From Salinisphaera orenii subsp. orenii MK-B5 (GTDB lineage: Bacteria > Pseudomonadota > Gammaproteobacteria > Nevskiales > Salinisphaeraceae), in assembly GCF_003788635.1 (NCBI RefSeq), contig NZ_AYKH01000015.1, positions 1 through 64,000 of the forward strand: a stretch of DNA of 64,000 bases, given 5' to 3'. The notes under the pieces are model-generated. The model was not told the DNA's origin, did no database searches, and worked only from the letters and a program-made list of their open reading frames with translations. Below, in pieces: positions 1 to 64,000 of the stretch (positions within the stretch are counted from its first letter, which is position 1; each line of letters opens with the position of its first letter). A program made the position numbers and the translations under genes.

Positions 1-2
1 GC

Positions 3-656
3 GTCGACATCATCCAGAACTGCGAGGTCACGGGCATTCGCCGCGAGGACGGCCGAGTGACCGGCGTCGAGACCAGCCGCGGCTTCATCGCGGCGCCGAA
101 AGTGGGGGTGGTCGTCGCCGGCCACGCCAGCGTGCTCGCCGACATGGCCGGCTTCCGGCTGCCGGTGACCTCGCATCCGCTGCAGGCGCTGGTGTCCGAG
201 CCGGTCAAGCCGGTACTGGACTCGGTGATCATGTCCAACCAGGTCCACGGTTATGTCAGCCAGTCGGACAAGGGCGAACTGGTCATTGGCGCCGGCATCG
301 ACGCCTATCAGGGCTACGGTCAGCGCGGCAGCTTTCCGGTGGTGGAACACACGCTGGCGGCGATCAAGGAGCTGTTCCCGATCTTTTCGCGCATGCGCAT
401 GCTGCGCCAGTGGGGCGGGATCGTGGACGTCACCCCGGACGCCTGTCCGATTCTCGGCAAGACGCCGGTGGACGGGCTGTATTTCAACTGCGGCTGGGGG
501 ACCGGCGGTTTCAAGGCCACCCCGGGCTCCGGCTGGGCGTTCGCCCACACCATCGCGCATGACGCCCCGCATGAGCTCAACGCGCCCTTTTCGCTCGACC
601 GGTTCGTGACCGGCCATCTGATCGACGAGCACGGCGCCGCCGGCGTCGCCCACTGA
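3..656 (+). CDS. soxB: Sarcosine oxidase beta subunit, C-terminal part (cut by window start)
   Basis: The frame is open from base 3, so the gene begins before the window; 217 codons are visible. SoxB is the FAD-binding DAO-family subunit of heterotetrameric sarcosine oxidase, which oxidises sarcosine to glycine in the cytoplasm and passes the methyl group to folate. The visible part is the C-terminal half of a glycine-oxidase-like fold, including the stretch [15 protein letters not shown] and the FAD-proximal [15 protein letters not shown] segment typical of SoxB. It is followed after 12 nt by soxD, then soxA and soxG, the standard soxBDAG order, so identity rests on both sequence and context. 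Confidence 0.93.
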
Positions 657-674
657 CCCCCGGAGGACATGGCC

Positions 675-956
675 ATGCTGCAGCTCGAATGCCCCTGGTG
701 CGGACCGCGCGACGAGGAGGAATTCACCTACGGCGGCGAGGCGCACATCACGCGGCCGCCCGAACCTGACGCCGTCAGCGACGCGGCCTGGGGCGACTAT
801 CTGTTCTTTCACACCAACACCCGGGGTCTGCAGTCCGAGCAGTGGTGTCACAGCCACGGCTGTCGGCGCTGGTTCAACGTCGCGCGCGACACCGTGACCT
901 ACCGCATCCATCGCGTGTATCGCATGGGTGAACCGCGGCCGGGGTTCGACGCATGA
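675..956 (+). CDS. soxD: Sarcosine oxidase delta subunit
   Basis: Small zinc-binding subunit of the heterotetrameric sarcosine oxidase, 93 residues from the chosen start. There are two ATGs, at 669 and 675. The Shine-Dalgarno GGAGG at 662-666 is only 2 nt from the first but 8 nt from the second. Using the second places the zinc ligands at Cys6, Cys9, His59 and Cys63, the numbering I recall for the Stenotrophomonas enzyme. The motifs are CPWCGPRDEEEF near the N-terminus and CHSHGCRRWF in the second half. The stop overlaps the soxA start as ATGA, implying translational coupling. Confidence 0.95.
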   Translation: MLQLECPWCGPRDEEEFTYGGEAHITRPPEPDAVSDAAWGDYLFFHTNTRGLQSEQWCHSHGCRRWFNVARDTVTYRIHRVYRMGEPRPGFDA

Positions 957-3900
957 GCGGCTATCGACTGGCATCGGGCGGGCGCATCGATCGCGACCGG
1001 CGCCTCGAATTCACCTTCAATGGCCGGCCGATGGCCGGATACGCCGGCGATACCCTGGCCTCGGCCCTGATCGCCAACGGCGTGGACATCGTGGCCCGAA
1101 GCTTCAAGTATCGCCGGCCGCGGGGGATCGTGGCCGCCGGCGCCGAGGAGCCCAACGCGATCCTGCAGCTGGGCTGCGGTGCGCGCACCCGGCCGGTACA
1201 GCGGGCGACCCAGACCGAGCTCCACTACGGCCTGAGCGCGCGTACGGTCAACGGCTGGCCGAGCGCGGAAACCGATCTGACCGCAGTGCTCGACCGTGCC
1301 TCGCGGCTGCTGCCGGCCGGCTTCTACTACAAGACCTTCAAATGGCCGGCCGCCGGCTGGAAGCACTACGAGCACGTCATCCGCGCGGGCGCCGGCCTGG
1401 GGTACGCCCCCGACGATGCCGACGGGGACCGCTACGACCGGGTCAACGCCCACTGCGACGTGCTGGTCGTCGGCGCCGGCCCTGCGGGGCTGTCCGCGGC
1501 GCTGGCCGCCGGGCACAGCGGCGCGCGGGTCATCCTCGCCGATGAGGGCAGTGAGTTCGGCGGCAGCCTGCTGTCCGCCGCCGAACACATCGACGGCGCG
1601 CCGTCGACGCACTGGATCGCGCGTGCCCGCGCCGAGCTCGCGGCCATGCCCGAGGTCACCCTGCTGCCGCGCGCGACCGTGTTCGGCTATTACGACCACA
1701 ACTTCCTGACGCTGGTCGAGCGTCTGACCGATCATCTGCCGGCCACCGATGCCGTCGGGCCGCGGGAGCGGCTGTGGCGACTGCGCACGAAGCAGGTCGT
1801 GATCGCCACCGGTGCCATCGAGCGGCCGCTGGTCTTCGGCAACAACGACCGGCCCGGCGTGATGCTGGCCTCGGCGGTATCCAGCTACGTCAACCGTTAC
1901 GGCGTCGCGCCGGGGCGACGCGCCGTGGTGTTCGCCAACAACGACAACGGCTATCGCAGCGCGCTGGACATGCAGCGCGCCGGCATCGACGTCGCCGGCG
2001 TGGTCGACGTCCGCGCGGATCCCTCGGGTGCGTGGCACGAGGCCGCGCGTGCGGCCGGCCTGCGCGTGTTCGCCGGCCACGTTGTGCCGGATGCCCGCGG
2101 TCGGCGTCGGCTCGCCTCGGTACGCACCGCGCGTCTGTCGGCCGACGCCGGCCGGATCGAAGACGAGGGCCCGCGACTGGACTGCGACCTGCTGGCCGTC
2201 TCCGGCGGCTGGAGCCCGGTGGTGCATCTGCAGTCGCAGTCCGGCGCACGGCCGCGGTTCGATACGGATCGCGCCTGCTTCGTGCCGGGCGATCCGGTTC
2301 AGGCCGAGCGCTCGGCCGGCGCGGCGCGGGGCACCTGGGATACGGCCGGCTGCCTGCTCGAGGGCAACGAGGCGGGCGTCGCCGCCGCGTCCGCCTGCGG
2401 CTTCGAGGCCCCGGCCACCGCCTTGCCGAGCGCGGCCGCGGCCGACGAACAGCCGCTGCTGCCGTGCTGGCTCGTGCCCGGATTCAAGCCGGTGTCGCGC
2501 GGGCCCAAGCAGTTCGTGGACTATCAGAACGACACCACTGCCGCCGATCTGCATCTGGCGATCCGGGAGAACTACACCGCGATCGAGCACGTCAAGCGTT
2601 ACACCGCGCTGGGTTTCGGCACCGACCAGGGCAAGCTCGGCAATATCAACGGCATGGGCATCGTGGCCGAGAAGCTCGGCCGGCCTTTGGCCGAGGTGGG
2701 CACCACGACCTTCCGGCCGGCCTACACGCCCGTGACCTTCGGCGCGATCGCCGGACGCGATGTCGGTGCGCTGCTGGACGCCACGCGCCATACGCCGATG
2801 CACGCGTGGCACGTCGCGCGCGGTGCGGTGTTCGAGAACGTCGGCCAGTGGAAGCGGGCGCGCTACTACCCCCGGCCCGGCGAGACGATGCAGCAGGCCG
2901 TCGATCGCGAATGCCTGGCCACCCATCACGCCGTGGGCGTGCTGGACTATTCCACGCTCGGCAAGATCGATATCCACGGACCCGATGCGGTGACTCTGCT
3001 GGAACGGGTCTACACCAACAACTGGCGGAAGCTGGCCGTCGGCCGCTGTCGCTACGGCCTGATGCTCGGCGAGGACGGCATGGTCATGGACGACGGCGTG
3101 ACCGCCCGGCTGGCCGAGCACCACTATCTGATGACCACGACCACCGGCGGGGCCGCGACCGTTCTAGCGTGGCTCGAGCGCTGGCTGCAGACCGAGTGGA
3201 CCGATCTCGAAGTCCATCTGACTTCGGTCACGGACCACTGGGCCACCGTCTCGGTCGCCGGCCCCTACAGCCGTGACCTCGTCGGCGAGGTTTGTGCGGA
3301 CGTCGACCTGTCGGCCGAGGCCATGCCGTTCATGTCGATCCGCGAGTGCACCGCCGCCGGCGTGGCGGCCCGCGTGGCACGCGTGAGCTTCACTGGTGAA
3401 CTCTCGTTCGAGATCAGCGTGCCGGCCGCTCACGGCCGGCGCCTCTGGGAGGCCGTGATGGCCGCCGGCGAGCGCTACGGTGCGACGCCCTACGGCACCG
3501 AGGCCATGCACGTCCTGCGGGCGGAGAAGGGCTTCGTCATCGTCGGGCAGGATACCGACGGCTCGGTGACCCCCGACGATCTGGGCATGGCCGGCCTGGT
3601 CAGCGCCAAGAAGGATTTCATCGGCCGGCGCTCGCTGGCGCGGCCGCACCTACAGCGCCGTGATCGTCGTCAACTGGTCGGGCTGCTGACCGATGAGCCG
3701 GCGGCCGTGCTGCCCGAGGGCGCCCAGCTCGTGGATGATCCGGATGGACCGTTGCCGCTGCCCATGGTCGGCTGGGTGACGTCCAGCTACGCCAGCGCGC
3801 GGGTCGGGCGCTCGATCGCGCTCGCGCTCGTGGACGGCGGCCGCGACCGGATCGGGCAGCGCGTGTTCGCGCCGCTGGCCGATGGCCGCGTGCTGTCCGC

Positions 3901-4033
3901 ACGCATCACCGACCCCGTTTTTCTCGATGCCCCAGGGAGGCCTCCGCATGACCGAACAGACCGAACAGACCGAAACGCAGAGCGCTCTGGCCACCGTCCC
4001 GAGCGCCCACCGGCCGGCGCTGTCGATGCGTGA
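953..4033 (+). CDS. soxA: Sarcosine oxidase alpha subunit
   Basis: Large subunit (1026 residues) of heterotetrameric sarcosine oxidase. It carries the NAD site and the tetrahydrofolate domain that captures the sarcosine methyl group. Visible layout: N-terminal ferredoxin-like domain (about 15-105) without a cluster, a Rossmann nucleotide-binding domain beginning at GAGPAG (174-179), a central SoxA-type domain, and a C-terminal GcvT-like aminomethyltransferase domain (about 620-1000). It overlaps soxD by 4 nt. The last 28 or so codons, rich in Asp-Arg-Thr, run through the start of soxG in another frame, giving an unusually long 86-nt overlap. The family core appears to end shortly before this tail. 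Confidence 0.95.
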   Translation: MSGYRLASGGRIDRDRRLEFTFNGRPMAGYAGDTLASALIANGVDIVARSFKYRRPRGIVAAGAEEPNAILQLGCGARTRPVQRATQTELHYGLSARTVNGWPSAETDLTAVLDRASRLLPAGFYYKTFKWPAAGWKHYEHVIRAGAGLGYAPDDADGDRYDRVNAHCDVLVVGAGPAGLSAALAAGHSGARVILADEGSEFGGSLLSAAEHIDGAPSTHWIARARAELAAMPEVTLLPRATVFGYYDHNFLTLVERLTDHLPATDAVGPRERLWRLRTKQVVIATGAIERPLVFGNNDRPGVMLASAVSSYVNRYGVAPGRRAVVFANNDNGYRSALDMQRAGIDVAGVVDVRADPSGAWHEAARAAGLRVFAGHVVPDARGRRRLASVRTARLSADAGRIEDEGPRLDCDLLAVSGGWSPVVHLQSQSGARPRFDTDRACFVPGDPVQAERSAGAARGTWDTAGCLLEGNEAGVAAASACGFEAPATALPSAAAADEQPLLPCWLVPGFKPVSRGPKQFVDYQNDTTAADLHLAIRENYTAIEHVKRYTALGFGTDQGKLGNINGMGIVAEKLGRPLAEVGTTTFRPAYTPVTFGAIAGRDVGALLDATRHTPMHAWHVARGAVFENVGQWKRARYYPRPGETMQQAVDRECLATHHAVGVLDYSTLGKIDIHGPDAVTLLERVYTNNWRKLAVGRCRYGLMLGEDGMVMDDGVTARLAEHHYLMTTTTGGAATVLAWLERWLQTEWTDLEVHLTSVTDHWATVSVAGPYSRDLVGEVCADVDLSAEAMPFMSIRECTAAGVAARVARVSFTGELSFEISVPAAHGRRLWEAVMAAGERYGATPYGTEAMHVLRAEKGFVIVGQDTDGSVTPDDLGMAGLVSAKKDFIGRRSLARPHLQRRDRRQLVGLLTDEPAAVLPEGAQLVDDPDGPLPLPMVGWVTSSYASARVGRSIALALVDGGRDRIGQRVFAPLADGRVLSARITDPVFLDAPGRPPHDRTDRTDRNAERSGHRPERPPAGAVDA

Positions 4034-4547
4034 ACGCCCGGCGCGCGGGTATCTCAATCTGCGTGGACAGCCGGAGCAGGCGGCCTTCGTGGAGGCCGTG
4101 CGCACGGTCACCGGCCTCGACCTGCCGCTGACGCCCAACACGATGACGATGGGCCAGTCGCTTTCGGCGATATGGCTTGCGCCCAACGAATGGCTGCTGG
4201 TCACACCGCCGGACGACGCCGTCTCGCTCCAGGCGCGGCTGCGTGCGGCCTTCGGCAATCTGTTCGCCACCGCGACGGAGGTCAGCAGCGGCTACGCCAC
4301 GCTGGAGATCGCCGGGTCGCAGGCGCGGGCGCTGCTCGCCCGCGGCTGCTCGGTGGACCTGCATCCGCGCGTCTTCGGCCCCGGCGACAGCGCCCAGACG
4401 CTGCTGGCCAAGGCCGACGTGATCCTGGCCCAGCGCGATGCATCGCCGCGCTTCCATGTCATCGTGCGTCGCAGCATGGCGGACTATCTCTGGTCCTGGC
4501 TGGACGACGCCGCCCGCGACGTGGGCAACGGCGCATCGCTTCGTTGA
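3948..4547 (+). CDS. soxG: Sarcosine oxidase gamma subunit
   Basis: Gamma subunit, 199 residues, the last gene of the soxBDAG operon. The ATG at 3948 is chosen because GGGAGG lies 7 nt upstream (3935-3940) and the protein then has the usual length. SoxG has a GcvT-like fold and helps assemble the flavin sites of the tetramer. Recognisable family features are the L-x-P-L-TPNT region followed by LAPNEWLL and a late FHVIVRRSMADYLWSWL segment. The first codons contain a short tandem repeat of ACCGAACAG and lie within the 3' end of soxA. Confidence 0.92.
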   Translation: MTEQTEQTETQSALATVPSAHRPALSMRERPARGYLNLRGQPEQAAFVEAVRTVTGLDLPLTPNTMTMGQSLSAIWLAPNEWLLVTPPDDAVSLQARLRAAFGNLFATATEVSSGYATLEIAGSQARALLARGCSVDLHPRVFGPGDSAQTLLAKADVILAQRDASPRFHVIVRRSMADYLWSWLDDAARDVGNGASLR

Positions 4548-4550
4548 GCC

Positions 4551-4577
4551 GCGGCTGCTGGGCCACGCCGCAGCCGC
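4551..4577. terminator. Hairpin between convergent soxG and regulator gene
   Basis: GCGGCTGC (4551-4558) and GCAGCCGC (4570-4577) are perfect 8-bp inverted arms around an 11-nt loop, filling the gap between the convergent stops of soxG and the AraC-type gene. There is no clear T-run on either strand, so a role as a two-way terminator is inference from position. Confidence 0.3.
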
Positions 4578-5636
4578 CTACGGCGTGCTCGCTTTCCGGC
4601 GCTGATTGCGCGCCCGCGCCGGCGTGGCCGTCGCGGCGGCGCTCGACTCGCCGCCGGCCCGGCTGCGGCGTTCCCGGCTTGGCGGGTAGCCGAAGAAGTC
4701 GTGATAGCACTTGCTGAAATGCGGCGGCGAGGAGAAACCGCAGGCCAGTGACACGTCGATGATCGACAGTTGCGTCTGCAGAAGGAACTGACGCGCGCGG
4801 CTCAGCCGCAGTTCCAGGTAATAGCGTGTCGGCACACAGTTCAGGTGTTTCTTGAACAGGCGCTCGAGCTGTCGCCGCGAGACGTTCACCAGCCGCGCCA
4901 GATCGCGCAGCGACAGCGGCTCCTCCATGTTGGCCTCCATCAGCGAGACCGCCTCCACCAGCTTCGGCTGGCTGGTGCCCAGATGCACTCTCAGCGGCAC
5001 CCGCTGGATGTCGCTGACATTGCGAATGCGCTCGTGGATGAATTCCTCGCAGATCGCCTCGGCGATCGACGGGCTCTTCTGCCGGCCGATCACGTTGAGC
5101 ATCAGGTCCAGCGGGGCGATGCCCCCGGCGCAGGTGTAGCGGTCGCGGTCGATCACGAACAGCTCCGAGGTGAAGACCGTGTCTGGAAAGCGGTGCTCCT
5201 CGTCGATGCTCGAGATGTTCTCCCAGTGGATCGTGCAGCGATACCCCTTCAGCAGATTCGCATGCGCCAGCAGATAGGTGCCCGTGCAGATCGCGCCGAG
5301 CTCGACGTGACGCTCGGCCAGCGAGCGCAGCCAGGCCAGCAGGCGGCGGTCGCAGCAATCGCGTATGCCGGTGCCGCCGCAGACGAAGAGCATGTCCAGC
5401 GCGCCCGCCGAGCGGATGTCGGCGTCGGGGGTGACCGCCAGGCCGTTGCTGGCGGCCACCGGGTCGCCGTCCAGGGTGATGACCGACCAGTCATAGAGGG
5501 CCACCCCGGCGAGCTGATTAGCCATGCGCAGCGGCTCGATGGCGGTCGAGAAGGCGATCGCCGAATAATTGGGCACCTGCAGGAAACCGATGCGCGTCGG
5601 CCGCTGCGCGCTGGCCTCACCGGCTGCGGGCCGCAT
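4578..5636 (-). CDS. gbdR: GbdR-like AraC-family transcriptional regulator of betaine catabolism
   Basis: This 352-residue protein has an N-terminal DJ-1/PfpI (glutamine-amidotransferase-like) domain at about 14-185, with AICTGTYLLA at the nucleophile-elbow position (Cys117), and a C-terminal AraC helix-turn-helix pair at about 222-322 (SLRDLARLVNVSRRQLERLF, then IIDVSLACGFSSPPHFSKCY). This is the GbdR/CdhR/SouR architecture. In Pseudomonas GbdR senses glycine betaine and dimethylglycine and activates the gbc and sox genes. Here it lies between sox genes and a divergent Rieske oxygenase operon, which supports that role. The choice of GbdR over a carnitine or sarcosine regulator is inference from neighbours. 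The C-terminal tail of about 25 residues is Ala/Arg-rich and looks disordered. Confidence 0.8.
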   Translation of the reverse strand: MRPAAGEASAQRPTRIGFLQVPNYSAIAFSTAIEPLRMANQLAGVALYDWSVITLDGDPVAASNGLAVTPDADIRSAGALDMLFVCGGTGIRDCCDRRLLAWLRSLAERHVELGAICTGTYLLAHANLLKGYRCTIHWENISSIDEEHRFPDTVFTSELFVIDRDRYTCAGGIAPLDLMLNVIGRQKSPSIAEAICEEFIHERIRNVSDIQRVPLRVHLGTSQPKLVEAVSLMEANMEEPLSLRDLARLVNVSRRQLERLFKKHLNCVPTRYYLELRLSRARQFLLQTQLSIIDVSLACGFSSPPHFSKCYHDFFGYPPSRERRSRAGGESSAAATATPARARNQRRKASTP

Positions 5637-5958
5637 GACCTCGCCCCCCGTCGCTGGCTATCACGGGCGCCGACGATCGTGCGCGGGAGATATGGAGACT
5701 GTCGTTCACGGTTGACTCACTCGTGGTCGGGTCCCGCCTCGTTATCCGATTTATGGATCATCGCGGGCAACGGCGCAAGCGCTTTTCCCGCAGTAATTTG
5801 CGCGCTGTCGTGTCGGTGCATCTTCATGTCGCCCCGAAGACAATCGAGCGTGCCGGCCGGCGCTAATCTCGTTTTCGAATCCTGCATCGGCAGCGTGCCC
5901 GCGCTGGTCCCGCCGCCGATCACGCCATTCGAACAAGGGCCCCGCCGAGGACCTCGAC
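5637..5958. promoter_or_regulatory. Divergent control region between gbdR-like gene and Rieske operon
   Basis: 322 bp without a gene, upstream of both divergent units. It is less GC-rich than the flanks and contains several TGTCG half-site-like copies around 5808-5830. It must hold both promoters and probably the binding site of the AraC-type regulator, but I cannot place -35/-10 boxes or an operator with confidence. Confidence 0.5.
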
Positions 5959-7131
5959 ATGACCGAAACCGTCTTGACGCCACGCGTGATCGAACAGCTC
6001 AACAGGCCAACCGGCGATGCGGTCTGTCTGCCGAACGCCGCCTATACCTCGCCGGAGATTCTCGACCGCGAGCGCGACGAGATCTTCGATCGGCAATGGG
6101 TGATCGCGGGCGTCGGCGCCGAACTGCCCCGGCGCGGGGACGTGGTACCGGTCGAGATCGCCGGACGGCCGGTGGTGCTCACGCGCAATCGCGCCGATGC
6201 GGTCCGGGCGTTCCACAATGTCTGCCGGCATCGTGGCTTGCAGCTGGTGGGCGAGGCCCGCCGCGGCTGCGCCACGCTCGTCTGCCCCTATCACTCCTGG
6301 GCCTATTCGCTCGATGGCGAGCTCAAGAAGACCCCGCATTTCGGCGGCCACGACTGCGACGACTCGCCAGCGCTGGACCGCCGGCAATACGGCCTCGCCG
6401 AGATCCGCTGCGAGACGTGGTACGACCTGATCTTCGTGAATCTTTCGGGTGACGCGCCCCCGCTGGCCGATTGCATGGGCCCGCTGGAGAGTCGCTGGGC
6501 CGACTACGATCTGTCCCGGCTTCGCCACGGCGGGAGCGCGACGTTCGAGGTCGAGGCCAACTGGAAACTCGCGGTCGAGAACTTCGTCGAGAGCTATCAC
6601 CTGCCGTGGACGCATCCCTCGCTCAACGACTATTCGCGGATGCAGGCCCACTTCAACATGCTCGAACCGACCTATATGGGCCAGGGCAGCCAGGGGTACG
6701 ACTCGGTGGCCGCGGGGCACCCCGACCTGCCGACCTTCCCGGATCTGCCGGAAGCCCGCCGTTCGACCGCGGAGTATCCCTACGTCATGCCCAATCTGAT
6801 GCTGGGCATGCACCCGAGCTATCTGTTCGTGTTCGCCATTCAGCCGTTGTCGCCCGAGCGCACCCGCGAGATCTTTCATTTCTATTTCGTGGGCGACGCG
6901 GCCATGGGCGACGACCTGGCGGCCCAGCGTCAGCGCCCGATCGAGGCCTGGACGGGCATCAACGCCGAAGACATCGAGATGATCGAGGGCATGCAGCGCG
7001 GACGTCATTCGCCGGGATACGCGGGCGGCCGCTTCTCGCCCTACCACGAGGCGACCACACACGAGTTCCAGCGTCGAATCGCCAATCAGCTCGGCCGTGA
7101 TACCGCGGCCGCCCGCGTGGCCAGCGAATAG
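5959..7131 (+). CDS. gbcA: Rieske non-heme iron oxygenase, GbcA-like (betaine-type demethylase, alpha subunit)
   Basis: Ring-hydroxylating-type oxygenase of 390 residues. The Rieske [2Fe-2S] ligands are Cys89-x-His91 (CRHRG) and Cys109-x2-His112 (CPYHSW). The mononuclear iron site includes His214 and His219 in ENFVESYHLPWTH. Oxygenases of this branch N-demethylate quaternary amines such as glycine betaine, stachydrine or carnitine. The neighbouring sox genes and GbdR-like regulator make glycine betaine to dimethylglycine the best guess. Two electron-transfer genes follow at once. No dimethylglycine demethylase (DgcAB) is in the window, so the chain is incomplete here. The exact substrate is inferred, not shown. 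Confidence 0.8.
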   Translation: MTETVLTPRVIEQLNRPTGDAVCLPNAAYTSPEILDRERDEIFDRQWVIAGVGAELPRRGDVVPVEIAGRPVVLTRNRADAVRAFHNVCRHRGLQLVGEARRGCATLVCPYHSWAYSLDGELKKTPHFGGHDCDDSPALDRRQYGLAEIRCETWYDLIFVNLSGDAPPLADCMGPLESRWADYDLSRLRHGGSATFEVEANWKLAVENFVESYHLPWTHPSLNDYSRMQAHFNMLEPTYMGQGSQGYDSVAAGHPDLPTFPDLPEARRSTAEYPYVMPNLMLGMHPSYLFVFAIQPLSPERTREIFHFYFVGDAAMGDDLAAQRQRPIEAWTGINAEDIEMIEGMQRGRHSPGYAGGRFSPYHEATTHEFQRRIANQLGRDTAAARVASE

Positions 7132-7143
7132 AGGATGACCGAG

Positions 7144-8313
7144 ATGACAGGCATGACATCATCCGCCGGGCCCATCGTGGTCGTGGGCAGCGGCCTCGGC
7201 GGCTACACCCTGATACGCCAGCTGCGCCAGCACGACCCGGCGCGGCCGGTGGTGCTGGTGACGGCTGACGGGGGCGAGGTCTATTCCAAACCGCTGCTGT
7301 CGAACGCGCTGGCCAAGCACCAGACGCCGGAATCGATGGTGCAGAAGTCCGCCGAGGCCAAGGCCGCGGAACTGGACGTGCGTCTGATCAACCACTGTCA
7401 CGTGCACGCCGTCGACCCTGACGCGCGGTGTCTGGACACCAGTGCCGGTGAGATCCCCTACGGCGATCTGGTGCTGGCCACAGGCGCGCGCCAGCGGGTG
7501 ATCGTGCCCGCCGCGGCCGATGCCCGGTGGATCGATAGCGTGAACAATCTCGACGACTACCGCCGCTGGTACGCCAAGCTCGAGTCCGGAGTGTCGCACG
7601 TGCTGCTCATCGGCGCCGGCCTGATCGGCTGCGAGTTCGCGGACGATCTCATGCACCGCGGCCTGCGCGTGACGCTGGTCGACCCCGCCGACTGGCCGCT
7701 CGCGCGCCTGCTGCCGGCCGCGCTCGGGCGCACGCTGGCGAGCGCGCTGGCCGACAACGGTGCGGACGTGCGCACGGGCCATCACGTCGCGCGGCTGGCG
7801 CGCCACGGTCGCGGCTTCACCGCGACGCTCGACGACGGCAGCCGCGTCCACGCCGATCTGGTGCTCTCGGCTGCCGGACTGGTGCCCGAGACCGCACTGG
7901 CACGGTCCGCCGGGCTGGTGGTCGATCAGGGCGTGCGCGTCGACCATCGCCTGCGCACCTCGGACCCGCACATCCACGCGATCGGCGACTGCGCCCAGAC
8001 GCCCGCCGGGGTGCAGCCCTACATTCTGCCGCTCATGGCCCAGGCCAGGGTGCTCGCGCAGGTACTGGCCGGTGGCGACGCCCGTCTGGCGATGAAGGCC
8101 ATGCCGGTGGTGGTCAAGACGACAAGCCTGCCGCTGACGGTCTGCCCGCCGGCCGCGGGCAGCGCCGGGCGCTGGGAGATCGACGGCCACGGGCGGCATC
8201 TGCGCGCCGTATTCCGCGGCGACGACGAGGCCCCGCTGGGTTTCGCGCTGGCCGGCGACAGCACCGCCGAACGCGCCGAACTCGGCCGTCAGCTCCCGCC
8301 GCTGCTGGCCTGA
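7144..8313 (+). CDS. NAD(P)H-dependent FAD ferredoxin/rubredoxin reductase
   Basis: Pyridine-nucleotide disulfide-oxidoreductase-fold flavoprotein resembling rubredoxin reductase (RubB/AlkT type). From the first ATG (7135) it would have 392 residues; the GAGG at 7131-7134 better fits the ATG at 7144, and a third ATG is at 7153. Two dinucleotide motifs are visible, GSGLGG near residue 15 (FAD) and GAGLIG near 157 (NAD). SYSKPLLSNAL-like family residues appear as YSKPLLSNALA, and the FAD-binding AIGDCAQ lies near 280. It probably feeds electrons from NADH to the ferredoxin encoded next, and so to the Rieske oxygenase upstream. Confidence 0.85.
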   Translation: MTGMTSSAGPIVVVGSGLGGYTLIRQLRQHDPARPVVLVTADGGEVYSKPLLSNALAKHQTPESMVQKSAEAKAAELDVRLINHCHVHAVDPDARCLDTSAGEIPYGDLVLATGARQRVIVPAAADARWIDSVNNLDDYRRWYAKLESGVSHVLLIGAGLIGCEFADDLMHRGLRVTLVDPADWPLARLLPAALGRTLASALADNGADVRTGHHVARLARHGRGFTATLDDGSRVHADLVLSAAGLVPETALARSAGLVVDQGVRVDHRLRTSDPHIHAIGDCAQTPAGVQPYILPLMAQARVLAQVLAGGDARLAMKAMPVVVKTTSLPLTVCPPAAGSAGRWEIDGHGRHLRAVFRGDDEAPLGFALAGDSTAERAELGRQLPPLLA

Positions 8314-8364
8314 GGCGGCGGCGCGCCCGGATTTGAAGTTCCCGATTCGACAATGGAGGTTGGC

Positions 8365-8679
8365 ATGGCGCAGATATTCGTGATCGACCGGACGGGGGGC
8401 GAACACCGCCTCGAGGCGCAGCCGGGCCGCAAGGTGATGGAGATCATCCGTGACGCGGGCCTGCCGCTGGAGGCCTCCTGCGGCGGCTGCTGCGCCTGCG
8501 CGACCTGTCACTGCTATGTCGATCGCGCCTGGTTGACCGCACTCGCGCCGGCCGACGAGGAGGAGGTCGACATGCTGGACATGGCCTTCGACGTGGACGC
8601 CGCGCAATCACGGCTGACCTGTCGCATCGCCTTCAGCGAGGCGCTCGACGGCCTGCGCGTGACGCTGGCACCGAACTAA
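8365..8679 (+). CDS. [2Fe-2S] ferredoxin, adrenodoxin/putidaredoxin type
   Basis: Plant-fold ferredoxin of 104 residues with cluster ligands Cys39-x5-Cys45-x2-Cys48 and a distant Cys86, the adrenodoxin spacing. An extra Cys pair (42, 43) and Cys50 lie inside or beside the loop. The ATG at 8365 is preferred over 8353 because GGAGGT sits between the two at the right distance. As the third gene after a Rieske oxygenase and an FAD reductase, it is the likely electron carrier between them. Confidence 0.9.
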   Translation: MAQIFVIDRTGGEHRLEAQPGRKVMEIIRDAGLPLEASCGGCCACATCHCYVDRAWLTALAPADEEEVDMLDMAFDVDAAQSRLTCRIAFSEALDGLRVTLAPN

Positions 8680-9005
8680 GACAATCAGGGCCGGTTGACC
8701 GGCCATACGGGCGCCACGTTGGAGGCCGCGGACCGTATCGTGCCAGGGCGTGTGTCGCCGATCGCGGCGAGCCGAGATCGAGGCCTGCAACCCGGCAGGG
8801 CGCCCGGACGGCAGCGCCGCGCGCCCGAAAACGAACGATTGCAGCCCCCGGCGTTGTCGCACGCGCGCGCTGCGCCCAGCCTTGCCGCCGAACAAGCCCG
8901 GGTGCGGTTCGTCTGCCCCGTGGACAGCCCGGAGTGCGTGGATGCCGCGGCGATCGCGGGATGAGCCAAGGCCTCGGTGCGCCGGCCACCGGCGCGGTCG
9001 TGGCG
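8680..9005. other. Intergenic stretch with a hairpin just after the ferredoxin gene
   Basis: 326 bp between a plus-strand operon and the convergent lyase gene. GGCCGGT/ACCGGCC arms (8689-8704) form a tight hairpin 9 nt after the ferredoxin stop but lack a T-run, so termination is only possible. The rest is GC-rich, shows no gene with a ribosome-binding site and family-like sequence, and I see nothing else in it. Confidence 0.5.
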
Positions 9006-9899
9006 TTACGTCGCGCCCGGCTCGCCGGCACGAGTGAGCAGCCGTTCGGCCACGTCGATGTGCGGGCGATCGACCATGCGGCCGTCCACGGTCAACGCGG
9101 CCGCATCGGGGGCATCGGCCACCGCCGCGCGAACGCGCCGCGCCCAGGCCAGCGCGTCGGGGTGCGGGGCCAGTCCGGCGTCGAGCGCTTCGATCTGGGC
9201 CGGATGGATGGCGAGCTTGGCCACGAACCCGAGCTCGCGGGCATAGTCGCAGCTGCGCGCCAGGGCCGCCTGATCGCGGAAATCGGCGCTGATGCCGTCG
9301 ATCGCGTCGACCCCCGCGGCTGCGGTCAGCAGCAGACAGTGGCGCTGGACCATGCGCGCAAGGTCGGCGTGCGCGTCGGTATTGCCGGCCAATGGCGGTC
9401 GGCCGAGTACTGCGGAGAGATCCTCGGTCCCCCAGCTGTAGCCGCGCAGTCGCGGGTGGCCGCGGGCCAGGCTCGAGCCGTGCTCGCCGACCAGCGCCTC
9501 GGCGGTTTCGGTGACGATGCCGAGGATGCGCGTACCCTCGGCGGGCAGGCCGTCGCGCGCCTCCAGCGCGTCGAGCCAGGCGCCCATGCGTTCGAGCTGG
9601 TCGTGGCGCTCGAGCTTGGGGTGGACGATGCCGGCGATCCGCGCCAACGGCAGGGCGGCGAGTTCCGCCAGGGCGGCGGTCGGCTCGGCGGCGTTGACGC
9701 GTACCCAGAACTCCGGCGTGGCGTCCGCGGGCCGCGCGTCGAGAAATGCGGCCACCGCGGTCAGCGCGTCGGCCTTGCGGGCCGGGGCGACCGAGTCCTC
9801 GAGATCGAGGATGATGGCGTCCGCGCCGGCGGTCAGCGCCTTGTCCATCTTGCGTGGGGCGTCGCCGGGTACGAACAGATAGGCGCGCGGCGTGCTCAT
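9006..9899 (-). CDS. HpcH/HpaI-family CoA-ester lyase, probable citramalyl-CoA lyase
   Basis: CitE-like protein of 297 residues. Family signatures are RAYLFVPGDAPRKMDKAL at the N-terminus, the metal-site LEDSV around 33-37, RVNAA, and WGTEDLSAVLG. Enzymes of this family cleave citramalyl-CoA, malyl-CoA or similar esters to an acyl-CoA and a 2-oxoacid. The operon of CoA-transferase, MaoC hydratase and this lyase, with a TRAP transporter and acyl-CoA dehydrogenase nearby, matches the itaconate pathway (Ict, Ich, Ccl), where the products are acetyl-CoA and pyruvate. That assignment is from context; mesaconate-type substrates are the main alternative. Its start overlaps the MaoC stop by 4 nt. Confidence 0.8.
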   Translation of the reverse strand: MSTPRAYLFVPGDAPRKMDKALTAGADAIILDLEDSVAPARKADALTAVAAFLDARPADATPEFWVRVNAAEPTAALAELAALPLARIAGIVHPKLERHDQLERMGAWLDALEARDGLPAEGTRILGIVTETAEALVGEHGSSLARGHPRLRGYSWGTEDLSAVLGRPPLAGNTDAHADLARMVQRHCLLLTAAAGVDAIDGISADFRDQAALARSCDYARELGFVAKLAIHPAQIEALDAGLAPHPDALAWARRVRAAVADAPDAAALTVDGRMVDRPHIDVAERLLTRAGEPGAT

Positions 9900-10357
9900 G
9901 CCGTTTCGCCCGAGCGACAGTGCATCATGGCCTGACGCCGGCAGCGGGCGACCTCGGTCCCGTGCTGGTTGTGGGCCTGGTGCAGGAATCCGACGATGCC
10001 GACGTGCTCGCGCGAGCGGCTTCGGCGCAGGCTTTCCACCGTGGTCACCACCGAGAGCGTGTCGCCGTGGAAGACCGGCGCCGGAAAGGCGGTTTCGCTC
10101 ATGCCCAGGTTGGCGACCGTGGTGCCGTGCGTGGTGTCGTGCACGGAGATGCCGATCATCAGCCCGAGCGTGTAGAGGCTGTTGACCAGCGGCTTGCCGA
10201 ACGGCGACCGAGCGGCGAAGTCGTGATCGATGTGCAGCGGCTGCGGATTCATCGTCATGCCGCAGAACAGCGTGTTGTCGGACTCGGTCACGGTCCGCGT
10301 GATCGGGTGTTCGAAACGCTGGCCTTCGCTGAAATCCTCGAAATACAGACCGGGCAT
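9896..10357 (-). CDS. MaoC-like acyl-CoA hydratase, probable itaconyl-CoA hydratase
   Basis: A single hot-dog domain of 153 residues. The hydratase motif region contains DNTLFCGMTMNPQPLHID (about 27-44), with the conserved Pro-x-His-x-Asp at 40-44, followed by PLVNSLYTLGLMIG. It would add water to an unsaturated CoA ester made by the CoA-transferase gene just upstream, giving the substrate of the lyase downstream. The gene sits 25 nt after the transferase and overlaps the lyase by 4 nt, so the three form one operon. Confidence 0.82.
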   Translation of the reverse strand: MPGLYFEDFSEGQRFEHPITRTVTESDNTLFCGMTMNPQPLHIDHDFAARSPFGKPLVNSLYTLGLMIGISVHDTTHGTTVANLGMSETAFPAPVFHGDTLSVVTTVESLRRSRSREHVGIVGFLHQAHNQHGTEVARCRRQAMMHCRSGETA

Positions 10358-10382
10358 GGGGCCTCCTGGTTGGGGCCGGCGC

Positions 10383-11597
10383 TCAGGCCGGATCGGGGTC
10401 GTCGCCGGGCAGGATCATCGCACCCGCGGCGATCAGGGCGTCGATGGTGGTGTCGTCCATGCCGTATTCGTGAAGCACGGCCCGGCCGTCGCCGCCGAGA
10501 TTCGGGGCCGGTCGGTCCGGCCGCGTCGGCGCGTCGATGAAGCGCAGCGGCTGGCGCAGCGTCGTGATCGCGCCTTCGCTGGGGTGCTCGGCCGACTGGA
10601 AGAAGCCGATCGCCTGCAGGTGTTCGTCGGCGACGAGATCCTCCAGCCGGTTCACGGGCCCGCAGGGGATGTCCAGCCGCTTGAGCTCGGCGAGCCACTC
10701 GGCGGTCGAGCGCTGCGGCATCGCCTCGGCGAGCACGGCATACAGCTCGCCGATGCGCTCGCTGCGGGCGGCGTCGTCGCGCACCCAGCCCGCTTCGGCG
10801 AGATCCGTGCGGCCGATCACCTGCAGCACCTTCTGCCAGTGCTTGCCGGAATAGGGCAGCGTTGCGATATAGCCGTCGGCAGTGCGGTACGGTCGGCGGT
10901 GCGGCGAGGTGACGCGGTCGTAGCGCAGCGTGCCCAGCGGCGGATCGAAGACATGGCCGCTGAGGTGCTCGGCGAGCATGAACGAGGCCAGGCTTTCGAA
11001 CATCGCGGCCTCCACCGCCATGCCCCGGCCCGTGCGTTCGCGCGACATCAGCGCGCCGAGCATGCCGGCGACCGAATACAGCCCGGCGATCTTGTCAGTG
11101 AGCACGGTCGGGATGAGCGCCGGTTCGGCCTCGGGATCGGTGTCCATCGCCGCGAAGCCGGTCATGGACTGGATCACGTCGTCGTAGGCCGGATCGTTCG
11201 CATACGGCCCGTCACTGCCGAAACCCACCGCGCCGCAGTAGATCAGACGCGGGTTGAGTGCGGCCAGGCGTTCGTAGCCGAGGTCGAGGCGCTCGATCGC
11301 CCGCGGGCGCATGTTGTGCAGGAAGACATCGGCCTCGCGCACGAGGTCGTCCAGCGCCGCGCGACCCTCGGGGCGCTTCAGATCGAGCGAGATGGAGCGC
11401 TTGTTGCGGTTGAGGTTGAGATAGCCCGCGCCCATGCCGCGGTGCCGAGCCGGTGCTGCCGCCCGGAAGATGTCGCCGTCCGGCGATTCCACCTTGATCA
11501 CGTCGGCGCCGAAGTCCGCCAGCATCTGCGATGCGAAAGGGCCGAAGACCACCGTGCTCAGATCCAGCACGGTCACCCCCTTCAGCAATTCGAACAT
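10383..11597 (-). CDS. CaiB/BaiF-family (class III) CoA-transferase, probable itaconate CoA-transferase
   Basis: Protein of 404 residues with the class III CoA-transferase pattern: LKGVTVLDLSTVVFGPFASQMLADFGADVIKVE at the start and the catalytic aspartate at Asp168 in PTVLTDKIAGLY, matching Asp169 of formyl-CoA transferase. It would activate a dicarboxylic acid to its CoA ester. Order and neighbours (hydratase, lyase, divergent regulator and TRAP transporter) match the itaconate degradation genes of Pseudomonas. It is the first gene of the minus-strand operon. Confidence 0.85.
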   Translation of the reverse strand: MFELLKGVTVLDLSTVVFGPFASQMLADFGADVIKVESPDGDIFRAAAPARHRGMGAGYLNLNRNKRSISLDLKRPEGRAALDDLVREADVFLHNMRPRAIERLDLGYERLAALNPRLIYCGAVGFGSDGPYANDPAYDDVIQSMTGFAAMDTDPEAEPALIPTVLTDKIAGLYSVAGMLGALMSRERTGRGMAVEAAMFESLASFMLAEHLSGHVFDPPLGTLRYDRVTSPHRRPYRTADGYIATLPYSGKHWQKVLQVIGRTDLAEAGWVRDDAARSERIGELYAVLAEAMPQRSTAEWLAELKRLDIPCGPVNRLEDLVADEHLQAIGFFQSAEHPSEGAITTLRQPLRFIDAPTRPDRPAPNLGGDGRAVLHEYGMDDTTIDALIAAGAMILPGDDPDPA

Positions 11598-11734
11598 GCA
11601 TGCCTCCCTGCACGTTGAGCCAGATCAGCGGCCCGCGACTCGCCGCCGCGTCGCGCGGCTGTGGTTCGGGCAGCGGCTCGAAATGATTTGCGCGCCGAGT
11701 CTTGCACGGGCATGCTGACGCTGCAATCAATTTT

Positions 11735-11758
11735 TGAACCGATGGTTCACTTAGTGAA
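11735..11758. promoter_or_regulatory. Two overlapping inverted repeats, probable IclR-type operator
   Basis: TGAACC-N3-GGTTCA (11735-11749) overlaps TTCACT-N1-AGTGAA (11746-11758). The pair lies 6 nt before the ATG of the IclR gene and within the promoter region of the divergent CoA-transferase operon. IclR regulators often bind such palindromes and repress themselves, so this is the likely operator for both directions. Confidence 0.55.
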
Positions 11759-11764
11759 ACATTT

Positions 11765-12535
11765 ATGGCCTATACGCCGGTTACGGCCCTGCTGCGCGGG
11801 CTGAAGGTGCTGGAAGCGGTCAACCGCATCGGCCCGGCGACACTGACCGAGGTGCGCGAAGCCACCGGCCTGCCCAAGGCCTCGGCGCTGCGCGCTCTGG
11901 AGACGCTCTGCCACGGCGGTTATGTCGCCCAGGACGGCGAGTCCCGGCGCTATCTGGTCGCCGCGCGATCGCTGGCGCTGTCGAACAACTATCGCGCCGA
12001 CGCGGCCCTGCTGGCCGCCGGTCGGCCGGTCATGCAGCGGCTGCGCGAGGCCAGCGGCTGGCCCTCCGATCTGGCGATCTACCAGGCCGGCAAGATGGCG
12101 ATCGCCGACACCAACCGTCAGCCGGGGACCTTTTCGGTCAACCGGACGGTGGGGTCGCGCGTGTCGGTGATGCGCACCGCCATCGGGCGCGCCTATCTGG
12201 CGTTCTCCACCGCGGCCCAGCGCGCGGCCATTCTCGAGGACCTGGTGGCCGGCGGCGACGCCGACGAACACGAGGCCGGCGACGCGGCGCGCGTGGCGGC
12301 GCTCGTCGAGCGCACGCGCGAGCGCGGCTATGCCGTGAGCGACCGCGAGTTCGTGCCCACCATCCGCGCCGCCGCCGTGCCGGTGATGCACCACGGGCGC
12401 GTGCTCTGCGCGTTCAACCTGATCGCGCTGGCCCAGGCCGTTCCGCTGGCCACGTTCGAAGACACCTACATCCCCATGCTCAAGGAGGCGCGCGCCCGCA
12501 TCGAGGCCGCGCTTTCGGAGGCCGGCGATGCCTGA
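11765..12535 (+). CDS. IclR-family transcriptional regulator
   Basis: Protein of 256 residues with an N-terminal winged helix-turn-helix (about 8-65, LTEVREATGLPKASALRALE) and a C-terminal IclR effector-binding domain (about 75-250). It is divergent from the CoA-transferase operon and followed by the TRAP transporter genes, so it probably controls uptake and breakdown of the same acid. The ATG has no clear Shine-Dalgarno and sits next to overlapping inverted repeats, suggesting autoregulation. Confidence 0.92.
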   Translation: MAYTPVTALLRGLKVLEAVNRIGPATLTEVREATGLPKASALRALETLCHGGYVAQDGESRRYLVAARSLALSNNYRADAALLAAGRPVMQRLREASGWPSDLAIYQAGKMAIADTNRQPGTFSVNRTVGSRVSVMRTAIGRAYLAFSTAAQRAAILEDLVAGGDADEHEAGDAARVAALVERTRERGYAVSDREFVPTIRAAAVPVMHHGRVLCAFNLIALAQAVPLATFEDTYIPMLKEARARIEAALSEAGDA

Positions 12536-12607
12536 GTGAACCGCGTCCGGACCGAGGCACAGAACCTCGGCCGGCGCATCGATAACCGATACAGATCGGA
12601 GGAGATC

Positions 12608-13636
12608 ATGAAGAAGAAGCATGTATTCAAGCCGCTCGCGCTGGCCGCTGCAGGCATGGCGACCCTGCTGGCCAGCAGCGCACCGCTGGCCGCCTCACTG
12701 ATGTTCGCGGACTCGTTCCCGCCGTCCAACACCCTGTCCAGCGAGGGCACGGTCTACTGGATGGACCGGGTCGAGGCGCATACCGACGGCGGGGTCGATT
12801 TCCGCTATTTCCCGAACGAGCAGCTCGCCAAGGAGGGCGAGATTCTGCAGAAGATCAATGACGGCGTGGTGCAGGCGGGCTACATCGGCATCGGCTATGT
12901 CAGCGACGAGATGCCGCTCAACGGCGCGACCATGCTGCCGGGCGAGGTGGACGACGTCGTCGAGGCCAGTCAAGCCTACTGGAGCGCCCTGCAGGCGGAT
13001 ACGCCGCTGCGTCAGGAATTCCTCGACAACGGCGTGGTGCCGGTCTTCGCGGTGCTGCTGCCGCCCTACCAGCTGCTGCTCAACCGGCCGCCGGTCGAGG
13101 ACATGGCCGGCCTCGAGGGCCTGAAGCTGCGCTCTTCGGGCAGCCTGAACATGGTCGTCGAGACGGTCAGGGCCAATCCGGTCTCCATGGCCGCGCCCGA
13201 TACCTATCTCGCGATCCAGCGCGGCACCCTCGACGGCGCGCTGTTCCCGGTCACGAGTATCGCGCCGTACAAGCTTCAGGAGGTCAGCAAGAGCCTGTCG
13301 CGCAACGCCGCCTTCGGCAGCTTCGGCATCACCGTGGCCATGGACCGGGACGTCTACGAGGGCTTGAGCGAGGCGCAGAAACAGGCGATCGCCAAGGCCG
13401 GTGACGAGACGGTCGCGCATCTGTCGAAGACCCTGGCCGACGACGTGGCCGACGATCTCGCCCGGTTCGAGGAGGCGGGCGTGACGGTCTACGAACTGCC
13501 GGAGGCCATGCAGCAGGCGCTGGCGCCCAAGTACCGCGCCGCGCAGCAGCGCTGGATCGAGCGCATGGACGATCGCGGTCTCGACGGGCAGGCCGCGCTC
13601 GAGGCGTTCGAGTCGCGGCTCGGCGACGGCGCCTAG
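12608..13636 (+). CDS. dctP: TRAP transporter solute-binding protein, DctP family
   Basis: Periplasmic receptor of 342 residues for a tripartite ATP-independent transporter. The ATG at 12608 follows GGAGGAG and begins a clear signal peptide (MKKKHVFK, a hydrophobic core, then a cut near Ala-Ala-Ser at about 30). The family body includes FPNEQLAKEGEILQKINDG and GLKLRSSG. The substrate is likely an organic acid used by the neighbouring CoA-transferase pathway. The stop codon TAG shares its last base with the start of an inverted-repeat element that separates this gene from dctQ. Confidence 0.93.
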   Translation: MKKKHVFKPLALAAAGMATLLASSAPLAASLMFADSFPPSNTLSSEGTVYWMDRVEAHTDGGVDFRYFPNEQLAKEGEILQKINDGVVQAGYIGIGYVSDEMPLNGATMLPGEVDDVVEASQAYWSALQADTPLRQEFLDNGVVPVFAVLLPPYQLLLNRPPVEDMAGLEGLKLRSSGSLNMVVETVRANPVSMAAPDTYLAIQRGTLDGALFPVTSIAPYKLQEVSKSLSRNAAFGSFGITVAMDRDVYEGLSEAQKQAIAKAGDETVAHLSKTLADDVADDLARFEEAGVTVYELPEAMQQALAPKYRAAQQRWIERMDDRGLDGQAALEAFESRLGDGA

Positions 13637-13904
13637 GGCCTGTTGATGTTTCGTACGAGTCCGCGCCAAGCGCTGTTGTGCGGCAAGACGAGGCGTAGTG
13701 CGCGCCGTGCAGTCACTCTGCACAAGCGCGCTAGAACGCTGGATTGCCGCACAACAGCGCTTGTCCCGAAGGGTTGGGCCGCACATCGCGCCCGGCGACG
13801 TTGCAAGCCTGGGTCGTGGCACGCCACGACGCGGCGGCTCGCGCCTTGCCGGACAACGATTTGCGGTCTCCAACGCGGCGCGCGTACGAAACATCAACAG
13901 GCCC
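13636..13904. mobile_element. MITE-like element with perfect 22-bp inverted ends
   Basis: A 269-bp non-coding unit between dctP and dctQ. Its ends, 13636-13657 and 13883-13904, are perfect 22-bp inverted repeats (left end starts GGGCCTGTTGATG). Inside, 13667-13686 and 13744-13763 form a second perfect 20-bp inverted repeat (CAAGCGCTGTTGTGCGGCAA and its complement), and GTGCAG-N5-CTGCAC lies in its loop. No transposase gene is present and I see no target-site duplication. A diverged relative in opposite orientation lies at 50993-51190. This fits a non-autonomous transposable element or a structured RNA-forming repeat. Confidence 0.8.
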
Positions 13905-13920
13905 TGGGGCACGGCCGGCC

Positions 13921-14457
13921 ATGAAGGTGCTCATCCGTATCCATGCGGGCGCGGAACGCGCGCTGTTCATGCTGGCCGCCGCCACGCTCGTGGTCATGAT
14001 GGCGCTGGTCTCGGCCGACGTGGCCGCGCGCTACCTGCTCAACGCGCCGCTGGCGTTTCAGTTCGAGCTGACCACGAACTACCTCATGGTCATGGTGGCG
14101 ACGATCGCGCTGCCCTGGTGCGAGCGGCGGGGCGCGTTCATCCGGCTGTCGGTCGTCGGCCGGCTGCTGGGCCCGCGCCGCCGGCGTGTGCTGCACGCTG
14201 CGGGGGCTCTGACCGCGGCCGCGATCATTGCGGCCATCGCCTGGTATTCGGGCTGGCGCACCGTCGATAAGTACCAGTCCGGCGACGCCATCCTCGGCGT
14301 GATCGATTGGCCGGTGTGGGTCTCGCTGGTCTGGGTGCCGATCGGCTGCGGCATGCTCGCGCTGCGGCTGCTCGTGCGTGCGGCCACCGATATCGTCGAG
14401 CCGGAATCGGGCGAACCCGATGCCGAGACCGGCGCATCCTCGGAGGCGCACTCGTGA
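13921..14457 (+). CDS. dctQ: TRAP transporter small permease, DctQ family
   Basis: Small membrane subunit of 178 residues with four predicted membrane segments, including FMLAAATLVVMMALVSADV and VSLVWVPIGCGMLALRLLV. The DctQ signature is seen in ALPWCERRGAFIRL. The ATG at 13921 lacks a good Shine-Dalgarno; the 22-bp end of an inserted element lies 17 nt upstream, which may have weakened expression relative to dctP. The stop overlaps the GTG start of dctM. Confidence 0.92.
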   Translation: MKVLIRIHAGAERALFMLAAATLVVMMALVSADVAARYLLNAPLAFQFELTTNYLMVMVATIALPWCERRGAFIRLSVVGRLLGPRRRRVLHAAGALTAAAIIAAIAWYSGWRTVDKYQSGDAILGVIDWPVWVSLVWVPIGCGMLALRLLVRAATDIVEPESGEPDAETGASSEAHS

Positions 14458-15740
14458 GTGTTGCGATCGGTGTGGGAGTGCTGCTCGGCCTGCTGATACT
14501 GGAGGTGCCGATCGCCTTCGCGATGATGATTGCGGCGACAACGGGTCTGTATCTGACCGGCGGGCTGCCGTTCGTGGCCAGCTATCTGGCGGATGTGTAT
14601 CACAGCGTCTCGGCATCCTATGTCTTTCTCACGATCCCGATGTACGTGCTCATGGCCCAGTTCATGGCGCAGTCGGGCATGGCGCGCGACGTCATCCGCG
14701 CCAGCGATCTGTGGCTGGGAAGGCTGCGCGGCGGCCTGGGGGTGGCCTGCGTGATGGCCAGCGCCTTCATGGCCGCGATCATCGGCTCGAGCACCGCGAG
14801 CGCGGCGACGATGTCGGCCGCCGCCTATCCGAGCATGCGCGAGGTGGGCTACGACGCCCGGGTGTCGGTCGGCGTGATCGCCATCTCGGGGACGCTGGCG
14901 ATCATGATCCCGCCGAGCATCGTGCTGATCATCTACGGCATTCTCACCGAACTCTCGGTGGGCAAGCTGCTCGTGGCGGGATTGGTTCCGGGGCTGCTGA
15001 CGGCGCTCGGATACATCATCGCCATCCTGTTGATCGGCTGGCGGCGCCCGGAGGCGATGCCGGCGCAGCCGCATTTCGATGCCGGCGCCGCCGTGCGAGC
15101 GCTGGGGCCGGTCTGGCCCGTGCTGCTGCTGATGGTGCTCGTGGTGGGTGGGCTCTACGGCGGCATCGCCACGCCGACGGAGATCGGCGCGGTGGGCGCG
15201 GCCGGGGCGCTGGCGATCACCGTGCTCATGCGCCGGCTCGGCGTGCATGCGTTCGCCGACGCCGTGGCCGACACGCTGTCGACCACGGTGATGATCGTGA
15301 CCATCGTCATCGGCGCGATGATGTTCGGCTATTTCCTCACGCTCACCCAGGCCACGCAGTCGCTGTTCGCCGCGATCCAGGACGCCGGCCTCGCCCCGTG
15401 GATGGTCATCGCCGTGCTCGTGCTCATCTATCTGGTGCTCGGCATGTTCATGGACCAGATCGCGATCCTCGTGCTGACCGTGCCGGTGACCTACGCGCTG
15501 ATCAGCCAGCTCGGCTACGACGGCATCTGGTACGGGATCGTCATCACCAAGACCGTCGAGATCGGTCTCGTCACACCGCCGCTCGGGCTTAACGTCTTCG
15601 TCACCTCGGGCATTACCGGGGTGTCGGTCGCCGACTGCTTCCGCGGCGTGGCCCCGTTTCTGCTCGTCGAGTTCGTCGTGCTCGGCCTGCTGCTGGCCTT
15701 CCCCGAGATCTCCCTGTTTCTTCCCAATCTGATGTCTTAA
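14454..15740 (+). CDS. dctM: TRAP transporter large permease, DctM family
   Basis: Large transport subunit of 428 residues, essentially all hydrophobic with about 12 membrane segments. The GTG start at 14454 overlaps the dctQ stop (GTGA) and gives the normal family start, SVAIGVGVLLGLLILEVPIAFA in outline. Diagnostic DctM stretches are MIGSSTASAATMS-like (IIGSSTASAATMSAAAYP) and VTPPLGLNVFV. With DctP and DctQ it imports an organic acid using the sodium or proton gradient. Confidence 0.94.
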   Translation: MSVAIGVGVLLGLLILEVPIAFAMMIAATTGLYLTGGLPFVASYLADVYHSVSASYVFLTIPMYVLMAQFMAQSGMARDVIRASDLWLGRLRGGLGVACVMASAFMAAIIGSSTASAATMSAAAYPSMREVGYDARVSVGVIAISGTLAIMIPPSIVLIIYGILTELSVGKLLVAGLVPGLLTALGYIIAILLIGWRRPEAMPAQPHFDAGAAVRALGPVWPVLLLMVLVVGGLYGGIATPTEIGAVGAAGALAITVLMRRLGVHAFADAVADTLSTTVMIVTIVIGAMMFGYFLTLTQATQSLFAAIQDAGLAPWMVIAVLVLIYLVLGMFMDQIAILVLTVPVTYALISQLGYDGIWYGIVITKTVEIGLVTPPLGLNVFVTSGITGVSVADCFRGVAPFLLVEFVVLGLLLAFPEISLFLPNLMS

Positions 15741-15758
15741 AACCTAGGAGCACCAGCT

Positions 15759-16961
15759 ATGAATTTCGACCTGCCGGCGGATATGGCCGCGCTCAAGGAG
15801 GCGACCGCCGACTTCGCCACACGGCGGCTCACCGAGGAGGCCGAGGCCTTCGAGCGCAGCGGCGAGTTCGCCTACGATCTGATCCGTGCGATGGGCGAGA
15901 CGGGCCTGTTCGGCGCGCCGTTTCCGGAGGATCTGGGCGGCAGTGCGGCCGGATTTCTGGCGGTGTCGGTGATCGCAGAGGAGGTCTCGCGCATCGCCCC
16001 CGCCTACGGCTATGCGATGAACATGCAGTGCGCGACCTGCCCCTACACGATCTACAACTGGGGCAGCCCCGCGCAGGTCGAGCGCTTCGTGCCGGGGCTG
16101 ATCGCGGGCGAGTCGATCGGCATGTTCGCGCTCTCGGAGGCCGGGGGCGGCTCGGATCCGGCGGGGGCGATGCGCACGACCGCCCGGCGCGAGGGCGACC
16201 ACTACGTGCTCAACGGCTCGAAGATGTGGATCACCTTCTCGCATGCGGCCGATGTCGGCGTGCTGTTCGCCCGGACCGACCCGAAGGCCGAGCCCGCGCA
16301 TCGCGGCATCAGCGCCTTCATCGTCGAGCCGAAGCGCTTCGAGGGCTATACCGCCCAGCCGATCGATCTGCCGGGGCTGTCGAAGAGTCTGCGCTCCTGC
16401 GAGATATTTCTCGACGACTTCAAGGTGCCGGTGGAGAACCGGCTGGGTGACGAGGGCGAGGGCTTCAAGATCGCGATGAACGCCCTGGAGTACGGCCGGC
16501 TGACGGTGTCGGCGCGTCTGACCGGCATCGCCCAGGCCGCGCTCGATGCCAGCGTCGCCTACGCCAACGAGCGATTCGTCGGCGGCGGGCCGATCGCGCG
16601 CCACCAGCTCGTCCAGGAACGCATCGCCGACGCCACCGTCGCGGTCGAGGCCGCGCGGCTGATGGCCTATCGCATCGGCTGGACGATGGATCAGGGCCGG
16701 GTCTCCACGCGGGTGGCCTCGCGTGCCAAGTATTTCGCCACCCAGGCCGCGCGGCTGGCCGGCGACGTCGCGCGAGAAGTGTTCGGCGGCAACGCGCTGG
16801 CCGCGGAGTATCCCGTCCAGCGATTGAACGCCTATATCGACATGCTCACCGTGGGCGAGGGGTCCGAGAACGTCCAGCGCATCCTCATCGGCGAGGACGC
16901 GCTCGGCATCAAGGACGCGACCCGACACACGATGCGCAATCGTTTCGTCGGCGCTGGCTGA
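15759..16961 (+). CDS. Acyl-CoA dehydrogenase
   Basis: FAD-dependent acyl-CoA dehydrogenase of 400 residues with the family signatures FALSEAGGGSDP (flavin and substrate contact) and the C-terminal VFGGNALAAEYPVQRLNAYIDM region. AGGAG lies 10 nt before the ATG. It follows dctM by 18 nt and probably belongs to the same operon. A similar dehydrogenase accompanies the itaconate genes of Pseudomonas aeruginosa; its exact substrate is not clear from sequence. Confidence 0.9.
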   Translation: MNFDLPADMAALKEATADFATRRLTEEAEAFERSGEFAYDLIRAMGETGLFGAPFPEDLGGSAAGFLAVSVIAEEVSRIAPAYGYAMNMQCATCPYTIYNWGSPAQVERFVPGLIAGESIGMFALSEAGGGSDPAGAMRTTARREGDHYVLNGSKMWITFSHAADVGVLFARTDPKAEPAHRGISAFIVEPKRFEGYTAQPIDLPGLSKSLRSCEIFLDDFKVPVENRLGDEGEGFKIAMNALEYGRLTVSARLTGIAQAALDASVAYANERFVGGGPIARHQLVQERIADATVAVEAARLMAYRIGWTMDQGRVSTRVASRAKYFATQAARLAGDVAREVFGGNALAAEYPVQRLNAYIDMLTVGEGSENVQRILIGEDALGIKDATRHTMRNRFVGAG

Positions 16962-17011
16962 CCGGCGGTGCCGGGACGGGCGGCGATTTGCGGGCGTTGT
17001 CGAAGAGTGCC

Positions 17012-17031
17012 TATTATCGCTGGCAATAATA
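17012..17031. promoter_or_regulatory. AT-rich inverted repeat upstream of sigma-54 activator gene
   Basis: TATTAT-N8-ATAATA, 25 nt before the activator ATG in otherwise GC-rich DNA. It could be an operator or part of the promoter. Evidence is only symmetry, composition and position. Confidence 0.3.
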
Positions 17032-17056
17032 AAACGTGAACTGACGAGGTTCGCGT

Positions 17057-18937
17057 ATGGAGGAGAGCAGACAGATCATGTCGGCGTGGGAGCGTTTCGT
17101 CTCCCGCGGCGGAGGCCGCGTGGCCGGGGTTCGTCGTACCGTCGCCGAATCCTGGGAGCGGTCGATCGGCCGGATCGGCGTCGACTGGCAGCGGGCGCCG
17201 TCGGCTACGGCCGGCGAGCTGCTGCGCGCCCGCCAGCAAACGCCGCTGACGCAGCGGGTCGCCGAACCGGTGATGCGCGAGGCAGAGCGGTTTTTGTCGG
17301 CCACCGGTTCGATCATGCTGCTGACCGATGCCCAGGGCCACGTGCTCTATTCCCAGGGCGACGACCGCACGCGTGACTTGGCCGAGGATATCAACCTGCA
17401 GCCGGGCGGCATGTGGAGCGAGGCGAACATCGGCACGAACGCGATCGGCACCGCGCTCGTCGACCAGGCGCCGGTACAGATTCATTCGGTCGAGCATTTC
17501 TGCGCCGAGATCAAGAAGTGGTCCTGCGCCGCGACCATCATCCGGCATCCGCTGGACGGGGACGTCGTGGGCGCGGTGGATATTTCCGGGCGCGCGAGCA
17601 CCTTTCATCCGCAGGCCCTGGCGCTGGCGGTCGCCGCCGCCTCGCGCATCGAAGGTGGTCTGGCGCGCCTGATCAACGACAATCATTCCGCGGTCATGCG
17701 CCGCTATCTGGACCATAGCCGCCGGCGCGCCGAGCACGTGCTGCTCGTCGACCGCGAGGGGCGGCTCATCTACGCCGGCGAGCGCGCCCGACAGCTGCTG
17801 GCCGGCGACGACCGGCCGTATCCGAAGGTGGCCGAAATCGGGGCGCTGGAGCCGCGGGAGTGGCTGCAGGCCCTGCCGGAAACGCTGGGCCGGATACGCG
17901 TCGAGCCGATCGAGGAGGACGAGCGCCTGATCGGCGCGGTCATCGAGACTGACGTCGCGGGTGCGCGTGGTCCTGCGCGCCCGCTGCACGTCGAGACCGA
18001 ACCGGCGACGCGCTTGTACGGGCGCAGCGAGACATTCAATCGCTGCATCGATAAGGCGTACAAGCTGGCGCGCTCGGACGTGCCGGTATTGATCGAGGGC
18101 GAGACCGGGGTCGGCAAGGAGCTGTTCGCCCGGGCCATTCATGCGTATTCAGACCGTCACGGCGCAGGCTATGTGCCGATCAATGCCGCGGCGCTGCCGC
18201 GCGATCTGATCGAGTCGGAGCTGTTCGGCTACGAGCCGGGGACGTTCACCGGCGCGTCCAGCGGTGGCCGCAAGGGCAAGATCGAGCAGGCCGACGGCGG
18301 CGTGCTCGGTCTCGACGAGATCGGCGAGATGCCGCTGGATATGCAGCCGACGCTGTTGCGGGTGCTCGAGGACGGGGTGGTCTACCGGCTCGGATCGGGC
18401 ACGCCGCGCCAGGTGTCGGTGCGGGTGTTGTCGATGACCAACCGCGATCTGCGCAGCGAAGTGGCGGCCGGGCGTTTCCGGGCAGATCTGTACTACCGGC
18501 TGTCAGTGGCGCGCCTGAAGGTGCCGCCGCTGCGCGAGCGGGCCGAGGACATCGAACCGCTGGTGGCGCGTTTCGCGGCCGCTTTCTACGCCGCGGAAGG
18601 GCGGGCGCCGCCGGTCATCGACGCCGAGGTCTACGCTATCCTGCGCGGCCATGACTGGCCGGGTAACGTGCGCGAGCTGCGCAACGTCGTGGAGTCGATG
18701 CTGCTCATGGCCGAAGGCGATCGGGTGACCCCGAAGGTGCTGCCCGAGGAGGTGCTGGACCCGGCGCGGCCGCGCCTGTCGATGGCGGCCGGCAACCGGA
18801 GCTTGCGCGACAGCGAATACGAGGCGGTGGCCGAGGCCGTCACCGCGGCCGGCGGCAACATGGCCGAGGCGGCGCGCCGGCTGGGTATCGCGCGCTCGAC
18901 GCTGTATCGCAAGGTCAAGGCGTTCGGGTTGGACTGA
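17057..18937 (+). CDS. acxR: Sigma-54-dependent activator, AcoR/AcxR type
   Basis: Enhancer-binding protein of 626 residues: N-terminal GAF-type sensor (about 75-190), AAA+ sigma-54 interaction domain (about 320-550) and a Fis-type helix-turn-helix ([20 protein letters not shown]) at the C-terminus. Walker A is GETGVGKE (348-355). The sigma-54 contact loop reads GTFTGA (395-400) rather than GAFTGA, and Walker B is VLGLDEIGE. It is convergent with acxC. Acetone carboxylase operons commonly have such an activator, and two sigma-54-type promoters flank the acxA-aacS gap, so the AcxR role is well supported by context. SD-like GAGG precedes the ATG. Confidence 0.85.
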
Positions 18938-18972
18938 GGCGAGCGGCCGGGTACGGCGCCATGCCGAACACG

Positions 18973-19002
18973 AAAAAAGGGGGGCGCCGCGGCGGCCCCC
19001 CC
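18973..19002 (-). terminator. Rho-independent terminator after acxC
   Basis: Read on the minus strand, a G/C-only hairpin (about nine G then CCGCCGCGGCGCCCCCC) is followed by TTTTTT (18978-18973). It lies between the convergent ends of the activator gene and acxC and would end the acxABC transcript. Confidence 0.75.
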
Positions 19003-19035
19003 CCTCCGTTTGTCGACGCCGTGGGCGCCGGCAGT

Positions 19036-19536
19036 CTAGGCCCGCTCGGGCACTTCCAGGCCGAGCCAGTCCCGATAGAAGGCCTCGATATCCGGTTCGA
19101 AGTCGTGTATGACCGGATACCACGGCGTGGGTGCCTCGACGTCGTGCAGGGTGGCGCACTGCGGGCAGAAATACTCCCGCAGCACCTGCCAGTTGGACGA
19201 CGGGGCCATGAGGCCTGGGTAGAGCTCTTCCATCAGCTCGGGCGTGTCGCGGACGTGGATGAGCGCGTGCAGCTTCCAGTTGTCGGACTGATCGCAGAAA
19301 TCGTGGCCGCAGCGACAGCGGATCACCCATTGCCGTGTATCGCTTTTCTGCACGCAGAACAGCGACGGCCCGTAGGGCAGGATGATGCGGTCGTCCCAGG
19401 GCATGCGTTCCTGCAGCACGTCGATGTACAGCTCGAAGCGCTCCGTGTCCTTGGGCGACGACAGCATGGTGTGCAGCGTCTCGTCGTCGATGGTGCCGTC
19501 GACGAGCTCGCTGATTTTCTGGCGGGTGTAGGCCAT
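19036..19536 (-). CDS. acxC: Acetone carboxylase gamma subunit
   Basis: The small subunit (166 residues) of acetone carboxylase, the ATP- and Mn-dependent enzyme that converts acetone and bicarbonate to acetoacetate. A CRCGHDFC cluster and a later CPQC pair give a probable metal site as in the family. GGAGGA lies just before the ATG. Third gene of the acxA-acxB-acxC operon, 41 nt after acxB. Confidence 0.95.
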   Translation of the reverse strand: MAYTRQKISELVDGTIDDETLHTMLSSPKDTERFELYIDVLQERMPWDDRIILPYGPSLFCVQKSDTRQWVIRCRCGHDFCDQSDNWKLHALIHVRDTPELMEELYPGLMAPSSNWQVLREYFCPQCATLHDVEAPTPWYPVIHDFEPDIEAFYRDWLGLEVPERA

Positions 19537-19577
19537 GATGAATCTCCTCCTTGGTATGAACGGCGGTGCCGGGGTGG

Positions 19578-21920
19578 TTATTCCTCGACCAGGATCACGG
19601 GATGGACGTCCGGCAGCTCGCTGATGTCCATGGCGTAGTGGGCGCCGTAGCTGGGCCGGTCCAGTTCCTCTTCGGTCAGGGTCCAGTCCTCGGGCAGCGA
19701 CCAGAACGTCTTGAACTGTTCGTAAAAGCGCGGCCCGAGCCGGAACGAGGACGCGAACATCTGCTTGACGTGGTCCTCGGCGCCTTGCTTGGCCAGGATC
19801 TTGTCGCGTTCGCCCGCCATCCAGTCGCGGGTGGGCTGCGCTCTATCCAGACGCTCCTGGCGGATCTGCTCGCGGCGACGCTCGGTGGCCGCGGTGTTCA
19901 CCGTATAATGGCCGTCGTTGTCGCAGGCGAGCACGACGCCGTAGGCGCTGTCGGCGAAGCGGGCGAGCAGATAGTCGCCGTTGACGTCGTCGGCCACCGC
20001 CTGCGGGGCGCGCTCCAGTGGATCGCCGAAGCCCGGGCCGCCGCGCAGGTAGTTCAGGTAGAGATCGTAGTCCGAGAACATCTCCTCGGTGGTGATCGCC
20101 TGCTTGTCGCGCTTGATACGCGCGCTGTCGGGCAGCAGGGCGTCCCAGGCGGTCTGGTCCGGATCGCGGTCACCGCCCAGCGGCAGCTCGGCGCCGTCGG
20201 CGATCGCCTGCTTGAGCTGGGTATCGTGGGCGGCGAAGCGATAGCCCGCGGCCGAGGGATAACCGCCCATCAGCCCCCAGTCGGAGACCATGTGGCCGTT
20301 GCCCATGAAGAACATGGTCCAGTCCTTGGCGTTCCAGACCATGCGCAGGGTTTCGTAGCCGCAGCCGCCGCGGTACTTGCCGTAGCCGCCGCTGTTGGTT
20401 TTTACCTTGCGGCCGAGATAGATCAGCGGCTCGGCCAGTTCCCAGATCTCCATGTCGCCCATGTCGCCTTCCGGGTTCCAGATCGCGGCGGCGTGATTCA
20501 AGCCGTCGCGCAGGGCCATGGCACCGACGCCCTCGGCGGCCGACTCGAAGGAGTTGACCGCGTGGATCTCGTCGTACTGGTTGAAGCCGCCGCCCTGTAG
20601 CCAGTTCGAGGTGTTGGCGTTGCCGGCGTTGACTTCCTCGAGAAAGCCGCGGCCGAAATAGGCCCGGCTTAGGCCGCGCCACAGCGAGGTCCAGGACGAC
20701 ACCAAAAAATGCCAGGCATAGGCGAAGGCGACGCGGCGGTCGTCCGGGTTCATCCAGGTGCCCTTGGGCAAGCGGAACTCGGTGCCGTAGGCCGCACCGT
20801 CGTTGATCAGTTCGGTCGGGATCAGGGTCTGCGTCATCATCACCCAGATGCCGGAGGTGAACGTCACCTGGTGGGCGTTGTAGGTGTGCCAACCCCAGCG
20901 GCTGCTGCCTTCGAAATCCAGGCGCCAGCTGCCGTCGCGCCGGATCTCGATCTCCGAGGGCGTGTGCATGATGGAGTCGACCTTGGCGAAGTCCGACGGC
21001 ACGCGCACGTCCTCGTGGCTGTAGGGCACGTCCACGAACCCGACTTGGCGGTACCTGCCCGGGATGGTCATCGCGCGCAGGCGATTCTGCAGGCCGGTGC
21101 GGCCGTGCTCGATCGCCTCGTAGGCGAAGGCCCAGTAGGCGTCGATGCCCTCGTCGGCGATGATTTCCTCGACCTGCTTGCGGATCATGTGGCAGCCGGC
21201 CAGCCGGGTGCGCTCGTCGAGCATCCAGTAGCGGGTAGTGCGGACCATACGCTGGCTTTCGTGCAGCCAGTCGCGGTGCAGCTTGTCGTTGGTACCGATC
21301 TTGCGGCAGGTGATCTGGTAACCGTCGCCGAAACGCTGGACCTGGCCGGTGGTCATCGAACCCGGGCCGACCGCGCCGGTGTCGATCACGTGGGTGACGC
21401 CGCCGACCCAGCCGATCAACTCGCCTTCCCAGAAGATGGGCACGATGGTGTGGATGTCGCAGGGGTGGACGTTGCCGGTCAGGCAGTCGTTGTTGCAGAA
21501 CACGTCGCCGGCGGCGACACCGGGATCTTCCTCCCAGCCGTTTTCGATCATGTACTTGATCGCCGCACCCATGGTGCCGACATGGATGATGATGCCGGTG
21601 GAGGTCAGGATGCAGTCGCCGGCGGCGTTGTACAGCGAGAAACACAGCTCGCCTTCCTGCTCCACGATCGGCGAGGCCGCGATCTTCTTGGCGGTCTCGC
21701 GGGCGTCGACCACGCCGGCGCGCAGCCGCGAGAACAGCTTGTTGTAGTGGATGGGCTGGGTTTCACGCAGCTCGCAGTGGGTCAGCCCGGCATAGTGTCC
21801 GCTGTCGCGGGTGGCCTTCAGGATGCGGTCGCGGTGCGCTTTCAGAGTTTCGCCGCCGCGCACGATGCCGGCTGCGGTGTCTTCTTGCATCGGGGTGACT
21901 TTCTTGGTTTGGGTTGTCAT
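19578..21920 (-). CDS. acxB: Acetone carboxylase alpha subunit (HyuB-like)
   Basis: Hydantoinase-B/oxoprolinase-like subunit of 780 residues. The ATG at 21920 is chosen for its Shine-Dalgarno (GGAGATCGAC ATG) and family-typical start MTTQTKKVTPMQED. Conserved parts include HVGTMGAAIKYM, NDCLTGNVHPCDIH, and a Gly-rich GGYGKYRGGCGYE stretch. Alpha and beta subunits form the (alpha-beta-gamma)2 complex in the cytoplasm. The gene follows acxA with 49 nt between. No frameshift or missing segment is evident. Confidence 0.96.
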   Translation of the reverse strand: MTTQTKKVTPMQEDTAAGIVRGGETLKAHRDRILKATRDSGHYAGLTHCELRETQPIHYNKLFSRLRAGVVDARETAKKIAASPIVEQEGELCFSLYNAAGDCILTSTGIIIHVGTMGAAIKYMIENGWEEDPGVAAGDVFCNNDCLTGNVHPCDIHTIVPIFWEGELIGWVGGVTHVIDTGAVGPGSMTTGQVQRFGDGYQITCRKIGTNDKLHRDWLHESQRMVRTTRYWMLDERTRLAGCHMIRKQVEEIIADEGIDAYWAFAYEAIEHGRTGLQNRLRAMTIPGRYRQVGFVDVPYSHEDVRVPSDFAKVDSIMHTPSEIEIRRDGSWRLDFEGSSRWGWHTYNAHQVTFTSGIWVMMTQTLIPTELINDGAAYGTEFRLPKGTWMNPDDRRVAFAYAWHFLVSSWTSLWRGLSRAYFGRGFLEEVNAGNANTSNWLQGGGFNQYDEIHAVNSFESAAEGVGAMALRDGLNHAAAIWNPEGDMGDMEIWELAEPLIYLGRKVKTNSGGYGKYRGGCGYETLRMVWNAKDWTMFFMGNGHMVSDWGLMGGYPSAAGYRFAAHDTQLKQAIADGAELPLGGDRDPDQTAWDALLPDSARIKRDKQAITTEEMFSDYDLYLNYLRGGPGFGDPLERAPQAVADDVNGDYLLARFADSAYGVVLACDNDGHYTVNTAATERRREQIRQERLDRAQPTRDWMAGERDKILAKQGAEDHVKQMFASSFRLGPRFYEQFKTFWSLPEDWTLTEEELDRPSYGAHYAMDISELPDVHPVILVEE

Positions 21921-21969
21921 GTCGATCTCCTTGCACGCAATGATTGGAAACGCTCGTCGAACGTTGGTT

Positions 21970-24123
21970 TCAGGCCGGGACGTCGCGCAGATGAAACAGG
22001 CGATGCTCGTCCAGCCAGGTTTCCATGCCCTTGGGCACAACGAAGGTGGTGGCGTCGGACTCGATCACCGCCGGTCCGACGATGTGGTTGCCCGGCTCGA
22101 GCGACTCCATGTGAAACAGGCGGGCGTCCACCCATTCCTTGTTGCGATAGAACTTGCGTGTGCCCGTTTCGGCTGCCGCCGGCGGCGTCTTGCCGGCGAT
22201 CGGGTCCTTGGGGATGTTGGGCTTGGGAATCTCCACCAGGCCACGCATGACCGCAGAGGTAACCGAATAGCCCAGCTCCGGCGAGCGGGCCGAGGCGGCA
22301 TAGACCTCGGCGTAGTGGGCGTTGAACGCATCGACCAACTGCTGCCAGCCGGCCGCGCTGTCGATCTCGGCGATCGGCGATTCGATTTCCAGATCGTTGA
22401 GCTGACCGCGATACTGCATGCGAAACACCGGCTGCAGGCGGACATCGTCGCGGGCGAAGCCGTTGACCTCGAATTCGTGCAGCACGTTCTCGGTGAGCTC
22501 GTTCCAGGCCGACTGCAGGGTGTGCGCGGCCTCGGTCTGCTGATCTTCGCTGGCATCCGGCGCGATATTGATGTCGAGGCTCTTGTCGTAGCGGTATTCG
22601 AAATCTGCCGCCGCGCAGCCGAAGGCCGAGAAACCGGCGGCCCAGGCGGGTACCACCACGTCCTCGAAGCCGAGCCCCTGGGTGTAGCCGTAGCAGTGCA
22701 CCGGGCCGGCGCCGCCGTAGGAAAAGCAGGTAAAGCTCGCCGGGCTGTAGCCCTTGGCCGAGACCATCGAGCGCATGTAGTCGCGCAGGCTCGAATCCAG
22801 CAGCTCGATGACGCCCGCCGCGGCGTCCTCGACCGACAGGCCGAGCGGTTCGGCCAGTTGCTCTCTGACGGCGTCGACCGCGCGCTGGCGGTCGAGCTTG
22901 ACCTGGCCGCCCAGGAAGTTGTCCGGGTTGATATAGCCGAGCACCAGATGGCAGTCGGAAATCGTGACCGTCTCGATGCCGCTGTCGGCCCAGCACACGC
23001 CGACCCGATAGCCGGCGCTGTCGGGGCCCAGGTGAATGGCCTTGGTATAGGGGTCGAGGCGTACGAAGCTGCCAGCGCCGGCGCCGACCGAGTCCAGGGC
23101 GACCAGCGGCAGCGACAACACCAGCCGGGCCATGTCGGGGTCGTTGCGGATGGTGACGTCGCCCTTGGTGATCAGCGCCAGGTCGAAGGAGGTGCCGCCG
23201 ATGTCCGAACAGACGATGTTCTTGTAGCCGAGCTGCTCGCCCAGGTACTTGGCGCCGATGACGCCGCCGATCGGCCCGGAAACCACGGTGCGCGCCAGCT
23301 CCTTGGCCTTGCGCGAAATGGTGCCGCCGTGGGTCGCCATCACCCGCAGGTCGAACTGCGCGCCCTGTTTTTCGAAGGCGGTGCTGATCTTGGCCAGGGT
23401 CTGGCGCGACGGCTCGGCCGCATAGGCTTCCAGAATGGTGGTGTTGGTCCGGTGCGACTCCTTGCGCATCGGGTAGTAATCCGCAGAGGCGAAGATCGGA
23501 ATCTGCACGCCGGCGGCGTCGATCTCTTCCTGCACGATGTCGCGCACCCGACGCTCGTGCGTGGGATTCTTGTAGGAATGCAGCAGGCTGATGGCGATGC
23601 CCTTGACCCCGAGCGCGATGAGCTCGCGCGCCGCCGCGCGGGCGCCGTACTCGCGCAGGGGAATGACGACGTTGCCCATCATGTCGATGCGCTCGACTAC
23701 GCCGCGGGTGCGCTCGCGCGGCACCAGCGGTTTGTCGTAGCGATGGGTGTTCAGGTGGATGCGATCTTCATAGGCATAGCCGAGATAGCACTGGATGGCC
23801 CGGCCCATGCGGTGAAAATCCTCCATCCCGGCGTTGACGATCAGGCCGCATTCCAGGCCCTTGCGCTGGACCACGCGGTTGAGCATGGCGGTGCCGGAAT
23901 ACACGCCGGTACGCAGCGACGAAAAGCCGTCGTCGACGGCCATGTCCCAGTTGGCTAGCGCGTCGGCGCTGGATTCCAGCAGACCGATCGACTCGTCGTC
24001 GGGCGTGGTCTGGGCCTTGCCGACCACGAAGTCGCCGGTGCGGTTGACGAAGAAGGTATCGGTCATCGTGCCGCCGGCATCGATGCCCAACACCTGCGGC
24101 CCTTCATTGGCTGTTGCAACCAT
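21970..24123 (-). CDS. acxA: Acetone carboxylase beta subunit (HyuA-like)
   Basis: Hydantoinase-A-like ATP-using subunit, 717 residues. The nucleotide-binding folds show GIDAGGTMTDTFF at the N-terminus and SDIGGTSFDLAL in the middle. It activates acetone and bicarbonate by phosphorylation in acetone carboxylase. GGAGGAG lies 9 nt before the ATG. First gene of the operon; a sigma-54-type promoter is 53-67 nt upstream, consistent with control by the activator encoded at 17057. Confidence 0.96.
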   Translation of the reverse strand: MVATANEGPQVLGIDAGGTMTDTFFVNRTGDFVVGKAQTTPDDESIGLLESSADALANWDMAVDDGFSSLRTGVYSGTAMLNRVVQRKGLECGLIVNAGMEDFHRMGRAIQCYLGYAYEDRIHLNTHRYDKPLVPRERTRGVVERIDMMGNVVIPLREYGARAAARELIALGVKGIAISLLHSYKNPTHERRVRDIVQEEIDAAGVQIPIFASADYYPMRKESHRTNTTILEAYAAEPSRQTLAKISTAFEKQGAQFDLRVMATHGGTISRKAKELARTVVSGPIGGVIGAKYLGEQLGYKNIVCSDIGGTSFDLALITKGDVTIRNDPDMARLVLSLPLVALDSVGAGAGSFVRLDPYTKAIHLGPDSAGYRVGVCWADSGIETVTISDCHLVLGYINPDNFLGGQVKLDRQRAVDAVREQLAEPLGLSVEDAAAGVIELLDSSLRDYMRSMVSAKGYSPASFTCFSYGGAGPVHCYGYTQGLGFEDVVVPAWAAGFSAFGCAAADFEYRYDKSLDINIAPDASEDQQTEAAHTLQSAWNELTENVLHEFEVNGFARDDVRLQPVFRMQYRGQLNDLEIESPIAEIDSAAGWQQLVDAFNAHYAEVYAASARSPELGYSVTSAVMRGLVEIPKPNIPKDPIAGKTPPAAAETGTRKFYRNKEWVDARLFHMESLEPGNHIVGPAVIESDATTFVVPKGMETWLDEHRLFHLRDVPA

Positions 24124-24175
24124 CGGGTTCTCCTCCTTGTGATTGCCTGTTTGGTTCTTGGCAATCAGGGCAGGG

Positions 24176-24190
24176 GCAACGGCTATGCCA
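24176..24190 (-). promoter_or_regulatory. Sigma-54 (-24/-12) promoter of acxABC
   Basis: On the minus strand the sequence is TGGCATAGCCGTTGC, matching TGGCAC/T-N5-TTGC with exactly 10 nt between the invariant GG and GC. It predicts transcription starting near 24164, about 40 nt before the acxA ATG. Confidence 0.7.
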
Positions 24191-24304
24191 GGGCGTCAGC
24201 GAAGGCCGCTCGAATGGCCGCGGATGCGGTCCAATGCATTGAAACGGGGCCAGTTGAGGATTTATTTATCGAAAGATGGCCGTCGAAGCGCTCGTATCGG
24301 TATG

Positions 24305-24321
24305 TGTTTCGTCATGAAACA
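24305..24321. promoter_or_regulatory. Inverted repeat, candidate enhancer site for the sigma-54 activator
   Basis: TGTTTC-N5-GAAACA, a perfect 6-bp-arm palindrome located about 115 bp upstream of the acxA -24 box and about 75 bp upstream of the opposite aacS -24 box, a normal spacing for an upstream activator sequence. Confidence 0.45.
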
Positions 24322-24346
24322 GGGTGTTGCATAACGCTATGACCGA

Positions 24347-24382
24347 TGTGTAGCGCTCGGCCCGGCGGCCGAGCGCTACACA
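24347..24382. repeat. Perfect 16-bp-arm palindrome in the acxA-aacS gap
   Basis: TGTGTAGCGCTCGGCC (24347-24362) and its exact complement (24367-24382) flank CGGC. There is no T-run on either side. It could be a second activator site, a REP-type hairpin or an insulating structure between divergent promoters; sequence alone does not decide. Confidence 0.6.
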
Positions 24383-24393
24383 AAGTATGACTT

Positions 24394-24408
24394 TGGCGAC
24401 GCGTTAGC
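24394..24408 (+). promoter_or_regulatory. Sigma-54-like promoter of acetoacetyl-CoA synthetase gene
   Basis: TGGCGACGCGTTAGC has the invariant GG and GC separated by 10 nt and a good TGGC -24 box; the -12 box is TAGC instead of TTGC. The predicted start near 24420 leaves about 40 nt of leader, like the acxA side. Confidence 0.5.
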
Positions 24409-24461
24409 ATTTTTTTTCGGAACCTGACAAAGTGCGCCGAAACGTCATGGAGGAGAATGTC

Positions 24462-26462
<2,001 letters not shown>

Positions 26463-26466
26463 GTCG

Positions 26467-26781
26467 TCAACCGCGCGGCTGCGTCGCCGCGAGCGGCTCG
26501 CCCACCGGGATGACGTCGTTGAGGGCGCAGAAATCGATGATGGCGCGCATCTGCGCCGGTGCGTTGACGAAGCGCAGGCTCGCACCGGCCGCGCGCGCAT
26601 CGCGCACCCAGGCCAGCAGCAGGGCGACGCCGGCGCTGTCGACCCGAGTCACGCCGGACAGGTCGATGACCGTCTCCGCGCCGCGGTCGAACCAGTGTTC
26701 CGAGTCGCGCAGGCGCCGCGGTGCGGTCTCGGCGTCAAGCTCGCCCGATACTGCGGCGGTGGCGTCGCCCGTCTCGCCCAT
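26467..26781 (-). CDS. mlaB: STAS-domain protein MlaB
   Basis: A single STAS domain of 104 residues with VIDLSGVTRVDSAGVALLLAW, the conserved Ser-centred motif. MlaB is the cytosolic partner of the MlaFE ABC transporter and is needed for its assembly and activity. Last gene of mlaFEDCB, two bases after mlaC. Confidence 0.9.
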   Translation of the reverse strand: MGETGDATAAVSGELDAETAPRRLRDSEHWFDRGAETVIDLSGVTRVDSAGVALLLAWVRDARAAGASLRFVNAPAQMRAIIDFCALNDVIPVGEPLAATQPRG

Positions 26782-26783
26782 GT

Positions 26784-27416
26784 TCAGCCGTCCGAGTTGT
26801 ATCGGGCTTCCATGCGCTCGATGAGCGACTCCAGGCCGCCGTTGCGGATCTGCGAGTTGAACTGGCCGCGGTAGTTAGTCACGAACGACAGATTGCCGAC
26901 GCTGCCGTCGTAGATCTTCCATTCGCCGTCTACCACGTGCATCTGCAGGCTCACCGGCACCTTGTCGCCTTGGTCATCCGTGATCTGGGCACGGAAGGTG
27001 ATGTCCTCGGCGTCGTCGTCGCCGCGGACCGGCAGGTACTCGATGCGCTGCTGGTCCTGGAAGCTGAGCAGGCCGTTGCCGTAGGTGCGGATCAGCATGT
27101 TCTGGAACGCCTCCTGGAAGCGCTCGCGCTGCTCCGGCGAGGCGGTACGCCAGGCGCGGCCGAGCACGAGCTGCGACATGTATTCCATGTCCACCAGCGG
27201 CACCAGTTCCTGCTCGATCAGCGTGTAGAGTTCCTGCGGGTTCTGGCGCAGCTCGTCGCGACGGCCCTCCATGCTGTCGAGAATCGTCTGCACGGTCTCG
27301 CGCGCCAGCTCCTCCGGCGGTTTCGGGGCGGCGAGCGCAATCGCCGGCAGCAGAAGCGACAGCGCCATCACCTGCAACAGGCGCTTGAGCAAGGGGGTGC
27401 GGGGGGTTCGCATCAT
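26784..27416 (-). CDS. mlaC: Periplasmic phospholipid-binding protein MlaC
   Basis: MlaC/Ttg2D-type protein of 210 residues with a signal peptide (LLKRLLQVMALSLLLPAIALA). The body shows the family features LVDMEYMSQLVLGRAWRTASPEQRERF in part and YDGSVGNLSFVTNYR near the end. It shuttles phospholipid between the MlaA complex in the outer membrane and MlaFEDB in the inner membrane. Two adjacent ATGs (27416 and 27413) are possible. A GGCCGG-N7-CCGGCC hairpin lies in the 74-nt gap from mlaD. Confidence 0.92.
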   Translation of the reverse strand: MMRTPRTPLLKRLLQVMALSLLLPAIALAAPKPPEELARETVQTILDSMEGRRDELRQNPQELYTLIEQELVPLVDMEYMSQLVLGRAWRTASPEQRERFQEAFQNMLIRTYGNGLLSFQDQQRIEYLPVRGDDDAEDITFRAQITDDQGDKVPVSLQMHVVDGEWKIYDGSVGNLSFVTNYRGQFNSQIRNGGLESLIERMEARYNSDG

Positions 27417-27490
27417 GGCGGATTTCACTCTGGGGGTGATTGGGCGCAAGTCTCGATCGGCCGGCATTAATCCGGCCTGAATCGATCGCG

Positions 27491-27994
27491 TCACGGAGCC
27501 GACTCGTTGTCCGGTGCGGGGGCGCCGCGCGAGCCGGCATCGCCGGCGCCCATGCTGGTCATGAACTGGCCGATGAGCTGTTCCAGCACGACCGCGCTCT
27601 GGGTGATGATGAAGCGGTCGCCGTCCTCCATGTTCTTCATGGCGCCGCCGGGGCCGACGCCGACATACTGTTCGCCGAGCAGGCCCGACGTCAGAATCTG
27701 GGCGTCGGAGTCGCGCGGAATCTTGTAGCGCTCGTCGATGCGCAGCGTGGCCACCGCCTGATAGGTCTGCTGGTCCAGCGTGATGTCGGCCACGCGACCG
27801 ATGCGCACCCCGGCCATATTGACCGGCGATCCCTCGTTGAGGCCGCCGATGTCGTTGAAGGCCGCGGTGACGGTATAGCCGTCGATGCCGCTGGTATCGG
27901 TCAGGTTGCTGACGCGCATGGTGAGGATGAAGATCGCCGCGATCCCGAGGCACACGAAGAAGCCGACGAGTATTTCCACTGCACGAGACTGCAT
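27491..27994 (-). CDS. mlaD: MCE-domain protein MlaD
   Basis: Inner-membrane anchored MCE protein of 167 residues: one N-terminal membrane helix (AVEILVGFFVCLGIAAIFIL) and an MCE domain with FNDIGGLNEGSPVNMAGVRIG. It forms the hexameric ring that binds lipid on the MlaFE transporter. The C-terminal 35 residues are Gly/Ala-rich after a coiled or helical stretch. Confidence 0.94.
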   Translation of the reverse strand: MQSRAVEILVGFFVCLGIAAIFILTMRVSNLTDTSGIDGYTVTAAFNDIGGLNEGSPVNMAGVRIGRVADITLDQQTYQAVATLRIDERYKIPRDSDAQILTSGLLGEQYVGVGPGGAMKNMEDGDRFIITQSAVVLEQLIGQFMTSMGAGDAGSRGAPAPDNESAP

Positions 27995-28022
27995 AGACTG
28001 ATCCTGATTTCCGCCGAGCAGG

Positions 28023-28808
28023 CTAGTTGCCGCCGAACAGCACGGCGGTCAGCATGAGATTGGCGCCGAGGATGGCGAGCGAGGCGATCACGACCGTATT
28101 GGTCGTCGCCCGCGACACGCCCTCCGAGGTGGGGGGCGCATGATAACCCTGATAGACCGCGACCCAGGTCACGATGGCGCCGAACACGCCGCTTTTGAGA
28201 AACACGTTGATGATGTCGCCGCCGAAATCGACGTTGGACTGGATGCCGCTCCAGTAGGAGCCGGCGTCCACGCCCAGCATGTCGACGCCGACGAAGTAGC
28301 CGCCGCCCGCGCCGATCGCCATCACGCAGAAGATGGCGGTGAGCAGGGGCAGGGCGATCACGCCCGCGGCGAAGCGCGGCGCCACGATCCGGCGCACCGG
28401 GTCCACCGCCATCATCTCCATGCCGGACAGCTGGTCGGTGGCCTTCATCAGGCCGATCTCGGCGGCCAGCGCGCTGCCGGCACGGCCGGCGAACAGCAGG
28501 CCGGTGACCACGGGGCCGAGTTCGCGTACCACGACCAGCGCGACCGAGGTGCCGAGGGCCTCCTCCGCGCCGAAATCCACGAGCAGCCGATAGCCGGACA
28601 GGGCCAGCACCATGCCCACGAACACGCCCGCCACGACCACGATCACCAGTGAGAGCACGCCCACCGAATAAATCTGCTCGACCAGCAGCCGCGGCTTGGT
28701 CACCAGCGACGGCAGATTGCGCAGGATGCGCACGAGAAAGAGCGCCGCCCGGCCGAGTTCGGCGATCCAGTCGGTGGCGGTGTGGACGATGGCCCGGACG
28801 TCGCTCAT
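28023..28808 (-). CDS. mlaE: ABC transporter permease MlaE
   Basis: Membrane permease of 261 residues, five or six helices, with the family stretch LTGLLFAGRAGSALAAEIGLMK-like residues and VDPVRRIVAPRF. The ATG at 28808 overlaps the mlaF stop by 4 nt. Part of the Mla pathway that keeps phospholipids out of the outer leaflet. Confidence 0.95.
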   Translation of the reverse strand: MSDVRAIVHTATDWIAELGRAALFLVRILRNLPSLVTKPRLLVEQIYSVGVLSLVIVVVAGVFVGMVLALSGYRLLVDFGAEEALGTSVALVVVRELGPVVTGLLFAGRAGSALAAEIGLMKATDQLSGMEMMAVDPVRRIVAPRFAAGVIALPLLTAIFCVMAIGAGGGYFVGVDMLGVDAGSYWSGIQSNVDFGGDIINVFLKSGVFGAIVTWVAVYQGYHAPPTSEGVSRATTNTVVIASLAILGANLMLTAVLFGGN

Positions 28809-29650
28809 CCGCGCTCTCCCGTGAGCAGCTCGTCGGCGTAGGGCGCGCCGTGATAATGGAAGGGCACCGGCCCGTCGGCCTCCGCGTGAATGAACTGCTG
28901 CACCCAGTCGGAGCGCGAGTTGCGGATATCGTCGGGCGTGCCGTGGTCGATGACCGTGGCGTCCGAGATCACGTAGACGTAGTCGGCGATGCCCAGCGTC
29001 TCCTTGACGTCGTGGCTGACCACGATGGCGGTCAGGCCGAGCACGTCGTTCAGACGCCGTATCAGCCGCAGCAGCACGCCCATCGAGATCGGATCCTGGC
29101 CGGCGAACGGCTCGTCGTACATGATCATCTCGGGGTCGAGGGCGATCGCCCGCGCCAGCGCCACGCGCCGGGCCATGCCGCCCGACAGCTGGGCCGGGTA
29201 CAGCCCGCGCGCGCCGCGCAGGCCCACGGCCTCGAGTTTCATGAGCACGATGTCGCGGATCAGGCGTTCGGGCAGCCGCGTGTGCTCGCGCAGTGGAAAG
29301 GCGACATTGTCGTAGACCGACAGGTCGGTGAGCAGCGCCCCGGATTGGAACAGCATGCCCATGCGCTTGCGCTGTTCGAACAGTTCGCGCTGCGACATGC
29401 GGGCGACCTCGGCGCCGTCGAAGCGCACCGAGCCGCGCGCCGCGCGCCACTGGCCGCTGATCAGCCGCAGCAGGGTGGTCTTGCCGGTGCCGCTGGGGCC
29501 CATGATCGCGGTGATGCGCCCGCGCGCGATGTCCACGTCGACGCCGTCGTAGATCACGTGCGCGCCGATCGCGAAGTGCAGATCGCGCACCTCGACGAGG
29601 AGATCGCTGTTGTCACGGGGCCGCGCAGGCCCGGGAGTCTCTGGAGTCAT
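28805..29650 (-). CDS. mlaF: ABC transporter ATPase MlaF
   Basis: ATPase of 281 residues with Walker A GPSGTGKTT (51-59), the signature LSGGMARRVALARA, Walker B MIMYDEPFAG and the switch histidine in VVSHD. First gene of mlaFEDCB; its start is 35 nt after lipB, so it may be transcribed with the upstream cell-wall genes. Confidence 0.95.
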   Translation of the reverse strand: MTPETPGPARPRDNSDLLVEVRDLHFAIGAHVIYDGVDVDIARGRITAIMGPSGTGKTTLLRLISGQWRAARGSVRFDGAEVARMSQRELFEQRKRMGMLFQSGALLTDLSVYDNVAFPLREHTRLPERLIRDIVLMKLEAVGLRGARGLYPAQLSGGMARRVALARAIALDPEMIMYDEPFAGQDPISMGVLLRLIRRLNDVLGLTAIVVSHDVKETLGIADYVYVISDATVIDHGTPDDIRNSRSDWVQQFIHAEADGPVPFHYHGAPYADELLTGERG

Positions 29651-29684
29651 GAGCCGTCACGCGCGGAACTTGCGCGCAAGCCTA

Positions 29685-30341
29685 TCAGATGGGAACGCCG
29701 GACCCGTGCTCTACGTCGTTGATCCCGAGGGCGATGCAGAGCTGGGCGCCGAGATCGTCGGCCACCCGGTCCAGATCGCCGGGCCCGCCGAGATCGGCGA
29801 TCTGGGTCATCGTCAGGCCGTGATAGCCGCAGGGATCGATGCGCGAGAAGGGCTCCAGGTCCATGTTCACGTTCAGCGCCAGGCCGTGATAGCTCGCGCC
29901 GCGGCGCACGCGCAGGCCCACCGAACAGATCTTGGCGCCGTCCATATAGACGCCGGGGGCATCGGGTTCGGCGCGGGCGGCGATGCCGTAGCCGGCCAGC
30001 GTGGCGATCACGGCGTTCTCCAGCGCGCTGACGAGGCTGCGGATGCCGATGCCGTGCCGGCGCAGATCCAGCATCAGATAGGCCATGATCTGGCCGGGCC
30101 CGTGATAGGTCACCTGGCCGCCGCGATCGATGGGCACGACCTCGATGTCGCCCGGTGCCAGCACGTGCTCCGGGCGGCCGTTCTTGCCCTGGGTGAACAC
30201 CGGCGCGTGGTTGAGCAGCCACAGCGCGTCAGGCGTGCCGGGCCCGCGCTCGTCGGTGTAGGCCTGCATCCGGTGCCATACGGGGCGATAGGCCAGCGGG
30301 GTCCAGCCGTAGCGGCGGATAGCCAGCGGTGGCGAGCTCAC
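29685..30341 (-). CDS. lipB: Octanoyl-ACP:protein N-octanoyltransferase
   Basis: LipB transfers octanoate from ACP to lipoyl domains. It has 218 residues with the RGGQVTYHGPGQ signature (73-84), Lys137 in GAKICSVGLRVRRG and the catalytic Cys171 in IDPCGYHG. Seven bases separate it from ybeD. In many gammaproteobacteria lipA follows; here mlaF does. Confidence 0.96.
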   Translation of the reverse strand: MSSPPLAIRRYGWTPLAYRPVWHRMQAYTDERGPGTPDALWLLNHAPVFTQGKNGRPEHVLAPGDIEVVPIDRGGQVTYHGPGQIMAYLMLDLRRHGIGIRSLVSALENAVIATLAGYGIAARAEPDAPGVYMDGAKICSVGLRVRRGASYHGLALNVNMDLEPFSRIDPCGYHGLTMTQIADLGGPGDLDRVADDLGAQLCIALGINDVEHGSGVPI

Positions 30342-30348
30342 GAACGGC

Positions 30349-30618
30349 TCACAGCGCCATGACGATGTCGTCGCTCGCGGTCAGCGCCGCATAGATCGCG
30401 TCCAGCTGCGCCTGGCTCTGGGCGGTGATGTGCGCGGTCACGGACACGAAACGGCCGCCGCTGCTCTCGCGCCGCGACAGATCGGCGTGGGTGAGTTCGG
30501 GCACATGGGGCTTGAGCAGGTCGTGGACGACCGCCTCGAAGCCCTCGCCCTGCCGGCCGAAGGCCTTGACGGGGAACCGGCAGGGGAATTCGAGCAGCGT
30601 CTCGCGGTCGTCAGTCAT
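30349..30618 (-). CDS. ybeD: DUF493 family protein YbeD
   Basis: A small ferredoxin-like-fold protein of 89 residues, recognised by LLEFPCRFPVKAFGRQ and VTAHITAQSQAQLDAIYAAL, and by its place between dacA and lipB. Its molecular role is unknown; the fold resembles ACT-type regulatory domains. The start overlaps the end of the aminotransferase gene by 8 nt. Confidence 0.92.
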   Translation of the reverse strand: MTDDRETLLEFPCRFPVKAFGRQGEGFEAVVHDLLKPHVPELTHADLSRRESSGGRFVSVTAHITAQSQAQLDAIYAALTASDDIVMAL

Positions 30619-31474
30619 GGAGTCCAGCCTGCAGCCAGCCGCGGACCCGCGTCCAGAGCGGCCCGGGCACACCGTCGCCCACGCTGGCGCCGTCCAGCCG
30701 GGTCACGGGGAATATCTCGCGCGTCGACGACGTGATCCAGACCTCCTCGGCGGCGCGCAGCGCCTCGGGGGTGAGTGTATCCACCTCGGCGTGGTCCAGT
30801 GCCTGGGCGCGCGCGATCCCGAGCACCACCCCGCGGGTGATGCCCGGCAGGATGGTGGGCCGCAGCGCCGGCGTGACCAGGCGGCCGTCGATCACGGCGA
30901 ACACGTTGGAGGATGTGCCCTCCAGTACGGCGCCGTCGCGCACCAGGATCGCCTCGGTCGCGCCCTCGGCCCGGGCGGCGTCCGCGGCCAGCACGTTGGC
31001 CAGCAGCGAGGTCGACTTGATGTGACAGTCGCGCCAGCGCGTGTCGTCTGTGGTGATCGCCGCCAGGCCCGCGGCCAGGGCCTCGGGGTCGGGCGCGGCA
31101 CGGGTCTGGCAGAAGGCGACGACCGTGGGCTCGACGTCGTGCGGGATGCGGTGATCGCGGCGCGATGGCGCGCCGCGCGTCACCTGCAGATAGATCGCGA
31201 GATCACCGCCGCCGTTGACCTCGACGAGTTCGGCGAGCAGTGCCCGCCAGCCGTCAATGCCGTGCGGGTCGGCGATCCCAAGGGCGTCGAGACTGCGGGC
31301 CAGCCGCTGCAGGTGGTCGTCCATGCGAAAGGGGGTCCCGGCATAGACCGGAATCACCTCGTAGACGCTGTCCGAGAACAGGAAGCCGCGGTCCAGCACG
31401 GACACGCTCGCATCCGCGAGCGGCAGGAAGCGGCCGTTGACCCAGGCGGTGTCGGGGGCGGTGTCGGTGCGCAT
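30611..31474 (-). CDS. dat: D-amino acid aminotransferase (class IV PLP fold)
   Basis: Fold-type IV PLP enzyme of 287 residues. The PLP lysine is Lys153 in CHIKSTSLLAN, and the phosphate-site region EGTSSNVFAV and PGITRGVVL are typical of D-alanine transaminases. It probably makes D-glutamate or D-alanine for peptidoglycan, fitting its place after dacA. A branched-chain or 4-amino-4-deoxychorismate activity is the family alternative. Confidence 0.88.
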   Translation of the reverse strand: MRTDTAPDTAWVNGRFLPLADASVSVLDRGFLFSDSVYEVIPVYAGTPFRMDDHLQRLARSLDALGIADPHGIDGWRALLAELVEVNGGGDLAIYLQVTRGAPSRRDHRIPHDVEPTVVAFCQTRAAPDPEALAAGLAAITTDDTRWRDCHIKSTSLLANVLAADAARAEGATEAILVRDGAVLEGTSSNVFAVIDGRLVTPALRPTILPGITRGVVLGIARAQALDHAEVDTLTPEALRAAEEVWITSSTREIFPVTRLDGASVGDGVPGPLWTRVRGWLQAGLHD

Positions 31475-31480
31475 GGCGGC

Positions 31481-32626
31481 CTACTCGAACATCATCATGA
31501 CTTCGTCGGTCAGGCGGCGGATGATGCCGCCCTCGGCGATGGCCTGGCCGGCGTAGAGCGGCACTTCCGCCAGGGTCTCGTCGCCGTATTTGACGTGCAG
31601 GGTGCCCAGGCGCTCGCCGTCCTTGACCGGCGCGCTCAGGTTGGACGGCAGCTCGGCGCTGGTGGACAGCTCGTCGCGCTTGCCGCGCGGGTAGGCCACG
31701 TGGACCGCGCCGTCGGCGACCACCGGCAACATGGTTTCGTCGCCCTTCCAGACGCGGATCTCGGAGATCTGCGTGTCGGCATCGAACAGCTGGCCGCTCT
31801 CGTAGAAACGAAAGCCGTAGTTCAGCAGTGCCTGGCTCTGCGACTTGCGGGCGTTGTTCGAATCCGTGCCGGTGACCACCGAGACCAGCCGCATGTCGTC
31901 GCGCTTGGCGGTCACCGCGAGGCAGTAGCCGGCGGATTCGGTATGGCCGGTCTTGCCGCCGTCGACGCTGTCGTCGGACCACAGCAGCGAGTTGCGGTTG
32001 TACTGCTCGATGCCGGCGTAGGTGAACTTCTTCTGATGGAAGTACTGGTCGTAGAGGTCGGGGAAGTCGCGCACGATGGCGCCCAGCAGGCGCGCGATGT
32101 CGTGGGCGCTCATCACGTGGTCCTCGTGCGGCCAGCCGCTGGCGTCGACGAAGTGACTTTCCGTCAGCCCGAGATCCTGCGCGTACTGGTTCATGTAGTC
32201 GGCGAAGGAGGATTCGGTACCGGCCACGTACTCGGCCAGGGCCACGGTCGCATCGTTGCCCGAGGAGGTGATCATGCCGTGCAGCAGATCGTCCACGCTG
32301 ACCTGGTCGCCGACTTCGATGAACATCTTCGAGCCGCCCATCTTCCAGGCCTTCTCGCTGATCGTGACCTGGTCGTCGAGGGCGATGTTGCCCTGGTCGA
32401 TCTCGTCGAACAGGATGTAGGTCGTCATCAGCTTCGTGATGCTGGCGGGCTCGATCGCCTTTTCCGCGTTCTTGGCCGCCAGGACCTGTCCGGAATCGAA
32501 ATCCACGAGAATGTAGCTGCGTGCCTCCAGGTTCGGGGGGTCCGGGATCGGCAGCGAGGCGGCCAGTACCGGCGTGGCGACGAACAGCAGAACAACGGCA
32601 AAGAAAAGGCGAGTGGCGTGGTGCAT
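31481..32626 (-). CDS. dacA: D-alanyl-D-alanine carboxypeptidase, PBP5/6 type
   Basis: Low-molecular-weight penicillin-binding protein, 381 residues, with signal peptide, catalytic SITK (Ser62, Lys65), SGN (122-124) and KTG (224-226) motifs, a PBP5 C-terminal beta domain and a short C-terminal amphipathic tail (DEVMMMFE) for membrane contact. It trims the terminal D-Ala of pentapeptides in the periplasm. Confidence 0.96.
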   Translation of the reverse strand: MHHATRLFFAVVLLFVATPVLAASLPIPDPPNLEARSYILVDFDSGQVLAAKNAEKAIEPASITKLMTTYILFDEIDQGNIALDDQVTISEKAWKMGGSKMFIEVGDQVSVDDLLHGMITSSGNDATVALAEYVAGTESSFADYMNQYAQDLGLTESHFVDASGWPHEDHVMSAHDIARLLGAIVRDFPDLYDQYFHQKKFTYAGIEQYNRNSLLWSDDSVDGGKTGHTESAGYCLAVTAKRDDMRLVSVVTGTDSNNARKSQSQALLNYGFRFYESGQLFDADTQISEIRVWKGDETMLPVVADGAVHVAYPRGKRDELSTSAELPSNLSAPVKDGERLGTLHVKYGDETLAEVPLYAGQAIAEGGIIRRLTDEVMMMFE

Positions 32627-32698
32627 CGACTTCGACTCGGTGGCATGAGAGTGACTGGGCCGGCGACGCGGGAGTTTATCGCGTGGATCGGCTGCGGG

Positions 32699-33664
32699 CT
32701 AACGTTCGACCGCGCGCGCGGCGAAGCCGTGTTGGGTCAGGATTCGCTGGGACGAGCGGCGGCGGCGCGGATCGTCGAAGGGGCCGACGCGCACGCGATA
32801 CAGGGGTGTGGCCGCGCTCGGTTCGATGATCGACACGCGCTCGAAACCGGCGGCTTCGAGGCGCGTGCGCAACCGGTCCGCGTTGGCGGCCTCGCCGAAG
32901 GCGCCGGCCTGGAGATACAGGCGCGGGCTCCGGCGGCTTGACGGCGGGCCGTCGGCAACCGGAATCGCGCGGCCGGGGGAGCCGGAAGCACTCGTGGATG
33001 CGGCCGCGCGGCGGTCATCCTGCGGGCCGGATGCCGTGGGCGTGGTGCTTCGCTGCGCGGTGCGTTCGGGCGGCTCGGACGCCCGGCGTTCGGCGCGCAG
33101 GCTTGCCGGCGTGACGGTCTCGATGCGCACGGGCGCGCTGCCGCGCCTGACCACGCCGAGGCGTCGCGCGGCGACGTAGGACAGGTCGATGATGCGGCCG
33201 TCGTGGAAGGGTCCCCGATCGTTGACCCGCACGATCGCCTGCTTGCCGTTGTCGAGATTGGTGACGCGGACATAGCTCGGGATGGGCAGGCGCTTGTGCG
33301 CCGCCGTCATCTTGAACATATTGTAGTCCTCGCCGCTAGAGGTGCGTCGGCCGTGGAACTGACGCCCGTACCAGCTGGCGCGGCCGGTCTGGGAAAAGCC
33401 GGCCGCGCTTTCCAGCACGTAGTACGTCTTGCCGAGTGCTTCGTAGCTTGCCGGGTTGCCGTATTTGGATTTCGGCTCGTCGCGTGGCACGGCATCCTCG
33501 ATCGAGTCGAGGTCGATGCGCTCGTTCTCGGGCGGACCGTCGTTCTGATAGTAGCCGCCACCGCCGCCCGCCGAACCGCCGGTGCTCCGGCCGGAAGTGC
33601 TCGCGCAGCCGGCCAGCATCAGAGCGGCCAGCACCGCCGTCGCCGGGATCCACGCGCCACGCAT
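32699..33664 (-). CDS. rlpA: Septal-ring lytic transglycosylase RlpA (lipoprotein)
   Basis: Lipoprotein of 321 residues: lipobox LAGC with acylated Cys20, a double-psi beta-barrel domain at about 92-180 (GRASWYGRQFHGRRTSSGE and VNDRGPFHDGRIIDLS), a disordered Ser/Ala/Pro linker and a C-terminal SPOR domain (about 248-320) that binds denuded septal glycan. The conserved residues for transglycosylase activity are present. Its start shares one base with the mltB stop (TGATG). Confidence 0.94.
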   Translation of the reverse strand: MRGAWIPATAVLAALMLAGCASTSGRSTGGSAGGGGGYYQNDGPPENERIDLDSIEDAVPRDEPKSKYGNPASYEALGKTYYVLESAAGFSQTGRASWYGRQFHGRRTSSGEDYNMFKMTAAHKRLPIPSYVRVTNLDNGKQAIVRVNDRGPFHDGRIIDLSYVAARRLGVVRRGSAPVRIETVTPASLRAERRASEPPERTAQRSTTPTASGPQDDRRAAASTSASGSPGRAIPVADGPPSSRRSPRLYLQAGAFGEAANADRLRTRLEAAGFERVSIIEPSAATPLYRVRVGPFDDPRRRRSSQRILTQHGFAARAVER

Positions 33665-34662
33665 CAGCCTTCGGCGTCCTGGCGGGCCGCCGCGATCTCC
33701 TGGCTGAGCTGGTAGACGGCCATGGCGTAGAGCGGGCTGTGGTTGTAGGTCGTGATCACGAAGAAGTTGTTCAGCCCGACCCAATACTCGGTGCCGTGGG
33801 CGCCGTCGAACTCCAGCAGGCCCACGCGGGCGTCATCCGCCGGCGGCGCGTCCACCCGGATGCCGAGCCCGCGCAGCGCGTCCCAGCGATAGGCCGGTTC
33901 GCGTTCGCTGCGCTCGATGCCGTCGATCTGATCGGCGTCGCCCACCCAGGCGGGCAGGGCGACGCGGGCGTCGCGCTCCCAGCCGTGCTCGGCGAGATAG
34001 TTGGCCACCGAGGCGATGATGTCGGCGGGCTCTTCCCAGAGATCGCGCCGACCGTTGTCGTTGCCGTCCACCGCGTAGGCGCGATAACTGGAGGGCATGA
34101 ATTGCGGCTGGCCCATAGCCCCCGCATAGGAGCCGACCTCACGGTCGCAGTCGAGCGACTCCTCCACGCAGAGCCGGATGAAACCTTCGAGCTCGCGGGT
34201 GAAGTAGTCACTGCGTTCCGGGTAATCGAAGGCCAGCGTGGCCAGCGCGTCGAGCACGCGGTCGTTGCCCAGCACGCGGCCGTATTTCGTCTCCACGCCG
34301 ATGATCGCGGCGACGATATGGGGCGGCACGCCGGTCTCGTCGGCGACGCGGTCGAAGATCTCGCGATGCGCGGCGATATAGTCGGCGCCGAGCGCGGCTC
34401 GCTCGGCCTGCAGGAAAATCGGCCGGTAGTCCCCCCAGGTCAGCGTGCGTTCGGCGGGCGTGCGCATCTTTTCGACGATCTCCGGCTGGTATTCGGCCTC
34501 GGCGAGGAGCGCGCGCGCGGCGTCGATGTTCACGCCGTCGACGCCCTCCAGCCGTTCGAGCAGGGCCCGTCCGGCCTCGCGCTCGGCGTAGTTGCCGCCC
34601 GGCGCGGCGAGCAGGGGCGCGGCGGCCAGCGCCAGCGTGATGAGAGCGATGGATCGAATCAT
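33664..34662 (-). CDS. mltB: Lytic murein transglycosylase B
   Basis: Family 3 lytic transglycosylase of 332 residues. The catalytic glutamate is Glu124 in IGVETKYGR, and GAMGQPQFMPSSYRAYAVDG is the diagnostic stretch. The N-terminus is a plain signal peptide with no lipobox cysteine, so it is probably soluble in the periplasm, unlike E. coli MltB. It overlaps rodA by 4 nt. Confidence 0.95.
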   Translation of the reverse strand: MIRSIALITLALAAAPLLAAPGGNYAEREAGRALLERLEGVDGVNIDAARALLAEAEYQPEIVEKMRTPAERTLTWGDYRPIFLQAERAALGADYIAAHREIFDRVADETGVPPHIVAAIIGVETKYGRVLGNDRVLDALATLAFDYPERSDYFTRELEGFIRLCVEESLDCDREVGSYAGAMGQPQFMPSSYRAYAVDGNDNGRRDLWEEPADIIASVANYLAEHGWERDARVALPAWVGDADQIDGIERSEREPAYRWDALRGLGIRVDAPPADDARVGLLEFDGAHGTEYWVGLNNFFVITTYNHSPLYAMAVYQLSQEIAAARQDAEG

Positions 34663-35780
34663 GTGGCGAGCAGCTTCCGGTGGGTGTGGATGGACATGAG
34701 GATGCCGAAGGAGGCGAGCAGGATCACCATCGAGGTGCCGCCGTAGCTGATCAGCGGCAGGGGCACGCCGACCACCGGCATCAGCCCGGCGACCATGCCG
34801 ATATTGACGAACACGTAGATGAAGAACGTCAGGCTCAGGCTGCCGGCGGCCAATCGCTGGAAGGTGTCCTGGCTCTTGGCGGCGATGTACAGACCGCGGG
34901 CCACGATGAAACAGTACAGCGCGAGCAGCGCCATCACGCCGAACAGGCCGGTCTCCTCGGCGAAGACGGCGAACACGAAGTCCGTGTCCGACTCCGGCAG
35001 GAAGTTCAGATGCGCCTGGCTGCCGTTGAGCCAGCCCTTGCCGAACAGCCCGCCCGAGCCGATCGCGATCTTGGACTGGGAGATGTGATAGCCGGCGCCG
35101 GTCGGATCGCTCGCGGGGTTGAGAAACGTCAGCACCCGCGCCTGCTGGTACTCGTGCATGTTGAACCACAGCAGCGGCGCGGCGGCCGCGGCCAGCAGCG
35201 CGAGCACGAGGATGACGCGCCAGCGCAGACCGGCGAAATAGATGGCGAAGGCGCCGGCGATCGAGATCAGTAGCGATGTTCCCAGGTCCGGCTGGTTGGC
35301 GATCAGGCCCGCGGGCACGGCGATCATGGCCGCGGCGACGGCGACCCGGGCGAGCGTCGGCGGCAGGCTCTTGTCGTGGAAATAGGCCGCGATCGCCAGT
35401 GGCGCGGCCAGTTTCATGATCTCCGACGGCTGAAACCGCATGAAGCCGAAGTCCAGCCAGCGCTGTGCGCCCATAGCGGTGTCGCCGATCAGGATCACGA
35501 GCGTGAGCAGCACTACACCGAGCGCGAACAGCCAGGGCGCACCGACGCGGAACCAGTCGGGCGGGATCTGGGCGATGATGAGCATGCCGAGGATGCCGAT
35601 CCCGAAGCGGATCGCCTGGTTGAGGACCAGCGTCGTCGACTGGCCGGAGGCGCTGTAGAGCACGAACAGGCCGACCGCGCCGCCACACAGCAGAGCTACC
35701 AGCAGCTGCAGGTCGATGCGCCAGTAGACCAGCCACTCGGAGAGTGTCGACGGGGCGTTGGCCGCGGTCTGCGTGGTCAT
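34659..35780 (-). CDS. rodA: Peptidoglycan glycosyltransferase RodA
   Basis: SEDS-family polymerase of 373 residues with about ten membrane helices, LDFGFMRFQPSEIMKL, the essential Asp in NQPDLGTSLL-type motif, and the C-terminal PLPLISYGGTS signature. It works with PBP2 (mrdA, overlapping by 4 nt) in the elongasome. Confidence 0.96.
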   Translation of the reverse strand: MTTQTAANAPSTLSEWLVYWRIDLQLLVALLCGGAVGLFVLYSASGQSTTLVLNQAIRFGIGILGMLIIAQIPPDWFRVGAPWLFALGVVLLTLVILIGDTAMGAQRWLDFGFMRFQPSEIMKLAAPLAIAAYFHDKSLPPTLARVAVAAAMIAVPAGLIANQPDLGTSLLISIAGAFAIYFAGLRWRVILVLALLAAAAAPLLWFNMHEYQQARVLTFLNPASDPTGAGYHISQSKIAIGSGGLFGKGWLNGSQAHLNFLPESDTDFVFAVFAEETGLFGVMALLALYCFIVARGLYIAAKSQDTFQRLAAGSLSLTFFIYVFVNIGMVAGLMPVVGVPLPLISYGGTSMVILLASFGILMSIHTHRKLLAT

Positions 35781-37660
35781 TGCGGCGTCTCCGTGCTGGC
35801 CTGAAGCATCGGTTGATCGGCGCGGTAGGCGTCGATGACTTGACGCGCGATGGGGCCGGCGACGCTGGAGCCGCCGCCGCCGTGCTCGACGACCACTGCG
35901 ACCGCGATCTCCGGGTCCTCCACCGGTGCGAAGGCTATGAACAGGGCGTGGTCGCGAAAGCGTCGTTCCACATCCTCGATGTCCGGCGCTGCCTCGTTCT
36001 GGGCCAGGCCCGCCACCTGAGAGGTGCCGGACTTGCCGGCGATCGAATAGTCGAGATTCTGGCCGACATAATGGTGCGCGGTGCCGCGCGGCGCGGAGAC
36101 CACATCGACCATGCCGTCGATGACCACCTGCCAGTGATCGCGGTCCTTGAGCTCGATCGGCTCGAGCGGCCGCGGCGGCGCGCTTTGGAAGCTCTCGTCC
36201 GAGGGCGCCTTCCAGCCGCGCAGCACATGCGGCTGATAGCCTGCCCCGCGCTCGGCGATCAGGCTCGTCATCTGGGCGAGCTGCAGCGGCGTGGCGGTCA
36301 TGAAGCCCTGACCGATGACTGTGTTCAGCGTTTCGCCGGGGTACCAGGGCAGACTGCGCGCACCGCGTTTCCATTCGCGGGAGGGCATGATGCCGCTGGA
36401 TTCGCGCGGCAGGTCGATGCCGGTCGGGCTGCCCAGACCGAACATGGCACCGTAGCGATGCAGGTTGTCGATGCCGAGCTTGAGCGCAAGCTTGTAGAAG
36501 TAGACGTCGGAGGAGCGATAGATCGCCTCGCGCATGTCCACCCAGCCGTGGCCGGTCCGCTTCCAGTCGCGGTAGCGGCGCTCGCTGCCCGGCAGGGTGA
36601 TGTAGCCGGGGCACCAGACCTTCTTCGTCGCGGGGACGGCGTTGGTCTCCAGTCCGGCCAGTGCCATGACCGGCTTGATCGTGGAGCCCGGCGGGTAGCG
36701 TCCCTGCATGGCCCGGTTGTAGAGCGGCATGTGCGGATCGCTGGTCAGCTGCCGGTAATCGTCATGGCTGATGCCGTCCACGAACAGGTCCGGCTCGTAG
36801 CTCGGTTTGGAGACCATGGCGAGTAAACCCCCGGTCTCCGGGCTCATCGCCACCACGGCGCCGTCGTGGTCGCCCAGCGCCTCGTAGGCCGCGCTCTGCA
36901 GGCGGGCGTCGACCGTCAGATAGAGGTTCTCGCCGGCCGTGGGGCGGTTCATTTCCAATTCCCGCAGCGCGCGGCCGCTGGCATTGGTCTCGACCACGCG
37001 CGAGCCCGGATAGCCGTGCAGACGGGACTCGAAGCTGTACTCGACCCCGGATTTGCCGATGTGATTGGAGCCGCGATAGCGCGTGTTGTCGACGTGATTG
37101 AGATCCTCGGCGGTGATGCCGCCGACATAGCCGACCAGGTGCGCGGCCACGCGGCCCAGCGGATAGTGGCGCGTCAGACCGGCGCGGATCTCCACCCCCG
37201 GAAACGCCCCGCGGTTGACCTCGAATCGTGCCACCTCGCGCTGGCTGAGATTCATCCGAATGGGCACGCCGCGAAAATCCGGCGTCTTGGACAGCCGATC
37301 TCGAAAGCGTTGGCGATCGGCCTCGCGAATCTCGACCACCTCGCCCAGCCGGTCCAGCGTGGCATCCAGATCCTCGACCTGCTCGGCCACGATCTCGAGC
37401 CGATAAGCCGGCAGATTGTCCGCCAGCACGACCCCGTCGCGATCGTAGATGAGCCCGCGCACCGGCGGGATCACCTGGACTCGCATGCGGTTGTCCTGCG
37501 AGCGGGTCTCGTAGTAGGCGTGCCGGTAGACCTGCAGATAGGCCACGCGGGCGACCAGGGTCGCCACCATCACGCCCAGCACCGTGCCGATGACGAGCGT
37601 GCGCACGACAAACAGACGTCGCTCCGCGGCGTGGTCCTTGATCGCGTCGTCTGCGGCCAT
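35777..37660 (-). CDS. mrdA: Penicillin-binding protein 2
   Basis: Class B transpeptidase of 627 residues: an N-terminal membrane helix (LVIGTVLGVMVATLVARVAYL), pedestal domain, then catalytic STIK (Ser326, Lys329), SSD (383-385) and KSGT (543-546). It cross-links peptidoglycan during cell elongation with RodA and MreCD. Confidence 0.96.
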   Translation of the reverse strand: MAADDAIKDHAAERRLFVVRTLVIGTVLGVMVATLVARVAYLQVYRHAYYETRSQDNRMRVQVIPPVRGLIYDRDGVVLADNLPAYRLEIVAEQVEDLDATLDRLGEVVEIREADRQRFRDRLSKTPDFRGVPIRMNLSQREVARFEVNRGAFPGVEIRAGLTRHYPLGRVAAHLVGYVGGITAEDLNHVDNTRYRGSNHIGKSGVEYSFESRLHGYPGSRVVETNASGRALRELEMNRPTAGENLYLTVDARLQSAAYEALGDHDGAVVAMSPETGGLLAMVSKPSYEPDLFVDGISHDDYRQLTSDPHMPLYNRAMQGRYPPGSTIKPVMALAGLETNAVPATKKVWCPGYITLPGSERRYRDWKRTGHGWVDMREAIYRSSDVYFYKLALKLGIDNLHRYGAMFGLGSPTGIDLPRESSGIMPSREWKRGARSLPWYPGETLNTVIGQGFMTATPLQLAQMTSLIAERGAGYQPHVLRGWKAPSDESFQSAPPRPLEPIELKDRDHWQVVIDGMVDVVSAPRGTAHHYVGQNLDYSIAGKSGTSQVAGLAQNEAAPDIEDVERRFRDHALFIAFAPVEDPEIAVAVVVEHGGGGSSVAGPIARQVIDAYRADQPMLQASTETPQ

Positions 37661-37767
37661 GCTGGTATGTGCGCTCCCGTCCCCTTGCGCCCGTTCGGGC
37701 AGACATTCTTGAATACGGCGTTTGTCCGCCGGCTCAGTTGGTTAGAGCCGAAACTTCAACGTCATCA

Positions 37768-38253
37768 TCATCCGACCTCGAATTCTGCGATACGTTCCAG
37801 CAGAAACGTCCATAGAGGCCAGATCAGCGGCGTCGTCAGCACGGGCAGCCAGCGCCACCACTGGTTGACTTCCGCGCCGGCGACGCCGTCGATCCAGAAC
37901 AGTACGAACTCGTAGGCCACGATGGCCGGCGCGATCAGCAGACTCTGCTGCCACGGCGGAAAACTCCAGAGCAGCTCGCGCATCTGGACCACCAGGTACG
38001 CAGCGACCGCGAGCGCCAGGCCGTGCTCGGCGAAGGGCGTACCGTAGATGACGTCGATCAGAATGCCGCAGACCCAGGCCGCGACCAGGCCGAAGCGCAG
38101 CGGTTGCATGAGCACCCAGAACAGCACCGTCGCCGGATAGAAGGCGGGCCGGGCCGCGGCCAGGGCCTCGGGCAGCGGCAGGAGCGTGAGCAGCAGACCG
38201 ATCGCCAGCGTGAACAGGATCATCAACCCGCTCACGTGATGATTGGTGATCAT
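37768..38253 (-). CDS. mreD: Rod-shape-determining protein MreD
   Basis: Membrane protein of 161 residues with five or six helices and the family features RPAFYPATVLFWVLMQPLR and GILIDVIYGTPFAEHGL. It overlaps mreC by 4 nt and precedes mrdA by 107 nt. Confidence 0.93.
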   Translation of the reverse strand: MITNHHVSGLMILFTLAIGLLLTLLPLPEALAAARPAFYPATVLFWVLMQPLRFGLVAAWVCGILIDVIYGTPFAEHGLALAVAAYLVVQMRELLWSFPPWQQSLLIAPAIVAYEFVLFWIDGVAGAEVNQWWRWLPVLTTPLIWPLWTFLLERIAEFEVG

Positions 38254-39200
38254 CGATCGTCGCTGCCGGCATCGGCCCGATTCGCGCCATCGGCCGCGTC
38301 GGCCGTGTCAGCCGACGGCTTCTCGTCATTCGCCTTTTCCGCCTTCGCTCCGGTGTCACTGGTCCACACCAGCAGGACTTCGCGGCCCCGGTTGAGATGG
38401 GCCGCGGGCTCTGCGACCACGTCCAGGAATTCGTCACCCGGCTTGTGATCGACATTCTGGACCCGACCGACCGGATAGCCCGCCGGGTAGCGGCCGCCGA
38501 GGCCCGAGGAGACCAGCAGATCGCCGTTCCGAACATCCGCGTTGTTGGCCAGAAATGGCAGCCGCAGTTCGTTCGATCGGCCGGTGCCCTGGGCGATCGT
38601 CTGCAGTCCGGTGCGATTGATCTCCACCGGAATGCCGTGATTGGCGTCCGTGATCAGGATCGCGCGCGAATCGAGCGGGGTGACGTCGGTCACCTGACCC
38701 ATGATGCCGTTGGCGTCGATCAGCGCCTGGCCCTTGAAGACCCCGTCCGCGCTGCCCTTGTTGAGCTTGATGCGATGGCGGTATGGGTCGGGCGTGACCG
38801 ACAGCACGCGAGCGATCAGCACGTTCTGATCCAGCGAACTCGCCGAGGCGAGCAAGGCGCGGATGCGTTCGTTCTCGGCCTCGAGGGCGGCCAGCCGCTG
38901 CAGCCGCGCCCGCAGCAGCAACACCCGGCGGTTGAGCGCCTCGTTGTCCTCGATCAGCTCGCCGCGGTTGAAGTAGCGGCCGAGGTAGTCGGCCACGTCA
39001 CCGGGCATCTCCGCGGCGATCTGGATCGGCTGCATCGCGATTGCGAGCGTGCCGCGCACCGGGGCGAGCGCATCGTGCGCGTTGTCGACCATCATCAGCA
39101 CGACCGAGACGATCGCGATCGCCACGATCTTGATCCCCGGCGAGACACCGCGACCGCGCAGGGGGCCCTTGTTGTCGTCGTCGTCGGCGAATCCGCGCAC
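38250..39200 (-). CDS. mreC: Rod-shape-determining protein MreC
   Basis: Protein of 316 residues: an N-terminal membrane helix (KIVAIAIVSVVLMMV), a coiled coil at about 80-115 (EALNRRVLLLRARLQRLAAL) and beta domains with IGVMGQVTDV-like GIMGQVTDVTPLDSRAILITD. The last 40 residues are charged and Ala/Asp-rich, likely disordered. It links MreB to the periplasmic synthases. Confidence 0.94.
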   Translation of the reverse strand: MRGFADDDDNKGPLRGRGVSPGIKIVAIAIVSVVLMMVDNAHDALAPVRGTLAIAMQPIQIAAEMPGDVADYLGRYFNRGELIEDNEALNRRVLLLRARLQRLAALEAENERIRALLASASSLDQNVLIARVLSVTPDPYRHRIKLNKGSADGVFKGQALIDANGIMGQVTDVTPLDSRAILITDANHGIPVEINRTGLQTIAQGTGRSNELRLPFLANNADVRNGDLLVSSGLGGRYPAGYPVGRVQNVDHKPGDEFLDVVAEPAAHLNRGREVLLVWTSDTGAKAEKANDEKPSADTADAADGANRADAGSDDR

Positions 39201-39440
39201 TTAAAGCCCGTGTCGTTGGAAACCGTCGCCGCCGCACGCCGGACGCACCGGCGCGGCACATCGCGCACCCTCCGTCACGCGCCGGGCCGGGCGGCGGAGA
39301 TGAGCGTCCGGGGCTGCGTCCTGGCAGCACGTCTGCGGTCCGTCGGCGTACTCGTCATGCGTACCCCGCCGTACGGTAACGGCAATATGGACGGTGAAGA
39401 ATAGGGGCGCGCGGCGGCGCCGCGCAACTCGCGAGTGGGC

Positions 39441-40694
<1,254 letters not shown>

Positions 40695-40982
40695 GTGAGT
40701 CTGACCGACGATCAGGTACGCAACGTGGCGCGGCTGGCGCGCCTGGGCCTCGACGATGCGCGCATCGCCGAGCATGCCGGCGAACTGTCGAACATCATCG
40801 ACGTGTTCGAGTCGCTGGCGCAGGTCGATACCGACGGCGTTGAGCCGATGGCGCATCCGCTGGATCTGACCGCCCGGCTGCGCCCCGACGAGGCCGTGCC
40901 GGTGACCACGCGAGACGCCTTCCAGGCGATCGCGCCGGCCGTGGCCGACGGCGTCTACCTCGTGCCGAAGGTGATCGAATGA
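40695..40982 (+). CDS. gatC: Glutamyl-tRNA(Gln)/aspartyl-tRNA(Asn) amidotransferase subunit C
   Basis: A small GatC protein of 95 residues from a GTG start ([18 protein letters not shown]). It wraps GatA and stabilises the GatCAB complex that amidates mischarged tRNA. Its stop overlaps gatA by 4 nt. Confidence 0.94.
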
Positions 40983-42445
40983 CGGCCGAAAACGGCATCC
41001 GGTCGCTGGTCGCGCGCCGCGCCGCAGGTGAGATCTCGGCCGCCGAGATCGCCGCGCACTATCTCGAGCGCATCGAGCGCCACGACGGCGACCTCAACAC
41101 GCTGATCAGCGTCTGTGCCGAGCGCGCCCGCGCCCAGGCCGAAGCCGTCGACGCCGGCACCGCGGCGGACGGGCCGCTGGCCGGCCTGCCGCTGATCCAC
41201 AAGGACATCTTCTGCACCGAGGGCGTGAAGACGAGTTGCGGTTCGCGCATGCTCGACAACTTCATCGCGCCCTACGACGCCACCGCCGTGGCGCGTCTGG
41301 CCGCGGCCGGTGCGGTCACGCTCGGCAAGGCCAACATGGACGAGTTCGCCATGGGCTCGTCGAACGAGACCAGCTACTACGGCCCGGTGCGCAACCCGTG
41401 GAACCGCGACTACGTGCCTGGCGGCTCCTCCGGCGGTTCCGCGGCCGCGGTGGCCGCCGGGCTCGCGCCCGCGGCCACCGGCACCGATACCGGCGGTTCC
41501 ATCCGTCAGCCCGCGGCCCTGTGCGGCGTGACCGGCATCAAGCCGACCTACGGCCGGGTGTCGCGCTACGGCATGATCGCCTTCGCTTCGAGCCTCGACC
41601 AGGGCGGCTGCTTCGCGCGCTCGGCCGAGGACTGCGCCCACGTGCTCGGCGCCATGGCCGGTTTCGACGCGCGCGACTCCACCTGCGTGGAGCGGGACGT
41701 GCCCGACTACGCCGCGGCCCTGGACGGCAACATCCGCGGCCTGCGTATCGGGCTGCCGAAACAGTACTTCGCCGACGGCCTGGAGGCGGGCAGCCGCGCG
41801 GCCATCGACAAGGCGATCGCGGAACTCGAGGGTCTCGGCGCCGAGCCCGTCGAGATCGAGCTGCCGCACACCGATCTCGCGGTATCGACCTATTACGTGA
41901 TCGCGCCGGCCGAGGCCTCGTCGAATCTGGCTCGCTACGACGGCGTGCGCTACGGCCACCGCTGCGCCGATCCGGTCGATCTGGACGATCTCTACAGCCG
42001 CTCGCGGGCCGAGGGCTTCGGCCGCGAGGTCCAGCGCCGTATCATGGTCGGCGCCTATGTGCTCTCGGCCGGCTACTACGACGCCTACTACGTCAAGGCG
42101 CAGCAGACGCGACGGCTGATCGCCGACGATTTCACCCGCGCCTTCGCCGACGTCGACCTGATCGCCGGGCCGGTCACCCAGGCGCCGGCCTTCCGGCTGG
42201 GCGAAAAGCTCGACGATCCGGTGTCGATGTATCTCAACGACGTCTACACGCTGCCCGCCAGTCTGGCCGGGCTGCCCGGCATGTCGGTGCCGGCCGGCTT
42301 TGTCGAGGGGCTGCCCGTGGGTCTGCAGCTGCTCGCGCCGTGGTTCGAGGAGGGGCGTCTGCTCAACGCCGCCCATGCCTTCCAGCAGGCCACTGACTGG
42401 CACACGCGCCGTCCGCCGGGCTACGAGTCGCAGGAAACGCCATGA
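40979..42445 (+). CDS. gatA: Glutamyl-tRNA(Gln)/aspartyl-tRNA(Asn) amidotransferase subunit A
   Basis: Amidase-signature subunit of 488 residues that releases ammonia from glutamine. The Ser-cisSer-Lys triad is Lys75 (LIHKDIF), Ser150 (PGGSSGGS) and Ser174 ([10 protein letters not shown]), with spacing identical to characterised GatA. Overlaps both neighbours by 4 nt. Confidence 0.97.
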
Positions 42446-43893
42446 ACTGGGAAGCGGTGATCGGGCTGGAAGTCCACATCCAGCTCGCCACACAGAGCAA
42501 GATATTCTCCACCGCGCCGACCGCCTACGGCGCGGCGCCCAACGCCCAGGCCAGCGCGGTCGATATCGCGCTGCCGGGCGTGCTGCCGGTGATCAACGCG
42601 GGCGTGATCCGCATGGCCACGCGCTTCGGCCTGGCCATCGACGCCACGATCGCGCCGCGGTCGGTGTTCGCGCGCAAGCATTATTTCTATCCGGACCTGC
42701 CCAAGGGCTATCAGATCAGCCAGTACGAGCTGCCGATCGTTGCCGGCGGGCATCTGGACATCACCGTGGCCGGCCGCGACAAGCGCGTGGGCATCACCCG
42801 CGCGCATCTGGAGGAGGACGCCGGCAAGTCGCTGCACGAGGCGTATGAACGCGAGACCGGCATCGATCTCAACCGCGCGGGTACGCCGCTGGTAGAGTGC
42901 GTCTCCGAACCCGACATGACGAGCGCGGCCGAGGCCGCGGCCTATGCCCGCAAGCTGCACTCGCTGGTGACTTATCTGGGCATCTGCGACGGCAACATGG
43001 CCGAGGGCTCGTTCCGGATCGACGCCAACGTCTCGGTCCGCCCGGCGGGTAGCGTCGAGTTCGGCACCCGGACCGAAACCAAGAACGTCAACTCCTTCCG
43101 TTTTCTGGAAAAGGCGATCGACTTCGAGATCGAACGCCAGATCGACGTCCTCGAATCCGGCGGCACCGTCGTTCAGGAGACCCGGCTCTACGATCCCGAG
43201 GCCGACGAGACGCGCAGCATGCGCAGCAAGGAGGAGGCGCACGACTACCGCTACTTCCCGGATCCGGACCTGCTGCCGGTGGCGATCGACGCCGACTTCA
43301 TCGAGGCCGAGCGCGCGGACCTGCCCGAGCTGCCCGACGCCAAGCGCGCGCGTTTCGTCGCCGACTACGGCCTGGGCGACGACGACGCCGCGGCGCTGAC
43401 GCAGTCGCGTGTGCTCGCCGACTATTTCGAGGCCACCGTGGCCGCCGCCGGCGGTGACGCGGCGAGCCAGGGCAAGCCTGCGGCCAACTGGATCATGGGC
43501 GATCTCTCCGGTGCCCTGAACCGCGAGGGCCGCGGCGTGGACGCCTCGCCGGTGAGCCCGTCCCAGCTCGGCGGCCTGATCGCGCGGGTCGCCGACGGCA
43601 CCATCTCCGGCAAGATCGGCAAGGAGGTCTTCGAGGCACTGTTCGCCGGCGAGGGCGAGTCCGCGGACGCGATCATCGAGGCCCGTGGCCTGCGGCAGAT
43701 CACCGACACCGGCGCCATCGAGGGCTATGTGGACCAGGTCATCGCCGACAACCCGGACCAGGTGCAGCAGTATCTCGACGGCAAGACCAAGATCGTGGGC
43801 TATCTCGTCGGCCAGGTCATGAAGGCCTCGCAGGGCAAGGCCAACCCCAAGGACGTCAATCGGATGCTCGTCGCCAAGCTCGACGCGCTCTAG
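42442..43893 (+). CDS. gatB: Glutamyl-tRNA(Gln)/aspartyl-tRNA(Asn) amidotransferase subunit B
   Basis: Kinase-like and tRNA-binding subunit, 483 residues, with [37 protein letters not shown] and the [13 protein letters not shown] signature, then the C-terminal YqeY-like tail. Completes the gatCAB operon. Confidence 0.97.
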
Positions 43894-44174
43894 CCTTCGT
43901 CGAGGCGTATTGCCCGGCGCCGGACGACGGCGCGCGATGACAGTGGGTACGCGAGACGGGCCCGATTGCACACGGATTGCCGACAGGGCTCGGTGGACGC
44001 CGGGTTCCATCGGTCCGGGCTCGGCCGCCGTGCGGGCTTGCCGGCCGATCCGCGACGGTGGGCGTGGCCGGCAGCGTCGAGCTGGCCCCTTCGGTCGCAC
44101 GGCCCTGGCCGCAGACGCCGCGGGTTCGACGCGTTAGCCTGTCGCGCAGAGGTTTTTCGACTCGGTAGCAGCGC

Positions 44175-44591
44175 ATGCAGCAGACACTGTCGTTCGAGAC
44201 CCCGGGGCGCTCCACCCGGGACATCACCGCCGACGTGAACGCGGTGGTGCGTGCGGCCGGCGTGGCCGTCGGCGTGTGCCACGTCTTCATCCGCCACACC
44301 TCGGCCTCGCTGATGATCTGCGAAAACGCCGACCCGAGCGTGCGCGAGGACGTCGAGCGCTGGATGGCGAAGGTCGTGGTCGACGGCGACCCCATGTTCG
44401 AGCACGACATGGAAGGCCCGGACGACATGCCCGGTCATATCCGCAGCATCCTCACCGGCATGGATCTCACGGTGCCGATCACCGACGGCGCGCTCAATCT
44501 GGGCACCTGGCAGGGAATCTATCTCTACGAGCACCGCAGCGCGCCGCATCGCCGCGACGTGGTGGTCACGCTCATGCCCGCCGTGGGGTAG
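44175..44591 (+). CDS. yjbQ: YjbQ / UPF0047 family protein
   Basis: Protein of 138 residues with HVFIRHTSASLMICENADPSV and the LGTWQGIYLYEHR C-terminal motif. The family binds a metal through conserved histidines and has been linked to weak thiamine-phosphate-synthase activity; its true role is unsettled. It stands alone between gatB and sodC. Confidence 0.9.
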   Translation: MQQTLSFETPGRSTRDITADVNAVVRAAGVAVGVCHVFIRHTSASLMICENADPSVREDVERWMAKVVVDGDPMFEHDMEGPDDMPGHIRSILTGMDLTVPITDGALNLGTWQGIYLYEHRSAPHRRDVVVTLMPAVG

Positions 44592-44723
44592 CGGCCTCTC
44601 GCGGCGCGGTGGGCGGTCGTCGAATCCCTAACGACGATACCCTGGGAGCGAGGCGCGCCACCGATCGGTCGTATGCCGCGTACTATCCAACAATAAACAA
44701 GAAGATAGACAAGGAGGAGTCTC

Positions 44724-45263
44724 ATGCGAATTCCCCGGCGCCGGGCGGGCGCGCTCGCGCTTGCCCTGCTGGTGTCGTGCGGCGCGCTCGCAGCCGAACG
44801 CACGGCGACGCTGCACGAGATCACCGCCCAGGGCGAAGCGGGCGCGGTCGGCACGATCACGTTCACCGATGCGGCCCACGGCCTGCTCGTCACCCCCGAT
44901 CTGCAGGGCCTGGCAAGCGGGGGCGCGCATGGCATGCATATTCATGCCAAGGGTGCGTGCGGCCCGCGCGAGGGCTCGCACGGCCATGCGATGGCCGGCG
45001 GTGCCGCGGGCGGCCACTATGACCCGGACGATACGCAGCGCCACGAAGGCCCCTACGGCGAAGGCCATCTCGGTGATCTGCCCAATCTGATCGTGGCCGC
45101 CGACGGCGCTGCCACGATTCCGGTGCTCGCACCGCGGCCGACGGTCGCCGACCTGGACGGGCGTGCCGTCATGGTCCACGGCGCGGCCGATCACTACGAC
45201 GGCCACGACGATCACGACCACGGCAAGGGCGGCGTGCGCATGTACTGCGGGGTGATCGAGTAG
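44724..45263 (+). CDS. sodC: Cu/Zn superoxide dismutase, periplasmic
   Basis: SodC of 179 residues with a signal peptide (ALALALLVSCGALA), copper ligands in HGMHIHAKGAC and HYDPDDTQRHEGPYGEGHLGDLPN, and the closing Cys in MYCGVIE. The Cys pair for the disulfide is present. A His/Asp-rich insert (HYDGHDDHDHGKGG) near the C-terminus could bind extra metal. AAGGAGGAG precedes the ATG. Confidence 0.94.
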   Translation: MRIPRRRAGALALALLVSCGALAAERTATLHEITAQGEAGAVGTITFTDAAHGLLVTPDLQGLASGGAHGMHIHAKGACGPREGSHGHAMAGGAAGGHYDPDDTQRHEGPYGEGHLGDLPNLIVAADGAATIPVLAPRPTVADLDGRAVMVHGAADHYDGHDDHDHGKGGVRMYCGVIE

Positions 45264-45282
45264 GCGTGCTCGGCTAGAGCGG

Positions 45283-46506
45283 CTAGAGTGCGATCCGCGC
45301 GCGCAGGGTCGCCACCGTGGCGTCGTCCAGGCCGGTGCCGCCCGGGTGGACGATGTACTGCAGGTCCGGCTTGAGGGTCAGCCAGCCCGTCGCCCGGATG
45401 GCGTGGAACGCTTCGATCGCGAGTTCGTAATCGTCGCGAAAGCCGGCGCCCGGTGCATCGGAAAAGGCCACGTAGCTGGCCATCAGGCCGCTCACGTCGT
45501 TGGGATGGTCGGCGAGCAGCGACTGGATCTCCACGCCGAGACTGGCGTGGTGCGTGGCCTCGCTCACGGCCTCGTCCGCGAGCGCGTACTGCGCGAAAAC
45601 GCCGGCCTCGCGCGGCGAGGCGCTGTCGGCATAGACGGTCTGGTCCCAGACCGCATAGACGCCGTCGGCATGATCCGCCGTGCCGCCCGCGAAGCGCTCG
45701 AAGTCGCCCGTGTGGCGCCACGCGCCGAATCCGATGCGCCCGTCGCGGGCGTATTCCAGGCCGGTCTCGCCGATCCAGAACAGCCCGCCCGGATCGTCGT
45801 CGAAGAACGTCGACGGCCCGCGCGTGCCCGTGCGCACGCCCGCCTGGGTGGCGCCGTCATAGACCCCCGCACCCAGATAGAACCCGCCGTGCGGGCGCAG
45901 GAAGACGCTCATGCTCGTCGCCGGGTCGGGATAGGAGGGAAAGCCCTGGATCGTGGGCGAGAACCCGGGTGAGGAATGGATGAAGCCGCCGCCGTTGTCG
46001 ACGTAGGCGAAGTCGGTGTTGGCGTCGACCTTGCCGACCCGGATCGACAGCCGTTCGTCGAACAGACGCTGGCGATACCAGACCGAGTACAGCGCATCGA
46101 AGGGCTCGGCGTCGATGTTGGAGTAGGTCTGGAAATCGCCGCTGTCGAGATTGCCGCTATCGCCGTGGAAGCCGACATAGGCCACGCGGAGCGTGCCGCC
46201 GGGCAGCCCGAAGGCGGTGTCGGTGTCGACCGTGACGCCGGCTTCGGCGAGATAGCGCGTCGCGGTGGCGCGCGGCGCCCGGCCGCCGTTCAGCACGATC
46301 GAATGATCGCCGGTCAGATTGGCGTCGAGCGCGAAACCGTGGTCCTCGGCCGCCGAGCGCAGGCCGCCCGGGTCGCCGAGCAGATGCGTGCGCGGGTCGA
46401 AATCGTCGGCGACCCGGGCCTGAGCGACACCGCCGCACAGGGATCCGAGGCCGATCGCGGCAAGGCCGGCTGCGGCGGTCGGGTTCAATGATCGTTGCGG
46501 CGTCAT
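45283..46506 (-). CDS. OprB-family outer-membrane porin
   Basis: Predicted beta-barrel of 407 residues with a signal peptide ending near GGVAQA. Carbohydrate-selective porin features include LAEAGVTVDTD, YSVWYRQRLFDERLSIRVGKVDANTDFAYVD and a long series of alternating aromatic strands (GEFYLGAGVYDGA-like FYLGAGVYDGA, FGAWRHTGDF). The last residue is Leu rather than Phe. Members carry sugars or organic solutes. It is convergent with sodC, ending 19 nt away. The substrate is unknown. Confidence 0.85.
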   Translation of the reverse strand: MTPQRSLNPTAAAGLAAIGLGSLCGGVAQARVADDFDPRTHLLGDPGGLRSAAEDHGFALDANLTGDHSIVLNGGRAPRATATRYLAEAGVTVDTDTAFGLPGGTLRVAYVGFHGDSGNLDSGDFQTYSNIDAEPFDALYSVWYRQRLFDERLSIRVGKVDANTDFAYVDNGGGFIHSSPGFSPTIQGFPSYPDPATSMSVFLRPHGGFYLGAGVYDGATQAGVRTGTRGPSTFFDDDPGGLFWIGETGLEYARDGRIGFGAWRHTGDFERFAGGTADHADGVYAVWDQTVYADSASPREAGVFAQYALADEAVSEATHHASLGVEIQSLLADHPNDVSGLMASYVAFSDAPGAGFRDDYELAIEAFHAIRATGWLTLKPDLQYIVHPGGTGLDDATVATLRARIAL

Positions 46507-46640
46507 GCCATGTCCCAGCGGTGCAACTGTCGCGGCGGGCCGCCGGCGACAGCCTACGATACGTATACTCGCGCTGTCTGGACGACGAGTCGGTGACCCG
46601 TCGGCGGGCCGGTCACGCGGCGGCCGGGTGGGGCGACGGT

Positions 46641-47663
46641 TCAGTGCGCGCGGGCGACGGGCGCGACCGGTTTCCATTCGGTCACCCCCTCGATCGCGCT
46701 TTCGGTCTCGCCGACCCGGATCGGGATCGTCCAGCGTTTGACGACCGTGGCCTCGTCGGCCTCGGTGACCGAGCCCGTGAAGCCGGCGCGAGGATCGATC
46801 CAGCCGTAGCTGGGCTGGCCGGATATGCGCGCCCAGTCGACGCCGTCGCCGGCCGCATAGTCGGGCGCGCCGGCCGGGGCGATGTCCTGCCAGGTCGGGC
46901 TGTGCCGATTGACGGCCACACCGTCGGCGTCGAAGCGCAGCAGCGGTTCGTCGAGCGCGCCGCGCACGGTCAGCGGGCGCTCGCCGCGGTAGGACAGGAA
47001 CAGGCCCGCACGCGCGCTGCCGTTCATCGCCCGCACCAGAGCGACATCGGACAGCGCGCCGGTGTCGGCGATCCGGGCTTCGGGAATGCCGCCCGGGTCC
47101 GGCACGAACTCGAAGTGGCCGCTGATTTCGGTGGTGGTGTCGCCGTGCCGGACCGGGATCGACCAGCCGCCGAGACGCGCGCGCTCGCCGCCATCGGTCA
47201 CGGCATGGGGCACGTCGAGGCCATCGGTGCGCAGGCGCAGGTCGAACCAGCCCCAGTGGGGCTCGGGTTCGACCGTTTGCCAGCGTGCCTTGGTCGAGGC
47301 GTCGGCCGGGATCGCGCCCGGGGCCATTAGGGTATTGCTGCGATGAAAGGCGGCCGCGCCCAGATCCGCCCGCGTCTCGCCGTCGCCGATGCGCAGGAAC
47401 GCGCGACCGTCGCTGTCGAGCACGGTCAGCGTCCGCTCGCCTTCATTGGCCACGAGCAGCTGCGGCGCGAGCGTGCGTCGCAGCTGCACGCGAACGCCGT
47501 CGAGCGCCGGCGGCAGCGGGCCGAGCACGGCACGGACGCTACCGTCGCTGTCGCCGCCGCCGTGGGCGAAGGCGTTCGGGGCCGACAGTGCAAGTGCCAG
47601 CACAAGGGCCAGGCCCCGGCCGCGCAGGCGCGGCCGAGTGGTTCGCGGCGTGACGGCGATCAC
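46641..47663 (-). CDS. Secreted protein with an internal duplication, partner of copper-radical oxidase
   Basis: Protein of 340 residues with a signal peptide cut near NAFA-HGGG. Two similar halves follow: residues about 65-195 and 200-330. Each has a start like ERTLTV-LD...LRF/I, a WQ(T/D) turn, a GW(F/I)D(L/P)R motif, then a W-S/T-IP(V/I)R strand and a final E-(F/W) strand. This repeat suggests two tandem beta domains. I do not recognise a named family. It overlaps the oxidase gene by 4 nt and so is probably co-translated, perhaps as a chaperone, copper handler or accessory subunit. Confidence 0.8.
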   Translation of the reverse strand: MIAVTPRTTRPRLRGRGLALVLALALSAPNAFAHGGGDSDGSVRAVLGPLPPALDGVRVQLRRTLAPQLLVANEGERTLTVLDSDGRAFLRIGDGETRADLGAAAFHRSNTLMAPGAIPADASTKARWQTVEPEPHWGWFDLRLRTDGLDVPHAVTDGGERARLGGWSIPVRHGDTTTEISGHFEFVPDPGGIPEARIADTGALSDVALVRAMNGSARAGLFLSYRGERPLTVRGALDEPLLRFDADGVAVNRHSPTWQDIAPAGAPDYAAGDGVDWARISGQPSYGWIDPRAGFTGSVTEADEATVVKRWTIPIRVGETESAIEGVTEWKPVAPVARAH

Positions 47664-50236
47664 TGATCGCCCCCGGTGTCGTTGCCGTCGTCCCCGCCCA
47701 TGTTGGTGATGTCGGTCACCACGCCGGTGCCGGCGCCGGGCAGGCTCCGAACGGTGCGTTTCAGCAGGTCGAAGGTGCGCTGGCCGAGGGCCGCGCCCTC
47801 GTCGGCCACCCCGGGGGCGCCGGTGATCGCGGTCTCCGGGCCGGGAATGACGCTGGTCACGCCGCTGAGCAGATCCGTGACCGGACGCAGGGGCGAGACC
47901 GAACCGTCGAAGGCGCTGCCGGTGCCACCGCTGAACAGGCCGCCGTCGGTGCGATCCGCGATCGGCGCCGGTTCCGGCTGGCGAATCTCGCCGTCGCCGC
48001 CGAGCTGGACGCTCACCGGTGTCGACTCCGAGGGCACGCGGGTGCCGTCGTCGGCTTCGTGGCTGGCGAAGAGCATGTATTGGCCGGCCGGCACCACCGC
48101 CGGATTGGCCGTCATCTCCACGGTCAGCTCGTTGCCGCTGCGGGCGGCGATCGGCAGCACGACCGCACGCTGGTCGCCGTCGACGAGATGGGTCGTCGCG
48201 GTGCGGCGGATGAGCATGACCTGATCGATATCGCTCCGATCCGTGGTCAGGGTGAAGGTCTCACCGTCGGTCTCCAGCTCGGTGGGTGCGTCCTCGATCA
48301 CCGGGCGGTCGTCACGCAGGGCGTAGGGCGGGGTGTAGATCTCGAAGGACGGATCGCGCCCGGAGTAGTCCGCCAGCCCGAGGCTGTCGAGATTGGTGAA
48401 CGACAGATAGGCCGTGTTGATGGGCGAATGCCCGCCCACCAGCACGCGCCCGTCCGGCATGAGCACGGCGGTGTTGTGGTAGGTGCGCGGCCGGTTGGCG
48501 GTGGCCATCGGCTCCCAGGTCTCGGTCTCGATGTCGAAGCGCTCGGTCTGACGGATCGCGCCCTCGAGACCGGGTACCACCACGCCGTCGCGTGTGCCGC
48601 CGGAGAAGATCATCACGCCGTTGTCGGGCATCACCACGGCATAGCTGTACCAGCGCGGCTGGTTCAGCGGCCCGGTCAGGCGCGACTCGTAGCTCATCTG
48701 CTCCTCGTCGACGGTTACGGTGTCGATGCGCGACGAGGACACCGGCAGATAGCCGCCCGGGCTGCCGACGGTCACGTAGGTGGGTACGCCGCCGGCGGTC
48801 AGGAACTCGGCCTCGTGGTAGCCGCCGTTGGCGTCCGGCTCCAGCGGCAGCATCGCCGAGAAGGTCGATCCGCGCATGCCGGAGCCGATGGTGCGTTCGA
48901 GCGCGCGGCCGTCGATCGGCGTTTCGAGCAGCTGACCGATCGCCGCGGTCGGGTCGTCCAGGGTGGTGCCGACCAGATCGCTGAGCAGGCTCTGCACCTG
49001 TTCGCCGTCGACCGTGGTCGGGTTGAGCGTGCTCGTGAGCTGGCCCAGGCCGATCTCGTTCAGGCGCAGCGGCAGGCCCGCATAGCCGAGGTCGGTCCAG
49101 GTCTGGTTCTCGGGATCGTAGGCGGCGACGATGTTCCACAGCGCCTGATCGTAGGCCTGGCCGAACGGGTTGAAGGCCTGGCCGCCGGCGTTGTAGTAGA
49201 CCTGCCCGTTGGGCAGCAGATGCATGCGCGGGAACAGCGGCAGCGAGCGCTGTGCCGCCTCGCCGTTGCCCTGCCACTGGCCGGTCTCGATGTCGTAGGT
49301 CTCGGTCTGGGCGACGTTGCGCCCGGAGTTGAGCGGCTGCTCGGGATAGACCGGCTTGAGCAGCTTGGTCACGCCGCTGGCCACGAACACGTCGCCGTCG
49401 GCCAGCGTCACCAGGCTTGGGTACCAGCGCCCGAACTGCATGTCGCCGCTCTGCGTCCAGGTGTTGGTGTCGGGATCGAAGATACGCGAGGACTTCAGAC
49501 CCTCGAGTTCGACCACGCCCACCGGCACGCCGTCCACGCCGGGCTCGGTGTAGTAGTCGGTGCCGCCGACAGCCATCATGCTGCCGTCGGCCAGAAACAC
49601 GACGTCCGCGCAGAACAGGGCCCCGTCGTTCTTGGTGGTGTTGTCGGCGGTCGACAGCGCGCCGTCGGGCACGCCGGGCAGGCCGCTCGCGATGGTTTCG
49701 CTGTCGGCGCCGTCGGGGTTGGCGCCGCCGTCGACCGGCGTGGGCCGCGCCCAGGACGGGTCGTCGTTCTCGTCGAGAGTGAGCACGCGCGACTGGTCGT
49801 TGACCGAGACCTCGCCGAACTCGGCGACGATCGACAGCTCCACGTTCTCCGTGCCTTCCAGCGCGTTGAGATAGACGAAACGGCCGTCGCCCAGCACGGC
49901 CACGGTGCCGGCCGCCGGCTTGCAGTTGAGCGAGCCGTCGGCGCCGGGGATGCAGCGGTCGTCGGTAGCGATCTCCTCGCCGTCCACCGAGATCGTGGGC
50001 TCCGCGAACGGCGCGCTGAAGCGACCGCCGGCCCCGGCGAGGTCGTCGTCGGCACTATCGTCCGACACCGTTTCGGGCTGGCTTTCGGTCGGGCTGTTGT
50101 CGGTCGTTTCGTCGGCGCTGTCACCGCCGCCGAGCAGCTGGCCCAGCAGGCCGTCGCCCAGGGCGGCGAGCGCCGGGGTCGTGGTCAGCGATAGCGTGAA
50201 GACGGCCGCCGTGGCCGCGGACAGGATCATGCGCAT
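47660..50236 (-). CDS. Secreted copper-radical oxidase, galactose oxidase/glyoxal oxidase-like (GlxA type)
   Basis: Protein of 858 residues with a signal peptide (about 1-24), an acidic Ser/Thr/Asp-rich linker (35-70), a seven-bladed kelch-type beta propeller and a C-terminal DUF1929 domain. All active-site residues of copper-radical oxidases can be placed: Cys209 (LFCADVV) and Tyr272 (GRWYPSL) for the Tyr-Cys cofactor, Tyr586-His587 (RTYHNTA) and His683 (ATTHLV) as copper ligands. Family members oxidise primary alcohols or aldehydes to make hydrogen peroxide outside the cytoplasm. The closest described bacterial type is GlxA of Streptomyces. The protein has a tail of about 110 residues after DUF1929. 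The substrate is unknown. Confidence 0.88.
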   Translation of the reverse strand: MRMILSAATAAVFTLSLTTTPALAALGDGLLGQLLGGGDSADETTDNSPTESQPETVSDDSADDDLAGAGGRFSAPFAEPTISVDGEEIATDDRCIPGADGSLNCKPAAGTVAVLGDGRFVYLNALEGTENVELSIVAEFGEVSVNDQSRVLTLDENDDPSWARPTPVDGGANPDGADSETIASGLPGVPDGALSTADNTTKNDGALFCADVVFLADGSMMAVGGTDYYTEPGVDGVPVGVVELEGLKSSRIFDPDTNTWTQSGDMQFGRWYPSLVTLADGDVFVASGVTKLLKPVYPEQPLNSGRNVAQTETYDIETGQWQGNGEAAQRSLPLFPRMHLLPNGQVYYNAGGQAFNPFGQAYDQALWNIVAAYDPENQTWTDLGYAGLPLRLNEIGLGQLTSTLNPTTVDGEQVQSLLSDLVGTTLDDPTAAIGQLLETPIDGRALERTIGSGMRGSTFSAMLPLEPDANGGYHEAEFLTAGGVPTYVTVGSPGGYLPVSSSRIDTVTVDEEQMSYESRLTGPLNQPRWYSYAVVMPDNGVMIFSGGTRDGVVVPGLEGAIRQTERFDIETETWEPMATANRPRTYHNTAVLMPDGRVLVGGHSPINTAYLSFTNLDSLGLADYSGRDPSFEIYTPPYALRDDRPVIEDAPTELETDGETFTLTTDRSDIDQVMLIRRTATTHLVDGDQRAVVLPIAARSGNELTVEMTANPAVVPAGQYMLFASHEADDGTRVPSESTPVSVQLGGDGEIRQPEPAPIADRTDGGLFSGGTGSAFDGSVSPLRPVTDLLSGVTSVIPGPETAITGAPGVADEGAALGQRTFDLLKRTVRSLPGAGTGVVTDITNMGGDDGNDTGGDQ

Positions 50237-50315
50237 GCTTATCTCCTCTGCACCACGGCGTGCGTGGCTTACCCGATTCTTGGATTATTGATCGATCGGT
50301 GAAGTGCAGAGTTAT

Positions 50316-50335
50316 CATGGGATATAAATCCCATG
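50316..50335. promoter_or_regulatory. 20-nt palindrome upstream of the oxidase operon
   Basis: CATGGGAT-ATAA-ATCCCATG, perfect 8-bp arms, 80 nt upstream of the oxidase ATG and in the only AT-rich patch of the region. It looks like a dimeric regulator site for the oxidase operon. Confidence 0.5.
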
Positions 50336-50918
50336 CAAATCATGCGATGTGCGGATCGGTGCGCCGCAGCCGCGAAACGACGCCGTAGTGCGGTTCGCCG
50401 CCGTCTTCGGCCGCGGCGTGGCGACGGCCCTCGCGCGCGCCGCCGGCGGCCGGCCACGCGCTGCGATCGCCGTTTCAATGCCGGCCCCTTGGCCCCTCGT
50501 CGGGGCGTCGAACGGCAGGCAGCCACGCGCGGCAGCGGCCCGAAGGCTCGTTCGGCGTTGCGGCGGCGCGGGCTGCCGGTGTGGGCGATGCGAGTCCGGA
50601 GGCGTCCGGCCGCGACGAGCGGCGAGTCGCGTCGGCGCTTGAGTTCGGCCGCGTATCGCCTGTGATCGTCCGCCCGATCGGCGGAAGCGCGCGAGCTGCG
50701 GGCCGGGCGATGCGCCGTGGTGAGATGCTCGAACTAAGCGCAGCGCGGGCGCCGCTGGCCACGGTGGGGCGGGAAGGGGTGTGCGAGCGCGCCCGTTCAG
50801 ACGTCAGGCGCAGCCCCGGTCCGGGTGCCGGACTGCGAGGCGGGCGTGGCTTCGACCCGGGGATGACCACCGGGCTGGTATCGAACGGTCGCGGCGCATC
50901 GCCCGCGCCGGCGGTCCG

Positions 50919-50981
50919 ACCGGGCCGTGGCCCGGGCATCGCCGAACGGGCACCGTCGGCCGGCTGCCGGGGCGTTTCGGC
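50919..50981 (+). repeat. Left copy of imperfect direct repeat around the diverged element
   Basis: Begins CGGGCCGTGGCCCGGGC and includes CGCCGAACGGGC and GGCGTTTCGGC. The similar copy at 51195-51256 reads CGGACCGCGGCCCGGGT, CGCCGAACGAGC and GGCGTTTCGGC. Alignment is by eye. Confidence 0.5.
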
Positions 50982-50992
50982 GCGGGGCCGAG

Positions 50993-51190
50993 GCGGCCTG
51001 TCAACACGTCATACGAGCGCCGCGTTGGCGACCGCACATCGTGTGTGGCAAGGCGCGAGTCGACGATCGTGGCGCGCCACGCTCCGGACGGCCAACGCCG
51101 CGGCGCGCCCATGGTTGTTTCATGGGCGGCCCCTCTTTCGGGCCAAGCGTTGGTTCGCGGCAACCCGGCTTTCCAGCGCGCTTGCGCAGA
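50993..51190. mobile_element. Diverged, truncated relative of the 13636-13904 element
   Basis: In the opposite orientation to the first copy. Shared exact blocks are GCGCCGCGTTGG (51017-51028; complement at 13870-13881) and GGCAAGGCGCGAG (51047-51059; complement at 13838-13850), in the same order and near the same spacing, followed by a similar AGCGCGCTTG block near the end. The left end still resembles the 22-bp terminal repeat (GGCCTGTCAAC...); the right end is not found. Confidence 0.7.
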
Positions 51191-51194
51191 CGGC

Positions 51195-51256
51195 CGGACC
51201 GCGGCCCGGGTACCGCCGAACGAGCGGCGTCGACCGGGCCGTGGCGGGCGTTTCGG
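51195..51256 (+). repeat. Right copy of imperfect direct repeat around the diverged element
   Basis: Partner of 50919-50981, about 276 nt away, ending just before the purH stop. Shared blocks are GGCCCGGG, CGCCGAACG and GGCGTTTCGGC. Confidence 0.5.
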
Positions 51257-51258
51257 CC

Positions 51259-52839
51259 CTAGTGCAGGAAGTGGCGGATACCGGTGAAGACCATGGCGAT
51301 GCCGGCCTCGTCGGCGGCGGCGATGACCTCGTCGTCGCGGATGGAGCCGCCGGGCTGGATCACCGCCCGGATGCCCACCTTCGCGGCGGAGTCGAGCCCG
51401 TCGCGGAAGGGGAAGAACGCGTCCGAGGCCATCACCGAGCCGGCGACCTCGAGCCCGGCGTCGGCGGCCTTCTGGCCGGCCAGCCGGGCCGAATCCACGC
51501 GGCTCATCTGTCCGGCGCCGACGCCGATGGTGCGGCCGTCGCGGGCGTAGACGATGGCGTTGGACTTGACGTACTTGGCCACCCGCCAGGCGAACAGCAG
51601 ATCCTGCAGCTGGGTGCCGTCGGGCTGGGTCTCGGTGACGACCTGCAGCTTGTCGCGCTCGAACAGCAGGCCGTCGGCGTCCTGGACCAGCAGCCCGCCC
51701 GCGATTGGCTTGAGCGCATAACCGGGCGTGGCCGCGGGCTTGAAGTCGCCGGTGGCGAGCACGCGCAGGTTCTTCTTCTTCGCGAACACCGCCAGGGCCG
51801 CGTCGGCGATGTGCGGGGCGAGGATGACCTCCGCGAACTGGTTGGCGACGATGCGCTCCGCGGTGGCCGCGTCCAGCGTCTCGTTGAAGGCGAGGATGCC
51901 GCCGAAGGCCGAGACCGGATCGGTGGCGAAGGCGCGCTCGTAGGCGGTGGTCAGATCCGGGGCCACGGCGACGCCGCAGGGGTTGGCGTGCTTGACGATC
52001 ACGCAGGCCGGGGCCTGGTCGAAGGCGCGCACGGCCGCCAGCGCGGCGTCGGCGTCGGCGAGGTTGTTGTAGGACAGCGCCTTGCCCTGGCAGACGCGGG
52101 CGTCGACGAGGCTGCCGGCGACCGGCGTATCGCCGGCGTAGAGCGCGGCCCGCTGGTGCGGATTCTCGCCGTAGCGCAGCGACTTCCGCTTGTGCCAGGC
52201 CGGTGCGAAGCGATCCGGCAGCGCGTCGTCGGTTGCCGCCGGGGCGTCGCTGCCGCTCAGGTAGGTCGCGATCGCCTGATCGTAGGCGGCGGTGTGGTTG
52301 AAGCCCTTGGCCGCCAGCCGGGCGCGGGTGGCGTCGGTGGTGCCGCCGCTGTCGGCCAGGTCGGTCAGCACGGCGTCATAGTCCGCGGCGTCGACCACCA
52401 GCGTGACGTGGGCGTGGTTCTTGGCCGCGGCCCGCAGCATGGCCGGGCCGCCGATGTCGATCGTCTCGATGGCCTCGTCGCGGCTGCAGTCCGACCGGGC
52501 GACGGTCTGCTCGAACGGATAGAGATTGACCACCACCAGGTCGATGGGCGCGATCGCGTGCTCGGCCATCACCGCGTCGTCGGTCCCGCGCCGGCCGAGA
52601 ATGCCGCCGTGGATCTTGGGGTGCAGCGTCTTCACGCGGCCGTCCATGATCTCGGGCGCGCCGGTGTGCTCGGCCACGTCGGTCACGGAGACGCCGGCCT
52701 CGCGCAGGGTGCGCGCCGTGCCCCCGGTGGACAGGATCTCGACGCCGTGGTCCTCGGCCAGGCGGCGGGCGAAATCGGCCACGCCGGTCTTGTCGGAGAC
52801 GCTGATCAGGGCACGGCGGATCGGGGTCGGCTCGCTCAC
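51259..52839 (-). CDS. purH: Bifunctional AICAR transformylase / IMP cyclohydrolase
   Basis: PurH of 526 residues, catalysing the last two steps of IMP synthesis. The N-terminal cyclohydrolase domain shows [33 protein letters not shown]; the transformylase domain shows [16 protein letters not shown], the catalytic Lys-His pair in [10 protein letters not shown] and a C-terminal [22 protein letters not shown] in outline. Downstream of fis, from which a terminator separates it. Confidence 0.97.
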
Positions 52840-52856
52840 GTCGGTGGAAGTCCTCT

Positions 52857-52884
52857 CGAAAAAGAAAAAGCCCGCGAGGCGGGC
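52857..52884 (-). terminator. Rho-independent terminator after fis
   Basis: On the minus strand, GCCCGCCTCGCGGGC (52884-52870) is followed by TTTTTCTTTTTC. It lies between fis and purH and would reduce read-through. Confidence 0.75.
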
Positions 52885-52905
52885 GGATGGCTTCGGGGCG
52901 CCCGG

Positions 52906-53166
52906 CTACTGGGCGATGTCGTAGGCGCGCAGTTTCTTGCGCAGCGTGCCGCGGTTGATGCCGAGCATCTCGGCGGCGCGCGACTGATTGCCGCGGCTGT
53001 ACTCGAGCACGCGCTCGAGCAGCGGCTTCTCCACCTGCTCGAGCACCATGTGATAGAGATCGCAGGGCGGCGCGGAGCCGTTCAGCGACTCGAAATAGCG
53101 ATCGATGCTCGTGCTCACGTAGTGGCTGAGCGGCAGGGCATCGGCGTCCGGGTCGGTCTGCGTCAT
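52906..53166 (-). CDS. fis: DNA-binding protein Fis
   Basis: Nucleoid protein of 86 residues, with the Fis C-terminal helix-turn-helix GNQSRAAEMLGINRGTLRKKL. Its length and position before purH are as in Pseudomonas-type genomes. It bends DNA and controls growth-phase genes. Confidence 0.95.
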   Translation of the reverse strand: MTQTDPDADALPLSHYVSTSIDRYFESLNGSAPPCDLYHMVLEQVEKPLLERVLEYSRGNQSRAAEMLGINRGTLRKKLRAYDIAQ

Positions 53167-53481
53167 CCGTTCTCGAGGCGCGCGGGCGGGTTAAGGACTC
53201 GAAACTATAACGGCAAAGCCGGGCGATAGAAAGGCGACTTTCGGCGATGCCGCCCCGCGCCGTCCCTCGCCGCGCGACAGGCCGCGAAGCGGGCTGCCGG
53301 CGATACTCGGACGGGCGCGGTGCCGACGCGCGTCGGAGCGCCGCGACAGCCGGCTCGGACACGGCCAAGCGGCGCCGTCCCGGAACGACGTGGCCGGCGA
53401 TGGTCGGCGCCCCTGCCGGCACCGAGTCCGGGACATCGAGCGGGATCGAGCGCCGGCCGCGCCCGAGCGCGCTCGCCGGGG
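53167..53481. other. Gene-free stretch between fis and prmA, where dusB is often found
   Basis: 315 bp, GC-rich except for an AT-richer patch at 53195-53235 that probably holds the fis promoter. In many relatives dusB lies between prmA and fis; no trace of it is seen in any frame here. Nothing else is recognised. Confidence 0.5.
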
Positions 53482-54364
53482 TCAGCCCGCCGGGCGGCGG
53501 GCGTCGAGGCGGACCCAGTCGTCGCGGTGCGCGTCGCCGGCCAGCGTGAAGCCGGTGGCGATGTAGGCGGCGGACACGGCCTCGCGCTGGCGGGTCAGCA
53601 GGCCCGAGAGCAGCAGATCGCCGCCGGGCGCGGTGAGGGCGTGCAGCGTGGGCGCGAGATCGATCAGCGGCTGGGCCAGGATATTGGCCAGCACGATGTC
53701 GAAGGGGCCGTGCTCGATGGCGTCCATCGGCGGCGTGGCGACGGCGTCGGCCACACCGTTGCGCGCGGCGTTGTCGCGGGTGGCGCGCACCGCCTGGTCG
53801 TCGATGTCGACCGCGGTCACCGAGGCCGCGCCCAGGCGCGCCGCGGCGATGGCGAGAATGCCCGAACCGCAGCCGTAGTCCAGCACCCGCCGGCCGGCCA
53901 GATCGGTCCGGGCCAGCCACTCCAGACACAGGGCGGTGGTGGCATGGGTGCCGGTGCCGAAGGCCAGGCCCGGATCCAAGCGGACCACCACGGCGTCCTC
54001 GTCGGCGTCCACCGGCGCGCTGTGCGGGGCGATCCAGAGCCGTTCGCCGAAGCGCAGCGGCGGATGCTGCGACAGCCAGGCGCCGGCCCAGTCCTGGTTC
54101 GCCAGCGTCTCGGTGGCCGCCGAGACGTCGTCGCCGAGGACGTCGCGTAGCACCGCCAGGATCGGCTCGGCCGGCGTGCCGTGGGTGAACAGGCCGACCA
54201 CGCGCGCGGCGTCGAAGTCCGGCTGCGCGTGCGGGGCCTCCTCGGCCACCAGATCGTCGCCGGCGTCGAGCACGGTCACCGCATCGGCGCCGTGTTCCTC
54301 GAACACGGCCTCGGCCAGTGCGGCCCGCGGTGTGGTGACGGTGATCTGCAGCCAGGCTGGCGCC

Positions 54365-54378
<14 letters not shown>
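53482..54378 (-). CDS. prmA: Ribosomal protein L11 methyltransferase
   Basis: SAM-dependent methyltransferase of 298 residues. A GTG start at 54378 inside the end of accC (14-nt overlap) gives the family start [13 protein letters not shown]. Key motifs are [41 protein letters not shown] and [10 protein letters not shown]. It trimethylates ribosomal protein L11. Confidence 0.94.
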
Positions 54379-55720
<1,342 letters not shown>

Positions 55721-55731
55721 AGGAGTGGCCT

Positions 55732-56199
55732 CTACTTGACCACGAACAGGGGCTGGTCGAATTCGACCGGCTGCCCGTCCTCGACCAGGATGTCGGCGAT
55801 CTCGCCGGAGACCTCGGCCTCGATCTGGTTGAGCATCTTCATGGCCTCGATGATGCACAGCGTGTCGTTGGGGCCGACGGTGTCGCCGATGTCGACGAAC
55901 GCCTTGGCGTCCGGCGCCGGCGCGCGATAGAAGGTGCCCACCATGGGCGAGCGCACCACATGCCCCTCGGGGGTGTTGTCGGCCGGCTCGGCGGCCGGGG
56001 CGCTGCCGCCGGCGTTCTGGGCCGGTGCCTCGGCCGGCGGCGGCGCGGCCGCATACGCCTGCTGCGGGGCCGCCGGCACGCTGCCCGGCGCCGGATAGCG
56101 GCCGATGCGCACCGACTCCTCGCCTTCGGTGATCTCGAGCTCGGCGATGCCCGAGTCCTCGACCAGTTCGATGAGTTTCTTGAGCTTGCGAATGTCCAT
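55732..56199 (-). CDS. accB: Acetyl-CoA carboxylase biotin carboxyl carrier protein
   Basis: Carrier protein of 155 residues: N-terminal [20 protein letters not shown], an Ala/Pro-rich hinge (about 38-78), and the biotinyl domain with Lys121 in EAMKM. Eleven bases before accC and five after aroQ, so aroQ-accB-accC-prmA is one operon. Confidence 0.96.
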
Positions 56200-56204
56200 G
56201 ATGA

Positions 56205-56660
56205 TCAGTGCTCCCGCGCGGTTTCCGCAAAGCCCGCCATGGCGGCGTCCAGCGCCATGGCGTACCCCCGTGCGCCGAAACCGGTGATGGTGCCGACGGC
56301 GATGTCGGCGAAGTACGAATGATGGCGAAACGGCTCGCGCTTCGCGGTGTTCGACAGATGAACCTCGATGAAGGCCAGCTCCGCGGCCAGCAGGGCGTCG
56401 CGCAGCGCCACGCTCGTATGCGTGAACGCCGCCGGATTGAACAGCGCACAGGCGACGTTCTCATCGCGCGCGGCGTGGATGCGCTCGATGAGTTCGGCTT
56501 CGCTGTTGGACTGGAAGCAGGCCAGCGTGTGGCCGGCGGCGCAGGCCGTGTCGGCCAGGCGCGATTCGATGACGGCGAGGCTGTCCTGCCCGTAGACCCC
56601 GGGCTCGCGCGTGCCGAGCAGGTTCAGGTTGGGTCCGTTGAGCAGCAGAAAATGCGCCAC
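56205..56660 (-). CDS. aroQ: 3-dehydroquinate dehydratase, type II
   Basis: Type II dehydroquinase of 151 residues from a GTG start ([18 protein letters not shown]). Motifs include the lid-loop Tyr in [18 protein letters not shown] and [17 protein letters not shown]. Third step of the shikimate pathway. Confidence 0.95.
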
Positions 56661-56808
56661 GCCGCCGTCCTTGAGTGTCGTTCGGCGAAGTCTGCACCAG
56701 CGTTGCGCGCGATACAACCGTGCACTGCAGCACTTCGGTGCCGTTCGCTGCCGTATTGTGGAGGAATCGCCGACGATCAGATCACCGCAGGCGCCGCGAT
56801 ACGCGCCG

Positions 56809-57354
56809 TTACCGCGTCTCGGCCGGCGGCGTCGCTTTGAGCGGGCCCTGCACCAGCCGGTCCAGATGCGCCCGCGTCAGCTCGCCGGCGACCCGGGCGA
56901 CGATCCGGCCCGAACGGTTCACGACGACCGTGTAGGGCAGCACCCCGGCGGGCGTGTCGGCGCCGGTGTAGCGGTCCTGCACGCGGGCGGCCTCGGTCGG
57001 GTCGACCAGCACGGGATAGTCGATTTCGTACTCGCGGGCGAAGTCGGCGACCGCGCCGCGGGTGTCCACGGCGATGCCGACGATGGTCAGCCCGTCGTCG
57101 CCGTAGTCGTCCTGGGCCTCGACCAGCATGGGGATCTCGCGCCGGCATGGTGCACACCAGGTCGCCCAGAAATTGAGCACCAGCACGTCGCCGTCGAATT
57201 CCGAGACCGACCGCGGTTCGCCGTCGAGACCGGGCAGCGTGAAGTCGGGGCGCGGCGGCTGCGCCGGGGCCGCCCAGCGATAGGCGAGCACGCCGCCGCC
57301 GAGCACCGCGGCGAGCACGAGCAGCCCCGCGACGATGCGCGCGCCCCGGCTCAT
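56809..57354 (-). CDS. TlpA/ResA-like thiol-disulfide oxidoreductase
   Basis: Thioredoxin-fold protein of 181 residues anchored by an N-terminal membrane helix ([19 protein letters not shown]), with WCAPC (Cys67, Cys70) in [17 protein letters not shown] and cis-Pro in GVLPYTVVV. Periplasmic, probably reduced by DsbD, whose gene overlaps by 4 nt upstream. Likely used in cytochrome or other cysteine-protein maturation. Confidence 0.92.
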
Positions 57355-59222
57355 GGCGCGCTCCCGGTGGCGCGCTGCAGATGGCGTACGAACTCTGCGG
57401 CGTCGATCTCGCCGATCACGCGCCGCTCGGCGGCCTCGCGGCCGTCGGCACGGAAGAACAGCAGCGTGGGCGGGCCGAACACGTCCATCGCCCGCAGCAG
57501 GCGACGGTCGCCGGCGTCGTAGTCGGTGACGTCGACCTGCAGGGCGGCAACGTCCGCAAGTGCTTCGTGCACGCGCGCATCGGCGAAGGTGGTGCGCTCC
57601 ATGCGCACGCATTCCACGCACCAGTCGGCGTAGAAGTCCACCACCGCGGGGCGGCCGGCCTCCGCGGCCCGATCCAGCGCGGCCCGCAGGGCGGCCAGAT
57701 CATCCACGCGGGTGAACGGCGATTCGTGCGCCTGCTGCCGGTCCGCTGTTCCGTCCGCAGCCAGCGTCAGGCCCGCCAGCGGCCGGTCGACGCGGCCCTG
57801 GCCGGCGAGCACGCCCACGGCGGCCGCGCCGGCATAGACGAACAGCAGGAAGACCACCGCGCGCCTGAGCGCGAGCCCGGCCCGCGAATCCGCGGCCGCC
57901 GTCGACAGCCAGGCGCCGTAGCCGAGTGCGAGCAGCCCCCAGCCGGCCAGCGCAGTGACCGGCTCGACCAGGCGCGAGGCCAGCCACAGCGCCACGCCCA
58001 GCAGCAGCACGCCGAAGAACACCCGCACCTGGGTCATCCACGGGCCGGCGCGGGGCACGAAGCGGGCGCCGAAGGTGCCGATCACGATCAGCGGCAGGCC
58101 CATGCCCAGGCCCAGCATGAACAGCGCCGCGCCGCCCAGCCACATGTCGCCGCTGCTGGAGATGTAGAGCAGGGCGCCGGCCAGCGGCGGCGCCAGGCAG
58201 GGCCCGGCGATCAAAGCGGAGAAGAACCCCATGCCCGCCGCGCCGACGAGCCCGCCGCGGCGGCTGCCGATCGCGCCCAGCCGCTGGCGCCAGGCGCCCG
58301 GCATCTGCAGGTCGAAGGCGCCGAAGCTGGCCGCGGCCAGCAGCACGAACACCGCCGCGAACGGCAGCAGCACCGCCGGCATCTGCAGCGCGGCCTGCAG
58401 ATTGGCGCCGAAATAGCCGGCCACCACGCCGAAGACGGTGTAGGCCGCGGCCATGGCCAGCACATAGGCCAGCGACAGGGCGAAGGCCCGCGCCGGCCCG
58501 GCGCCGCTGCCGACGACGATGCCGGACAGGATCGGAATCATCGGCAGGATGCAGGGGGTGAACGCCAGCAACAGCCCGAGCCCGAGGAACAGCGCCAGGG
58601 TCGAGGCCTCGGCCGGGCCGGCCAGCCGGCGCGCGAGCGCGTCCTGCTGCGCGACGAAGCCGTCGTCGGCACCGCGGGCCGTAGCCCCGCTCGATTCGTC
58701 CGCTGGCGCTGCGCCGGTCGCGTCGGCGCGCGAGCCTTCGGCCGATGCGTTGGCCGGCGGCTCGGCCGGCGCGTCGGCAATCGCCAGCGTGCGCGTCTGC
58801 GGCGGATAGCACAGGCCGGCGTCGGCGCAGCCCTGATAGGTGACCTCGATGCGGGCGTCCTCCGGCAGCGGCTCGCCGTCGGCCGTGGGCACCTCGACGC
58901 GCACGCGGTCGCGATAGGTCTCGACCTCGCCGAAGAAGTCGTCGCTTTCGGTGTCGCCGTCGGGAATGCGCGGCTCGCCCGCGCGGGCGCCCTCCGCGTC
59001 GACGAAGGCGAACTCGAAGGCGTGGCGATACAGATAATAGGTGTCGGCGATGGCCCAGGTCACCGCCACGGCGCCGTCGTCCGCGCGGCTGGCCGTCGGC
59101 GCGAAGGCCTCGTCCACGGGCAGGAAATCGTCGGCCGCCGACGCCGCGCAGGCGGCCACGGCCAGCCACAGGCCGGCCAGCAGCCAGGCACAGCGGCGCA
59201 GCGGCCGGCGGGCGGCGCTCAT
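57351..59222 (-). CDS. dsbD: Thiol:disulfide interchange protein DsbD
   Basis: Transmembrane reductant carrier of 623 residues: signal peptide, periplasmic alpha domain with the Cys pair in YQGCADAGLCYPP, eight membrane helices (Cys in FTPCILPMIPIL and IAGPCLAPPL), and a C-terminal thioredoxin domain with DWCVECVRME. The ATG at 59222 overlaps the cutA stop; an upstream ATG (59249) would add nine residues. It passes electrons from cytoplasmic thioredoxin to periplasmic partners. Confidence 0.95.
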   Translation of the reverse strand: MSAARRPLRRCAWLLAGLWLAVAACAASAADDFLPVDEAFAPTASRADDGAVAVTWAIADTYYLYRHAFEFAFVDAEGARAGEPRIPDGDTESDDFFGEVETYRDRVRVEVPTADGEPLPEDARIEVTYQGCADAGLCYPPQTRTLAIADAPAEPPANASAEGSRADATGAAPADESSGATARGADDGFVAQQDALARRLAGPAEASTLALFLGLGLLLAFTPCILPMIPILSGIVVGSGAGPARAFALSLAYVLAMAAAYTVFGVVAGYFGANLQAALQMPAVLLPFAAVFVLLAAASFGAFDLQMPGAWRQRLGAIGSRRGGLVGAAGMGFFSALIAGPCLAPPLAGALLYISSSGDMWLGGAALFMLGLGMGLPLIVIGTFGARFVPRAGPWMTQVRVFFGVLLLGVALWLASRLVEPVTALAGWGLLALGYGAWLSTAAADSRAGLALRRAVVFLLFVYAGAAAVGVLAGQGRVDRPLAGLTLAADGTADRQQAHESPFTRVDDLAALRAALDRAAEAGRPAVVDFYADWCVECVRMERTTFADARVHEALADVAALQVDVTDYDAGDRRLLRAMDVFGPPTLLFFRADGREAAERRVIGEIDAAEFVRHLQRATGSAP

Positions 59223-59560
59223 TCGGGCGTCGTTTCCTGCGTCAGCCAATCCAGATAGCCCTGCGAACCGTCGCTCAGATGGACTGCCACGACCTCCGGA
59301 AGTTCATCCGGATGCAGGGCGCCCACCCGCGCTTCGACCTCGGCCAGGCGCGCGGCGCGCGTCTTGATCAGCAGCAGCACTTCCGGATCGGTTTCCACCG
59401 CGCCCTGCCAGCGATAGACCGATTCCAGCCCCGGCACGATGTTCACGCAGGCCGCCTCGCGATGGGCGACCAGCGCCTGCGCGATCGTGCGGGCGGTGGC
59501 CTGGTCGGGGCAGGTCACGTAGACCATGCGGGCGTCGTCGTAATCCGCGGTCATGGGCAT
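59219..59560 (-). CDS. cutA: Divalent-cation tolerance protein CutA
   Basis: CutA1 trimer-forming protein, 113 residues, with VYVTCPDQATARTIAQALV, ACVNIVPGLESVYRWQGAVE and IKTRAARLAEVEARV. ATGs at 59590, 59560 and 59554 compete; the middle is chosen for length and lacks a clear Shine-Dalgarno. First gene of cutA-dsbD-tlpA-type, the usual neighbourhood. Confidence 0.92.
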   Translation of the reverse strand: MPMTADYDDARMVYVTCPDQATARTIAQALVAHREAACVNIVPGLESVYRWQGAVETDPEVLLLIKTRAARLAEVEARVGALHPDELPEVVAVHLSDGSQGYLDWLTQETTPE

Positions 59561-59724
59561 CGTCGATGGCCTGGGCTCGAGTGGCGCCACAGCTTAACAA
59601 GGCCGGCCCCGGGGCTTGTCTCACGCCGCGACACGCCCCACATCTAAGCATCGAACGGATGATTATTTAGTGCCGCAAAGCGCGGCTGCTATAGTCGCGC
59701 GAAACCACGGATGGAGAAACGAAC

Positions 59725-60360
59725 ATGAGTCTGCGACTGGGCGATACCGCGCCGGATTTCACGGCCGAGACGACCGACGGCACGATCAACTTCCACGACT
59801 GGCTGGGCGACCAGTGGGGCGTGCTGATGTCCCACCCGGCGGACTTCACGCCGGTGTGCACCACCGAGATCGGCGCGACCTCCAAGCTCAAGGACGAGTT
59901 CGACAAGCGCAACGCCAAGGCGATCGTCGTCTCGGTGGACTCGGTCGAGGATCACAAGGCCTGGGCCAGGGACATCGAGGAAACACAGGGCTGCGGCCTG
60001 AACCTGCCGCTGATCGGCGACACCGATCGCAAGGTCTCCGAGCTCTACGACATGATCCACCCGAACGAGGGCGACACCTCCACGGTGCGCAGCGTCTTCG
60101 TGATCGACCCGAACAAGAAGATCCGCATGACGCTCACCTACCCGAAGAGCGCCGGGCGCAACTTCAACGAGATCCTGCGCGTGATCGATTCGTTGCAGCT
60201 CACCGACAACTACAAGGTGACCACGCCGGCGAACTGGGAGGACGGCGACGATGTCATCGTCTCGCCCGCGCTGTCCAACGAGGAAGCCGAGAAACTCTTC
60301 CCGGCGGGCTGGAACGAGCTCAAGCCCTACCTGCGCATGACCAAGCAGCCGAACAAGTAA
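59725..60360 (+). CDS. Peroxiredoxin, Prx6/1-Cys type
   Basis: AhpC/TSA-family peroxidase of 211 residues with the peroxidatic Cys45 in HPADFTPVCTTE, and the long C-terminal domain typical of the Prx6 group (VTTPANWEDGDDVIVSPALS). Reduces hydrogen peroxide and organic peroxides in the cytoplasm. GGAG precedes the ATG, and a strong terminator follows. Confidence 0.94.
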   Translation: MSLRLGDTAPDFTAETTDGTINFHDWLGDQWGVLMSHPADFTPVCTTEIGATSKLKDEFDKRNAKAIVVSVDSVEDHKAWARDIEETQGCGLNLPLIGDTDRKVSELYDMIHPNEGDTSTVRSVFVIDPNKKIRMTLTYPKSAGRNFNEILRVIDSLQLTDNYKVTTPANWEDGDDVIVSPALSNEEAEKLFPAGWNELKPYLRMTKQPNK

Positions 60361-60383
60361 TCGGCCGCCCGATCGGCGCACGA

Positions 60384-60413
60384 GGCGCGGCCCGCTCGGG
60401 TCGCGCCTTTTTT
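60384..60413 (+). terminator. Rho-independent terminator after peroxiredoxin gene
   Basis: GGCGCGGCCCG (60384-60394) pairs with CGGGTCGCGCC (60397-60407) with one mismatch, followed by TTTTTT (60408-60413). Confidence 0.85.
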
Positions 60414-60681
60414 GTGTCCGGCGGTGGCCCGGGCACGTCGCGCCCCGCCCACGGCAACCCGCTCCGCGCCGGCTGACGCGCAACCGGCGGAACCGCCCGA
60501 GATGGCGCGGGCGCGCCTCTCGTACGAGCCTCATGGAAAGCATCCGGGCCGACGGCGCAACATGGAAAAGGGTCGGGCTCGATGGCGCAACCCGCGGGCC
60601 AGACCACGCACGGCGCGGGTCGGCGACCCCCAAACCGGGCGCATCGTCCGACCCCGCCAGCGCCCCGAGCCCGCCGCTTGC

Positions 60682-60744
60682 GTAGGTCGGATCAGCGCAG
60701 CGTGCTCCGACAGAACAACGGCTCCGACCGCGCCCGAGCCACCG
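60682..60744 (+). repeat. REP-like repeat, copy 1
   Basis: Starts GTAGGTCGGATCAGCG. The hairpin arms GTCGGATCA and TGCTCCGAC (60686-60711) have one mismatch. Ends GCCCGAGCCACCG. Aligns without gaps to 60868-60930. Confidence 0.7.
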
Positions 60745-60867
60745 GTCGGCTAAAGACAGCGCCGCCCGTCCTTCGCGCCGAATTCGCTTCCGCCCCATAC
60801 CAAGCGCCCGGCTCGGCAGCCCAGGCCAACGCGAAAAAAGCGCGCCACCGCCCAGCCTGCACCCAAA

Positions 60868-60930
60868 GTAGGTCGGATCAGCGAAGCGTGATCCGACAGA
60901 ACAAGGGTTACGAAACTGCCCGAGCCACCG
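60868..60930 (+). repeat. REP-like repeat, copy 2
   Basis: Exactly 186 nt from copy 1. Hairpin arms GTCGGATCA and TGATCCGAC (60872-60897) are perfect around GCGAAGCG. Ends GCCCGAGCCACCG. The hairpin resembles widespread gammaproteobacterial GTAGGTCGG-type extragenic palindromes. Confidence 0.75.
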
Positions 60931-61311
60931 ACCGGCCGGATACGTCCCCCCGCCGCCCGTTCCGCGCGCGCTGCATCGCTTTCCCGCGCACGCCCGTCGT
61001 CCGCGCGGGCGAGGTGGGTCCGTACCCACCTGCGTGCGACACACAGCGTCGGGCGCCCGCCTCGTCGGTCGCGGCCAGCGCCGCGTGATCCGACTGAATA
61101 CACCCGCTCACAGGCCATGTGTCTCCGAATCGGCCGCAGATGCCGGGGTGTATCGAGCGAACAACCGGCCGCCGGGCGATGCATCGAATGCCGGGCATGG
61201 CCCCGCGGCCCGCCCGCGCCGGCGCCGCCTCGAACCGCGCGCAACGGTTTTTGTGCGTCATGCACGCGAATCGGCATAATAGCCGGCCTTCCAAACCGCA
61301 GGGGTCGTGCC

Positions 61312-63015
61312 ATGGCCGAGGACAAGCCGCTCAACCGTCGCAGTCGCGTCGCCACCCAGGGCACCGCGCGTGCGCCCAACCGCGCCATGCTGCGCGCCAT
61401 GGGCTATGTCGATGCGGACTTCGACAAGCCCATCGTCGGCATCGCCAACGGCTACTCGACCATCACACCCTGCAATATGGGCCTGAACAAGCTGGCCGTG
61501 CGCGCCGAGGGCGCACTGGAAGCCGGCGGCGCCAAGTCGCAGATGTTCGGCACCGTGACCGTGTCCGACGGCATCTCCATGGGCACCCCGGGCATGAAGT
61601 ACTCGCTGGTCTCGCGCGAGGTCATCGCCGACGCCATCGAGACCGCGGTGCAGGGCGAGTCCATGGACGGCGTCATCGCCATCGGCGGCTGCGACAAGAA
61701 CATGCCGGGCGCGATGATCGGCATCGCCCGCATGAACGTCCCGGCGATCTTCGTCTACGGCGGCACCATCAAGCCGGGCCGCGTGCCGGGCAGCGACGAG
61801 GATCTCACCGTCGTCTCGGTGTTCGAGGCCGTGGGCCAGCGCGTGGCCGGCACCATCGACGACGAACAGGTTCGCCGCGTCGAGTGCAACGCCTGCCCGG
61901 GCGCGGGCTCCTGCGGCGGCATGTTCACCGCCAACACCATGTCCTCCGCCTTCGAGGCCATGGGCATGAGCCTGCCGTATTCCTCCACCATGGCCGCCGA
62001 GGACGCGGAAAAGGCCGAGAACACCGCCGCCTCCGCGGAGGCGCTCATCAACGCCATCGCGCAGGACATCAAGCCGCGCGACCTGCTCACCTTCGAGGCC
62101 TTCGAGAACGCCATCGCGCTGATCATGGCCGTGGGCGGCTCCACCAACGCCGTGCTGCACCTGCTGGCCATCGCCCAGGCCGCGGACGTGAACCTCACCA
62201 TCGACGACTTCGAGCGCATCCGCGGCAAGGTGCCCGTGTTCTGCGACCTCAAGCCCTCCGGGCGCCACGTCGTCACCGAACTGCACGCTGCCGGCGGCAT
62301 CCCGCAGGTGCTCAAGATGCTGCTCAACGCCGGCCTGCTGCACGGCGACTGCGGCACCATCACCGGCCAGACGCTGGCCGAAGTGCTGGCGGACGTGCCC
62401 GACGCGCCGCCGGCCGGGCAGACGGTCATCCACCCCATCGACCAGCCGCTCTACGAGACCGGGCATCTGGCCATCCTCAAGGGCAATCTGGCCGAAGAGG
62501 GCGGTGTCGCCAAGATCACCGGCCTCAAGAACCCGGCCATCACCGGCCCCGCCCGCGTTTTCGACTCCGAAGAGGAGGCCATGCAGGCGATCGTCGACGA
62601 AAAGGTCGTCGCCGGCGACGTCGTGGTCATCCGCTACGAAGGCCCCAAGGGCGGCCCCGGCATGCGCGAAATGCTCTCGCCCACCTCGGCGATCGTCGGC
62701 CGCGGCCTGGGCGAAAAGGTCGGCCTGATCACCGACGGGCGCTTCTCCGGCGGCACCTACGGCATGGTCGTCGGCCATGTCGCGCCGGAAGCGGCCGTGG
62801 GCGGCAACATTGCCCTGGTGCAGGAAGGCGACAGCATCACCATCGACGCCCGCGAGCGGAAGCTGCATCTGGAGATCAGCGACGACGAACTCGTCGAGCG
62901 CCGCAAGGCCTGGCAGCCCAAGCCGCCGAACGCCACGCGGGGTGTGCTGGCGAAGTATGCCCGGTTGGTGGGGACGGCTTCCAAGGGGGCGGTTACGGAT
63001 CAGCCGGACGACTGA
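61312..63015 (+). CDS. ilvD: Dihydroxy-acid dehydratase
   Basis: IlvD/Edd-family Fe-S dehydratase of 567 residues for valine, leucine and isoleucine synthesis. Cluster cysteines are Cys54 (TPCNMG), Cys127 (GGCDKNMPG) and Cys201 ([16 protein letters not shown]). C-terminal [18 protein letters not shown] is also typical. The ATG at 61312 is chosen because the family start ([11 protein letters not shown]) follows; longer frames upstream are not family-like. A terminator follows, and then a region of different composition. Confidence 0.96.
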
Positions 63016-63047
63016 TTCCGCGAGCGTCCGCGTATCGCCCCATCAAG

Positions 63048-63071
63048 AAGCCCGCTTTACGCGGGCTTTTT
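63048..63071 (+). terminator. Rho-independent terminator after ilvD
   Basis: AAGCCCGC (63048-63055), loop TTTAC, GCGGGCTT (63061-63068) and a T-run to 63071. Confidence 0.85.
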
Positions 63072-63284
63072 AGTGGGTAACGAATGCTGGGTCGGCGCCG
63101 ATACAGAGTGTTAAGGTCGCCACTGAATGCGGTTGGCGCGCGGAAACGCTATTACGCGTTAGGTATTGTCGATCTTCGTATAGCGATAATTACGGTGGCG
63201 TAACTGACGGAAAACATTATTCGAATTATTCGTTACGCGAAGTCGTGCTTAAGCGCTATACCTAGCAGTGACCGTATACTTGGC
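63072..63284. other. AT-richer gap between ilvD and first cassette; possible attI remnant, no integrase gene
   Basis: 213 bp of clearly lower GC than the rest of the window. It contains GTTAGGT (63158-63164), a perfect match to the GTTRRRY core of integron sites, a CGCCA-N11-TGGCG inverted repeat (63119-63139 region) and a direct repeat of ATTATTCG near 63216-63232. There is no room for, and no sign of, an integron integrase gene. It may be an attI region that lost its integrase, or a remnant of an older cassette end. Confidence 0.45.
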
Positions 63285-63291
63285 GTTGGGG
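63285..63291 (+). other. Left cassette junction (integron core site GTTGGGG)
   Basis: G|TTGGGG lies 6 nt before the ATG of the next gene. Its complement, CCCCAAC, is exactly the inverse core at the left edge of the attC-like site at 63839, as expected when both belong to one cassette that can circularise. The last base is G where the consensus has a pyrimidine. Confidence 0.6.
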
Positions 63292-63297
63292 TGATTG

Positions 63298-63825
63298 ATG
63301 ACATGTATTAACGAATCGACTGCCCAGCGTTTTATCGAGCATGCTAAAACGGTCAACGAAACAGCAGCTTTAGCACTGCGCTTGGAAACGCGTGATGCGA
63401 CAGCGATTCAAGCGAAAATATCGTTCGGGCTATCTCTGCAAGCGGCAGAACTCGCAGCGAAAGCGATGCTAATTACTACTGGGCTAACGCCCGATGAGGC
63501 TCGCGCTCGACACCGGCGCCACGACGTATACCAAATGCTGCTAGAAGCCAACGAGAGAGTCGAAGGCCATCCGAATCGTGCGCTCAAGCTATACGGTAAG
63601 TTTCTAAGTTGGTTGCCCATTGTTGACGGAGCAGAGTTCGCAACGTCACTGGGAGAATATTTTGAGCAACACTTCAGCCATGGCCCTACGGCGTTTCCGA
63701 GAAATTACTTCTATCCTGATCTTGAGCAATTTGCGGGCCCGCAGCCGCCCCAGGCGCTATACGTTATGGTCGAGCACCTCATTCAATGTGCCTCGGAAGT
63801 GCGCGTTGCAGCAGAAGGCCAGTAG
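63298..63825 (+). CDS. HEPN-domain-like protein in a putative integron cassette
   Basis: Protein of 175 residues. A HEPN-type helical domain is suggested by LSLQAAELAAKAMLITTG followed by RARHRRHDVYQMLLEANERV, the pattern of a helix with AAELA-KA then an Arg/His-rich segment ending HD. HEPN proteins are often RNases in toxin-antitoxin or defence systems; no nucleotidyltransferase partner is in view. A TTG at 63295 could also start it, but the ATG at 63298 is preferred. GC and codon use are much lower than in neighbouring genes, pointing to transfer. It sits between a G|TTGGGG junction and an attC-like site. Confidence 0.7.
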   Translation: MTCINESTAQRFIEHAKTVNETAALALRLETRDATAIQAKISFGLSLQAAELAAKAMLITTGLTPDEARARHRRHDVYQMLLEANERVEGHPNRALKLYGKFLSWLPIVDGAEFATSLGEYFEQHFSHGPTAFPRNYFYPDLEQFAGPQPPQALYVMVEHLIQCASEVRVAAEGQ

Positions 63826-63838
63826 TGAGTTGTAACTA

Positions 63839-63941
63839 CCCCAACAGGTCGCTGCAGCCGACCGCCCAAAGCGCTGCCGCGCTTTGGGTTCCCTCCGCAG
63901 CCTCTGGCTGCTCCGGCGTCGGCTGAGCTTAGGCGTTAGGG
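63839..63941 (+). other. Integron attC-like recombination site
   Basis: 103 nt with full attC architecture: inverse core CCCCAAC (63839-63845), L'' CAGCCGAC (63855-63862), L' GTCGGCTG (63918-63925, exact complement) and core GTTAGGG (63935-63941) preceded by AGGC. The arms extend to GCC/GGC with one extrahelical C (63863). Inside are two more perfect stem-loops: CCCAAAGCGC/GCGCTTTGGG (63865-63888) and GCAGCC/GGCTGC (63897-63911). Such a site is recognised as folded single strand by integron integrases. It directly follows the HEPN-like gene by 13 nt. Confidence 0.78.
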
Positions 63942-63957
63942 CTACGGAATTAGACCT

Positions 63958-64000
63958 ATGGGAAATACACTGCTGATTGAACGTCTTCGTAGTCGCCGTT
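63958..64000 (+). CDS. Start of the next cassette gene (cut by window end)
   Basis: ATG at 63958, 16 nt after the attC-like core, opens a frame (MGNTLLIERLRSRR) that runs to the window edge. A start this close to a cassette junction is usual for integron cassettes. Only 14 codons are visible, so no function can be given. Confidence 0.45.
   Translation, partial: MGNTLLIERLRSRR

Follow-up and report, generated by a model that had tools for sequence, protein, structure and literature searches.

Integrons are usually described as one integrase beside one attI. How, then, should a cassette array be understood that lies 3' of ilvD and has no intI next to it? Here, we analyzed such an array at the right end of a 64,000-nucleotide stretch of DNA from Salinisphaera orenii subsp. 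orenii MK-B5 (the window), for which the original prediction had proposed a putative integron gene cassette directly downstream of ilvD. C15 denotes the contig of the window and G000 its genome, and the coordinates of the features are shown in Table 1. Our preferred reading, to which we assign a probability of about 0.8, is that the element is a cassette array headed by its own attI without intI (a solo dock), which would be served in trans by a remote IntI.

The stretch 63286-63935 is an integron gene cassette, as its attC has paired R and L boxes with an extrahelical base and folds on the bottom strand, the strand used in integron attC recombination. In this site (R'' = CCCCAAC, R' = GTTAGGG) the outer cores are paired, the L helix has 8 + 3 pairs with a single bulged base between them, and the center is formed by two hairpins. 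Folded as single-stranded DNA, the bottom strand reached -32.7 kcal/mol (z -3.86), and none of 200 shuffled sequences folded as well. The attC-like architecture proposed from the letters was thus borne out, and so was the left junction, with G at 63285 and TT at 63286-63287; the inverse core CCCCAAC is the exact complement of this junction (GTTGGGG), the relation predicted for one cassette in its circular form. The single low-GC gene that had been claimed is also present: its GC content is 52.5% as compared with 68.7% for the window, and none of 629 segments of 531 bp to the left of position 62900 was as low. A scan of 62950-64000 for a cassette promoter (Pc), which was a sigma-70 consensus scan only, returned no match.

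Because simple attC finders gave many false matches, attC sites were called with a covariance model of our own (R1), which unlike the published model was built from 13 attC of the window's genome; a stricter hand-written rule was applied where R1 was unsuitable or had no matches. When the window's genome was searched, its 13 attC were found at E < 1e-10 and the next match at a new place had E 0.14. It should be noted that these 13 training sites match by construction; many non-training attC in other genomes were also found by R1. This clean separation and the good single-strand fold both speak for the predicted site. R1 places seven attC on C15, three on C16 and a single one on each of C4, C44 and C21. 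Six attC lie to the right of the first one before C15 ends, inside the array, at position 68247, in line with the expectation of further sites on that side, and with seven attC and no nearby intI the array is a CALIN (at least two attC without nearby intI). C16 and C44 also end within arrays, C15 and C16 end in near-identical cassettes, and the ilvD-dock array and the intI array have a cassette in common (95.8% over 285 bp). The inverse core was exactly complementary to the left junction in 7/7 cassettes of C15, 4/4 of C16 and 2/2 of C4, as expected if each of these 13 cassettes had entered as a circle; it was exactly complementary to the cassette's own right core in none of the 13. Two sites, the first attC of C4 (48 nt) and C16:1096-1182, are of other types and unlisted by R1, the latter (L018) being an attC of quite different sequence type inside the intI array. 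In addition, the C21 site (C21:17202-17310; L021:12203-12311) is a lone attC of the same family with a damaged right core (GCGATGG instead of GCGTTNN), and no type A attI was found in 20 kb around it.

Directly to the left of the first cassette, at about 63228-63287, lies an attI that agrees in its core with the attI adjoining the genome's sole intI. The attI of class 1 integrons has the anatomy DR1/DR2/L/R. Allowing up to three mismatches, a 33-base motif, GCTATACCTAGCAG-NNN(A/C)-CGTATACTTGGCGTT, had three matches in the genome, all without mismatch, and the control had none. Only one IntI was above the family cut-off (C16:3088-4062, 487 bits), and neither the genome IntI search nor tblastn of the locus found intI next to the ilvD-side attI. 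Thus, this is a genome with one integrase and three attI-headed arrays. Examined as a complete integron, the ilvD locus has an attI at the head of the array, with a perfect core and a degenerate distal box, and has no adjoining intI; since the site is an attI, it is not an attG, which is a host site other than attI. The integron cassette 3' of ilvD was therefore correctly recognized in the original prediction, whereas the attI and the absence of intI were overlooked.

Table 1. Features of the ilvD locus and attI motif matches in the genome; C15 is the contig of the window.
Feature	Position	Strand	Remarks
ilvD (dihydroxy-acid dehydratase)	61312..63015	+	dock sits 3' of ilvD; product 99% identical to IlvD of Salinisphaera halophila YIM 95161 (G003)
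Terminator-like hairpin with short T run, 3' of ilvD	63048..63071	+	read from sequence; absent from terminator-scan listing
attI distal box, degenerate	63228..63241	+	ATTCGTTACGCGAA against consensus TATTGCTATACGAA, 8/14 bases agree; in register with other attI
attI, proximal box GCTATACCTA and core CGTATACTTGGCGTT	63255..63287 (motif match C15:63255-63287)	+	one of exactly three in genome; no adjoining intI
First gene cassette	63286..63935	+	from TT of attI core to G of own attC R' core
Cassette gene, 176 aa	63295..63825	+	TTG start as listed; weak HEPN likeness, below Pfam cut-off
First-cassette attC, 103 nt	63839..63941	+	bottom strand is recombining strand; 109 bits
Second cassette, start	63936..64000	+	own attC at C15:64310-64384; five further attC up to 67.9 kb
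attI motif match beside intI	C16:2960-2992
attI motif match, third	C4:113145-113177

The same arrangement recurs among the 14 Salinisphaera genomes examined. At E 1e-60 or better, 12 of them have a single IntI each and the other two (G005 and G012) have none. The type A attI pattern occurred at 20 sites in 11 genomes (9 adjoining intI, 11 solo; no control match), and the type B core, ATGTCGTCGARTTGGCGTT, at 19 sites in 9 genomes (3 beside intI and 16 solo; one control match), which amounts to 12 attI beside intI (linked) and 27 attI-like sites without intI. IntI was detected by tblastn in the 12 linked loci, and neither IntI nor a remnant of it in any of the 27 solo loci as fetched, some of which are on short contigs. 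Linked intI genes start less than 100 bp from attI; in 10 of 11 linked loci, 95-97 bp separate the attI box from the start of the IntI frame, and the eleventh has a different called start. The type A boxes TATTGCTATACGAA, GCTATACCTAG and CGTATACTTGGCGTT share one register over about 60 bp in the 9 linked and 11 solo sites, and in the solo sites conservation drops on both flanks of the boxes; the upstream boxes of type B docks vary. The one-contig genome G009 has one IntI and, ~148 kb away from its linked attI, a solo one. G005 and G012 (L173, L175, L221, L222, L223 and L226), where no IntI was found, also contain solo attI and attC arrays; one of these genomes is 99% complete.

When the solo sites were grouped by upstream synteny, docks recurred at the same loci in different species. 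The dock 3' of a histone-deacetylase-family gene (Pfam PF00850; the G005 copy scores 241 bits) is present in six species, with type A sites in G005, G012 and G009 and type B sites in G001, G002 and G007. The dock 3' of ilvD is of type A in G000 and G003 and of type B in G002, and a dock 3' of a tad-like gene (PF13400) is found in G000 and G003. Further groups consist of G004C37 and G006C126; of G003C2, G006C250 and G013C4; and, for type B, of G001, G005, G006, G008 and G012, the last group being based on short alignments of about 300-800 bp. The dock of G010 lies beside an ABC protein that we take to be LolD. An attI was found 3' of ilvD in 4 of 10 readable genomes (G000, G003, G002 and G011), a count that leaves out G004 and G007 (contig too short) and G006 and G012 (ilvD not found at the cut-off). 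The 9.5-14 kb fetched 3' of ilvD contained no attI and no clear attC in G008, G013, G010, G009, G001 and G005, with one weak R1 match (E 0.0038) in G008. In G011 the gene between ilvD and attI is intI itself, and the order ilvD, intI, attI, array supports the earlier suggestion that the ilvD hotspot has been used in this lineage. As a separate observation, one of 80 ilvD loci, that of the cyanobacterium Hydrococcus rivularis (L073, 13000-13941), carries an IntI-like gene with 59% identity, located about 1.3 kb 3' of ilvD, and a partial one was seen in L099.

The content of shared docks differs between two close species. In G000 and G003, the sequences beyond GTT are unrelated at both common solo docks. 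Upstream, the two genomes are 97% identical in the ilvD and tad regions, and this identity is lost at the ilvD end (97% over 1004 bp) and ~1.8 kb before attI, respectively; thus, the flanks beside attI have changed too, and not the cassette side alone. Cassette variation after ilvD, a point on which the original prediction could be checked, was accordingly found in S. halophila.

Cassette uptake was further assessed from the sites downstream of each attI. An R1 attC followed 12/12 linked, 10/11 solo type A and 11/16 solo type B attI. Among the six solo sites lacking one (21/27 have it), two have a contig end within 0.8 kb, and one, G001C10, has one attC candidate by the hand-written rule. For the analysis of junctions, 131 sites were used and 18 dropped. 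The inverse core of the first cassette matched the attI junction exactly at 11 of 20 solo attI and in at least 6 of 7 bases at 19 of 20, and it matched the cassette's own right core exactly at none; the respective numbers for linked attI were 8/12, 10/12 and 1/12. Later cassettes had exact junctions in 31/43 cases in solo arrays and 31/56 in linked arrays, as compared with 5.9% for random junctions. In each of G000, G002, G008 and G010, the intI array and a solo dock had cassettes in common, although sharing between docks in the latter three mainly involves one recurrent cassette of about 350 bp.

We also compared solo cores with the integrase of their host. Solo cores had 8.57 mismatches to the linked attI of their own genome versus 11.94 when shuffled (p 1.5e-4, 21 sites, species relatedness uncontrolled), and the same shuffle for type A alone gave 4.5 versus 5.4 mismatches (p 0.029, 10 sites, species relatedness likewise uncontrolled). 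Type A solo sites numbered 9 in IntI-A and 0 in IntI-B genomes, and type B solo sites 7 in IntI-A and 5 in IntI-B genomes. These figures are suggestive of core type following host IntI type; strict matching fails, since seven type B solo sites are in genomes whose sole IntI is beside a type A attI. In addition, the IntI tree conflicts with the ilvD tree, with the IntI of G011 grouping with G009, G001 and G010 and that of G013 with G002 and G007, which indicates that intI has come and gone or moved.

Beyond the genus, IntI at E 1e-90 or better was found in 80 of 187 sampled gammaproteobacterial genomes. The linked attI of G075 and G106, two one-contig genomes from other families, served to derive one attI pattern, with which we searched 22 genomes. 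Three copies were found in G075 (one linked and two solo) and two in G106 (one linked and one solo), and none in the control; each of the two genomes has one IntI. The solo copies are ~667 and 951 kb from the linked one in G075 and ~582 kb in G106, and no IntI was found at any of these three. On the basis of the hand-written rule, the first solo attI of G075 has six attC-like sites downstream, the second, with a damaged GTT, has no convincing attC downstream, and the solo attI of G106 has three attC-like sites downstream, the first with an exact junction match. On their opposite side, none of the five attI had an attC candidate within the fetched sequence. The absence of matches in the other 20 genomes says little because the pattern was derived from none of them; G075 and G106 are the only unrelated genomes searched with a fitting attI pattern, and copies are present in both.

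We propose that the single IntI of the window's genome may act in trans on all three attI. It would insert circular cassettes by attI x attC recombination and excise them by attC x attC recombination, and one integrase would thereby feed several chromosomal positions. Such action of one IntI on several chromosomal attI docks is probable in view of the arrays described above, and, according to the accessible parts of two reports, standard assays show recombination when intI and attI are carried by different plasmids, so that an attI in cis is unnecessary (PMC9668308, PMC12690207). The docks themselves might have arisen by copying of attI, by loss of intI from older complete integrons or from older insertion sites that were tuned towards the resident attI; loss of intI is possible at the ilvD locus because G011 has intI there.

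Loss of intI is also the basis of the main rival explanation, in which solo attI are former complete integrons minus intI and their arrays are static leftovers. The position of intI in G011, the docks of G005 and G012 with no IntI found and the conflict of the IntI and ilvD trees would all fit such degraded integrons, and CALINs are termed proposed degraded integrons in the accessible part of the IntegronFinder 2 paper (PMC9024848). However, tblastn detected no IntI remnant at the 27 solo sites as fetched, the attI boxes have been retained, and static leftovers would hardly have different cassettes at common docks of two close species or cassettes in common with the intI array. We consider this explanation unlikely, and of use mostly as an account of origin.

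A second rival, in which the cassettes were inserted at ordinary genomic sites with no more than a likeness to attI, is much less probable. Insertion at attG, a non-classical type of site, is known (Loot et al. 2024, as cited in the accessible parts of PMC12444791 and PMC12690207), and the varying upstream boxes of type B docks could be read in this way, but the type A solo and linked attI have three boxes in register over about 60 bp, and the control patterns gave no match for type A and one for type B. Plain attG insertion was rejected on the basis of these boxes and near-zero controls, and chance likeness of the attI motif on the basis of the controls. The idea that the assembly placed intI and the ilvD-side array, in truth one unit, on separate contigs would be consistent with the arrays at the ends of C15, C16 and C44 and with the near-identical cassettes that end C15 and C16. 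Yet the junction of ilvD, attI and cassette lies within one contig, as it does in G003 and also in G002, where the core is of type B, and the one-contig genomes G009, G075 and G106 have distant solo attI; with these three genomes an assembly break was rejected, and we regard an artefact of this kind as the least probable explanation, with hardly any weight.

Several known systems resemble the solo dock in part. The sedentary chromosomal integron of Xanthomonas has the same ilvD hotspot, IntI family, attI and attC array of mostly unknown genes. In Xanthomonas, intI is downstream of ilvD and CALINs are found at seven other conserved loci, at which the accessible part of the report makes no mention of attI (PMC12444791). 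In contrast, ilvD of the window is followed by attI and an array without intI, and there is one intI elsewhere and two further arrays with their own attI. CALINs are alike in being attC arrays without neighboring intI, whose cassettes are thought to be mobilizable in trans; attI is disregarded in their definition, whereas in the window a copy of the resident attI, at a fixed locus, stands at the head of the array. Both CALINs and lone attC have also been described in Shewanella (PMC9229058, accessible part). Sites termed attG, known here by the description in citing papers, share the insertion of cassettes away from the intI-linked attI, but are described as neither attC nor attI, whereas the Salinisphaera dock is an attI. 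The delta-attI cassettes of mobile integrons likewise have attI sequence outside its usual place; as far as the accessible part of that report goes, attI pieces replace attC in class 1 arrays (PMC12901181), whereas in Salinisphaera a whole attI heads a separate chromosomal array. Within the open literature, which was the scope of our search, we found no report of attI docks without intI.

We tentatively suggest, at slightly less than even odds, that sedentary integrons generally include remote attI docks, and that many CALINs might be attI-headed docks fed in trans and kept in step with one resident integrase rather than degraded integrons. Such docks would then have been overlooked because attI was not searched outside class 1; IntegronFinder does not detect attI outside class 1, according to the accessible part of its description (PMC9024848). 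If one integrase serves several docks, the cell gains several first positions for fresh cassettes. In that case, arrays remote from intI may be live and not relics, and active integron loci are undercounted. The origin of CALINs also becomes testable by means of copies of the resident attI at their heads.

Some cassettes deserve mention for their content. The recurrent cassette of about 350 bp, which starts with GTT-GTACGGCGGT(C/T)(G/A)GTT (L184:2457-2811; also L166, L162, L174 and L220), is a first cassette in several Salinisphaera species, where it follows both linked and solo attI and is sometimes in tandem; no obvious gene was seen in it by eye. The fourth cassette of the ilvD dock (C15:64869-65483; L017:2870-3484) encodes a protein resembling the PADLOC TIR effector model (E 4e-11). 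Defence genes are also carried at the C4 dock (L019:11460-15123), whose first cassette has a likeness (E about 4e-9) to restriction nucleases of the Mrr-like or type IV kind, and a gene immediately past the array in this region matches the Old nuclease model at E 1e-199.
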